From the NCBI GenBank assembly GCA_021204585.1, contig JAJPZC010000128.1:5264-46612 (forward strand): a stretch of DNA of 41,349 nucleotides, written 5' to 3'. The notes beneath the pieces were generated by a model. That model made no database searches. It was not told the DNA's origin and was given only the letters and a program-made list of their open reading frames with translations. Shown piece by piece: positions 1 through 41,349 of this stretch. The DNA is from Clostridia bacterium (GTDB lineage: Bacteria; Bacillota; Clostridia; Christensenellales; Borkfalkiaceae). The position numbers were made by a program, and so were the translations under genes. The number at the start of each line of letters is the position of its first letter. The stretch's first letter is position 1.

Positions 1-92
1 CGGCAAACACAATGCCGGGACACCGGACTGGAAACACATTACCGGAACACCGGACGGCATACACAATACAGCATACATTAGACAGGCATTAC

Positions 93-890
93 ATGAAGAC
101 AGGTTATTTAGGCCCTGTGGGCAGTTACTCAGAGATAGCGGCAGAGAGAATCATGCCGGACGCAGAGAAAGTGGCATACCAGAACTTTCCCTTGCTCATG
201 AAGGCTCTCCTTTCAAAGGAGACAGACGTCATAGTTGCGCCCATAGAGAACAGCATCAACGGCGGTGTGCTGCAGAACATAGACCTTCTGCAGTCCACGG
301 ACGGGGTTATAGCCGTGCAGGAGTGCGTGGTGCATATAGACCACAGGCTGGCTACTCTCACCGGTGCCCCTTTGTCCGGCATACGCAACATCTATTCGCA
401 TCAGCAGGCTTTGGACCAGTGCGCAAGGTATATAAACGCAAACTTCCCCACGGCCAGGCTCATTGCAACATCCTCCACGGCGGCCTCCATTGCAAAGATC
501 CAGTCCCCGGAGGACGCAGGCATCTGCGGCTCCCATATAAAGGCAGAGGGCATAACGCTCTCTGAGGAGAACATTGCGGACGAGAAGAACAACTTCACGC
601 ATTTCCTTCTCATTGTCCGCGGCACCGCAGACGAGACAAGGCCCTCACGCAAGGTGTATTTCTCATTCACCTGCAGGCATGAGCCCGGAGCGCTTTACAA
701 CATCCTTAAAGTCATGGCGGATGACAACGTCAACATGACAAAGATAGAGTCCAGGCCCATAAAGGACAAGCCCGGCGAGTACCGCTTCTTCATAGAGATA
801 GAGGGAGACTACTCCAGCCCCGCCATCCGCAGGACCCTTTCCTGTGTCGCAGAGGCCGCAAACTCATTCAAAATCCTCGGCACGTACTAG
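93..890 (+). CDS. pheA: Prephenate dehydratase
   Basis: Converts prephenate to phenylpyruvate in cytosolic phenylalanine synthesis. The 265-residue product starts MKTGYLGPVGSYSE, the usual N-terminus of the catalytic domain (about 1-178). It contains NNFTHF near residue 169, matching the NFTRF motif that supplies the catalytic Thr, with His where Arg is usual. An ACT regulatory domain follows (about 187-262) with GALYN (199-203) and ESRP (219-222), the Phe-binding motifs of feedback-inhibited enzymes. There is no fused chorismate mutase. The open frame continues upstream to position 12, but those codons are repetitive spacer, so the ATG at 93 was chosen. No strong ribosome binding site is seen. 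The promoter lies outside the window. Allosteric control by Phe is inferred from the ACT domain. Confidence 0.95.
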   Translation: MKTGYLGPVGSYSEIAAERIMPDAEKVAYQNFPLLMKALLSKETDVIVAPIENSINGGVLQNIDLLQSTDGVIAVQECVVHIDHRLATLTGAPLSGIRNIYSHQQALDQCARYINANFPTARLIATSSTAASIAKIQSPEDAGICGSHIKAEGITLSEENIADEKNNFTHFLLIVRGTADETRPSRKVYFSFTCRHEPGALYNILKVMADDNVNMTKIESRPIKDKPGEYRFFIEIEGDYSSPAIRRTLSCVAEAANSFKILGTY

Positions 891-979
891 AATCTGCCCC
901 TGCCGGCAGATTTTTGCCCTTCAGGCGAAAGGCGCCGCACTATCCGCAAAATACGCAGCCCAGGAGCCCCATATCCGGG

Positions 980-1143
980 CCGGACTGCACGGACATATAT
1001 ACGCAGTCCAAGGCTCTCTGCAGGGTCCGGACTGCAGGGACATATATACGCAGTTCAAGGCTCTCTGCAGGGTCCGGACTGCAGGGACATATATACGCAG
1101 TCCAAGGACCAATCTTAGGGCCGGACTGCACGGACATATATAA
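980..1143. repeat. 47-bp tandem repeat, three units plus a partial fourth
   Basis: Units begin with CCGGACTGC at 980, 1027, 1074 and 1121, so the period is exactly 47 bp. Each full unit holds GGACTGC, a CATATATAC core and then GCAGTCC (GCAGTTC in unit 2, which still pairs as G-U in RNA), so each could fold into a 7-bp stem-loop. The partial fourth unit ends 15 bp before the patatin start codon and diverges after CATATATA. The array fills most of the 267-bp spacer between pheA and the first patatin gene. The rest of that spacer (891-979) shows nothing recognisable. Confidence 0.93.
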
Positions 1144-1157
1144 AGGTTGGAAGACAT

Positions 1158-1952
1158 ATGAAGAAACTGGGATTGGCCCTGGGTGCCGGCGGCTCCAGGG
1201 GTGTTGCGCACATCGGCTTCATAAAGGCACTGGAAGAGAACGGCATACGCCCGGACTATATAGCAGGATGCAGCATGGGCGCCGTTGTGGGTGCCTGCTA
1301 CGCAAACGGCATGACGGCTCTTGAGATGAAAGAGGCGGCGATGAAGCTCAGGGCCGGGGACATAGTAGACGTGTCCCTCGCATTCATAACCCGCCTGTCC
1401 CTTCTGCAGTCCAAGAAAGTCTCAAAGCTCATAGCATCCCTCCTCGGGGCAGATACAAACATAGAAGACCTCAAGATTCCCTTTAAGTGCGTTGCAACGG
1501 ACGTGACATGCGGACAGGTGCGTGTCTTTGACCACGGATCCGCAGTGCAGGCCGTGCTTGCATCCAGCGCAATTCCATGCGTGTTCCGTCCCGTGCACTA
1601 TGACGGCGGCATCTTCGTGGACGGCGGCTGCCTCTGCCGCGTGCCCGTAGGCACCGTAAAGGAAATGGGGGCGGACGTAGTCATAGCTGTGGACGTGCTC
1701 AAGAACACCCAGGAGGAAGTGGACGAGATAAAGAACATTCTGGCTTTAATCCTGCGCGTCTACGACGTTATGGACACACAGATGACCCTGCGCACCAGGG
1801 TGCTTGAGAGGAAGATCTGCGACATGCTCATAGAGCCCGAGATGAAGGGTATGAGCCAGTACGCCATAAAGGACCTGGACAAGGCCTACGACGAAGGCTA
1901 TGCAGAGGGCATAGCCCACATGGATGAGATAAAGGCCCTTCTGGCAGACTAA
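1158..1952 (+). CDS. Patatin-like phospholipase, first of a tandem pair
   Basis: Probable cytosolic or membrane-associated serine acyl hydrolase of the RssA/NTE-type bacterial patatin family; the substrate is unknown. The 264-residue protein has the oxyanion-hole motif GAGGSRG (9-15), the nucleophile elbow GCSMG with Ser39, and the catalytic Asp in DGG (Asp155), so the Ser-Asp dyad is complete. There is no signal peptide or membrane helix. The start is supported by GGAAG about 5 bases upstream. It follows a 47-bp repeat array and is followed after 86 bp by a paralogue of equal length, so the two are probably co-transcribed duplicates. Confidence 0.9.
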   Translation: MKKLGLALGAGGSRGVAHIGFIKALEENGIRPDYIAGCSMGAVVGACYANGMTALEMKEAAMKLRAGDIVDVSLAFITRLSLLQSKKVSKLIASLLGADTNIEDLKIPFKCVATDVTCGQVRVFDHGSAVQAVLASSAIPCVFRPVHYDGGIFVDGGCLCRVPVGTVKEMGADVVIAVDVLKNTQEEVDEIKNILALILRVYDVMDTQMTLRTRVLERKICDMLIEPEMKGMSQYAIKDLDKAYDEGYAEGIAHMDEIKALLAD

Positions 1953-2038
1953 ACGGAACATACGGTCCCCGGCGGCACAAGGCCTCCCGTGGACCATATA
2001 CGGCCTTGCATGAGACCGCAGATATAAGGTGGAAGACG

Positions 2039-2833
2039 ATGAGCAAGAAATTGGGTCTCGCTTTGGGCGGCGGAAGTGCCAACGGAGCGGCGCATATAGG
2101 CGTGCTGCGGGCCCTTGAAGAGGCGGAAATACGTCCGGATTACATCTCCGGGTGCTCTATAGGCGCAGTAATCGGCGCCTGCTTTGCTCATGGCATGACT
2201 GCCCTTGAGATCCGCGAGGAGGTCCTGAAGCTCAAGACCCGCTCCATAGCAGACTTCTCCTTAGGCTTCATCCGCAGAAAGTCCCTCTTCAGCACCAAGA
2301 AAGTAAAGAAGCTCCTTCTAAAGTACATAGGGGAGGGCGATATAGAGGATTTCCAAATCCCCTTCAGCTGCATAGCCACGGACGCATTCAATGCGCAGAC
2401 TGTGGTCCTGGACCACGGCCCCGCTGTTCAGTCCGTGCTGGCCTCTTTGGCCGTTCCGTGCGTGTTCCGCCCGGTTGAAATGGACGGCACAACACTCATA
2501 GACGGCTCCGTCCTCTGCCGTGTGCCCTCCAGGTACGCCAAGGACATGGGCGCAGACGTTGTCGTCTCTGTGGACGTTTTGAAGAACACCGAAGACCCGC
2601 CGGAGAAGATCAAGAACATCTTCTCCATGATAATGCGCGCATATGAGCTCATGGACCTGCAGATAACACGCAAGACCAAAGCCTTGGAAGAGGGCGTCTA
2701 CGATCTCTACATAGAGCCGGACATGTCCGGCCTGTCCCCGTACGCCGTAAAGGACCTGGACGTAGGATTTAACCGCGGCTACGAGGCCGCCACAGCGGCC
2801 ATGCCGCAGATTATAAAGCTCCTTGAAGACTAG
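2039..2833 (+). CDS. Patatin-like phospholipase, second of a tandem pair
   Basis: Paralogue of the preceding gene, also 264 residues and alignable end to end. The nucleophile elbow GCSIG (Ser40) and catalytic Asp155 are kept. The Gly-rich oxyanion loop reads GGGSANG, with Asn in place of the usual Arg, and the Asp motif is DGS rather than DGG, so activity or specificity may differ from its neighbour. An in-frame ATG 33 bp upstream exists, but the ATG at 2039 has GGTGGAAG at a good distance and gives a start matching the paralogue (MSKKLGLALG). Family assignment is firm; the substrate is unknown. Confidence 0.88.
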   Translation: MSKKLGLALGGGSANGAAHIGVLRALEEAEIRPDYISGCSIGAVIGACFAHGMTALEIREEVLKLKTRSIADFSLGFIRRKSLFSTKKVKKLLLKYIGEGDIEDFQIPFSCIATDAFNAQTVVLDHGPAVQSVLASLAVPCVFRPVEMDGTTLIDGSVLCRVPSRYAKDMGADVVVSVDVLKNTEDPPEKIKNIFSMIMRAYELMDLQITRKTKALEEGVYDLYIEPDMSGLSPYAVKDLDVGFNRGYEAATAAMPQIIKLLED

Positions 2834-2875
2834 CCGGGGACTGGCCGGGGCGTCCTCCGGACGCTCTCAGGCGCA

Positions 2876-2914
2876 CATACAACGCATAATATGCCTCATT
2901 TGAGGCGGATTTTA
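2876..2914 (+). promoter_or_regulatory. 39-bp element upstream of the first paralogue, with GCCTCA palindrome
   Basis: This element is repeated at 4625-4663 with three mismatches. It contains CGCATAATATGCC and the inverted repeat GCCTCATTTGAGGC, followed by a short T run. It ends 28 bp before the start codon. The same position before the paralogous gene suggests a shared control site (promoter and operator, or a leader hairpin), but leftover identity from the duplication is also possible. Confidence 0.6.
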
Positions 2915-2942
2915 TTCAGGTACACCATACGGAGAGAATGAG

Positions 2943-4547
2943 ATGGCAAAGGGCAAAAAGAGACACTTTTTAAACGGAAGAACGCTGGAACCGTTTGCCG
3001 AGTCTGCCTGCGTCCCCTACGGGTTCTTTAAGAATGATCCGATAGAGGAAGTAGGGTTCAGTGACGAGATTGTGGAGATACTTAAACACTATCTGGGCAT
3101 ATCATCGGTTTGGTCAATCATGAATTATTCATCAGCGCAGCTCAGGCGCAGCTGGAGTCTGAGAAATTATGTCAGTGAGGTGATTGATACAGTAGATGAT
3201 TACATCTATGAAGCCATAGAAAAGCGTAAGAAAGAGTATTATGACGACCCGGTGCCTGTATACAAACTCCTTGAGGTAAAGGACATAAGCCGTTACGGGA
3301 ATTATCTCTTGTATGATTTCAACAGGAAGGTGCTGCATTTTGTCCCGGAGGTGTTTGCCCCGCTGAGGGCAAACGGAATCATAACGCTGCAGGATTTCCT
3401 TAAGATGAATCTTGTGGTTTATCATGAATATGCGGAATGCAATGACAAGCAGGTACGCACTATACTGAGCGAGGTCAAGAAAGGACTCCGTTCCATAAGC
3501 AAGGTCCCGTCCCTGGCGTTTCCGCTGGATTCTCCCGGGAAGGACGTCATAATATATCCGCTGCCGGAGGATGCAAGGGAGAGGGTGTCATCGCTTACAG
3601 ATGACCGCATAGCCGGGGACAAAGTGTCTCTGAAAGGCATGACCTCATATGAAAAGGCCCTGTACAACAGATCCAAAGACGCCATAGATGACTGCGGTGA
3701 AGACTTCTATTATGATGTCCTGGATGGCAAGGAAGTCTTTGAAGGGCTGGCAAAGGGTCTTGCGATGTTCTGCTCTCCGGAGATAGAGCTTCTTGAACGC
3801 AAGTCAATGATCCGCAGCCTGTACCTTTCCGTGCCGGAAAAGTTAAGACAGATGCCTGCAAGGGCTCTGTGCCATTATATGAGGCCCCGTTATACCAATA
3901 CAGGCAATGACTGGCCATACAGGGACTGGTGCGGCATAAGGCAGGTTGTCTTTTTCAATGGGTGGGATGCGTTCCGCACAAGCGACAGGATGGTGTCACT
4001 AGAGAAAGCGTTCATGCATATGGAAGAGCTCATGGACAGCTGTTCCACCGTTGATGAACTGGACAAGCTTATTGAAACGGACAATGACGTGCAGTTCATA
4101 GACCTTCTCGACTGGCTTTCCCACGCAACCATGCTCAACGCCATATACGACAGCTTCATGAAGCCTCACAGGCAGCGCAGTCATGAGGCCACGAAGCAAA
4201 TGAAGCAGCGGATAACGGAAACTGATCCGGATGAGGTCATAGCCCGGTTCAATGAACTTAAGAAAATGTCCTTTGACATGCCCCCTGCCGACTTCCCTTA
4301 TTATGATGACAATGACAATTCATTCTGGGATACCTGCCGCGGCTGCAGATATGACTTTTTCTCAGTCTATATGCTGCTCACGGGCAAAACTTCCGTGCCC
4401 GGAGACATCGTGGACGGATTCCTCTACGGGGACGACGCAGATGATTTAAAGAGATATGTGCTGCAAGACAGATATGCTGTATTGCTGTACGGATACAATC
4501 CGGAAACCGGCATGGTTACCATAAATGACGACGCCCTTCAGCAGTAA
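2943..4547 (+). CDS. Unknown 534-residue protein with alpha-CTD-like segments (paralogue A)
   Basis: No family recognised for the whole protein. Residues about 31-80 (IEEVGFSDEIVEILKHYLG onward) follow the hydrophobic pattern of the RNA polymerase alpha C-terminal domain: a helix, a GI(S/K)(T/S) turn, then a further helical segment. A second similar segment lies at about 155-200 (LRANGIITLQDFLKMN). Together with the paralogue at 4686 it shares a conserved middle and C-terminus: SSLTDDRIAGD, DCGE.FYYDV, SVPE..R..PARAL.HY, DPDEVIA.F and YDFF.VYMLLTGKTSVP. No signal peptide or membrane helices; probably cytosolic. AT content is visibly higher than in the flanking housekeeping genes. GGAGAG precedes the start. 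A nucleic-acid-binding or transcription-related role is inference only. Confidence 0.75.
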   Translation: MAKGKKRHFLNGRTLEPFAESACVPYGFFKNDPIEEVGFSDEIVEILKHYLGISSVWSIMNYSSAQLRRSWSLRNYVSEVIDTVDDYIYEAIEKRKKEYYDDPVPVYKLLEVKDISRYGNYLLYDFNRKVLHFVPEVFAPLRANGIITLQDFLKMNLVVYHEYAECNDKQVRTILSEVKKGLRSISKVPSLAFPLDSPGKDVIIYPLPEDARERVSSLTDDRIAGDKVSLKGMTSYEKALYNRSKDAIDDCGEDFYYDVLDGKEVFEGLAKGLAMFCSPEIELLERKSMIRSLYLSVPEKLRQMPARALCHYMRPRYTNTGNDWPYRDWCGIRQVVFFNGWDAFRTSDRMVSLEKAFMHMEELMDSCSTVDELDKLIETDNDVQFIDLLDWLSHATMLNAIYDSFMKPHRQRSHEATKQMKQRITETDPDEVIARFNELKKMSFDMPPADFPYYDDNDNSFWDTCRGCRYDFFSVYMLLTGKTSVPGDIVDGFLYGDDADDLKRYVLQDRYAVLLYGYNPETGMVTINDDALQQ

Positions 4548-4573
4548 CTGCAGCTCTCGCCAGGAGATGCTTC

Positions 4574-4610
4574 AAACTTGCCGTACGCATTCGCATGCAG
4601 CAGATTTTTA
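4574..4610 (+). terminator. Hairpin after paralogue A, AAACTTG family
   Basis: AAACTTG, then an inner CGTACGCATTCGCATGCAG segment, then CAGATTTTT. The outer arms pair imperfectly and end in a T run, resembling a weak rho-independent terminator. It belongs to the same family as the hairpins at 6341-6374 and 7412-7456. Confidence 0.5.
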
Positions 4611-4624
4611 AAGCCCAGTAAGCT

Positions 4625-4663
4625 CATACAGCGCATAATATGCCTCATTTGAGGCAAATTTTA
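4625..4663 (+). promoter_or_regulatory. 39-bp element upstream of the second paralogue
   Basis: Second copy of the element at 2876-2914. A 24-bp core (4632-4655) is identical and includes GCCTCATTTGAGGC. It ends 22 bp before the start codon, ahead of the GGAGGGAG ribosome binding site. It may be a shared operator or leader hairpin. Confidence 0.6.
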
Positions 4664-4685
4664 CACTTCCGGAGGGAGAAGACCA

Positions 4686-6305
4686 ATGGCCAAGCGCAAG
4701 AGACAGCTGATTGAGGACACCAGGTCCAATACATGTCTGTACTATATCCTCAATATCTCCGAAAGCGGCGTCTTTTCCAAAATCCCGCTGGACCATGTGG
4801 GGTTTGATCCTTATATTCTGGATCTGCTGACAAGCCACAGAATAAAGACAATAGGCCAGCTCATTGTTCAGTCACCTGCTTCATTAAGAAAAAAGCGGTA
4901 TCTGCAGGGCCTTGTGATTGATATGTTGGATGCCTTGGATGAGTACTTCTGCAGGGCCTTCGAGAAAGGCAGGAAGGCCTACAATGAGAACCCTTTGCCC
5001 ATTTACAAGCTCCTGGGCCTCGAGGATATCGGCCGCTACAGGAACTTCCTGCTGTATGACTTCAAATCAAGACTGTCTTTTGAGCAGACATATGCAGACC
5101 TCTGTGCACACGGCATCATTACTCTGCAGGACCTCCTGAAGATGAACCTTGTTTCATGGCATGAGATCTGCGCACTGAATGCAGATGTATATGTCCGCCG
5201 GATGCTGCGGGACTTGTCCGCTGGTCTGGACTCAAGAGTGCGCAACATTATTCCCATGGCATACCCTCTGGATGACGCCGGGACGGAGATTATAACATAC
5301 CCGCTGCCGCCTAAGGCCATATATGCCGTCTCATCCCTTACGGATGACCGCATAGCGGGGGATGAGGTGTCCACGGAAGGTCTGACTCCTTATGAAAAGG
5401 CCCTGTATGACAAGACCTGTGAAGCCATAGAGGACTGCGGCGAAGGCTTCTATTATGATGTCATGGACAACAGGGAATTCTTTGAATGCCTTGCCAAAAG
5501 CCTTTCCGTTTTCTGGCCGCCTGCACTTCAGCTCATGCAGCGCAGAACAATGCTGCACAACCTGTACATGTCCGTGCCGGAAAGGTTCCGCAAAATTCCT
5601 GCAAGGGCTCTGTATCATTACAGGGCGCCGCGCCGCAAGGACGGCTTTAAGTGCTCCCCGTATGAAACGTACAATTATTGCCATGACAGGGAAGTGTGGT
5701 GTTTTGCAAGCTGGGAGATTTTCCAGGGCAAGGGCAGAATGATGCCACTGGAGGACTGTTACAGACACCTTGAAAAACAGGCCTGGAATTGCGAGACCAT
5801 AGATGATTTTGACCGGCTGATCGAAGCGGACAGGGACTGGCAGTTTCTGGACCTCCTTTACTGGCTGGGTAGAGTGAGCATGCTCACTGCCATATACGAC
5901 AACTTTCTGCGCTGCGATGAAACCGCTCCGCGTGAGGCTTCGGATGGAATGAAGGCACTGGTCCGGTCCTCTGATCCGGACGAGGTCATAGCCTGGTTTA
6001 CGGCCACAAACCATACAAAGCAGCTGGACACCAGAGTTTTTGAGTACTATGACAGGCCGTACGTTTTCTACTGGTTCAACTTCAGATCCCGTTATACAAC
6101 GTGCAGATACGATTTCTTCGCCGTCTACATGCTCCTCACCGGCAAGACTTCCGTGCCTTTCAGCCTTGCCCGCGGTCTTCTTCATCCGGAAGACGCCATA
6201 AGCCTGAGAAACTTCTTCTATGAGTATTCAGACTCAATCTATCTCTATAACTACAACCCAAAAACGGACACGGTAACCATTAAGCCGCACGCCCTGGAGC
6301 TGTAG
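4686..6305 (+). CDS. Unknown 539-residue protein with alpha-CTD-like segments (paralogue B)
   Basis: Paralogue of the gene at 2943 and similar over nearly its full length. The N-terminal 25 residues differ. Then comes an alpha-CTD-like stretch (about 34-80: PLDHVGFDPYILDLLTSHRI with a following helical region) and a second one around LCAHGIITLQDLLKMN (about 139-185). Strongly shared blocks are SSLTDDRIAGDEVS, YEKALYDK, DCGEGFYYDVMD, SVPERFRKIPARALYHY, DPDEVIAWF and CRYDFFAVYMLLTGKTSVP. The conserved aromatic and acidic blocks suggest a functional fold, but no catalytic motif is recognised. No secretion signal. A strong GGAGGGAG site precedes the ATG. With its paralogue it forms an accessory block of unknown role. 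Confidence 0.75.
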   Translation: MAKRKRQLIEDTRSNTCLYYILNISESGVFSKIPLDHVGFDPYILDLLTSHRIKTIGQLIVQSPASLRKKRYLQGLVIDMLDALDEYFCRAFEKGRKAYNENPLPIYKLLGLEDIGRYRNFLLYDFKSRLSFEQTYADLCAHGIITLQDLLKMNLVSWHEICALNADVYVRRMLRDLSAGLDSRVRNIIPMAYPLDDAGTEIITYPLPPKAIYAVSSLTDDRIAGDEVSTEGLTPYEKALYDKTCEAIEDCGEGFYYDVMDNREFFECLAKSLSVFWPPALQLMQRRTMLHNLYMSVPERFRKIPARALYHYRAPRRKDGFKCSPYETYNYCHDREVWCFASWEIFQGKGRMMPLEDCYRHLEKQAWNCETIDDFDRLIEADRDWQFLDLLYWLGRVSMLTAIYDNFLRCDETAPREASDGMKALVRSSDPDEVIAWFTATNHTKQLDTRVFEYYDRPYVFYWFNFRSRYTTCRYDFFAVYMLLTGKTSVPFSLARGLLHPEDAISLRNFFYEYSDSIYLYNYNPKTDTVTIKPHALEL

Positions 6306-6307
6306 CA

Positions 6308-6325
6308 CCCGGGCCCTCATCCGGG
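6308..6325 (+). terminator. CCCGG/CCGGG hairpin after paralogue B
   Basis: CCCGG, an 8-base loop and CCGGG lie directly after the stop codon, 16 bp before a second, longer hairpin. There is no T run, so termination by this hairpin alone is doubtful. Confidence 0.35.
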
Positions 6326-6340
6326 CTCCCAACCTGTCTC

Positions 6341-6374
6341 AAACTTGCCGCATGCATCTGCATGCACCAAGTTT
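6341..6374 (+). repeat. Nested hairpin AAACTTG/GCATGC...GCATGC/CAAGTTT
   Basis: Outer arms AAACTTG (6341-6347) and CAAGTTT (6368-6374) are perfectly complementary and enclose inner GCATGC arms around a 4-base loop. It is the best-formed member of a hairpin family also seen at 4574 and 7412. It could act as a weak terminator (TTTCATAT follows) or as an RNA-stability element. Confidence 0.65.
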
Positions 6375-6455
6375 CATATATCTTCAAGCAACTTCAAACA
6401 GCTTAGAATACATTTGACACAGGGCACACACATGCATCCTGTTCAGGGGGAAGAC

Positions 6456-7400
6456 ATGTATTTCAAGACACAGGTTCAGATTCCGTCCGAAGAGGGCAGA
6501 ATCACTCAGATCATCTCATCCAAGGGCGAGGCCCACGTATACTATACGCTCCACGCAAGCTCTGACGCCAAGACAAAGGATCAGCCCTACCGCAAGTGCA
6601 TAGGCCTGGCCTGCCAGGACCAGCCCGGCATGATGTACCCCAACGAGGCCTATGTGGACATGTTCCCGGACAAGTGCCCCACGGACGGCGCAGACCCTGA
6701 GCTTACGGAGTACATCCTGTCTCATTTCCGCATCCAAAGCGGCAAGCTTGTAAGGCTCATGGACTTCCATATTCCCTCAACGCCTGAAGAGATGGAGAAG
6801 AACATTGAGCGCCGCAAGGCCGGCCTTCCGTACTGGTGCAACGACCCGGATCTCTTTGCGGAGCAGCACGTGTACCAGGACAAGATGACGGAGTACAACC
6901 GCACAATGCCCACGGACACAGCGGCCCGCCGGCAGCTCCTTAAAGAGATGTTCGCAGAAATTGGCGATGACTGCATGGTAGAGACCCCCGTAAGCGCAAA
7001 CTGGGGCTGCCATAACGTGCACCTCGGCTGCGGCGTCTATATCAACTCCGGCGTCACCTTCGTTGACGATGCTGACATATGCATCGGAGACAACTGCCTC
7101 ATAGGCACCGGCGTGACCTTCTGCACTGCCGGACATCCTGTTCTTCCTGAGCTCCGCGAGAACGACTACCAGTTCGAACTTCCCATCCGCATAGGCCGCA
7201 ACGTCTGGATAGGCTCCGGCGTCCAGATCATGCCCGGCGTAACGATAGGCGACAACTCCGTCATAGGCGCCGGCAGCGTTGTAACGAAGGACATCCCCGC
7301 CGACGTCGTAGCCTGCGGCGTCCCCTGCAAGGTCCAGCGTGAGATATGCGACCGGGACAAGGAGTTCTACTACAAGGACATGAAGTTCCCTAAGCTGTAA
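6456..7400 (+). CDS. Maltose/galactoside-type O-acetyltransferase with extra N-terminal domain
   Basis: Residues about 112-314 form a LacA/Maa-type acetyl-CoA-dependent sugar acetyltransferase: a Mac-type helical segment (EEMEKNIERRKAGLPY ... YNRTMPTDTAARRQLLKEMF), then left-handed beta-helix hexapeptides, with the expected catalytic His in FCTAGHP (His227) and the C-terminal IGAGSVVTKDIP signature. Normal family members are about 185-205 residues; this product has 314. The extra first ~105 residues (ITQIISSKGEAHVYY ... MMYPNEAYVDMFPD) resemble, from memory, the leader domain of some clostridial transposases; this is uncertain. The start at 6456 was chosen for AGGGGGAAG at ideal spacing; in-frame ATGs upstream lie within spacer. 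Acceptor substrate unknown. Confidence 0.85.
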   Translation: MYFKTQVQIPSEEGRITQIISSKGEAHVYYTLHASSDAKTKDQPYRKCIGLACQDQPGMMYPNEAYVDMFPDKCPTDGADPELTEYILSHFRIQSGKLVRLMDFHIPSTPEEMEKNIERRKAGLPYWCNDPDLFAEQHVYQDKMTEYNRTMPTDTAARRQLLKEMFAEIGDDCMVETPVSANWGCHNVHLGCGVYINSGVTFVDDADICIGDNCLIGTGVTFCTAGHPVLPELRENDYQFELPIRIGRNVWIGSGVQIMPGVTIGDNSVIGAGSVVTKDIPADVVACGVPCKVQREICDRDKEFYYKDMKFPKL

Positions 7401-7411
7401 TTCACCCGTCC

Positions 7412-7456
7412 AAACTTGCTTAAAACTTCTGTATCGCATTTGCGAGTAACAAGTTT
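7412..7456 (+). repeat. AAACTTG...CAAGTTT hairpin after the acetyltransferase
   Basis: AAACTTG (7412-7418) and CAAGTTT (7450-7456) can pair, enclosing a smaller TCGCA/TGCGA stem. Third member of the hairpin family after genes in this block. The rest of the 7401-7619 spacer holds an extended -10-like TGCTACAAT (7567-7575) upstream of the next gene, without a clear -35. Confidence 0.55.
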
Positions 7457-7619
7457 CATTAATGTTGCATATGGCGCCTGCAATGAAGGCGGCATATAAG
7501 CCTACTTGGACTTTTATTACAGGATTTATGAAATAATTCGCAACTGCAGATTTTCTTGAGACAGGATGCTACAATGACGGCGCAAATCATAGGGGGTGCC
7601 GTGCTGAGGCGCATGTTGT

Positions 7620-8147
7620 ATGAGAGAGCTGAGTTTTAATGCGAAGATTCTTTGCGGGGTTCAAGCGTGGATATTTGTGCAGTCATTGCAGGAGACGTGG
7701 TGTTCTGATGAGTTCATTTACAGGTTCATGAACTCCGAAGTGGGATGCGAATTGGATAAGGATTACGCTTTGTATATGAAGCTTTCCGATAAAAATCCGT
7801 ATCAGCGGCTTGTTGATGAGTTCGGGCCTTACAGCAGTGATGACGGCGCTCCATATATGCATGACCAGATGGCATGGATGGGTTATCTGTACAAGTACTG
7901 GGCCTATACCAGGGAGATGTCCAACAAGGGCATATATGCCCTTGTAAAGCCGGAAGTGCTTGTTAAAGCATACGACTTATGCCACACATTGGATATGGAA
8001 GATGCCATCAGGCAGATTAAGGAAAAGAATGGCATTGAGGATTATGAGGACGAAATAGCAAGGGGTGTCAAATTCTTAAGGGAGTACCTTCGCAAGCAGA
8101 AAGAGGCAGAAGCTGCGGCAGACACTGCATACGAGGATGAGCCATAA
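7620..8147 (+). CDS. Unknown 175-residue protein
   Basis: No family recognised. The product is soluble and mostly helical in pattern, with an acidic, charged C-terminus (KKN...EDYEDEIARGVKFLREYLRKQKEAEAAAD). It has aromatic clusters in the middle (YMHDQMAWMGYLYKYWAYTREM) and no signal peptide or membrane helix. The ATG at 7620 has CTGAGG about 10 bases upstream; a GTG after the stronger AGGGGGTG site is blocked by an in-frame stop. TGCTACAAT about 45 bp upstream may be its promoter. AT content is higher than in aspS next door, as in the rest of this accessory block. Whether it works with the upstream acetyltransferase or paralogues is unknown. Confidence 0.65.
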   Translation: MRELSFNAKILCGVQAWIFVQSLQETWCSDEFIYRFMNSEVGCELDKDYALYMKLSDKNPYQRLVDEFGPYSSDDGAPYMHDQMAWMGYLYKYWAYTREMSNKGIYALVKPEVLVKAYDLCHTLDMEDAIRQIKEKNGIEDYEDEIARGVKFLREYLRKQKEAEAAADTAYEDEP

Positions 8148-8191
8148 CCCCGTGGTATGGATGGCTTAAAAATCGGTTATAGCAAAATCGT

Positions 8192-8221
8192 TTGACACGC
8201 TGGCCGGGCGTGTGATATAGT
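8192..8221 (+). promoter_or_regulatory. Promoter of the aspS T-box leader
   Basis: TTGACA at 8192-8197, 18-bp spacer, TATAGT at 8216-8221. It is placed just before the T-box leader, so the leader RNA should start near 8229. Confidence 0.85.
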
Positions 8222-8228
8222 TTAAGCA

Positions 8229-8501
8229 CAACAGAAGAGACAAAAGCTGAGACGGAGAGAAGTAGCGCACCTTATCGCTCACAGAGAGCAGGGGCCGGTG
8301 AAATCCCTGCAGAATGAATCTGCGCGAATAACACTCCCGAGCTGCAGCCTGAAAAGCAATGAGTAGGGTGAGCCGTAAGTTCCACGTTACGGAACGGGAG
8401 TTTTTGTGAACTCCGCAGAGAGCTGCCGTCAAGGCAGAAGTTGGGTGGCACCGCGAACATCGTTCGTCCCGATAGTGAGTATCGGAACGGGCGTTTTTTT
8501 T
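8229..8501 (+). ncRNA. T-box riboswitch, Asn-type specifier, controlling aspS
   Basis: The leader has the hallmark T-box sequence AAGTTGGGTGGCACCGCG (8438-8455), the AGAGAG and GGTGAAA elements of stem I, and a terminator hairpin. The terminator arms, 8461-8473 and 8481-8493, pair at 12 of 13 positions and are followed by T8. The codon in the specifier position reads AAC (8330-8332) followed by ACT, the same context as GGC-ACU in characterised glyQ leaders; AAC is an Asn codon. Uncharged tRNA(Asn) would then promote read-through into aspS. The T-box is certain; the specifier is my alignment by eye. Confidence 0.93.
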
Positions 8502-8563
8502 ATACCGCAGACATCTTGAATGCTGCATAGCAGCCGCATTTTGCGGCGGAAAGGAGTATGAGA

Positions 8564-10303
8564 ATGGCAGAAATGTATCGCACGAAGACGTGCGGAGAGA
8601 TCGGAGAGCAGTGCGTGGGAGAGACAGTGAGGCTTGCCGGCTGGGTGGAAAACATCAGAGACCACGGCGGCATCTCATTCATAGACCTCAGGGACTTCTA
8701 TGGCGTAGTGCAGGTGGTAATGAGGGACGTGTCCCTTTTAAAGGGCATAAACCGCGAGGACTGCGTCTCTGTATCCGGGCTGATAGAGCACAGGGATGAA
8801 GAGACGTACAACCCCAAGATTCCCTCCGGAACGGTTGAGCTGGACTGCAAGTCCGTGGACATGCTTGGAAAGGTGAGGGAGACTCTGCCTTTTGAAATAG
8901 TAACCTCCAAGGAGATCCGTGAGGACCTGCGCTTAAAGTACAGGTTCCTTGACCTTCGCAACAGGAAGGTCAAGGACAACATAGTACTAAGGGCCGAGGT
9001 CATAAAGTTTCTCCGCCAGCAGATGGAGGAGATGGGCTTTCTTGAGGTCCAGACGCCAATTCTTTGCGCCTCTTCGCCGGAGGGCGCCAGGGACTACATA
9101 GTGCCTTCCAGAAGGTACAAGGGCAAGTTCTACGCCCTTCCGCAGGCTCCGCAGCAGTACAAGCAGCTTCTTATGGTGTCCGGAATAGACAAGTATTACC
9201 AGATAGCCCCCTGCTTCCGCGATGAGGACGCCAGGGCGGACCGCTCTCCCGGCGAGTTCTACCAGCTGGACTTTGAGATGGCCTTCGCCACGCAGGAGGA
9301 CGTCTTCGCCGTGGGTGAGAAGGTGCTTGAGGCAACCTTCAAGAAGTTCGCCCCCGCAGGCTATAAGGTGACGGAAGCTCCGTTCCCGGTATACTCATAT
9401 GAGCAGTCCATGCTCCAGTTCGGCACGGACAAGCCGGATCTCCGCAACCCCCTGCGCATCATAGACCTCTCAGAGTTCTTCCTGCACTGCACCTTCAAGC
9501 CCTTCATAGGCAAGACGGTGCGCGCCATAAAGGTACACGCAGACATGAGCAAGAGCTTCCATGAGCGCATGCTGCAGTTCGCCACGTCTCAGGGCCTCGG
9601 CGGCCTCGGATACCTCGAAGTGCTTCCGGACGGCTCATACAAGGGGCCTATAGACAAGTTCATCCCCGCAGAGTACAAGGAGACGCTGCGCTCCCTTGCC
9701 TCCCTTGAGGTAGGGGACACCATATTCTTCATAGCAGACAACGAAGCGGAGGCACCCCGCTTGGCCGGCATCATACGCCAGGAGCTTGGCAAGCGCCTGA
9801 ACCTTCTGGAGCAGAACGCCTACAGGTTCTGCTTCGTGGATGACTTCCCCATGTACGAAGAGGACGAGAACGGCAAGCCTGCTTTCACGCACAATCCCTT
9901 CTCCATGCCGCAGGGCGGCCTTGAGGCCCTGCAGGGAGACGTGTACAAGGTTCTTGCATACCAGTATGACATTGTCTGCAACGGCGTGGAGCTCTCATCC
10001 GGAGCCGTGCGCAACCATGACCTTGATATAATGAAAAAGGCCTTTGAGATAGCCGGCTACGACGAAAAGACCCTTGAGGAGAAGTTCGGCGCCCTCTATA
10101 CGGCCTTCAAGTTCGGCGCTCCCCCGCACGCCGGCATGGCGCCTGGCATTGACCGCATGCTCATGCTCCTTCGCGGCGAGGAGAACATCCGCGAGGTCAT
10201 CGCCTTCCCCATGAGCGCCTCCGCCCAGGACCTCATGTGCGGAGCTCCCAACGAGGTAACGGAGCTCCAGCTCCGCGAGGTGCATATCAAGGTGCGCCAG
10301 TAA
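8564..10303 (+). CDS. aspS: Aspartyl-tRNA synthetase, probably non-discriminating
   Basis: Class II synthetase that charges tRNA(Asp) and, by inference, tRNA(Asn). Order: N-terminal OB-fold anticodon-binding domain (VRLAGWVENIRDHGGISFIDLRD), catalytic core with motif 2 region CFRDEDARADRSPGEFYQLDFEM, the bacterial GAD insertion (about 290-410), and motif 3 GIDRMLMLL near the C-terminus. Length 579 residues, normal for bacterial AspRS. The ATG at 8564 is 8 bases after AAAGGAG; an ATG at 8558 is too close. The Asn-type T-box and the nearby gatCAB genes suggest it makes Asp-tRNA(Asn) for transamidation. Confidence 0.97.
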   Translation: MAEMYRTKTCGEIGEQCVGETVRLAGWVENIRDHGGISFIDLRDFYGVVQVVMRDVSLLKGINREDCVSVSGLIEHRDEETYNPKIPSGTVELDCKSVDMLGKVRETLPFEIVTSKEIREDLRLKYRFLDLRNRKVKDNIVLRAEVIKFLRQQMEEMGFLEVQTPILCASSPEGARDYIVPSRRYKGKFYALPQAPQQYKQLLMVSGIDKYYQIAPCFRDEDARADRSPGEFYQLDFEMAFATQEDVFAVGEKVLEATFKKFAPAGYKVTEAPFPVYSYEQSMLQFGTDKPDLRNPLRIIDLSEFFLHCTFKPFIGKTVRAIKVHADMSKSFHERMLQFATSQGLGGLGYLEVLPDGSYKGPIDKFIPAEYKETLRSLASLEVGDTIFFIADNEAEAPRLAGIIRQELGKRLNLLEQNAYRFCFVDDFPMYEEDENGKPAFTHNPFSMPQGGLEALQGDVYKVLAYQYDIVCNGVELSSGAVRNHDLDIMKKAFEIAGYDEKTLEEKFGALYTAFKFGAPPHAGMAPGIDRMLMLLRGEENIREVIAFPMSASAQDLMCGAPNEVTELQLREVHIKVRQ

Positions 10304-10361
10304 TCCGCACCACATGGTGCAGCCCCCGGATGCCCGCCAAATCTGTTGGTTGAGTGGGCAA

Positions 10362-10367
10362 TATAAT
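10362..10367 (+). promoter_or_regulatory. Possible -10 box for gatCAB
   Basis: TATAAT lies in the 163-bp gap between aspS and gatC. No convincing -35 is at the right distance. gatCAB may simply be read through from aspS. Confidence 0.3.
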
Positions 10368-10415
10368 GAAACTAACCATGTTTTTGCGCCGCATATTACG
10401 TAAAGGCATGGCCCT

Positions 10416-10442
10416 GCACAGACCCCTTCCGGGGGCTTGTGC
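10416..10442 (+). other. GC-rich hairpin upstream of gatC
   Basis: GCACA-GA-CCCC-TTCC-GGGG-GCT-TGTGC folds into a long interrupted stem 24 bp before the gatC start, just ahead of its AGGAGGTG site. No T run follows, so it is not a standard terminator. It may influence gatC translation or be a weak attenuator. Confidence 0.4.
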
Positions 10443-10466
10443 AATACAGAAGCAGGAGGTGTTAGG

Positions 10467-10757
10467 ATGGTAACACGTGAGGAAATAAAGACCCTTGCGA
10501 AACTCGCCAAGCTGGACTTTGATGACGCCCGGTGCGAGGCCTTTGAGGGTGAGTTCGCAGAGATAATTGCGTTCGCAGATACCATAAACTGCGAGATCTC
10601 CGGAGACAATGACACAATAAACGAAGTGGGCGGAAGGGCAGAGGACATAACGGACCTCCGCGAAGACGTTGTCCGCCCCAGCCTGGACAATGAGAAGATA
10701 ACTTCCAATGTGCAGAGCGAGAACGGGTACTTCCCCGTGCGGAGGGTTGTAAAATGA
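10467..10757 (+). CDS. gatC: Asp/Glu-tRNA amidotransferase subunit C
   Basis: Small 96-residue subunit that holds GatA and GatB together in the tRNA-dependent amidotransferase. Typical features are the N-terminal helix TREEIKTLAKLAKLDF and the C-terminal segment DVVRPSL...GYFPVRRVV. AGGAGGTG lies 6 bases before the ATG. The stop codon overlaps the gatA start (ATGA), so the two are translationally coupled. Confidence 0.95.
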   Translation: MVTREEIKTLAKLAKLDFDDARCEAFEGEFAEIIAFADTINCEISGDNDTINEVGGRAEDITDLREDVVRPSLDNEKITSNVQSENGYFPVRRVVK

Positions 10758-12202
10758 CAAGCACAATCTCCCGCCTTTCCGCCCTGCTCCATGCCGGGGT
10801 AATCTCCTCCACAGAACTCACCAGACTGTATATTGCAGAGATAGAGAAGAGAAACGATACACTCAACGCATACGTCCACAAGACATATGACGAGGCCATA
10901 GCCAATGCAAAGGCCGCAGACAAGCTCTTGAAGGAGGGCTGCACATCGCCCCTTTGCGGCATCCCCATGACTCTGAAGGACAACATAGCCACAGACGGCA
11001 TGGAGACCACGTGCTGCTCCAAGATACTCCGTGGCTACAGGCCCATATATGATGCCACCGTCTGGACCAAGCTCAAGGCCCAGGGCGCCGTTTTGCTTGG
11101 CAAAACGAACATGGATGAGTTCGCCATGGGCTCCACGTCTGAGACCTCCGTATACGGCAGACCCAAGAATCCCAGAGACCTTGGGAAGGTTACCGGCGGC
11201 TCCTCCGGCGGCGGTGCAGCGGCTGTGTGTGCGCATATAGCAGGATATGCCATTGGCTCTGATACCGGCGGCTCCATACGCCAGCCGTCCTCATTCTGCG
11301 GCGTTGTAGGCTTCAAGCCCACATACGGCGCTGTATCCCGGTACGGACTCATTGCATACGGGTCCTCGCTGGACCAGGTAGGCCCGCTTACAACATCCGT
11401 CTCGGACGCAGCCATTGTATATGACGCCATAAAGGGCATAGACCCCATGGACATGACCTCCACAGACATCCCCATGGAGCCTACTAACCTCGACTCCAGC
11501 CCCAAGGGCCTGCGCATAGGCCTTGCAAAGGAGTTCTTCGAGGGCCTCTCTTCAGAGATGACGGCCGTCATCCGGGGCGCTGCAGAGAAGTACAGGGAGG
11601 CCGGGGCTGAGATTATAGAGCTCTCCGTGCCTTCCCTCAAAGCCGCTCTGCCCGTGTACTACATAATAGCCTGCGCGGAGGCCTCTTCAAACCTCGGCCG
11701 CTATGACGGCATCCGGTACGGCTTCCGGGCGGCCAACTATTCCTCCGTGGACGACATGGTAATAAAGACCCGCACGGAAGGATTCGGCCGAGAGGTCCAG
11801 AAGCGCATAATGCTGGGCACGTACGTGCTCTCCAGCGGCTACATGGATGCATATTACAAGAAGGCCTGCCTGCTTCGTGAGCGCATCCGGGCCGAGATGA
11901 ACGGCGTCTTTGAAAAGTGCGATGTCCTGTTCGCCCCCACGGTGCCCTGCACGGCCTTTGATGAAGGATATTCCGGGGGCAACGCAATAGAGACATACCT
12001 CTCGGACGTGTGCACGGTGCCCGTGAACATAGCCGGCCTCCCCGGCATTTCCATCCCCGCCGGGAAGATAGACGGCATGCCCGCAGGGCTGCAGATAATC
12101 GGCAACAGGTTCCAGGACGCTAAAGTCCTGCAGACGGCATACATTGCCGAGAGGGAAGGCTTCTTTGATGTGGAAGACGTGGAAGGAGGTGTCAGGTTAT
12201 GA
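10754..12202 (+). CDS. gatA: Asp/Glu-tRNA amidotransferase subunit A
   Basis: Glutaminase subunit of GatCAB, releasing ammonia that is channelled to GatB. The 482-residue amidase-signature protein shows the Ser-cisSer-Lys triad: Lys75 in PMTLKDNI, Ser150 in GGSSGGG and Ser174 in DTGGSIRQP. It overlaps gatC and gatB by ATGA at both ends, forming a tight gatCAB operon. In organisms without AsnRS or GlnRS this complex amidates Asp-tRNA(Asn) and Glu-tRNA(Gln). Both aspS and gltX are in this window. Confidence 0.97.
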   Translation: MTSTISRLSALLHAGVISSTELTRLYIAEIEKRNDTLNAYVHKTYDEAIANAKAADKLLKEGCTSPLCGIPMTLKDNIATDGMETTCCSKILRGYRPIYDATVWTKLKAQGAVLLGKTNMDEFAMGSTSETSVYGRPKNPRDLGKVTGGSSGGGAAAVCAHIAGYAIGSDTGGSIRQPSSFCGVVGFKPTYGAVSRYGLIAYGSSLDQVGPLTTSVSDAAIVYDAIKGIDPMDMTSTDIPMEPTNLDSSPKGLRIGLAKEFFEGLSSEMTAVIRGAAEKYREAGAEIIELSVPSLKAALPVYYIIACAEASSNLGRYDGIRYGFRAANYSSVDDMVIKTRTEGFGREVQKRIMLGTYVLSSGYMDAYYKKACLLRERIRAEMNGVFEKCDVLFAPTVPCTAFDEGYSGGNAIETYLSDVCTVPVNIAGLPGISIPAGKIDGMPAGLQIIGNRFQDAKVLQTAYIAEREGFFDVEDVEGGVRL

Positions 12203-13617
12203 AATACGAACTGGTAGTTGGCCTCGAGACTCATGTGGAGCTTGCCACAAAAACCAAGATCTTCTGTGGATGCACGACGGCCTTCGGCGGCGCGCCCAAC
12301 ACTCACTGCTGCCCCATATGCACAGGACAGCCGGGCACTCTGCCCGTCCTCAACAAGAGGGTCATAGAGTACGGCATCCGGGCAGGCCTTGCCACGCACT
12401 GCTCAATAAACACCGTAACCCATCTGGACCGCAAGAATTACTGCTATCCGGATCTTCCCAAGGCATATCAGATCTCGCAGTTCGACAAGCCTCTCTGCTA
12501 CAACGGCTACGTGGAGCTTGAGAGCGGCAAAAGGATACGCATAAAGCGCATCCACGTCGAGGAGGATGCCGGAAAGCTTGTGCATGAGCGCGGCTACACC
12601 TTCGTGGACTACAACCGAGGCGGCGTGCCGCTCATAGAGATAGTGGCGGAGCCGGACGTATCCAGCCCCGAAGAGGCCCGTGAGTACGTGGAGCGCCTGC
12701 AGCAGATAATGCGCTACGTAGGGGTCTCGGACTGCAGGATGCAGGAAGGCTCCATGCGCTGCGACATTAACATCTCCGTCCGCGAGGCCGGCACCTCTGC
12801 CTTCACGACCCGCACCGAGATAAAGAACATGAACTCCGTAAACTTCATGGAGAAGGCCATAGCATACGAGTTTGAGCGTCAGAAGGAGGTCTACTCCTCC
12901 GGCGGAAAGATAGAGCAGGCAACCCTGCGCTACGATGAGCACACGGGCGAAACCTACCCCATGCGCACCAAGGAAGACGCGCAGGACTACCGTTACTTCC
13001 CGGAGCCGGACATCCTCACGGTCAACATCCCTGAGTCTTACATAGAGTCCATCAGAGCCTCTCTGCCGGAGCTTCCCTTAGAGAAGCTCCGCCGTTACAC
13101 CTCGGAGCTTGGCATCTCGGACGCCAACGCGCGGCTTATCGTAAAGTACAAGGCCGTGGCAGACTACTTCGAGAAGGCCGTCTCTCTGGGCGCCTCGCCC
13201 CGCCGCGCGGCCAACATGATAGTTGGCAACATATACGCCTCCATTGCCACAGAGGAAGAAAAGGAGAAGTTCCGTATAGCCGTCTCCCCCGAAGAGTTTG
13301 CAAAGCTCATCCGTCTTACGGATGAAGGCAAGATAAACACCACCCAGGCCCAGATAACCCTTGGAAAGCTCCTGGAGTCCGGCGGCACCGTGGAGGATTA
13401 CATCTCCAAGGAAGAGCTTTCCGGCATGGGAGATGAAGACCTTCGCAAGATCTGTGAGGAGGCCATAGCGGCCAGCCCGCAGGCCGTTGCAGACTTCAAA
13501 AAGGGTAAGGACAAGGCCATCTTCGCAATGTTCGGCTACGTGAAGCGCGCCACGGGCGGCAAGGCGGACATCAAGAAGGCAGAGGCCATAATCCGCAGCC
13601 TCCTGCAGCAGTCCTGA
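12199..13617 (+). CDS. gatB: Asp/Glu-tRNA amidotransferase subunit B
   Basis: tRNA-binding and kinase subunit that activates the Asp or Glu carboxylate on the misacylated tRNA and transfers ammonia. The 472-residue protein opens with YELVVGLETHVEL and has the zinc cysteines C23, C25, C38 and C41 (IFCGC, CCPIC). It ends in the YqeY-like helical tail domain. A GGAGGTG site lies inside the end of gatA and the start overlaps gatA by 4 bp. Length is normal. Confidence 0.97.
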   Translation: MKYELVVGLETHVELATKTKIFCGCTTAFGGAPNTHCCPICTGQPGTLPVLNKRVIEYGIRAGLATHCSINTVTHLDRKNYCYPDLPKAYQISQFDKPLCYNGYVELESGKRIRIKRIHVEEDAGKLVHERGYTFVDYNRGGVPLIEIVAEPDVSSPEEAREYVERLQQIMRYVGVSDCRMQEGSMRCDINISVREAGTSAFTTRTEIKNMNSVNFMEKAIAYEFERQKEVYSSGGKIEQATLRYDEHTGETYPMRTKEDAQDYRYFPEPDILTVNIPESYIESIRASLPELPLEKLRRYTSELGISDANARLIVKYKAVADYFEKAVSLGASPRRAANMIVGNIYASIATEEEKEKFRIAVSPEEFAKLIRLTDEGKINTTQAQITLGKLLESGGTVEDYISKEELSGMGDEDLRKICEEAIAASPQAVADFKKGKDKAIFAMFGYVKRATGGKADIKKAEAIIRSLLQQS

Positions 13618-13676
13618 CAGCCTCCGTGGCTCCATACGCCCCTCACGGGCCGTTAGAGGCCACTTATAACGACTTA

Positions 13677-13726
13677 CAGCCGCTTATGCGGCTCCAAACA
13701 AAAGCACGTACAGCCTCTCCAGGAGG
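13677..13726 (+). other. Two small hairpins between gatB and prmA
   Basis: AGCCGC-TTAT-GCGGCT (13677-13692) and GCCTC-TCCAG-GAGGC (13712-13726) lie in the 147-bp gap. Neither has a following T run. They could be partial terminators or processing sites. Confidence 0.35.
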
Positions 13727-13764
13727 CCGTATGAGGGCATCATACACAGGCACAAGACAAGCAA

Positions 13765-14715
13765 ATGAAATTTACAGAAGTAACGATACACACAACCACA
13801 GAGGGCAGTGAGCTGGTTGCAGACATCCTCTGGAGATACACCGTATACGGCGTGGCCATCTCGGACGTTGCAGACGTCATTGCCCTGCAGCAGAACAAGG
13901 CAATGTACTGGGACTACATGGATGAGTCCCTCACGGACCCTGCCGTGAACAAAGAGGTCCTTGTAAAGTCCTTCATAGCCCTGGAGGAGACGGACACCGT
14001 CCTGCCACAGATACGTGAGGACATGGAAGACCTCAAAGCCTCCTGCGAGGGCAACCTGTACCCCGGGAGCCTTGAGATAACCCTCCGTGAGGTGGAGGGG
14101 GATGAGTGGCGCACCATCTGGAAAGAGCACTTCAGACCCATACACATAGGCGCAGACGTTGTAGTGGTTCCGGAATGGATTCAGTATGAAAGAAAGCCCA
14201 GCGAGAAGGTAATCCTTCTGGACTCCAACATGGCCTTCGGCACTGGGGAGCATGAGACAACCTCAATGTGCCTGGAACTCATGCAGGAGTACATCCGCCC
14301 TAAGACGGTGTGCATAGACGTAGGCTGCGGAAGCGGCATACTCGGCATTGCGGCCATAAAGCTTGGCGCAAGGCACGCATACCTCACGGACATAGACAAA
14401 GTGGCCGTGGACAGCGCCACCCACAACGCAGAGCTCAACTACGTGCTGGACAACGTCACCATAGTCCAGACCAACCTCATAGACGGCTTTGAGACCTGCG
14501 GCGACCTCGTAGTTGCCAACATAACCGCCGAGATCCTCTGCGGCCTTGCCTCCGCCATCCCCAAGTGTCTCAAAAAGGGCGGCGTGCTTATCCTTTCCGG
14601 CATCATAGAGCCCCGCTTGCAGATGGTTCTGGACGCCTTCCTCCCGCAGGGCCTGGAGCTTGTGAAGCGCAGGCAGAAAGGGGAATGGATAGCCCTCGTC
14701 TTCAAGTCCGTATAA
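13765..14715 (+). CDS. prmA: Ribosomal protein L11 methyltransferase
   Basis: SAM-dependent methylation of ribosomal protein L11. The 316-residue product has the PrmA N-terminal region and the motif MAFGTGEHETTSMCL, then the SAM-binding loop CIDVGCGSGILGIAA (motif I) and VVANITAEIL (the N-containing catalytic motif). Length fits the family. The site before the ATG is weak (only GGCAC-like). It is followed after 92 bp by rsmE, another translation-apparatus methyltransferase, a common neighbour pair. Confidence 0.95.
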   Translation: MKFTEVTIHTTTEGSELVADILWRYTVYGVAISDVADVIALQQNKAMYWDYMDESLTDPAVNKEVLVKSFIALEETDTVLPQIREDMEDLKASCEGNLYPGSLEITLREVEGDEWRTIWKEHFRPIHIGADVVVVPEWIQYERKPSEKVILLDSNMAFGTGEHETTSMCLELMQEYIRPKTVCIDVGCGSGILGIAAIKLGARHAYLTDIDKVAVDSATHNAELNYVLDNVTIVQTNLIDGFETCGDLVVANITAEILCGLASAIPKCLKKGGVLILSGIIEPRLQMVLDAFLPQGLELVKRRQKGEWIALVFKSV

Positions 14716-14780
14716 CCCGGCCCAGCCGCCGGCCCAATCGCTGGTCCAGCCGCAGGCCCAAAACATCCCATCACGCCAGC
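14716..14780. repeat. Degenerate GGCCCA/CCAGCCGC repeats in the prmA-rsmE spacer
   Basis: Short imperfect copies of a CCAGCCGC(C/A)GGCCCA unit follow each other. It resembles other repetitive spacers in this window (24649-24740, 35974-36073). Confidence 0.45.
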
Positions 14781-14807
14781 CAGATTAACACAGAGAGAGC
14801 AATACAC

Positions 14808-15536
14808 ATGAGCGGACGCTGCAGGTTTTTCCTGGACACAATTGCATATCCGGACGTAACCGAAGTCACCCTCACGGGGGACGAGTTTTCCCATGCCGCA
14901 ACGGTGCAGCGTGTCCGTGAGGGCACGGAGATTGTCCTTTTAGACGGCACCGGCAAAGAGTACTCCGCCATTGTTACCAGTGTGGGCAAGCGTTCGCTGG
15001 ACGCCCACATCATCTCTGCGTGCGTGTCAGACAAAGAGCCCCGGGCAGACATATATCTCCTTTGCGGGGAGCTGAAGGGAGACAAGACGGAGCTTGTAGT
15101 CCAGAAGGCCGTAGAGCTTGGAGCCTCCAGGATAGGCATCTTCTCTTCAGAGTACTGCTCTGCATACATGAACGCAAACAAGCTGGAGAGGCTTAACAAA
15201 GTGGCCAGAGAGGCTGCCAAGCAGTGCCTCCGTGCAAAGTCCGTACCAGTAGAATATTACCCCTCGCTGCAGGTTGCCCTTGCATCCGCGGGCGGGTATG
15301 AATCCAAGATATTTGCCTGCGAATTCGTCTCAGAGTCAGACAAAGGCCTGGACGTCGTCCAGAGCCCCTGCGCCCTTGTTGTGGGCAGTGAAGGGGGCTT
15401 CTCAGAGGCAGAGCTGGCCTGTGCCCGCGAGGCGGGCTTTACCGCCGTAACCCTTGGAAAGCGCATTCTGCGTGCAGAGACTGCGGCCATAGCCCTCATG
15501 TCCGTTGTGGCATACAATCTGGGGGAACTCAGATGA
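14808..15536 (+). CDS. rsmE: 16S rRNA m3U1498 methyltransferase
   Basis: Methylates U1498 of 16S rRNA. The 242-residue SPOUT protein starts MSGRCRFFLDT, has the PUA-like N-terminal part (LTGDEFSHAATVQRVREG), and ends with the SPOUT knot motifs VVGSEGGFSEAEL and LGKRILRAETAAIAL. The ATG at 14808 follows GAGAGAG; the frame is open further upstream but there it runs inside prmA and the spacer. The stop overlaps the mtaB start (ATGA). Confidence 0.95.
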   Translation: MSGRCRFFLDTIAYPDVTEVTLTGDEFSHAATVQRVREGTEIVLLDGTGKEYSAIVTSVGKRSLDAHIISACVSDKEPRADIYLLCGELKGDKTELVVQKAVELGASRIGIFSSEYCSAYMNANKLERLNKVAREAAKQCLRAKSVPVEYYPSLQVALASAGGYESKIFACEFVSESDKGLDVVQSPCALVVGSEGGFSEAELACAREAGFTAVTLGKRILRAETAAIALMSVVAYNLGELR

Positions 15537-16753
15537 AGGCCGCAGTGTTCACCCTCGGGTGCAAGGTAAACGAGACGGAGTCCGGCTCCATCATGGCCGG
15601 TCTGGAGGCCGCCGGATGGGACGTCTCAGACTCTCTGGAGCCTGCGGACGTGTACGTCCTCAACACCTGTGCAGTAACTGCAGAGGCGGAAAAGAAGAGC
15701 CGCCAGCTGGTTGCCCGCGCAAGGCGCTTCAACCCGGACGCCGCCGTGTACGTCTGCGGCTGTGCCTCGCAGAACTCCCCGGCATCCTTTGAAGAGCGCA
15801 ATGTTACCTATGTCTGCGGCACGGATGGGAAGGAGGACAAGGTCCTTAGCCGCATAGCGGAAGACTTCGGCATGGCCTGCTATAGCGGCCTGTATCCCAA
15901 GCAGACCCGCACAAGGGCCTTCATAAAGATCCAGGACGGGTGCAGCTCATTCTGCTCATACTGCCGCATACCGTATTTGAGAGGACGCACGAGGTCCAGA
16001 AGCATAGATGACATAAGGCGTGAGATAGACGCCTGCACAAGCCCTGAGATTGTGCTCAACGGCATCAACCTCACCGCATACAGCTGTGAGGGCTACACCC
16101 TCACAGACCTCATTCTGGCCCTCAGGGACGTCCCTGCGAGGATCCGCCTGGGCTCTTTGGAGAACGGCATAATCTCAGAGGACTTCCTGGAGGCTTGCAC
16201 CAAGTTGCAGGACTTCGCCCCGCAGTTTCATCTGTCCCTCCAGAGCGGCAGCACGGCCGTCCTCAAGGCCATGAACCGCCATTACACCAGGGAAGAGTAC
16301 CTGGAGCGGTGCGCCCTGGTGTACAAGTACTTTCCGCAAGGCAGCATTACAACGGACATCATAGCAGGCTTTCCTACGGAGACAGAGGAAGACTTTGCCG
16401 AGAGTTTAAGCATCATAGACGAGGCCGGCTTTGCGCGTGTGCATGCCTTTGAATACTCCCAGCGTGCCGGCACGGTTTCTGCCAGGACAATGAAAGACCT
16501 GCCGCATGCCGTAAAGAACGCCCGCCTCCAGCAGCTTCTTTTAAAGGGCAAGGAGGCCGAAGTGAAGTTCGTAACCTCTTTCGCAGGAAAGACTTTGGAC
16601 TTCATCGCAGAGGAGAAGCAGGGGGAGTATTATACAGGTCATACCGGCAACTACATAAAGATATACGCACCCGGGGAGCTCATCCCGGGAAAGAAATACA
16701 GGGTGGAAATAGAGAGAGCGTATGAAGACGGAGCAATCGCACGCTGCATCTGA
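15533..16753 (+). CDS. mtaB: tRNA t6A37 methylthiotransferase MtaB
   Basis: Radical SAM enzyme that converts t6A37 to ms2t6A37 in ANN-decoding tRNAs. The 406-residue protein carries the N-terminal methylthiotransferase domain with cluster cysteines C10 (TLGCKVNETES), C46 and probably C77. The radical-SAM CxxxCxxC is C137-C141-C144 (DGCSSFCSYCRIP), and a short TRAM-like tail follows. It is coupled to rsmE by a 4-bp overlap. Its 3' end overlaps the next gene by 32 bp. Confidence 0.95.
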   Translation: MKAAVFTLGCKVNETESGSIMAGLEAAGWDVSDSLEPADVYVLNTCAVTAEAEKKSRQLVARARRFNPDAAVYVCGCASQNSPASFEERNVTYVCGTDGKEDKVLSRIAEDFGMACYSGLYPKQTRTRAFIKIQDGCSSFCSYCRIPYLRGRTRSRSIDDIRREIDACTSPEIVLNGINLTAYSCEGYTLTDLILALRDVPARIRLGSLENGIISEDFLEACTKLQDFAPQFHLSLQSGSTAVLKAMNRHYTREEYLERCALVYKYFPQGSITTDIIAGFPTETEEDFAESLSIIDEAGFARVHAFEYSQRAGTVSARTMKDLPHAVKNARLQQLLLKGKEAEVKFVTSFAGKTLDFIAEEKQGEYYTGHTGNYIKIYAPGELIPGKKYRVEIERAYEDGAIARCI

Positions 16754-18674
16754 TGACGAGACAGACCTTCAGGCCCAAGAGCCGCCGGTCCCGGATGAGT
16801 CCAGAAAGCCTAAGAGCGGATGGTTTGCCAAGGCAAGGCATGCTTTGGCAGTCTTTTTCGTGCAGACTTTCCGCCCACGCACCAGGGAAGACTACACAGA
16901 GCTCCTTTTAAGGGGCTACAAGGGCCACAAGGAAGGGATACGGAACAAATACCCCTGGATGTATATCCGTTTCTTAGGCCTTTGCCTCGTGCTGTTTGCC
17001 ATAACGGCATGCGTGTATTACCTTACGGACAACAGCCTCGGCGCCCCGCAGCTGGTGCTCTTCGGCGCCGGAATGGGGTGCATAGCCTTTCTTATCCTTA
17101 TATACGAACTCTATACCGGCAACGAGATGCCGTTCCTGCTGCTCCTTGCCATATGCGTCATAGGCGGCTTCATATCCGTCTGCATAACGCAGTTCGGCTA
17201 CCTTGCGTACGTACCTGACGGAGACTATGCGGAGCCTTTCTGGGTTGGCTTCTGGGAAGAGCTGTGCAAGGCCCTCATAGCCATCCTGTGCGTCCTCATC
17301 TTCGCCAAGAAGAAGGACCCGTTCGCAGCCTTCTTAATAGGCGTGGCCATAGGCTGCGGCTTCGCCCTCTCGGAGGACGCCGGGTACATATACGTATACT
17401 CCAACTGGCTCTTAAAGGTTTCATCCGCCTCGGAGCTCACCTTAGAGCGTGCCTGCATGGCCGTCTGCACACACGCCACCTGGACAGGCATCATATGCTG
17501 GGCCTTTGCAAACTTCCGCAAGCCCTTCATAAACCTCCGCTTCTGGGGCTGCGTGGCCCTCTGCATGCTCCTGCATGCCCTGTGGGACTTGCCCTACACC
17601 GGATGGGTCAACGTAATCGTAACCATCCTGTGCGTCATAGCAGGCATCTGGTTCGAGGCCTGGATTATATACAGGTGCAAAAAGCCGACCCTTGCAATCT
17701 CCCCGGGAGACACTGAAGAGGTGCAGCTCTCCATAAACCTTGAGACCGGCCTCATAGGCGGCAAAACGAAGGACTCCGGATACTACTCCAGAGCGGGCAA
17801 TCTTGCCGGGAGCCTCTGCATCGTGGGCGCCTCTCTCATGATGTGCCTCTATTTCATGCTTAACCCTTTCACGCTCCGCACCAAGACCATAACCTACACG
17901 GACGTGGACCAATTCATCTTAGAGGCGCAGTACGGCCACACGATAGATGTTGACATGAACCGCCCCTACGACGATACCGTCTCATATTCGGACAACTACT
18001 CATACACCGTGACGGACGGAAAGCTTGAGGCTGCCATCCAGCGCATCCCCGCCGTAATGGACGGCGAAGTGCAGGAGGACGCTTGGATCTGGTACACCTA
18101 TTACTTTGATACCAGCGATGGCACCTACGCCGTCCAGACAGAGTCCACGGACTCAGATGACTCCTCAGAAGACCCGGAAACCGAGGACCCTGAAACCGAA
18201 GATCCGGATGCAACAGATTCGGACGCAAAAGACCCTGCAGACGGTACGGATACAGATCCGGACGAGGGCCAGGATTCCACAGGTGAAGAAGGCACGGATA
18301 CGGACCCCGGAGAGGGTACGGATACGGACACTGAAGGCAGCACGGATGAGGGTGAAGAGCCTTCAGATGATAACACAGAGGAAGAGCCGGTGCCTGTCAC
18401 TCCGTACAGCGTTGGCTTTGAGCTGGACGGCGTGACGTACAGGTTCAGAAGCATAGGCGACAAGGCCGTCGTAGTGCTTGATTTCGACTATAGTACGTGG
18501 GGAACGAACGATGACGGCACGGAGGTGTACCTCACCGTGGAGGATACGAACATCATTTACAAGGTGGGCGGAATTGCCCTTTTAACCATTGCAGCATGCG
18601 CCCTTGCGGGCGGTATAATATCATTTGCGGTATGCAAAGCAAAATCCAGGAGGATGAAGAAGAATGCTCAGTGA
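16722..18674 (+). CDS. PrsW-type intramembrane protease with acidic extracellular domain
   Basis: The 650-residue membrane protein has about eight helices (roughly 84-318) containing the PrsW/CAAX-like motifs EE...K (WEELCKALI), FALSEDAGY, THATW and LLHALWD. These are the candidate metal-binding or catalytic residues of glutamic-type intramembrane proteases; PrsW in Bacillus cleaves an anti-sigma factor. Unusually a ninth helix (about 358-380) leads to an exposed region with a roughly 75-residue Asp/Glu/Thr repeat stretch, a small beta-rich part, and a final helix (about 617-640) with a basic tail. The substrate is unknown; no sigma or anti-sigma gene is nearby. The proposed start lies 32 bp inside mtaB, preceded by GAGAGAG. 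Confidence 0.8.
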   Translation: MKTEQSHAASDDETDLQAQEPPVPDESRKPKSGWFAKARHALAVFFVQTFRPRTREDYTELLLRGYKGHKEGIRNKYPWMYIRFLGLCLVLFAITACVYYLTDNSLGAPQLVLFGAGMGCIAFLILIYELYTGNEMPFLLLLAICVIGGFISVCITQFGYLAYVPDGDYAEPFWVGFWEELCKALIAILCVLIFAKKKDPFAAFLIGVAIGCGFALSEDAGYIYVYSNWLLKVSSASELTLERACMAVCTHATWTGIICWAFANFRKPFINLRFWGCVALCMLLHALWDLPYTGWVNVIVTILCVIAGIWFEAWIIYRCKKPTLAISPGDTEEVQLSINLETGLIGGKTKDSGYYSRAGNLAGSLCIVGASLMMCLYFMLNPFTLRTKTITYTDVDQFILEAQYGHTIDVDMNRPYDDTVSYSDNYSYTVTDGKLEAAIQRIPAVMDGEVQEDAWIWYTYYFDTSDGTYAVQTESTDSDDSSEDPETEDPETEDPDATDSDAKDPADGTDTDPDEGQDSTGEEGTDTDPGEGTDTDTEGSTDEGEEPSDDNTEEEPVPVTPYSVGFELDGVTYRFRSIGDKAVVVLDFDYSTWGTNDDGTEVYLTVEDTNIIYKVGGIALLTIAACALAGGIISFAVCKAKSRRMKKNAQ

Positions 18675-19002
18675 TGACTGCCTCTTTTGCAAAATCATAG
18701 AGGGGAAGATCCCTTCAACCAAAGTGTACGAAGATGACAAGATGCTTGTCTTCAAGGACATAGAGCCCAAGGCAAAGGTGCACCTTCTTGCCGTGGCCAA
18801 AGACCACTTCAAGCTTCTTGCAGACATGAACGATGAACAGGCGGAGCTTGTAAAGTACATGCTCACAAAGATTCCTGCCATAGCCGCTGCAAACGGCTGC
18901 GAGAAGGGCTTCCGCCTTGTCATAAACCAGGGCGAAGACGCCGGCCAGTCCGTCTTCCATCTCCACATCCACATCCTCGGCGGCGAGACTTTGGGCTGGT
19001 AA
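18664..19002 (+). CDS. HIT-family nucleotide hydrolase
   Basis: The 112-residue histidine-triad protein is HinT-like, probably a purine nucleoside phosphoramidase. It begins DDCLFCKIIEGKIPS, as usual for the family, and ends with the triad FHLHIHILGG (His99, His101, His103). It overlaps the preceding gene by 11 bp. AGGAGGATGAAG inside that gene provides the ribosome binding site. A terminator follows at 19083. Confidence 0.95.
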   Translation: MLSDDCLFCKIIEGKIPSTKVYEDDKMLVFKDIEPKAKVHLLAVAKDHFKLLADMNDEQAELVKYMLTKIPAIAAANGCEKGFRLVINQGEDAGQSVFHLHIHILGGETLGW

Positions 19003-19082
19003 TCCAGCTTTGGGCTCCCTTGTCTGCCAGCGCAGCTCTGTCCGCAGGCAGCTGTATCTGCATAACATACAGTCACGCACCA

Positions 19083-19107
19083 GGCCGGCTTCTGCCGGCC
19101 ATTCGTT
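19083..19107 (+). terminator. Terminator after the HIT gene
   Basis: GGCCGGC-TTCT-GCCGGCC stem followed by ATTCGTTTG. Nearly the same hairpin and flank occur at 28454 after trpA. Confidence 0.7.
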
Positions 19108-19175
19108 TGCCCCGTTTGCAATCCGGCAGCAGAGAAAGCAGTAAACTGACAAAATATCAACATTGTTCATATTTT

Positions 19176-19338
19176 ATGTAAAAAAACGTCAAAAAAGGGG
19201 TCAAAAACATGTCAATAAGCGTCAAAAATTTGGTTAAAAAAATGTCATTTTGCGTCAAAATTAGGGTAAATATCATGTAAAAAAACGTCAAAAAAAGGGT
19301 TTAAATCATGTCAATATGCGTCAAAAAAATCGCATGAG
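19176..19338. repeat. 33-bp tandem array built from 11-bp A-tract units
   Basis: Units begin with ATGT at 19176, 19209, 19242, 19275 and 19308: exactly 33 bp apart, the last one partial. Each unit is made of three 11-bp pieces of the type ATGTNAAAAAA, CGTCAAAAAAG and GGGTNAAAAAC, so A-rich runs recur about once per helical turn for some 160 bp. This pattern is expected to bend DNA. The array ends a few bases before the -35 of the DUF4143 gene. It is not CRISPR: there are no unique spacers. It accounts for most of the 398-bp gap between the HIT gene and the ATPase gene. Confidence 0.95.
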
Positions 19339-19341
19339 AAC

Positions 19342-19370
19342 TTGATTTTCTGAATATAGTATGCTATAAT
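19342..19370 (+). promoter_or_regulatory. Promoter of the DUF4143 ATPase gene
   Basis: TTGATT (19342-19347), 17-bp spacer, TATAAT (19365-19370), directly downstream of the phased A-tract array. Confidence 0.85.
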
Positions 19371-19400
19371 TGCAATCGTTCTTTGAGAGGTGTTTTTTGC

Positions 19401-20813
19401 ATGTTAAAAAGGAAGATAGAAACACAGATTGATTCATGGATTAAGACAGGGAAGTCCGCTCTCTTGATTACAGGGGTAAGACAGTCTGGGAAAACATATA
19501 TTATTAATAAGTGTCTTGATCGTGCCAAGGTGCGGTATGTTTATATTGACCTGCTTCATGAAGCTGAAATCCGGCAGATTCTTGATGAAACGAACGACCT
19601 TGAGGAACTGTATATCAAATTGCGCACTCATATTCGGACCCCACTGAAGAAGGGTATGGTGATTTTTTTTGATGAGGTTCAGGCATACAAGAATATAGTG
19701 ACTAAGATTAAAGCGCTTGTTGCGGACGGCACGTTCAGATATATTTTAAGTGGTTCGCTGTTAGGAGTGTTTCTGAGGGGAGTTGAATCCGCCCCCGTAG
19801 GCTATATGGATACATATCAAATGTATCCGCTGGATTTTGAGGAGTTTTTAAGAAATTATAATGAGAACGAAGAGGTTGTAGATTATCTTCGGGGGTTTTA
19901 TAAGGATCGTAAGCCCATACCTGATACAATATATAAAAAAATGCAGTTTATATTCAATCTGTATCTTATTGTTGGTGGTATGCCTCAGGCTGTGGATGAA
20001 TTTTTACGCTCAGGTGATCTCGATAAAGTCAGCAGAATTCACATTCAGATTCAAAATATGTTTGATATGGATTTCACCCAATATGAATCCGACAGTGAGA
20101 AGATTTATCTTTCGCGGATTTATCACCTTATTCCATCAGAACTCGATAAGAGAAACAAGAGATTCACCTATACTGAGGTCAATAAGACTGATGGTGAGGA
20201 GTCTGACGATGATTCCACTGCCAACAAAAAACAGCGCCATATAGACAGATACACCAAATTAGACAAGGAATTCTTGTGGCTGTGGCGTGCCGGTGTGGCT
20301 CTCCCAGCATTCAACTCACCAATCGAGTCCTCTCTCAAAAAGGATTTGAAGGCTACACTCTTTAAGTTGTTTATGTGTGATGTCGGTCTTTTGACAACAG
20401 AGTACGGGAAGGGTACTAAAGATCGTATATTAAACAATTCAAATGATATTAATTGCGGTGCAGTATACGAGAACTATGTGGCCCAGGAGCTTACTGCTCA
20501 CGGGTATTCAGTGTTTTATCATTCCAGTGCAAAAAATGGAGAAATTGACTTTCTTGTTGAGCATGACAAAACCATATTGCCTATTGAGGTGAAGAGTGGC
20601 AAGGACTTTGCGGAGCATGCCTCTTTAAGTAGGGTGATGTCTTTAAAGAATTGTAATATTGATGAGGCCTATGTGCTTGCAAACTGTAACATTCATCAGG
20701 AAGGGAAGATTGTATACATGCCTGTTTATATGTTGATGTTCCTCACAGATGAAATTGTATTGGGCAAAATTGACTTAAATAAATATCGTATCACGGAATT
20801 TCCAGAGGAATAG
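19401..20813 (+). CDS. AAA-type ATPase with DUF4143 domain, probably horizontally acquired
   Basis: The 470-residue protein has Walker A GVRQSGKT (25-32), Walker B MVIFFDEVQ (86-94), an arginine-rich mid region and the C-terminal DUF4143 domain (LFMCDVGLL, ENYVAQEL). This ends in a nuclease-fold-like motif GEIDFLV...PIEVKSG (D...ExK). Function of this family is poorly known. Ile codons are mainly ATT and AT content is far higher than in all neighbours, so it was probably acquired by transfer. The ATG at 19401 follows GAGAGGTG at good spacing; the frame opens 18 bp earlier. It is a single gene between a terminator and the trp leader, with its own promoter. Confidence 0.92.
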   Translation: MLKRKIETQIDSWIKTGKSALLITGVRQSGKTYIINKCLDRAKVRYVYIDLLHEAEIRQILDETNDLEELYIKLRTHIRTPLKKGMVIFFDEVQAYKNIVTKIKALVADGTFRYILSGSLLGVFLRGVESAPVGYMDTYQMYPLDFEEFLRNYNENEEVVDYLRGFYKDRKPIPDTIYKKMQFIFNLYLIVGGMPQAVDEFLRSGDLDKVSRIHIQIQNMFDMDFTQYESDSEKIYLSRIYHLIPSELDKRNKRFTYTEVNKTDGEESDDDSTANKKQRHIDRYTKLDKEFLWLWRAGVALPAFNSPIESSLKKDLKATLFKLFMCDVGLLTTEYGKGTKDRILNNSNDINCGAVYENYVAQELTAHGYSVFYHSSAKNGEIDFLVEHDKTILPIEVKSGKDFAEHASLSRVMSLKNCNIDEAYVLANCNIHQEGKIVYMPVYMLMFLTDEIVLGKIDLNKYRITEFPEE

Positions 20814-20843
20814 TGCTGCAACCGGGCATATGCGCCGGTGTTG

Positions 20844-20879
20844 TGTGAACAGTATCCTTAAAGTAGGATAATATTCACA
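20844..20879. other. Two-tier 36-bp dyad downstream of the ATPase gene
   Basis: TGTGAA-CAG-TATCCT-TAAAGT-AGGATA-ATA-TTCACA: two perfect 6-bp inverted repeats nested with equal 3-bp gaps. There is no T run after it. It may be a terminator of the ATPase gene, or a protein-binding site. A related TGTGTGAATAGT motif is repeated at 28937-28962. Confidence 0.5.
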
Positions 20880-20960
20880 AGAAACATCCCCATCCCCTGT
20901 CGACCTATAGGGGCAGGCAAAAAAGGCAAAAAAAGCTCTGTGCAATATGGCAATTTTTCC

Positions 20961-20989
20961 TTGACATTGAAAAATGCCGAGTGTAGAAT
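20961..20989 (+). promoter_or_regulatory. Promoter of the trp operon
   Basis: TTGACA (20961-20966), 17-bp spacer, TAGAAT (20984-20989), just before the T-box leader. Confidence 0.88.
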
Positions 20990-20997
20990 TGCAGGCA

Positions 20998-21291
20998 GAA
21001 TTGAATATGCTTCAAACCGTTGATGCGGGAGTAAAGACAGCATATGCGCTCACAGAGAGTCCGGGCAGATGAGAGCCGGGCAGAAAGCAGGCTGTAAAAT
21101 GGGCCGCGGAGGGCACAAGGAAAGGGCATTGGGCCTGAGTATTTTGTGACGTGCATGGCATACGTCAGTTGCCGCGGATATGATAGGTATCCGGAAAGAG
21201 TGCAGCGAAAAGCTGTGAAGCAAGGTGGCACCGCGGGTGTATTTGGCATACTCGTCCTTGACAGAATGTGTAATTTTGTCAGGGACTTTTT
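20998..21291 (+). ncRNA. T-box riboswitch, Trp specifier, controlling trpEGDCFBA
   Basis: The leader contains stem I elements (AGAGAG near 21053), a candidate specifier TGG (21130-21132) followed by GCCTGAG, the T-box AAGGTGGCACCGCGG (ending at 21236), and a terminator. Terminator arms are 21254-21263 (GTCCTTGACA) and 21277-21286 (TGTCAGGGAC), then TTTTT. Uncharged tRNA(Trp) should stabilise the antiterminator and allow transcription of the operon. With the dyad at 20844 and the promoter, this explains most of the 537-bp gap before trpE. Confidence 0.93.
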
Positions 21292-21350
21292 GTTTGCGCC
21301 GGAAGAGCGCATGTTCGCAAGAGGGTGCGGGCCTTGGAAGGAAGTGTATT

Positions 21351-22823
21351 ATGAAGATCACGCCGTCATTGGAAGAAGTAGAGAAGCTGGCAGCAAGCGG
21401 AAGATACGGCATCATACCGGTATGCGGGGAGATATATGCGGACAGCACAACCACCATAGAGGTGCTGCGCGTTCTGCAGAGCGTAAGCTCCCACGTGTAC
21501 CTTCTGGAGAGTGCAGAGCCGGACAAACACATGGGCAGGTATTCGTTTTTGGGATATGACCCCACGCTGGACATCAAGTGCACGGACTATGAGATAACCA
21601 TATCGTCTGCGGTCGCAGACCAGACCTTCAAGGGGAATCCCAGGGATGAGATCAGAAAGCTCCTGGCACAGAACAGGAGCCCGCAGCTTCCCGGCATGCC
21701 GCCCTTTACCGGCGGGCTTGTTGGGTACTTCTCGTATGACTACATCAAGTACAGTGAGCCCACTCTGAAGCTGGATGCGGAGGATGAGGACAGGTTCCGT
21801 GACGTGGACCTCATGCTCTTTGACAAGGTCATAGTCTTTGACAACTACCGCCAGAAGATAATGCTCATTGCAAACGTCAAGGCCGCAAGCCCAGAGAGGG
21901 GCTACAACAGGGCGGTTCTTGAGATACAGAAGATGGCGGACCTCATACAGCACGGCGCAAAGGAGCCCGTGCAGCCCCTGAAGCTGAAGACGGACTTTAC
22001 ACCCCTCTTTGACAAGGACGCATACTGCCGCATGGTGGAGAAGGGCAAGGAGTACATATACGAGGGAGATATCTTCCAGGTGGTCCTTTCCAACAGGCTG
22101 GAGGCAGAGACGGAGGGGAGCCTTCTGGACACGTACAGAGTGCTCCGCACCAGCAACCCGTCTCCGTACATGTTCTACTTCTCCGGCGAGGACGGCGAGA
22201 TAGTGGGTGCAAGCCCGGAGACGCTTGTAAAGCTGGAAAACGGCAAGCTCTTCACATTCCCCTTGGCCGGCACAAGGCCGAGGGGCAAGACGCCGGAGGA
22301 GGACAGGGCTCTGGAGGAAGAGCTCCTGGGAGACGAAAAGGAGCGTGCAGAGCACAACATGCTTGTGGACTTAGGGCGCAATGACATAGGCAAAGTCTCC
22401 GAGATAGGCTCCGTCAAGGTGGAAAAGTACATGGGCATAGAGCGCTATTCCCACGTCATGCACATAGGCTCCATGGTAACAGGCCACATCCGCAAAGGAT
22501 ATGATGCCTTGAACGCCGTGGACTCCATCCTGCCTGCGGGAACCCTTTCCGGCGCTCCCAAGCTCCGTGCATGCGAGATCATAAATGAGCTGGAGAACAA
22601 CAAAAGGGGCATCTACGGAGGTGCAATAGGGTACATCTCATTTGACGGCAATCTGGACGTATGCATAGCCATCCGCCTCGCCTTCTCCAAGAACGGCAAG
22701 GTCTTCATCCGTTCCGGCGCCGGAATAGTTGCAGACAGCATTCCGGAGAACGAGTACCAGGAATGCCTCAACAAGGCCGCGGCCGTAATCAATGCGGTCC
22801 GCGAGTCAGAGGGCGGCATCTAA
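21351..22823 (+). CDS. trpE: Anthranilate synthase component I
   Basis: Makes anthranilate from chorismate with ammonia supplied by TrpG. The 490-residue product has the Trp feedback-site region LLESAEPDKHMGRYSFLGY and the chorismate-binding core GASPETLV, PLAGTRPRG, EHNMLVDLGRNDIG and GTLSGAPKLRA. The ATG at 21351 follows GGAAGGAAG; the open frame extends upstream into the leader, which is not translated there. First gene of the trp operon, controlled by the Trp T-box; feedback inhibition by Trp is inferred from the motif. Confidence 0.97.
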   Translation: MKITPSLEEVEKLAASGRYGIIPVCGEIYADSTTTIEVLRVLQSVSSHVYLLESAEPDKHMGRYSFLGYDPTLDIKCTDYEITISSAVADQTFKGNPRDEIRKLLAQNRSPQLPGMPPFTGGLVGYFSYDYIKYSEPTLKLDAEDEDRFRDVDLMLFDKVIVFDNYRQKIMLIANVKAASPERGYNRAVLEIQKMADLIQHGAKEPVQPLKLKTDFTPLFDKDAYCRMVEKGKEYIYEGDIFQVVLSNRLEAETEGSLLDTYRVLRTSNPSPYMFYFSGEDGEIVGASPETLVKLENGKLFTFPLAGTRPRGKTPEEDRALEEELLGDEKERAEHNMLVDLGRNDIGKVSEIGSVKVEKYMGIERYSHVMHIGSMVTGHIRKGYDALNAVDSILPAGTLSGAPKLRACEIINELENNKRGIYGGAIGYISFDGNLDVCIAIRLAFSKNGKVFIRSGAGIVADSIPENEYQECLNKAAAVINAVRESEGGI

Positions 22824-22874
22824 AGCCCCGCATCATCCATATCCCGCATCCAAAGCGCCTTTCACAATGCCACA

Positions 22875-22925
22875 GCGGCATCCTAACAAGGCCAGGCGGC
22901 ATCCTAACAAGGCCAGGCGGCATCC
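22875..22925. repeat. 21-bp tandem repeat before trpG
   Basis: GCGGCATCCTAACAAGGCCAG repeats with 21-bp spacing at 22875 and 22896, and a partial third copy starts at 22917. It lies in the 114-bp trpE-trpG spacer. Confidence 0.8.
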
Positions 22926-22937
22926 CAAGAGGTAATC

Positions 22938-23504
22938 ATGATACTGCTAATAGACAATTATGACAGCTTTTCATACAACGTATATCAGCTTGTGGGCGAC
23001 ATAAACCCGGACATAAAGGTCATACGCAATGATGAGATGGCCGCGGAAGACATTGCAGGTCTTGCTCCTGACCACATAATAATCTCACCGGGCCCAGGGA
23101 AGCCCAGGGATGCCGGCATCTGCGAGGATGTCATACGCATGTATTCCGGCAAGGTGCCCATTCTTGGCATATGCCTCGGGCACCAGGCAATATGCGAGGC
23201 CTTCGGCGGAGACATAGTGCACGCGCGCCGGCTCATGCACGGCAAGCAGTCCTCTGTTCTTTTGGACACGTCCTGCCCGCTCTTTAAGGACATGGAGCCG
23301 GAAATGGTTGCCGGCAGATACCATTCCCTTGTGGCAGACCCCGCAACTCTTCCGGACTGTCTCAAAGTCGTAGCCCGCACGAAGGACGGGGAGCTTATGG
23401 CGGTGCAGCACGTCAGGCACCGGACATACGGCGTCCAGTTCCATCCGGAGTCTGTCTTAACCCCGGAAGGCGCCCAGGTGCTCCGCAACTTCCTTGCCCT
23501 GTAA
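22938..23504 (+). CDS. trpG: Anthranilate synthase component II (glutamine amidotransferase)
   Basis: Class I glutamine amidotransferase that feeds ammonia to TrpE. The 188-residue protein begins LLIDNYDSFSYN, has the nucleophile Cys79 in GICLGHQAI, and the His169/Glu171 pair in FHPES. It is separate, not fused to trpD or trpE. AAGAGGTAATC precedes the start. Second gene of the trp operon. Confidence 0.96.
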   Translation: MILLIDNYDSFSYNVYQLVGDINPDIKVIRNDEMAAEDIAGLAPDHIIISPGPGKPRDAGICEDVIRMYSGKVPILGICLGHQAICEAFGGDIVHARRLMHGKQSSVLLDTSCPLFKDMEPEMVAGRYHSLVADPATLPDCLKVVARTKDGELMAVQHVRHRTYGVQFHPESVLTPEGAQVLRNFLAL

Positions 23505-23640
23505 CATGCGGACAGATGCCGCAGAACGGCCTGCAAGCGGCCGCAGGGGCGGGGCCGTAAACAGTACAGCAATGGATGATTCCATGCATAATATAGCAGA
23601 TTCAACGCAAGACGCTGCCGTTTGGCGGGTGGAGGACATT

Positions 23641-24648
23641 ATGATACATGAAGCTGTGACGCAGCTTGCTGCAAAGAAAGACATAGGGTATGACATGGCG
23701 TATGGCGTCATGAACGAAATCATGACGGGCCAGGCCAGCGATGTATTGAAGAGCGCATATCTCACGGCGCTTGCAATGAAGGGCGAGACCATAGAGGAAA
23801 TCTCCGGGTCCGCAGCGGCAATGAGGGACCATGCCCTCGTAATGCCCCACGAAGGGGACGCCCTTGAGATAGTGGGCACGGGCGGAGACGGCTTCGGCTC
23901 ATTCAACATCTCCACAACCGCAGCCTTCGTAATCTCCGCTGCCGGCGTGCCCGTAGCAAAGCATGGCAACAGGGCGGCAAGCTCCAAGTGCGGTGCGGCA
24001 GACGTTTTAGAGGCCCTTGGCGCAAACATCAAGATATCACCGGAGCGCAGCGCCCAGATTTTCAAGGAGATAGGCATGTGCTTCATGTTCGCACAGGTAT
24101 ATCACATCGCCATGAAGTACGTAGGGCCAATAAGGAAGGAGCTTGGCATCCGCACAGTGTTCAACATTTTAGGTCCCATAACCAACCCCGCACGAACCAA
24201 TCTGCAGGTTCTGGGAGTTTATGATGAGGCCATAATGGATGACATGGCAAAGGTTCTCACCAACCTCGGCGTGGAGCGCGGCATGGTGGTGTACGGCCAG
24301 GACAAGATGGACGAGATAACCGTCACGGCGCCTACAAGCATCGTTGAGATAGACCACGGCGCATACACAAAGTACGTCATCACCCCGGAGCAGTTCGGCA
24401 TGAAGACTGCCCCTAGGGCAGCCCTCGTAGGCGGCACCCCAGCAGAGAACGCAGAAATAACCTGCGCCATCCTGTCCGGCGCCTCCGGCCCCAAAACAGA
24501 CGCCGTCCTTCTCAACGCGGCAGCCGGCATAGTAGTGGGCAGCAAGGCCAAGGACCTTGCAGAGGGCGTAGACATCGCCCGTGAAGTCATCTCCAGCGGC
24601 GCAGCCAAGGCCAAGATGGATGCCTTCATCCGTCTCACCAACGAGTAA
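23641..24648 (+). CDS. trpD: Anthranilate phosphoribosyltransferase
   Basis: Transfers phosphoribose from PRPP to anthranilate. The 335-residue product shows GTGGDG (79-84) for PRPP, NISTT, KHGNR (107-111) and GPITNPAR, all family hallmarks. The open frame begins 147 bp upstream and overlaps trpG, but the ATG at 23641 has GGAGG 5 bases before it and gives the normal family length. Third gene of the trp operon. Confidence 0.95.
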   Translation: MIHEAVTQLAAKKDIGYDMAYGVMNEIMTGQASDVLKSAYLTALAMKGETIEEISGSAAAMRDHALVMPHEGDALEIVGTGGDGFGSFNISTTAAFVISAAGVPVAKHGNRAASSKCGAADVLEALGANIKISPERSAQIFKEIGMCFMFAQVYHIAMKYVGPIRKELGIRTVFNILGPITNPARTNLQVLGVYDEAIMDDMAKVLTNLGVERGMVVYGQDKMDEITVTAPTSIVEIDHGAYTKYVITPEQFGMKTAPRAALVGGTPAENAEITCAILSGASGPKTDAVLLNAAAGIVVGSKAKDLAEGVDIAREVISSGAAKAKMDAFIRLTNE

Positions 24649-24740
24649 TCCCCAGTATTCCGGCCCATACACAGGGCCCATACATCCGGACCCAATAAAC
24701 AGGGCCAATATACCCGGGCCGGCAGCATTATCCGGTTCCG
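24649..24740. repeat. Degenerate GGGCCCATA-type repeats in the trpD-trpC spacer
   Basis: Four to five imperfect copies of a roughly 15-bp unit (GGCCCATACACAG, GGCCCATACATCC, ACCCAATAAACAG, GGCCAATATACCC) fill the gap. No gene or promoter is seen. Confidence 0.55.
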
Positions 24741-24772
24741 TAAAGAAACACACAGGGCGCAGGGAGAGCAGT

Positions 24773-25591
24773 ATGGCAGAAAACATTCTGGAAACCATTG
24801 CCGGATATACAAGGGAGCGCGTGGCGGAGCACAAGGCAAAGCTGCCTCTTGCAGACTGCATGCAGATGGCGGAAGACATTCATGCGAAGGACGGGCTTGT
24901 ACTTGAGACCAACCCGTTCTACAGGGCCCTTGCAAAGCCCGGCATATCCTTCATATGCGAGATAAAGAGGGCTTCCCCGTCCAAAGGGCTCATAGCCCCT
25001 GTCTTTCCGTATCTGGACATAGCGAGGGAGTATACGGAGGCGGGCGCAGATGCCATCTCAGTGCTCACGGAGCCCCGTTTCTTCCAGGGCAGCGATGACA
25101 TCTTCCGTGAGATACGTGCCTTCACCAAGACCCCCATGATCCGCAAGGACTTCACCGTGGATGAGTACATGATATACGAAGCCAAGACCCTTGGCGCGGA
25201 TGCAGTCCTTCTAATAGTATCCCTCTTAAGCAAAGACCAGCTGCAGGAGTATCTGGGCATTGCGCACAGTTTAGGGCTTGCGGCGCTTGTGGAGGCGCAT
25301 GATGAGGCCGAGATCCGGACCGCAGTCTCCTGCGGGGCGCATATTCTGGGGGTTAACAACAGGAACCTCAAGGACTTTACCGTGGACATCATGAACTCCG
25401 TCCGTCTAAGGAAGCAGGTGCCCAGCGAGGTGCTGTTCGTGTCGGAGAGCGGCATGAAGACCAGGGAGAACATACAGACCCTTGAGGCCAACGGCGTTAA
25501 CGCCGTGCTCATAGGCGAGACCCTCATGAGGTCTCCGGACAAGGCTGCAGAGATAGCCAGGCTCCGCGGCACCAAAGGGGGCCAGGCATGA
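24773..25591 (+). CDS. trpC: Indole-3-glycerol phosphate synthase
   Basis: Forms the indole ring from CdRP. The 272-residue TIM-barrel protein has the catalytic region EIKRASPSKG, MIRKDFTVD, VNNRNLKDF and the phosphate-binding SESGM and IGETLMRS. It is a stand-alone protein, not fused to TrpF. The ATG at 24773 follows AGGGAGAG. The stop overlaps trpF by ATGA. Confidence 0.96.
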   Translation: MAENILETIAGYTRERVAEHKAKLPLADCMQMAEDIHAKDGLVLETNPFYRALAKPGISFICEIKRASPSKGLIAPVFPYLDIAREYTEAGADAISVLTEPRFFQGSDDIFREIRAFTKTPMIRKDFTVDEYMIYEAKTLGADAVLLIVSLLSKDQLQEYLGIAHSLGLAALVEAHDEAEIRTAVSCGAHILGVNNRNLKDFTVDIMNSVRLRKQVPSEVLFVSESGMKTRENIQTLEANGVNAVLIGETLMRSPDKAAEIARLRGTKGGQA

Positions 25592-26190
25592 GAATCAAGA
25601 TATGCGGCCTCACAAGGCCGGAGGACATCCTGGCCGCAAACAGAATCCGTCCGGACTACATAGGCTTTGTCTTTGCCACAGGCAGGCGCAGAACCGTATC
25701 CAAAGAGACGGCTAAACAGCTGAAGGCCCTTCTGGACCCGTCCATAGCGGCTGTGGGAGTGTTCGTAGACCAGAGCACGGAAGAGATAGCGGACCTTTTG
25801 AGGCAGGGGATCATAGACATTGCGCAGCTGCACGGCAATGAGACGGAAGAGCAGGTGAGGGAGATCAAGGCCCTCACCGGCAAGCCCGTCATAAAGGCCC
25901 TCAGGGTTACCTGCAAAGAAGACATCCTGCGGTGGCAGGACTCAGAGGCGGACTTTCTGCTGCTGGATGCTGGGCAGGGGAGCGGAGAGCAGTTCGACTG
26001 GTCCCTCCTGTCTGCGGCGTCCAGGCCGTATTTTCTGGCCGGAGGGATTAACACGGGAAACATTGCGGAGGCACTCAAGATGCCGGGGCTGTACTGCATA
26101 GACGTAAGCTCCGGGGCGGAGACGGACGGCCGCAAGGACCCCGCCAAAATGCAGGCCCTCGCGGAGGCGGCGCACGGCTTCAAAGCATAG
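25588..26190 (+). CDS. trpF: Phosphoribosylanthranilate isomerase
   Basis: Amadori rearrangement step between TrpD and TrpC. The 200-residue product begins with the catalytic MRIKICGLTRPED (Cys in KICG) and has LLDAG and the phosphate-binding LAGGINTGN and DVSSGAE motifs. It is translationally coupled to trpC (4-bp overlap). It is followed by a 196-bp gap before trpB. Confidence 0.96.
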   Translation: MRIKICGLTRPEDILAANRIRPDYIGFVFATGRRRTVSKETAKQLKALLDPSIAAVGVFVDQSTEEIADLLRQGIIDIAQLHGNETEEQVREIKALTGKPVIKALRVTCKEDILRWQDSEADFLLLDAGQGSGEQFDWSLLSAASRPYFLAGGINTGNIAEALKMPGLYCIDVSSGAETDGRKDPAKMQALAEAAHGFKA

Positions 26191-26215
26191 CGCAGCGGCC
26201 ATAAAAAGCACTGTC

Positions 26216-26232
26216 TGCGGCATATTGCCGCA
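26216..26232 (+). other. Perfect hairpin in the trpF-trpB gap
   Basis: TGCGGCA-TAT-TGCCGCA, without a T run. It sits in the longest spacer inside the trp operon. It may be an RNA-processing or stability element separating trpEGDCF from trpBA. No promoter was recognised in the gap. Confidence 0.45.
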
Positions 26233-26386
26233 TGAATCCGTGCAAGAGAGCAAAACAGGAATAATACGGGGCATAAACCCGTTATCCAAGGCATATACCC
26301 GCACGTATTCTTTTGGAAAAAGCAAAGGTGCGGAAGAGATAAAGAGACCTGCCGGCAAGGCAGGGGTATCTTAAGGAGCGTACATT

Positions 26387-27571
26387 ATGAGCAAGGGAAG
26401 ATATGGCATATACGGAGGGCAGTACATCTCCGAGACGCTCATGAATGAGCTGTACAGGCTGGAAGAGTGCTATGAGGAGTGCAAGAAGGACCCGGAGTTC
26501 AGGGCGGAGCTGCACAGGCTCCTCTGCGAGTACGCCGGAAGGCCTTCCATGCTGTACTATGCGGAGAAGATGACAAAGGACTTAGGCGGCGCGAAGATAT
26601 ACTTGAAGCGCGAGGATCTCAACCACACAGGGGCGCACAAGATAAACAACTGTCTGGGGCAGGCGCTTGTCGCAAAGCGCATGGGCAAGACAAGGCTCAT
26701 AGCAGAGACGGGCGCAGGGCAGCACGGCGTGGCAACGGCAACCGTTGCGGCTCTGCTTGGCATGGAGTGCGAAGTGTACATGGGCAAGGTAGACACGGAC
26801 AGACAGGCCCTCAACGTATACAGGATGGAGCTTCTGGGCGCCAAGGTGACTCCCGTCATGACGGGCACACAGACTCTGAAGGACGCCATAAACGAGGCCA
26901 TGAGGGACTGGAGCTGCAGGGTGCAGGACACCCATTACATGATAGGTTCCGTAATGGGGCCCCATCCCTTCCCCATGATGGTCCGTGACTTCCAGAGCGT
27001 AATATCCAAAGAGGCACGCAGGCAGATTCTGGAGAAGGAAGGCAGGCTCCCCACAGCCGTTGTGGCCTGCGTTGGAGGCGGATCCAATGCGATGGGCATG
27101 TTCTACAACTTCATCCCGGACAAGGACGTGGAGCTCATTGGCTGCGAGGCGGCAGGAAAGGGAGTGGACACGGCCCTCACGGCCGCAACGGTTGCAACAG
27201 GCTCCGTGGGCATCTTCCACGGCATGAAGTCCATGTTCTGCCAGGATGAGTACGGCCAGATAGCCCCCGTGTACTCCATCTCGGCCGGCCTTGACTATCC
27301 CGGCATAGGACCGGAGCATGCATGGCTCCATGACACCGGCAGGGCCACTTACGTGCCCATCACGGATGATGAAGCCGTGGACGCCTTTGAGTATCTGGCG
27401 CGCACAGAGGGCATCATATGCGCCGTTGAAAGCGCCCACGCCATTGCCGAGGTGCGCAAGATAGCAAAGAATTACAGCCCGGACCAGAGCATCATAGTAT
27501 GCCTCTCCGGACGCGGGGACAAGGACGTTGCCGCCATTGCACGCTACCGCGGCGTGGATTTGAGGGACTGA
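26387..27571 (+). CDS. trpB: Tryptophan synthase beta chain
   Basis: PLP enzyme that condenses indole and serine. The 394-residue TrpB1-type protein has the PLP lysine Lys85 in [10 protein letters not shown], the phosphate-binding loop [10 protein letters not shown], and GRFG-like N-terminal [16 protein letters not shown] precedes the ATG. It works with TrpA, 27 bp downstream. Confidence 0.97.
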
Positions 27572-27598
27572 AGGCCCGGGAGCAAAGGAAGGTGAATC

Positions 27599-28441
27599 AT
27601 GACAGAGCAGAATACAGACATAAAAACCGGGGCAAGGCCCGTCCTGCACAACAAGCTTCCGCAGGTCTTCTCAACGCCCAACCACAAGGCGTTCATACCA
27701 TTTATAACTGCAGGAGACCCCACGCCGGAGGACACGGTGTCCTTCATCCTTAAGATGTTTGACGCCGGTGCAGACCTTGTGGAGATAGGCATACCCTTCT
27801 CAGATCCTACGGCAGAGGGAGTGGTGATCCAAGAGGCAAGCCTCCGTGCCCTTAAGGGCGGCATGACAACGGACAAAGCCTTTGAGATAGTGGAAAAAGT
27901 CCGCGAGAAGACAGACAAGCCCCTTGTCTTCATGACGTACATCAACCCCGTCTTCCATTACGGCTATGATGCCTTCTTTGCAAGGTGCGAAAAGCTTGGC
28001 ATAGACGGCATCGTGGTTCCGGACGTGCCCTTTGAAGAGCGTGAAGAGGTCTTAGGCCCCGCCAACGCCCACAACGTAAGCCTCATCTCAATGATATCCC
28101 CCACATCAGAAAGCCGCATCCAAAGCATTGCCAGAGAGGCGGAAGGCTATATATACGTTGTCTCCTCCATGGGAGTCACAGGCATGCGCGGGCAGATAAC
28201 CACGGACATAGGCGCAATGGTGCGCAGCATCCGTGCCGTCACAGACGTTCCCTGTGCCGTAGGCTTCGGCATCTCCAGCCCCGAACAGGCCGCTAAAATG
28301 GCCGCTGTCTCAGACGGTGCCATCGTGGGCAGCGCCGTGGTCAACATCATCGCAAAGTACGGCTCCGGTGCCGGGGACAAAGTGGCAGACTTCGTCCGCT
28401 CCATGAAGGCCGCCATCGCAGCCCTCCCCGCAGGCAACTGA
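27599..28441 (+). CDS. trpA: Tryptophan synthase alpha chain
   Basis: Cleaves indole-3-glycerol phosphate and passes indole to TrpB. The 280-residue TIM barrel has a ~28-residue N-terminal extension, then FITAGDP and VEIGIPFSDPTAEG. Catalytic Glu49 of the E. coli enzyme corresponds to Glu62. The position of Asp60 holds Glu73 (TAEG), a variant I recall from other bacterial TrpA proteins, so activity is still expected. GGAAGGTG precedes the start. Last gene of the operon; a terminator follows. Confidence 0.96.
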   Translation: MTEQNTDIKTGARPVLHNKLPQVFSTPNHKAFIPFITAGDPTPEDTVSFILKMFDAGADLVEIGIPFSDPTAEGVVIQEASLRALKGGMTTDKAFEIVEKVREKTDKPLVFMTYINPVFHYGYDAFFARCEKLGIDGIVVPDVPFEEREEVLGPANAHNVSLISMISPTSESRIQSIAREAEGYIYVVSSMGVTGMRGQITTDIGAMVRSIRAVTDVPCAVGFGISSPEQAAKMAAVSDGAIVGSAVVNIIAKYGSGAGDKVADFVRSMKAAIAALPAGN

Positions 28442-28453
28442 GGCATTTCATCC

Positions 28454-28477
28454 GGCCGGCTCTGCCGGCCATTCTTT
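28454..28477 (+). terminator. Terminator of the trp operon
   Basis: GGCCGGC-TCT-GCCGGCC followed by ATTCTTTT. The hairpin and flank closely match 19083-19107 after the HIT gene. Confidence 0.85.
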
Positions 28478-28547
28478 TGCCCGTCTGCACCCCAAGGCTC
28501 CAATCCGGGGCTGGCAGTTTGCCTGGCAAAACATTATTACTGTTCAT

Positions 28548-28581
28548 GTTTTATTTCAAAAAACGTCACTGAAAGGGCTAT
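28548..28581 (+). repeat. Single degenerate copy of the 33-bp A-tract unit
   Basis: ATTTCAAAAAACGTCACTG followed by AAAGGG and TATATTTC resembles one unit of the 19176 array. It is preceded, as there, by TGTTCATRTTTTAT and by the same GGCCGGC hairpin, so the two spacers appear to share an ancestor of about 130 bp. Confidence 0.6.
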
Positions 28582-28599
28582 ATTTCAGGGGTATTCAGC

Positions 28600-28627
28600 T
28601 TGACTGCCCCATGGCGGGTCATATAAT
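28600..28627 (+). promoter_or_regulatory. Promoter of the HicB-like gene
   Basis: TTGACT (28600-28605), 16-bp spacer, TATAAT (28622-28627). Confidence 0.8.
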
Positions 28628-28665
28628 GGCTTATCCGGCCGCAACAGGCTTATATGGAGGCCATT

Positions 28666-28926
28666 ATGAGAGAATATACATTCATGGCAGTGTTTGAACC
28701 CGGAAGGAAAGGGGAGTACTTCGTGTACTTTCCGGATGTCCCCGGATGCACAAGCTGGGGCAGGAATCTGAAGCATGCCAGAGAGCAGGCGCATGAGGCT
28801 CTGGCATTACATCTTGGGGCAATGCTTGAAGACGGGGAAGAGATTCCCGTCCCGTCTGAGAACCCTGAGATTCATCCCGGCACAGAAGAAGGTTACAAGA
28901 CAGGTTTCATAACGGTACGGATATGA
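28666..28926 (+). CDS. Orphan HicB-like protein
   Basis: The 86-residue protein has the HicB-type degraded RNase-H fold pattern: EYTFMAVFEP, GEYFVYFPDVPGCTSWG, then the helix REQAHEALALHLGAMLEDGEEIPVPS. HicB normally neutralises the HicA mRNA interferase, but no HicA-like gene lies on either side. No C-terminal DNA-binding helix-turn-helix is evident. The ATG at 28666 follows TGGAGG by 5 bases; an ATG at 28654 overlaps that site. It may be a solitary antitoxin-like protein or a remnant. Confidence 0.8.
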   Translation: MREYTFMAVFEPGRKGEYFVYFPDVPGCTSWGRNLKHAREQAHEALALHLGAMLEDGEEIPVPSENPEIHPGTEEGYKTGFITVRI

Positions 28927-28934
28927 CCTGCGCG

Positions 28935-28962
28935 GCTGTGTGAATAGTGCTGTGTGAATAGT
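28935..28962. repeat. 14-bp direct repeat GCTGTGTGAATAGT x2
   Basis: Two perfect adjacent copies after the HicB-like gene, upstream of the next promoter. A related TGTGTGAACAGTAT occurs at 20842-20855. Confidence 0.85.
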
Positions 28963-28985
28963 ATGTGAGTCTTTGGACGGCGGGT

Positions 28986-29014
28986 TTGACATTTCCCGCC
29001 CTTTGCCATATAAT
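28986..29014 (+). promoter_or_regulatory. Near-consensus promoter of the LOG-family gene
   Basis: TTGACA (28986-28991), 17-bp spacer, TATAAT (29009-29014): both boxes and the spacing match the sigma-A consensus. Confidence 0.92.
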
Positions 29015-29052
29015 ACGGGTATCACACAGGAAGATAAGAAGTCAGGTACAGT

Positions 29053-29637
29053 ATGAAGATTTGCGTATTCGGCGCATCCAGCGCAACTATAGACAAGAAG
29101 TACATAGAGGCCGTGGAAGACCTTGGAGAAAAGATGGCCCAAAAGGGTCACTCTTTGGTGTTCGGCGCAGGCGCCACAGGGCTTATGGGAGCCGCTGCAA
29201 GGGGCGTCAAGCGCGGAGGCGGCTTCATTCACGGCATCATACCGGAGTTCTTCAAGGAACAGGGCGTGGAAATCATATACCAGGAGTGCGATGAGCTCAC
29301 CTACACAGGCACCATGGCGGAAAGAAAATTCCTCATGGAGCAGGATGCGGACGCCTTCATCGTAACCCCCGGCGGCATCGGAACCTTTGAAGAGTTCTAT
29401 GAAGTGCTTACCCTGAAGCAGCTGGGCCAGCATAACAAGGCCATAGTCATTTTCAACATAGACAGGTATTACAGGGAGCTTGAGGACTTCATGTGCAGAG
29501 TGGAGGAAAAGGGTTTCATAACCCCGGACTGCCATAAGCTCTACGCATACTGCTCCACGGCGGAGGAGATTCTGGACTACCTTGAATCTTACGTGCCCTA
29601 CACCGGGGACTTGAAGAGGCTCAAGCCCAACTCATAG
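29053..29637 (+). CDS. LOG-family nucleoside monophosphate phosphoribohydrolase
   Basis: The 194-residue Rossmann-type protein belongs to the family once labelled lysine decarboxylase-like. Family members release free base from nucleoside 5'-monophosphates (cytokinin activation in plants and some bacteria). It shows GAGATGLMGAAARG (38-51), the MAERKFLM Arg-Lys pair (91-92), and the hallmark PGGIGTFEE (106-114). It has its own consensus promoter. It is followed after 3 bp by a phosphatase gene. The natural substrate is not predictable. Confidence 0.92.
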   Translation: MKICVFGASSATIDKKYIEAVEDLGEKMAQKGHSLVFGAGATGLMGAAARGVKRGGGFIHGIIPEFFKEQGVEIIYQECDELTYTGTMAERKFLMEQDADAFIVTPGGIGTFEEFYEVLTLKQLGQHNKAIVIFNIDRYYRELEDFMCRVEEKGFITPDCHKLYAYCSTAEEILDYLESYVPYTGDLKRLKPNS

Positions 29638-29640
29638 GAT

Positions 29641-30126
29641 ATGCTGGACGTCATCTTTGTCTGCTACGGAAACATATGCCGCTCCCCGTCCGCTGAGATA
29701 ATCTTCAAGGACATCCTGCAAAGAGAGGGCTGTGCGGATCTGGTGCGTGTCTCATCCCGCGCCACCTCGGACTGCGTTGCGGGCGCCCATCTGTACAGGG
29801 AAGCAAAGAAGGAGCTGGAAAGGCGGGGCCTTGGGCAGTACGGCGAGAACCACAAGGCCCGCAAGATAACCATGCATGAGATCCAGCGCAGCGACTTCAT
29901 TCTTATAATGGATGAGTACAACTACATAGGCATGCAGGAGATAACGGGCGGCAAGTACATGGACAAGGTGATAAAGCTCCGGCGCTTTTCCAAGGACTTT
30001 GACGGCGTGACGGAAGATATAGACGACCCCTGGTACACCCGTGAGTTTTCACGTGCCTTTGACGAGATCCAGGCAGGGTGCGAGGGCTTCTTTGAAGCCG
30101 TCAAGCCCCTCATATGCAGCAAATAA
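29641..30126 (+). CDS. Low-molecular-weight protein-tyrosine phosphatase
   Basis: Cytosolic phosphatase of 161 residues. The P-loop VCYGNICRSPS gives C8-X5-R14 with the catalytic Cys and Arg, and the general acid is Asp129 in DDPWYT. It is translationally close to the upstream LOG gene (3-bp gap). A hairpin AAGCCCC-TCAC-GGGGCTT (30125-30142) overlaps the stop codon. Confidence 0.94.
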   Translation: MLDVIFVCYGNICRSPSAEIIFKDILQREGCADLVRVSSRATSDCVAGAHLYREAKKELERRGLGQYGENHKARKITMHEIQRSDFILIMDEYNYIGMQEITGGKYMDKVIKLRRFSKDFDGVTEDIDDPWYTREFSRAFDEIQAGCEGFFEAVKPLICSK

Positions 30127-30142
30127 GCCCCTCACGGGGCTT
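30125..30142 (+). terminator. Hairpin at the end of the phosphatase gene
   Basis: AAGCCCC-TCAC-GGGGCTT, with only CATATAT after it. Possible weak terminator. Confidence 0.45.
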
Positions 30143-30242
30143 CATATATGCGGCCGGACAGCCGCACACGGACCCGTACGGGCCGCACACAAGGCCTCTT
30201 GGGCCGGATATACAGCCGCAAGGCACAAAGTGGAGGAATGAT

Positions 30243-31382
30243 ATGAGCAATGTGAGAGCGCCTCAGCGCTATGATTTCGTGGGCAGCTTCCTGCGCCCGC
30301 AGCGTCTCAAGGACGCACGTGCAAAGTTTGCGAAGGGCGAGATGGATGCGGCAGAGCTGAAGTCCGTTGAGGATGACGCCATAGCCGAGGTTGTGGCCCG
30401 CCAGAAGGTGCTGGGATACCACATCATAACGGACGGAGAGTTCAGAAGAGCCACATGGCACCTGGACTTCATGTGGGGCTTCAAGGGTGTGGCCCATACG
30501 AAGACAGCCACCGGAATACCCTTCCATGATGAGCCTGCAATGATAGACGATACCTATCTGGACGGCAAAGTCTCCCTGGAGGGGGAGCATCCCTTCGTGT
30601 CCCATTACCGCTACGTAAAGGCCTTTGAAGACGCCAACACCGCTGCAAAGCAGACGATGCCCTCTCCGGCACAGTTCCTGGAGCAGATGACTTTCCCTAT
30701 GAGCATGGAGGCCACAGAGAAGTACTATCCCCTGCCCGGAGGCGGAGTGGACATGGATGCCCTGATGGCAGACATTGCCGAAGGCTATAAGAAGGTCATA
30801 CAGCAGCTTTATGCCGCAGGATGCCGCAACATACAGTTCGATGACTGCACCTGGGGCTGCTTTGTTGACCCCACGGCAGAGTTCATCTTCGGACGCAGCA
30901 AGGAAGAGCTCAAGGTCCTTGAGAAGCAGTTCGTGCAGATAAACAACATGGCAATAGAGGGCAAGCCCGATGACCTCGTTATCAACACACACATCTGCCG
31001 CGGCAACTTCCATTCCACATGGGCCTGCCAGGGCGGCTACGACCCCATAGCCGAACTCGTATTCGGCGGCGAGAACGTCAACGCCTTCTACCTCGAGTTC
31101 GATGACGCCCGCTCCGGCTCCTTTGAGCCCCTCAAGTACGTCTCCGGAGACAAGAAAGTGGTCCTGGGGCTCATAACCACGAAGAGTCCTTTCCTTGAAG
31201 ACAAGACAGCCGTAAAGGCCCGCATAGAAGAAGCTTCCAAATACATCCCCCTGGAGCGCCTCTGCCTCTCCCCGCAGTGCGGCTTCGCATCCTGTGAGAT
31301 AGGCAACAAACTCACAGAGGCCCAGCAGTGGGCAAAGCTCCGCCTCGTCAAGGAGATCGCCGAAGAGGTCTGGGGCAAGTAA
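30243..31382 (+). CDS. MetE-like cobalamin-independent methyltransferase
   Basis: The 379-residue protein corresponds to the C-terminal half of MetE (YxjG/YxjH-like single-domain group), likely moving a methyl group to homocysteine or a related thiol with a zinc site. It starts YDFVGSFLRPQRLKDAR and has FDDCTWG, the metal-site segment NTHICRGN (His, Cys), YLEFDDARSG and QCGFAS (Cys). The MetE N-terminal domain is missing, as usual for this group. The methyl donor is uncertain. The ATG at 30243 follows GTGGAGGAATGAT; the frame opens upstream through repetitive spacer. Confidence 0.88.
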   Translation: MSNVRAPQRYDFVGSFLRPQRLKDARAKFAKGEMDAAELKSVEDDAIAEVVARQKVLGYHIITDGEFRRATWHLDFMWGFKGVAHTKTATGIPFHDEPAMIDDTYLDGKVSLEGEHPFVSHYRYVKAFEDANTAAKQTMPSPAQFLEQMTFPMSMEATEKYYPLPGGGVDMDALMADIAEGYKKVIQQLYAAGCRNIQFDDCTWGCFVDPTAEFIFGRSKEELKVLEKQFVQINNMAIEGKPDDLVINTHICRGNFHSTWACQGGYDPIAELVFGGENVNAFYLEFDDARSGSFEPLKYVSGDKKVVLGLITTKSPFLEDKTAVKARIEEASKYIPLERLCLSPQCGFASCEIGNKLTEAQQWAKLRLVKEIAEEVWGK

Positions 31383-31416
31383 TCTGCCAAACGGGCACAC
31401 AACGCAATATAATGCA

Positions 31417-31443
31417 AAGGGAGAGCCAAAACGGTTCTCCCTT
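31417..31443 (+). terminator. Terminator after the MetE-like gene
   Basis: AAGGGAGA...TCTCCCTT with inner GCC/GGT pairing and AATCATT after it. It can also serve the convergent nitroreductase gene. Confidence 0.7.
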
Positions 31444-31504
31444 AATCATTGTCCTGATGCAGTTGAACGGCGCATATGCGCCTTCTAACGGGCTGTATGG
31501 GCCC

Positions 31505-32161
31505 TTATACGAAGATGGCCCGGGTCTGGCCGGAGCCGGCTGCGAAGTGGTACTTTACGATGCCGAGGTCTACTTTGGCATACGGGCCGAAGCCTGCCTT
31601 GGCGGCAACCTTGCCCTCAGGGGTGTAGGTGAAGGTGAACTTCTGCTGGTTTATGGCCGTGGGCGCAAGGAGGGCGGCGGCAACGCCGTCTGCAAACCAT
31701 GAGGGGGCGTCTGCGGGAGCGGATGAGACCTTGTCTGCGGACTTGGACTTGTGGGGCTTGCCCTGCGTGGTGCCGTATCCTATGGCTATTGTCATGCAGA
31801 GCTTCTCGTCGTCTGCGATGATGATGTTCTTCTTGACGGCACTCTTGGAGAAAGAGAGGGCGGTCCAGCATGAGTTGAGGCCAAGCATCTGGGCGGCAAT
31901 GGCAAGGCGTTCGCCGTAATAGCCGCAGAGGTCCGAGAAGTCATCCGTCTTCTTTCCCACGAGGGCAATGTATGCGCTGCAATAGTCAAACCTGCCCTTG
32001 TAGGCGTCCTTTTCGTCCGTTACAAGCTGTATATGAAGCCCGGATTCTGCGTTGCAGGCGTCTGTTTCGGCCTGCAGGGCGGCAACAATGTCCTCCGGGA
32101 TGGGTCTGTCCTGGTAGCTGCGCACGGAGTGGCGCTGCTCCATGGCTTCCTGTATGGTCAT
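31505..32161 (-). CDS. Nitroreductase-family FMN oxidoreductase
   Basis: The 218-residue protein starts MTIQEAMEQRHSVRSYQDRPI, the RxSxRxF-type FMN-phosphate site of nitroreductases. It continues with GYYGERLAIAAQMLGLNSCW and an IGYGTTQGKPHKSKS NAD(P)/FMN loop, then a C-terminal part with APTAINQQKFTF. The substrate cannot be inferred. GGAGGAA precedes the start on the minus strand and TACAAT about 50 bp upstream may be its -10. It converges on the MetE-like gene. Confidence 0.9.
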   Translation of the reverse strand: MTIQEAMEQRHSVRSYQDRPIPEDIVAALQAETDACNAESGLHIQLVTDEKDAYKGRFDYCSAYIALVGKKTDDFSDLCGYYGERLAIAAQMLGLNSCWTALSFSKSAVKKNIIIADDEKLCMTIAIGYGTTQGKPHKSKSADKVSSAPADAPSWFADGVAAALLAPTAINQQKFTFTYTPEGKVAAKAGFGPYAKVDLGIVKYHFAAGSGQTRAIFV

Positions 32162-32316
32162 GATAGGTTCCTCCGGTTGGTTGGGATGCCGTATTCCGGC
32201 ACCGGATATTGTACCACGGAGGGGCGGAAAATGGAAGTGGCCGGAGCATTTTTTGTGGGCGGAAAGATAATGGACAGAGTGTCGAATAATTGAGCAAAGT
32301 GCACAGAAAATGCGAA

Positions 32317-32435
32317 CTCTACTGCGGCGAAGTAGAGAGAAATTGACTGACGGGGTGGGACTTTTGACGGAAGTTAGTGCAATTCTACCAAGCCCCCGTT
32401 TTCACATTCTACTCACGGTAGACAGGCAGAATTGC
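32317..32435. promoter_or_regulatory. Cluster of TCTAC/GTAGA sites upstream of the XRE regulator
   Basis: CTCTACT (32317-32323) with AGTAGAG (32331-32337), TCTACC (32384-32389), and TCTAC (32408-32412) with GTAGA (32418-32422): five half-sites in about 105 bp, two pairs forming inverted repeats. In addition GCAATTCT (32379-32386) mirrors AGAATTGC (32428-32435), the latter abutting the -35 box. Likely operator of the adjacent regulator, by position only. The rest of the 32162-32470 gap shows the nitroreductase upstream region. Confidence 0.5.
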
Positions 32436-32464
32436 TTGTAATTTTCACATTGCTATGCTAAAAT
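32436..32464 (+). promoter_or_regulatory. Promoter of the XRE regulator; transcript probably leaderless
   Basis: TTGTAA (32436-32441), 17-bp spacer, TAAAAT (32459-32464). The ATG begins 7 bp after the -10, where transcription should start, and no ribosome binding site is present. Confidence 0.7.
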
Positions 32465-32470
32465 TGCCGT

Positions 32471-33406
32471 ATGGATGAATTGAAAGAGACCATATCCAAG
32501 AACCTTGTGCAGCTCAGGGACAAGGCACACCTCACCCAGAGGCAGCTTGCGGAGATGCTCAACTATTCGGACAAGGCCGTTTCCAAGTGGGAAAGGGGAG
32601 AGGCCATTCCGGACGTAAGGGTTCTTATACAGATATGCAAGATATACGGAATAACGCTGGATGAGCTGGTCACGAAGAAAAACGTGGCCGAGTCGGCGCA
32701 GCCGGAAAAGCACATCAACGTGAAGAGGCTTCTCATCACGTGCATTTCGGCTGTCTTCGTCTGGTTCATAGCCGCCGTAATATTCCTGGCGCTGGTCTTC
32801 ACGGCCAGTACCAGCGACATGGCGTGGATGGTTTTCGTTGTGGCTCCGCTTCCCATGTCAATCGTGCTCCTTGTATTCTGCGTAAAGTGGTGGAACAAGG
32901 TGTTCCAGGGCATAACTTCATCAATGGTGCTGTGGTCGTGCGTTCTCATCGCGCTTGAGTTCGTCCATCAGTTTGCCCCGGACTTCAAGGCAATCCTCTG
33001 GATTTATCTCGGCGCAGGCGTCTTTGAAGTTCTCTTAATAATGTGGTTCGTTCTGCGCTGGTTCATGAAGAGCCAGCTTCCCAAGATCAAGGCCACAAGG
33101 CAGGCAAGGCGCAAGGCAGCCGGCAAGGGCACAAAGTCTGCCCCCGTGAAGGCCGCAAGGACTCCAAAAGCTTCGAAGGCCCCCAAGGCAGACCTCACCC
33201 CGGACAGCACGGACATTAGCGGCGGCAAAGAGAATGCTGCGGCAAAAGGGAAGGACGCAGGCGGCAGCGTTAAGCCTGCTGCCGTCAGGAAGGATACAGG
33301 CGGCAAGGATACGTATGCGGCCCTCATCACCAAAGACCCGGACGGCAAGGATACTGATGCGGCCGCCTGGAAGGATGCAGACGGCAGTGAGAAGGCCGGT
33401 ACGTAG
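32471..33406 (+). CDS. XRE-family regulator with membrane helices
   Basis: The 311-residue protein has an N-terminal HTH_3 domain (about 5-62: NLVQLRDKAHLTQRQLAEMLNYSDKAVSKWERGEAIPD). Four membrane helices follow (about 87-108, 117-138, 150-170, 176-199), then a basic, low-complexity C-terminus with KDAGG, KDTGGKDT and KDPDGKDTDAA repeats. HTH-plus-membrane proteins of this form are common in Clostridia; ligand unknown. It appears leaderless and has clustered inverted repeats upstream, suggesting autoregulation. Confidence 0.88.
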   Translation: MDELKETISKNLVQLRDKAHLTQRQLAEMLNYSDKAVSKWERGEAIPDVRVLIQICKIYGITLDELVTKKNVAESAQPEKHINVKRLLITCISAVFVWFIAAVIFLALVFTASTSDMAWMVFVVAPLPMSIVLLVFCVKWWNKVFQGITSSMVLWSCVLIALEFVHQFAPDFKAILWIYLGAGVFEVLLIMWFVLRWFMKSQLPKIKATRQARRKAAGKGTKSAPVKAARTPKASKAPKADLTPDSTDISGGKENAAAKGKDAGGSVKPAAVRKDTGGKDTYAALITKDPDGKDTDAAAWKDADGSEKAGT

Positions 33407-33468
33407 CCGGATATGGCAAAGACATGCATATGCCGGAAGGCATTTTATATGGGACAGGTGACATAATA

Positions 33469-35115
33469 ATGGACTTGAAGGAATTGGCAAAGAAGATAAT
33501 ACCCGACACGGACCTCATAGACCCGGACAAGTATGAGGACCAGTACCCTGAGAGGGGGCTTCCGAAGGGAGCCGAGGTTACGAGGCTTGCGCCGTCCCCC
33601 ACGGGGTTCATACACCTCGGCAACCTGTATTCCGCACTGGCGGATGAAAGGGCGGCTCACGTGTCCGGAGGGATATTTTATCTGAGGATAGAGGACACGG
33701 ACGCAAAGCGCAAGGTGGACGGAGCCGTGGAGAGCGTCATAAACTCCCTCAGATACTTTGGGCTGAAGTTCGATGAGGGCGCCGAGACGCAGTCCCGCAC
33801 CAACTTCTACGGCCCCTATTACCAGCGCAAGAGGGTAAAGATATACCGCGCCTTTGCCAAAAAGCTTATAGAAGAGGGCAGGGCATACCCCTGCTTCTGC
33901 ACCGAAGAGGACCTGGGTGAGATCCGCGCCCTGCAGACGGAGCGGAAGGAGACCCCGGGCTATTACGGAGAGTATGCAAGATGCCGCAACCTCACCCCGG
34001 AGGAGATATGCGCCAACATAGACGCCGGCAAGCCGTACGTCATACGTTTGAAGTCCATGGGGGACTCCAATGTGAAGCATACCTTCAAGGACGTCATAAA
34101 GGGCGAGATAACGGTGCCCGAGAACAGCCAGGACATAGTCATCCTGAAGTCAGACGGCATCCCCACGTACCATTTCGCCCACGCCATAGACGACCATTTC
34201 ATGCGCACGACGCTTGTTATCCGCGGCGAGGAGTGGCTCTCCAGCCTTCCCATACACCTGGAGCTCTTCTCCGTGCTTGGCTTCAAGCCGCCCAGATACG
34301 CCCACACGTCTTCGCTTATGAAGATGGACGGGGAGTCAAAGCGCAAGCTCTCCAAGCGCAAGGACCCGGAGCTCTCTCTCGAATACTACCGCTCCGAGGG
34401 CTACCTTCCCGTGGCCGTAATGAAGTATCTCATGACAATCCTCAACTCCGGCTTTGAGGAGTGGTACCGCAAGAACCCGGATGCAGACTGGCGTGATTAC
34501 AACTTCAAGGTTGAGAAGATGGGCAAGAGCGGAATCCTGTTCGATCTGGACAAGCTCAAGGACATCTCCAGGGACGAAATCTCGCGCATGGACCCTGAGG
34601 ACGTGTACGGCTTCCTTGCTGAATGGGCAAGGGACTACGGCACGGAGGCAGACAAGGCGCACTTCAAGGACAAGGACTGCATGCTGCAGATCCTGAACCT
34701 CATAATGGGCACCTCTTCCAAGAAGCGCAGAAAAGACATAGAGACCGGACTGCAGTTTACGCAGCTTACGTCATACTTCTTCGATGACACCTATAATCCG
34801 GAGCTTCATTACGCCTTCCCGGACGAGGCCGTGAACACCATGATACAGACCTTCGCGGGGCTTTATGACATCAACGATGACAACTCCGCATGGTTTGCCA
34901 AAGTAAAGGTTGCCGCCAAAGCAGCAGGCTTTGCAGCCGAGGCCAGCGAGTACAAGGCATCTCCGGAAAGCTTCATAGGGAGCGTTTCGGACGCCGCAGG
35001 AGTGCTCAGGACGGCCATAACGGGCAGCCCCAACTCACCGGACCTCTGCACAATAATGAAGATACTGGGCACGGAAAGGAGCCTGAAGCGCCTTGCGGCA
35101 GGGCTTAGGAAGTAA
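33469..35115 (+). CDS. gltX: Glutamyl-tRNA synthetase
   Basis: Class I synthetase of 548 residues. HIGH-type motif in APSPTGFIHLGN (about 41-52), the KMSKS equivalent KLSKRK (293-298), and PCFCTEEDL near 141. It is longer than the usual ~485-residue bacterial enzyme, through a ~35-residue N-terminal extension and a long C-terminal part; I recall similar long forms in Clostridia. With GatCAB present it may also charge tRNA(Gln). The ATG at 33469 follows AGGTG; the frame opens 45 bp earlier. Confidence 0.95.
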   Translation: MDLKELAKKIIPDTDLIDPDKYEDQYPERGLPKGAEVTRLAPSPTGFIHLGNLYSALADERAAHVSGGIFYLRIEDTDAKRKVDGAVESVINSLRYFGLKFDEGAETQSRTNFYGPYYQRKRVKIYRAFAKKLIEEGRAYPCFCTEEDLGEIRALQTERKETPGYYGEYARCRNLTPEEICANIDAGKPYVIRLKSMGDSNVKHTFKDVIKGEITVPENSQDIVILKSDGIPTYHFAHAIDDHFMRTTLVIRGEEWLSSLPIHLELFSVLGFKPPRYAHTSSLMKMDGESKRKLSKRKDPELSLEYYRSEGYLPVAVMKYLMTILNSGFEEWYRKNPDADWRDYNFKVEKMGKSGILFDLDKLKDISRDEISRMDPEDVYGFLAEWARDYGTEADKAHFKDKDCMLQILNLIMGTSSKKRRKDIETGLQFTQLTSYFFDDTYNPELHYAFPDEAVNTMIQTFAGLYDINDDNSAWFAKVKVAAKAAGFAAEASEYKASPESFIGSVSDAAGVLRTAITGSPNSPDLCTIMKILGTERSLKRLAAGLRK

Positions 35116-35133
35116 GGGACAGGCGGCAGCTGT

Positions 35134-35973
35134 ATGGAAGGATTCTTAATCGCATGCTTCCTGTTCATTGTCGGAAGCGTACTCGGATGGTGTCTGGAAG
35201 TTCTTTTCAGACGCTTTTTCACAGCCAAAAAGTGGATCAACCCGGGCTTTCTCACAGGCCCCTATCTGCCCCTGTACGGCTTCGGCCTTGCGGGGCTGTA
35301 CGGCATAACGCTCATTCCCATTGAGACCGGCTCTTCGTGGGGAAACGCCCTTGCATATATCGCAGTCATGACGGCCGCAATGATTTTGATCGAGTATATT
35401 GCGGGGTTAATCTTCATCAAGGGCCTCAAAATAAAGCTCTGGGACTATTCAAAGCGGCGGGGCAACATACAGGGCATAATATGCCCGCTCTTCTCGTTTT
35501 TCTGGCTCATCGTGGCGGTCATCTACTATTTCGTCATAGACCCGTACGTCATAGACGCCGTGGCCTGGTTCACCAACAACTTAATCTTCGGCTTCTTCGT
35601 GGGAATCATCTTCGGCGTCTTCCTCGTGGACCTGGGCCACTCCATAAACCTTACAGCACACCTCAGAAAGTTTGCCACGGAGAACAGGATCATAATCTCG
35701 TATGAGAAGCTCAAGGAGAGCATCCACGACAAGTTCGCCTCTGCCAAGGCAGACGCTAAAAACAAGCTCATGGAAAAGACCGGCAACAAGGGCAAGGTGC
35801 GCCCTTCGTTCCTGTTTGCCTTCAAGTCCCGGAACGGCCTGGAGGACGCTCTCAAGACATACAAAGAGGAGCAGGACACCGCCCTTATCTCTGGCTCTGC
35901 AGCCGCTGCTGCCGCCTCAGACGCCCCTGCGGAAGAGGGCCAGGAGGACAGTCCAGACGTTCATACGGAGTGA
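35134..35973 (+). CDS. CmpB-like multi-span membrane protein (PF06541 type)
   Basis: The 279-residue membrane protein has about five helices in the first 175 residues. It carries the family pattern GWCLEVLFRRF...KKWINPGFLTGPYLPLYGFG. The C-terminal ~100 residues are soluble and charged. The family is annotated as putative ABC-transporter type IV, but function is not established. It starts 18 bp after gltX and is probably co-transcribed. No strong ribosome binding site (GGCGGCAG). Confidence 0.82.
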   Translation: MEGFLIACFLFIVGSVLGWCLEVLFRRFFTAKKWINPGFLTGPYLPLYGFGLAGLYGITLIPIETGSSWGNALAYIAVMTAAMILIEYIAGLIFIKGLKIKLWDYSKRRGNIQGIICPLFSFFWLIVAVIYYFVIDPYVIDAVAWFTNNLIFGFFVGIIFGVFLVDLGHSINLTAHLRKFATENRIIISYEKLKESIHDKFASAKADAKNKLMEKTGNKGKVRPSFLFAFKSRNGLEDALKTYKEEQDTALISGSAAAAAASDAPAEEGQEDSPDVHTE

Positions 35974-36073
35974 ACAGACGGCCTTATTCAGCCCCAGGCG
36001 GAACGGACAGATGTCCGCACGGAGAGCCGTACAGACGGCCATGCGGAGCCTTAAGCGGAATGTACAGAAGGCC
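35974..36073. repeat. Degenerate repeats with ACAGACGGCC in the spacer
   Basis: ACAGACGGCC at 35974 and 36031 and ACAGAAGGCC at 36064, embedded in CGGA-rich copies, plus the small palindrome GGACAGATGTCC. The remainder of the 303-bp gap holds a weak promoter candidate (36113-36141) and no gene. Confidence 0.5.
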
Positions 36074-36112
36074 CCGGTGTGTTCAACTTCACATCATTTT
36101 CAATCTTTGCAC

Positions 36113-36141
36113 TTAAAATCATTATAAAGAGCCTGTATAAT
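36113..36141 (+). promoter_or_regulatory. Possible promoter of the ABC-FtsX gene
   Basis: TATAAT at 36136-36141 with a poor -35 TTAAAA at 17-bp spacing. The leader to the start codon would be about 130 bases. Confidence 0.4.
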
Positions 36142-36276
36142 GGCCCGTATAACGAGAACAGACAGGTTGCCCCAGAAAGATTGCCAGGACATGGATCACG
36201 GGAAGACAATAAGACCCCTTTAGAATATATGAGACATTAAGCCGCAGAAGGGTCTGCGGAACCAAAGGATTACAGC

Positions 36277-39200
36277 ATGCTTGTACTGAAGAACATTTAC
36301 AAAACGTACAGTGCCGCAGGCGGCGAAGTGCACGCCCTGAAGGACATCAACCTCGCTTTTAGAAGAAACGAGTTTGTTGCCGTACTCGGGCCTTCCGGAT
36401 GCGGCAAGACCACTCTCCTCAACATCATTGGCGGCCTGGACCACTACACGTCCGGAGACCTTCTCATAGAGGACGTCAGCACCAAGTCGTATACGGACAG
36501 GGACTGGGACACGTACCGCAACCACTCCATAGGCTTCATCTTCCAGAGCTACCATCTAATCCCTCACCAGACCATCCTGCAGAACGTTGAAATAGCCCTC
36601 ATGATAGCGGGCGTGGACAAGCAGGAGAGGCGCAAGCGCGCCATAGAGGCCCTGGCAAAAGTGGGCCTTGAAGACAAGATAAACAACCGCCCCAACCAGC
36701 TTTCCGGCGGCCAGATGCAGCGCGTGGCCATTGCGCGCGCCCTCATAAATGACCCCGAGATAGTCCTTGCGGATGAACCCACAGGCGCCCTGGACTCCAA
36801 GACATCCGTTCAGATCATGGACCTCCTCAAGGAGATATCCAAAGACAGGCTGGTCGTAATGGTCACCCACAACCCGGAACTTGCGGAGCAGTACGCCACC
36901 CGCATCATCCGTCTCTTCGACGGCGCCGTAACGGATGACTCCATGCCCTTCGACTTCGCTTCAGAGCAGGCGGAAGAGACCGCATACAAAGAGGCGGAGG
37001 CCGCCGCAGAAGCCGCAGAATTCGCCTCAGAAGCCTCAGAAGCCGCCTCAGAGGCCGCAGGAGAGGCTCCTGCAGAGCTGCTCAAGGCCGTTTCAGAGGC
37101 CGCAGGAGAGCCCGCAGGGGGTCTGCAGACCGTGGCAGATGAGACTCCCACGGAAGGGGGAGAGGACGGAAACGGCGCACCCGTAGTGCGTCCAAAGACC
37201 AACAAGGGCAAAAAGAAGCGCTCCTCGATGTCCTTCGGAATGGCCTTCGGGCTGTCCCTCAAAAACCTCCTTTCCAAGTCCGGCAGGACCATAATGGTCG
37301 CCGTGGCGTCAAGCATAGGCATCATAGGAGTGTCCCTGGTCCTTGCCATCTCGGCGGGCGTTACGAACTACATAGGGGACATGGAAGACGACATGCTCTC
37401 CGGCTATCCCATTTCAATAACCGAGACGGCCATAAGCTACTCATCCCTCATGGATGCGGCGGATGCTGCAAACACCAAAGTGCCCATTGAAAAGCTCCAG
37501 GACAATGTATACATCAACTCGCTTCTGGAGTCCCTCATGAGCATGAGCTCCATGACTACAACGAACATCATAACGGATGACTACATATCCTATGTCGAGT
37601 CCATGCCGGCAGATTATTACAACGCAATACAGTTCGGCTATGACTTCGACATGTCCAACTACATCTATACGGACTTTGAGCTGTACAGCTCCGGCGGAGC
37701 GGATGCGCCCACGGAGAAGGTTTCCGTAACAGGCATCCGCGGCATATACACGTCCGTGCTGGGCACGCAGCCGGATTATTCCGCATATTCATCCTTGATT
37801 AGCACCATAGACACCATGTCCGAGATCCCGGACAACTATGAGTACATCTTAAGCCAGTATGACATAATAGCCACGGACAGCGGCAAGACGCAGAAACAGC
37901 TGACAGATGACGAGATCAGGGACATCTTCGAGAGCGAGGACAGCCTCATCGTAGTCCTCAGCAAAAACTCCATGTCAGACCTCAACATGGCGCAGTACGG
38001 CTTCATGTCCGAATATGATTTTCTGAACTACGCCTTCATGGAAGCAGGGCAGGACGGCTATGACGAGGCGGCAGCCAACAAGTACCTGAACGGCGTCCCT
38101 CTGAACGTTCTAACAGACAAGACATTCACCTGGTATCCCAATGACGTCATATATGCCGAGATGCCTCAAGGCACAGGCTCCACGGCTCCGTATTATTACA
38201 GGGCCTATGCAGACGGCAACGGGCCCACGGAAGACATACAGGTGGATTACCAGGGCGTGTACACGCAGACGCTCACGCCGCCTGAATACGATGCCTTTGA
38301 CTCCAGCGAAGGCATGGACATGCACGTCAAGGCCGTTCTACAGAAGAAGTCCGGCATCTCATACGGGTGCCTGTCTTCCGGAATGTATTACACCTCAGCC
38401 CTCACGAAGAAGACAATAGAGACCTCCCTTGAGAGCAATATCGTAAACTACGTCAACAACACCGAGACCGGGTACCTGTCCAGCGTGCCTTACTACTTCA
38501 ACTACACGTACCCTTACACAGGGGATGACGGAGTAACGGAAGAGATATCCACGGAAGCAGGCATGAGCACCCTTCTTGCCAGCATGAACCTCATGTCAAT
38601 GATGTCCGGTTCAATGGACACAAGCACAATGATGCAGGTTACGGCCGGAATGCTTGCAGGGACATCGCTGCCCACATCCCTTTACATATACCCCGTGGAC
38701 TTTGACAACAAGGATCTCGTCACGGACTGGCTGGATGCATGGAACTCCGCATGCGTAACCCCTATAGATACCGGCAAAGCCACGGCAAGCCTTGCGCACC
38801 TGAGCCTTGCGGACAGCATCGCGGATACAGGCGGCAATGAAGCGGAAGAAAATACGGGAGGCGGCACTTCAGAAAACGGTACAGGCGGTGACGTAACCGC
38901 AGGCGGGGAAACCGCCGGCACGCCATTTACCTGGACGGACAACGAGGGAGTGGTGCACACGGCATACCTCACCGAAGGGGATGAGATAACCTATACGGAC
39001 AGCGTAGGCCTTATAATATCCCTCGTTGACACCATGATCAACATGATTACCATAGCGCTCATATGCTTCACCGCTTTGTCGCTTGTGGTGTCCACGGTAA
39101 TGGTAGGCGTCATCACATATGTGTCCGTCGTGGAGCGTGTCAAGGAGATTGGCATCCTGCGCGCAATCGGCGCGCGCAAGCGGGACATCAAGTCCCTGTT

Positions 39201-39447
39201 CAATGCCGAGACCTTCATAATAGGACTGGCCGCCGGCATAGTGGGCATAGTCTTAACCTACATCGTCTCGGCCATCGTAAACCTCGCCGTAGGCCTCAAC
39301 TTCGGTATCTATACCCTGTGCGCACTGCCTTGGTGGGAAGCGCTCATCATGATCTGCGTGTCCTTCATCCTCACGCTCATCTCAGGCCTCATCCCTGCCT
39401 CCGCAGCGGCGAAGAAGGACCCCGTTGTGGCCCTCCGCACAGAGTAA
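36277..39447 (+). CDS. ABC transporter with fused ATPase and FtsX-type permease
   Basis: The 1056-residue single-chain exporter is MacB-like in architecture. ATPase at about 1-225: Walker A GPSGCGKT (38-45), Q-loop FQSYHL, signature LSGGQ (142-146), Walker B EIVLADE and His198. Then an Ala/Glu-rich linker (about 230-300, [20 protein letters not shown]), helix 1 (about 330-362), a large extracytoplasmic domain (about 365-905), and three C-terminal FtsX helices (about 912-950, 985-1005, 1022-1044). Such proteins often export peptides or drugs or act in cell-envelope signalling; the substrate is unknown. No adaptor or two-component system is adjacent. Confidence 0.92.
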
Positions 39448-39526
39448 CCGCAGCACGTTCCGCCTGCTCATCTGGCGGACCATCCCAAAGATCACGCACG
39501 ATACTATGTCTCATATAGAAACGCAT

Positions 39527-39557
39527 AAAAGGCCGGACCCTTAAAGCCCGGCCTTTT
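39527..39557. terminator. Bidirectional terminator after the ABC gene
   Basis: AAAAGGCCGG...CCGGCCTTTT, perfect 10-bp arms with A and T runs on both sides. Confidence 0.9.
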
Positions 39558-39580
39558 ATCCTCATCTAACCCCATCCACC

Positions 39581-39617
39581 CCGGAAGGCGGCTCCGGGCC
39601 GCCTCTCCGGCTTTTTT
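39581..39617 (+). terminator. Second terminator after the ABC gene
   Basis: CCGG-outer and AGGCGGC/GCCGCCT inner stem followed by CTTTTTTT. Confidence 0.85.
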
Positions 39618-39671
39618 TCGCTCTCACAGGCCTCCCGGCGTCTAAAAATTATGCAGCTTTCCAAATTTATA

Positions 39672-39689
39672 TACAAACATTCGTTTGTA
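39672..39689. promoter_or_regulatory. Perfect palindrome TACAAAC-ATTC-GTTTGTA
   Basis: An 18-bp inverted repeat in an AT-rich stretch, of the form bound by many TetR-family repressors. No regulator gene or promoter-driven gene is next to it. The rest of the 411-bp gap contains three terminators and nothing else recognised. Confidence 0.5.
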
Positions 39690-39803
39690 CTATTTAAAAA
39701 CCAAATATATACAGCCATTTTACCCTCAGTCCGGCCTCTCTCCACAAAAGCCATTTTGCATAAATGATTAAAACTTCTCCTGTCCCTAACCCATTGCGCA
39801 TAC

Positions 39804-39828
39804 AAAAAAGCGCCGCCGGAGCGGTGCC
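39804..39828 (-). terminator. Terminator of the AEC transporter gene
   Basis: On the minus strand GCACCGC-TCC-GGCGGCGC followed by TTTTTT; one mismatch in the stem. Confidence 0.7.
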
Positions 39829-39858
39829 TGTAAGCTGGATGGTGTCTGCCGGTGGGCG

Positions 39859-40875
39859 TCATATAATCATGGCCACAGATATCGCAAGAGGTATGAAGAC
39901 AATGGAAATCAAGGTATTGGACACGAAGGCGGTGGTGGCGGTCTCTCTGTCTCCTCCGAACGTCTCTGCCATGGCCACAACGGATGCCGCAGGGGACATG
40001 GCCATTGAGATTACGGGCGCCAGGAAGACGTACTCCTCTGCATATGCCGAGGTGTAGTCCAGCAGGCCTCTGAAGCACAAACCTATGCACAGCGTTATTG
40101 CAGGGGCGATAATCAGCCGCAGGAAGCCGGCGAGGTATATGCCGCCCCTGTTGAAGAGGTTCTTCACGTGGATGTCCGCAAGGCGTATGCCTACTATTAT
40201 CATGGAGAGCGGGGCTGTCATGGCGGAGAGGTCCTCCGGGATGATCTGGAGGTATTCGACGCTCTCTATCATAAAGAAGTTGATCTTCGGCACGAAGAAG
40301 AGGATGAGGCCTATGACGCTGAATATGATGGCGGGGTTCAGAAGGACCTTCCTGGGGCGTATGTAATGGACGTTGCCCGTTATAAGATATACGCCCAAAG
40401 TCCAGCAGAAGATGAGGAAGACGATGTTCACGACCATGAGGTACATCACGGCCATCGGGTCGTTGTCCGTGAAGGCCTGTATGAAGGGGAGCCCTAAGAA
40501 GCCGCAGTTGGAGAAGATGGCTATGAAGGAGTACACGTCCGCTTCGCTCTTGTTCTTCCACCTGATGAAGACCAGCTTGCATATGGCGAACATCACCACG
40601 TAGCCTATGGCCGCTATGGCCGCAGTTATAGCGAAGTTCTTCAGTATGTAGAGCTTGGACATCTCCTGTATCGCCGCCCAGTCCTCATCCGAGAAGACGC
40701 AGAAGGACTTGATGGCAAGCATGGGCTGGCAGACGTACAGAAGGAGGTTGGACAGGGTGAGGGTGCCCCCTTCGCCGATCTTGCCCATCCTCTTCAGCAC
40801 AAAGCCCGGTATCATGAAGACGAACAGCGCCACCATGATTATAAGGACTTTCAAATACAGCTGACCCATGCTCAT
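39859..40875 (-). CDS. AEC-family transporter
   Basis: The 338-residue inner-membrane protein has about ten helices and belongs to the auxin efflux carrier (AEC) family. It includes the conserved mid-region SNCGFLGLPF, the Pro-containing first helix, and a C-terminal SPAASVVAMAETFGGD. Bacterial members move small organic acids such as malate; the substrate here is unknown. GGAG lies upstream of the ATG at 40875; a second ATG 6 bp in is also possible. It has its own promoter and terminator. Confidence 0.9.
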   Translation of the reverse strand: MSMGQLYLKVLIIMVALFVFMIPGFVLKRMGKIGEGGTLTLSNLLLYVCQPMLAIKSFCVFSDEDWAAIQEMSKLYILKNFAITAAIAAIGYVVMFAICKLVFIRWKNKSEADVYSFIAIFSNCGFLGLPFIQAFTDNDPMAVMYLMVVNIVFLIFCWTLGVYLITGNVHYIRPRKVLLNPAIIFSVIGLILFFVPKINFFMIESVEYLQIIPEDLSAMTAPLSMIIVGIRLADIHVKNLFNRGGIYLAGFLRLIIAPAITLCIGLCFRGLLDYTSAYAEEYVFLAPVISMAMSPAASVVAMAETFGGDRETATTAFVSNTLISIVFIPLAISVAMII

Positions 40876-40919
40876 ACGGCATTATCTCCAAGCGCGCATG
40901 TCTTTCTCAACGCTCACAC

Positions 40920-40948
40920 ATTATAATTCCTGTATCCGGCGTTGTAAA
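40920..40948 (-). promoter_or_regulatory. Promoter of the AEC transporter gene
   Basis: On the minus strand TTTACA, 17-bp spacer, TATAAT, about 45 bp upstream of the start codon. Confidence 0.85.
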
Positions 40949-41170
40949 ACAAACGAGACCCCCCGTGCGGCAAAATTTGCTTTTCCGAACGCATCATGCG
41001 CCCTTTGCGGCGCAACATTCACACCCTGCAGGAGAGTCCATATAAGGCCGCAGCACCCGGCAAGCCGGTGCCGTCAAGAAGGTGCAAAACGAGTCAGGAG
41101 AATGCATAAATGCATACAAATTAGGCTCCTGTGGACAAATTGCAATACAAAATAGTCAAATATGTTCAAT

Positions 41171-41200
41171 AAAGCACTGGACGCGGGGGGGGGGTGCTTT
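41171..41200. repeat. G10 tract inside an AAAGCAC/GTGCTTT inverted repeat
   Basis: Ten consecutive G (41185-41194) lie in the loop of AAAGCAC (41171-41177) and GTGCTTT (41194-41200). It lies between the divergent AEC promoter and the promoter of the last gene. The rest of the 40876-41257 gap shows no gene. Confidence 0.85.
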
Positions 41201-41204
41201 ATGC

Positions 41205-41232
41205 TTAATTTTGCCCTCGGCCATAGTATAGT
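41205..41232 (+). promoter_or_regulatory. Promoter candidate of the last gene
   Basis: TATAGT (41227-41232) with a weak TTAATT (41205-41210) at 16-bp spacing, just after the G10 repeat. Confidence 0.5.
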
Positions 41233-41257
41233 ACGGGCAGGGAAAAGGAGAATATGT

Positions 41258-41349
41258 ATGAGTAATGTAATCGAGGGAAGTCTCAGCAAGGGTGAGAGAA
41301 TAATTGTCAAGTCACGGCTGAGTACGGCGTATCTTGTAGGATTATGGAT
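41258..41349 (+). CDS. Partial gene cut by the window edge, possibly PH-domain protein
   Basis: Only the first 30 codons are present (MSNVIEGSLSKGERIIVKSRLS...). AAGGAG lies 7 bases before the ATG at 41258. LSKGERIIVKSRLSTAYLVGLW resembles the start of bacterial PH-domain membrane proteins, but too little is visible for a firm call. Confidence 0.55.
   Translation, partial: MSNVIEGSLSKGERIIVKSRLSTAYLVGLW

Follow-up and report, generated by a model that had tools for sequence, protein, structure and literature searches.

Two adjacent genes in the window, the 41,349-nucleotide stretch of Clostridia bacterium DNA analyzed here, belong to a tandemly arrayed family that shares common ancestry and domain order, as judged from profile alignments, with a large protein combining the C-terminal domain of the RNA polymerase α subunit (α-CTD) with sigma region 4. 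Our best overall explanation, which we hold with moderate confidence, is that this family descends from the α-CTD/sigma region 4 architecture, is transcription-associated, and acts through protein contacts. The passage from the ancestral architecture to the tandem family would have erased key DNA-binding residues and brought a new middle module under selection.

Gene pair and architecture

Gene 1 (P0001; 2943..4547, + strand), recognized from ORF and profile evidence, is an intact frame of 534 amino acids. Gene 2 (P0002; 4686..6305, + strand), recognized by alignment, is an intact paralog of 539 amino acids with the same architecture. The initial annotation had described the two as paralogous proteins with common blocks, and they do align over their whole length (238 of 551 positions identical, 43%; E 8e-148). 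It had also assigned them to no known family, and we likewise found no convincing match for either protein in Pfam, NCBIfam, PHROGs, or PADLOC; the weak matches had E-values of 0.027 and 0.12 in PHROGs and 0.075 and 0.29 in NCBIfam. In gene 1, an α-CTD-derived segment (segment 1, residues ~32–90) is followed by a second segment with weaker α-CTD likeness (segment 2, residues ~133–188), a conserved middle module (residues ~189–312), the position of a lost helix-turn-helix (residues ~411–465), and a C-terminal module (residues ~466–534).

Ancestry of the α-CTD-like segments

With a broad α-CTD profile, segment 1 reached a score of 50.1, where the best of 40 shuffles gave 16.5; with RpoA alone its score was 36.5 (shuffle maximum, 16.4). 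In a search of 398 genomes of the phylum at E≤0.001, matches other than the family occurred in 11 genomes, and all nine that were fetched proved, when read by eye, to be RpoA. RNA polymerase α likewise accounted for 15 of the 18 PDB chains matched at E≤10 (best E 0.016), with no individually significant chain among the matches; these three tests of segment 1 use one common family profile, and the E-values from hhalign are single-target values. Segment 2 scored 27.2 against a shuffle maximum of 14.2, with 55.9% for the broad profile and 8% for RpoA alone. The α-CTD-like segments proposed earlier are therefore clear for segment 1, as ancestry detected by profile comparison, but weak for segment 2.

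We take Arg265, Asn268, Gly296, and Lys298, in α-CTD numbering, to be the DNA-contact and motif residues of this domain. All four are kept in each of the 30 best-scoring RpoA CTDs, and none of the four is kept in segment 1 of any of the eight family members; the NLGxKS motif is lost as well. Because the key DNA-contact residue and the helix-hairpin-helix (HhH) glycine are gone, DNA binding of the α-CTD type by the family appears unlikely. The transcription link that the initial annotation suggested is supported for origin, by way of the α-CTD/sigma region 4 relatives.

Large α-CTD and sigma region 4 relatives

The same genome carries, on contig C175, an 867-amino acid frame with two Pfam α-CTDs and sigma region 4; its ortholog in genome G435 (G435:C19) is a frame of 773 amino acids. 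More distant large proteins occur in G054 (1184 amino acids) and G119 (1043 amino acids), the sigma-like match in G054 being weak (RpoD, E 0.062). The eight-member family profile aligned with the C175 and C19 proteins over 430 collinear columns (hhalign, 98.3%, score 120.3), as compared with scores of at most 22.4 for 20 column shuffles and 16.8 for the reversed profile. The C-terminal region by itself scored 69.8 (≤18.2 in 20 shuffles), and each of the large proteins gave an HMMER match to it (E 3.3e-7 and 7.3e-9). The order is the same in family and large proteins, namely α-CTD segment(s), a helical middle, a helix-turn-helix position, and the C-terminal module. However, the family proteins are shorter, lack the C-terminal extension, have lost Arg265 and Gly296, and have a middle module of their own. 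No Pfam helix-turn-helix was found in the eight members; by alignment, a helix-turn-helix-like stretch occurs in members d and f only, and is not recognizable in the two window proteins. Member d (P0006) has 22 surplus N-terminal residues, its start having been set too early. Among the titles listed in literature searches, one of which showed 10 of 31, no paper named the α-CTD/sigma region 4 architecture, which does not prove that none exists.

On the explanation we favor, the family proteins would be intracellular, transcription-associated regulators that now work by protein contacts. Their α-CTD-like segments may dock on RNA polymerase, on a regulator, or on the large relative, and UP-element-like DNA would not be bound.

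The locus and its distribution

The names pheA, rarA, aspS, gat, and tRNA nucleotidyltransferase were given to genes from a reading of the sequence. Two tandem patatin-like genes (1158–1952 and about 2039–2833, + strand) form the left edge of the variable stretch. Downstream of gene 2 are a hexapeptide acetyltransferase gene of the galactoside/maltose type (6456..7400, + strand), also present inside the array of G435, and a gene for a 175-amino acid protein (7620..8147, + strand), the last of the variable stretch before aspS, which matches PADLOC PDC-M42B (E 1e-8). The acetyltransferase was searched from 6459, with the start codon left out. Its N-terminus was considered as an insertion-sequence remnant and rejected, as it had no NCBIfam match.

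Two of the 93 genomes of the genus have the family, the genome of the window and G435. The latter has six copies (a–f) at the same locus as against the two in the window, and its array also includes an IS4-type transposase, an HTH-DUF3990 gene, and a PDC-M42B homolog. By these sequence comparisons the family is lineage-restricted and tandemly arrayed, and is known here from two genomes. No relatives were found in the genome collection, viral contigs, phages, or plasmids; plasmid DNA matches (16 records) all fell within the acetyltransferase gene, 12 of them annotated as acetyltransferase and four without annotation. An order-level search of 395 genomes with a two-row profile matched three beyond the own genome (E 0.0017–0.007), and all three were rejected, that in G342 as a methionyl-tRNA-synthetase-like frame and that in G175 as an unrelated long frame (both by eye), and that in G212 for its internal stops.

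The array might instead be a conflict locus, anti-phage or toxin-antitoxin-like, in which the proteins sense or decoy the transcription proteins of invaders and the DUF3990 and PDC-M42 neighbors are effectors. Such a locus would fit the patchy presence, the change in copy number between genomes, the company kept by the G435 array, and the PDC-M42B match within the window. α-CTD-like domains are also described in the BREX protein PglW (PMC12839542), and the α-CTD repeats of the large protein match the PglW model (E 7.7e-8). PADLOC, however, gave zero families at E≤10 for both window proteins; in a scan of members d and f, d had no match and f matched PglW alone (E 0.08). Nor was there a Pfam effector domain in the family, a relative in phages, viral contigs, or plasmids, or a DUF3990 remnant in the window. 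BREX PglW has its α-CTD-like repeats, and MZA MzaA its sigma region 4, in common with the large relative and not with the window proteins, and in each case only a generic domain is shared; both names are used as in NCBIfam and PADLOC, and the papers listed for MzaA, 10 of 907, were all unrelated. The defense-like role raised in the initial annotation is thus suggested by neighborhood and patchy distribution but is unproven, PADLOC having found nothing in either protein, and we regard a conflict locus as a doubtful reading.

The middle module and selection

The middle module (LTDDRIAGD...YEKALY...CG.DFYYDV) is family-specific and is the most conserved part of the proteins. Identity within it averages 61% among the five closest members, and of the 24 columns that are invariant across all eight members it contains 11. 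It matches nothing, its comparison with the large proteins reaching 3.5%. In our explanation it would be the functional center. The dN/dS ratio is 0.24 for gene 1 against its ortholog, 0.32 for gene 1 against gene 2, and 0.24–0.50 across the nine family pairs computed, values from which the family proteins are judged to be under purifying selection.

These values also bear on a second alternative, that the family once regulated transcription but, its DNA binding lost, now drifts without function. Decay could account for the loss of the α-CTD residues and the helix-turn-helix, and for the presence of two copies here versus six in the sister genome. It would also fit the GC3 of genes 1 and 2 (0.60 and 0.64), which lies under that of the 13 other genes computed (0.69–0.77), the PDC-M42B gene (0.56) excepted. 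Against it, frames are intact in all eight members, dN/dS stays at 0.24–0.50 in the pairs computed, and conservation of the middle module is good. We consider decay improbable.

The shared 5' block

Genes 1 and 2 are preceded by related blocks of 42 bp (2873..2914 and 4622..4663, + strand; fold z-scores –2.29 and –3.03). These are identical at 38 of 42 positions. Their 24-nt core is the same in both and contains the palindrome GCCTCATTTGAGGC, located at 2893–2906 in the block of gene 1. The common upstream element noted earlier is thus real: the two genes match at just 49 of 106 four-fold degenerate sites (28.5% expected from composition), and the flanks of the blocks, in the same register, at 9 of 39 and 6 of 28. 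The local alignment score of the blocks is 34, whereas the best of 300 shuffles scored 13, and a 23-mer of the core occurs at these two sites only in the 1.95-Mb assembly, allowing up to three mismatches. The block may be a promoter-like element or a 5'-UTR hairpin. As a sigma-70 promoter it was rejected, the promoter-site scan listing no promoter-like site there. What the scan did report was a terminator-like site at 2892–2907, one of seven such sites in the region versus 6.4 expected.

The further proposal that selection retained a control site after duplication is unsupported, because in G435 no such 5' block accompanies the ortholog of gene 1, which overlaps rarA, the palindrome is missing from members b and c, and the gene 1/gene 2 duplication predates the split of the two species. 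Member c alone in G435 has a block score above all of its own shuffles. Recent copying or lineage-specific constraint more likely accounts for the identity, and the block looks recently copied rather than long conserved.

The array hairpin

A 37-nt hairpin with covariation lies at 10 of the 11 internal junctions of the arrays; the remaining sequence searched held one weak copy only. In the window (+ strand) it is found 3' of gene 1 (4574..4610, overlapping a shared element at 4572–4607; R1, 34.7 bits), 3' of gene 2 (6341..6377, element 6339–6374; 46.3 bits), and, more diverged, 3' of the acetyltransferase gene (7423..7459, element 7421–7456; 42.5 bits). The elements of genes 1 and 2 are 81% identical and lie 25 and 34 nt past the stop codons. 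Folded as single copies, only two of the eight have z-scores below –2. The shared 3' element, its third, diverged copy, and the larger array of the relative are additions to the initial annotation. A viral contig matching the hairpin pattern was set aside as chance, as its match falls within a long coding frame with no array protein near.

Expression of each gene probably starts from its own 5' block and ends at the 3' hairpin, and recombination between the repeated intergenic blocks may expand or contract the array and swap promoter regions within it. The hairpin also offers a sequence tag with which to find further such loci. Integron gene cassette arrays are alike in combining dissimilar genes with structured hairpins that resemble one another, one behind each gene, but the hairpin here is short and most genes are paralogs. 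Ten further window proteins included no tyrosine recombinase integrase by Pfam, and the hairpin, compared by eye with the attC core-site consensus, did not fit. Plain duplication is the simpler reading.

More speculatively, the locus could be a cassette-like array of unlike gene families (α-CTD-derived paralogs, acetyltransferase, IS4-type transposase, and HTH-DUF3990), split by the hairpin and related promoter-like blocks, whose paralogs, as charge-reversed mimics of the α tail, would titrate or obstruct those regulators or invader proteins that target α-CTD. We give this little credence; if true, such mimicry would be protein-level interference with transcription activation and is directly testable.

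Relation to known domains

A special kinship to α-CTD and sigma-like proteins might be denied altogether and the likeness put down to the wide HhH superfamily, which would fit the weak matches to other HhH domains (RAD51D_N, E 0.13; POLH-Rev1_HhH, E 0.26; XRCC3, E 0.43 and 1.3) and the missing HhH glycine, but the collinear full-length match to the α-CTD/sigma region 4 protein, C-terminal module included, and the prominence of RpoA, which is the external match in the genomes of the phylum and the most frequent one in the PDB, speak against this, and we hold it improbable. Under the α-CTD ancestry that we prefer, the family resembles PF03118 in its segment 1 profile, but it has no α N-terminal domain and falls under the Pfam cut-off: one of the eight members matches (E 0.035; 14.3 bits, cut-off 23.8), and neither window protein does. 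Some contact residues are missing from the repeats of the large proteins too, Asn268 being present in four of eight and Lys298 in three of eight.

A family found in two genomes

Gene 1 (2943–4547, 534 amino acids) and gene 2 (4686–6305, 539 amino acids) are clear paralogues located where the initial annotation placed them, and, as it had also claimed, neither protein has a convincing match to a known family (Pfam, PHROGs, NCBIfam, and PADLOC; best E 0.027). No relatives of the window proteins were found in genome, viral, phage, and plasmid collections, and a tblastn search of 61 genomes found none for the gene 2 protein outside its own genome. An array in a relative was recognized because a search with the neighboring acetyltransferase and patatin genes (61 genomes of the genus) exposed a congener, G435, in which the same edges enclose a longer gap. 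Its contig C82 carries six family members in the order a, b, c, d, acetyltransferase, IS4-type transposase, e, and f, with an HTH-DUF3990 gene, a PDC-M42B homologue, and aspS downstream of f. The G435 assembly is listed with 6% contamination, but to the left and right of the array C82 and the window have the same gene order. A profile built from all eight members, run on 93 genomes of the genus, detected the family only in G435 and the window's own genome. Member a is the orthologue of gene 1 (support 100/100), while gene 2 clusters with b and c in a branching order that the tree does not resolve.

The order pheA–patatin–rarA (the names pheA and rarA being presumptive) is general in the genus: pheA is present at 18 of 18 and rarA at 17 of 18 congener loci (L036–L053). 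Member a overlaps the rarA stop by one base in G435, and rarA was found neither in the 41-kb window nor in the 5.4 kb preceding it. Two patatin-like genes lie in tandem in the window (1158–2833) and likewise in G435; 51 of the other 52 matching genomes of the genus have one, and the last (G020) has two partial matches on separate contigs. The IS4-type transposase gene (L054:13078–14172) is preceded by a 5' stretch resembling the one before member e and is followed by the array hairpin. The window's PDC-M42B-like gene (7620–8147) is solitary, and no DUF3990 remnant was found in the window; at L063:5343–6739 its G435 homologue follows the HTH-DUF3990 gene. A T-box leader (RF00230, E 3e-26) occurs at 8240–8474, upstream of an aspS-like gene, and would point to a source in the Bacillota.

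On the favored reading, the family would consist of intracellular transcription-associated proteins that work through protein contacts. The main rival reading is that the array is a conflict locus, with which its neighborhood and patchy presence are consistent. Type 2 BREX PglW carries an α-CTD-like domain (PMC12839542), and thus such domains do occur in defense proteins; however, PADLOC gave no defense match for either window protein.

Selection

The dN/dS ratios, all rough because dS is near saturation, were 0.24 for gene 1 and a, 0.32 for gene 1 and gene 2, and 0.31–0.50 for the other seven family pairs. Orthologous patatins gave 0.04 and 0.12. The acetyltransferase gave 0.25 and the window patatin paralogues 0.30, so the family is fast only relative to the patatin orthologues. 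A second rival reading is that the family is decaying.

Resemblance to α-CTD and to large α-CTD/sigma region 4 proteins

Each protein had been described as having two α-CTD-like segments. The likeness stands for segment 1 (gene 1 residues ~32–90; score 50.1, 40 shuffles ≤16.5) and is weaker for segment 2 (~133–188; 27.2, 40 shuffles ≤14.2); the middle part had no match in the same profile comparison. Against the likeness, Pfam detects an α-CTD in only one of eight members, below cut-off. Hits at E≤0.001 beyond the own genome occurred in 11 of 398 genomes of the phylum, and all nine of these loci that were inspected are RpoA as read by eye. Among 18 PDB chains at E≤10, 15 are RNA polymerase α (E 0.016–1.2), two XRCC3, and one a prolyl hydroxylase; these hits are individually weak, the evidence being their overall pattern. 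A generic helix-hairpin-helix likeness, the weakest rival, would have to be squared with this pattern.

The own genome has, on contig C175, a frame of 867 amino acids for a large protein (864 amino acids at L109:4302–6896); a scan of the frame's first 733 residues detected two α-CTDs (E 6e-13) along with a sigma region 4 (E 1.2e-5). Across 430 collinear columns the family profile matches this protein and the orthologue in G435 (98.3%; score 120.3; 20 shuffles ≤22.4, reversed 16.8), and HMMER recovered the family C-terminal part in both (E 3.3e-7 and 7.3e-9). The C175 gene adjoins a tRNA-nucleotidyltransferase-like gene (by eye), and its α-CTD repeats also match a PglW model (E 7.7e-8). Matching stretches occur in frames of 911, 929, and 979 amino acids in G014, G1104, and G875.

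Nine examined positions are invariant in 30 of 30 RpoA CTDs (the best-scoring loci of the RpoA set) in a joint alignment. For four of these residues we assume the numbering and roles usually given to Arg265, Asn268, Gly296, and Lys298. The repeats of four large proteins retain Arg265 and Gly296 in 8/8 cases, Asn268 in 4/8, and Lys298 in 3/8. In family segment 1, the Arg265 position is acidic in seven members and tyrosine in one, and the Gly296 position is a gap in all eight; the segment 2 alignment is too weak for residue-level reading. A helix-turn-helix-like stretch appears in the alignment in d and f only, with no Pfam confirmation. Residues 189–312 are the most conserved part (61% mean identity among the five closest members), holding 11 of the 24 invariant columns of the eight-member alignment, and this middle module would be the functional center of the proteins.

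Intergenic elements

The shared upstream element of the initial annotation was borne out as a 42-bp block before each gene (38/42 identical) with sharp edges, flank identity falling to 9/39 and 6/28. Four-fold degenerate sites agree at 49/106, which places the block far above neutral sequence. A 23-mer from its core has no third occurrence in the 1.95-Mb assembly at up to three mismatches. Multiple alignments place a diverged form around AATATG upstream of b, c, d, and e. In pairwise tests in G435 only c beat all its 200 shuffles (16 vs 12); b, e, and f did not, and d was tested with a misplaced start. The window palindrome was not found in the G435 contig; d has a similar yet different inverted repeat. 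Since orthologue a has no block and the gene duplication predates the species split, near-identity is no evidence of long selection, contrary to the suggestion of a control site so maintained. It points instead to an intergenic block that was copied recently, perhaps when rarA was lost, or to lineage-specific constraint.

A 37-nucleotide hairpin, absent from the initial annotation, lies 3' of both genes and of the next gene in the window, and G435 has eight copies. It is found at 10 of 11 internal junctions (3/3 in the window; in G435, 7/8 between a and DUF3990, with d/acetyltransferase as the exception), a count that leaves out the outer edges and the handful of bases separating DUF3990 from the PDC-M42B homologue. 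Covariation is supportive, not proof, because the alignment was trimmed to the structure and the sequences are related: 81.4% of cells are paired and the score is 0.212 (each reached by 0/500 shuffles), with 9/500 shuffles reaching the observed pairs changed on both sides and 55/500 the further pair types. Two inner pairs are unpaired in 6/10 and 5/10 sequences, and single folds had z below −2 in just 2/8 copies tried. In the rest of the window the best further match had E 4.1. Across 48 further sources (226,503 bases; 38 are loci from other genomes, of which 36 are congeners), matches at E≤1 were confined to the G435 array and one weak copy (18.1 bits, E 0.94). No copy precedes the G435 orthologue of the C175 gene; the weak copy lies at L109:4266–4293, just before the C175 gene itself.
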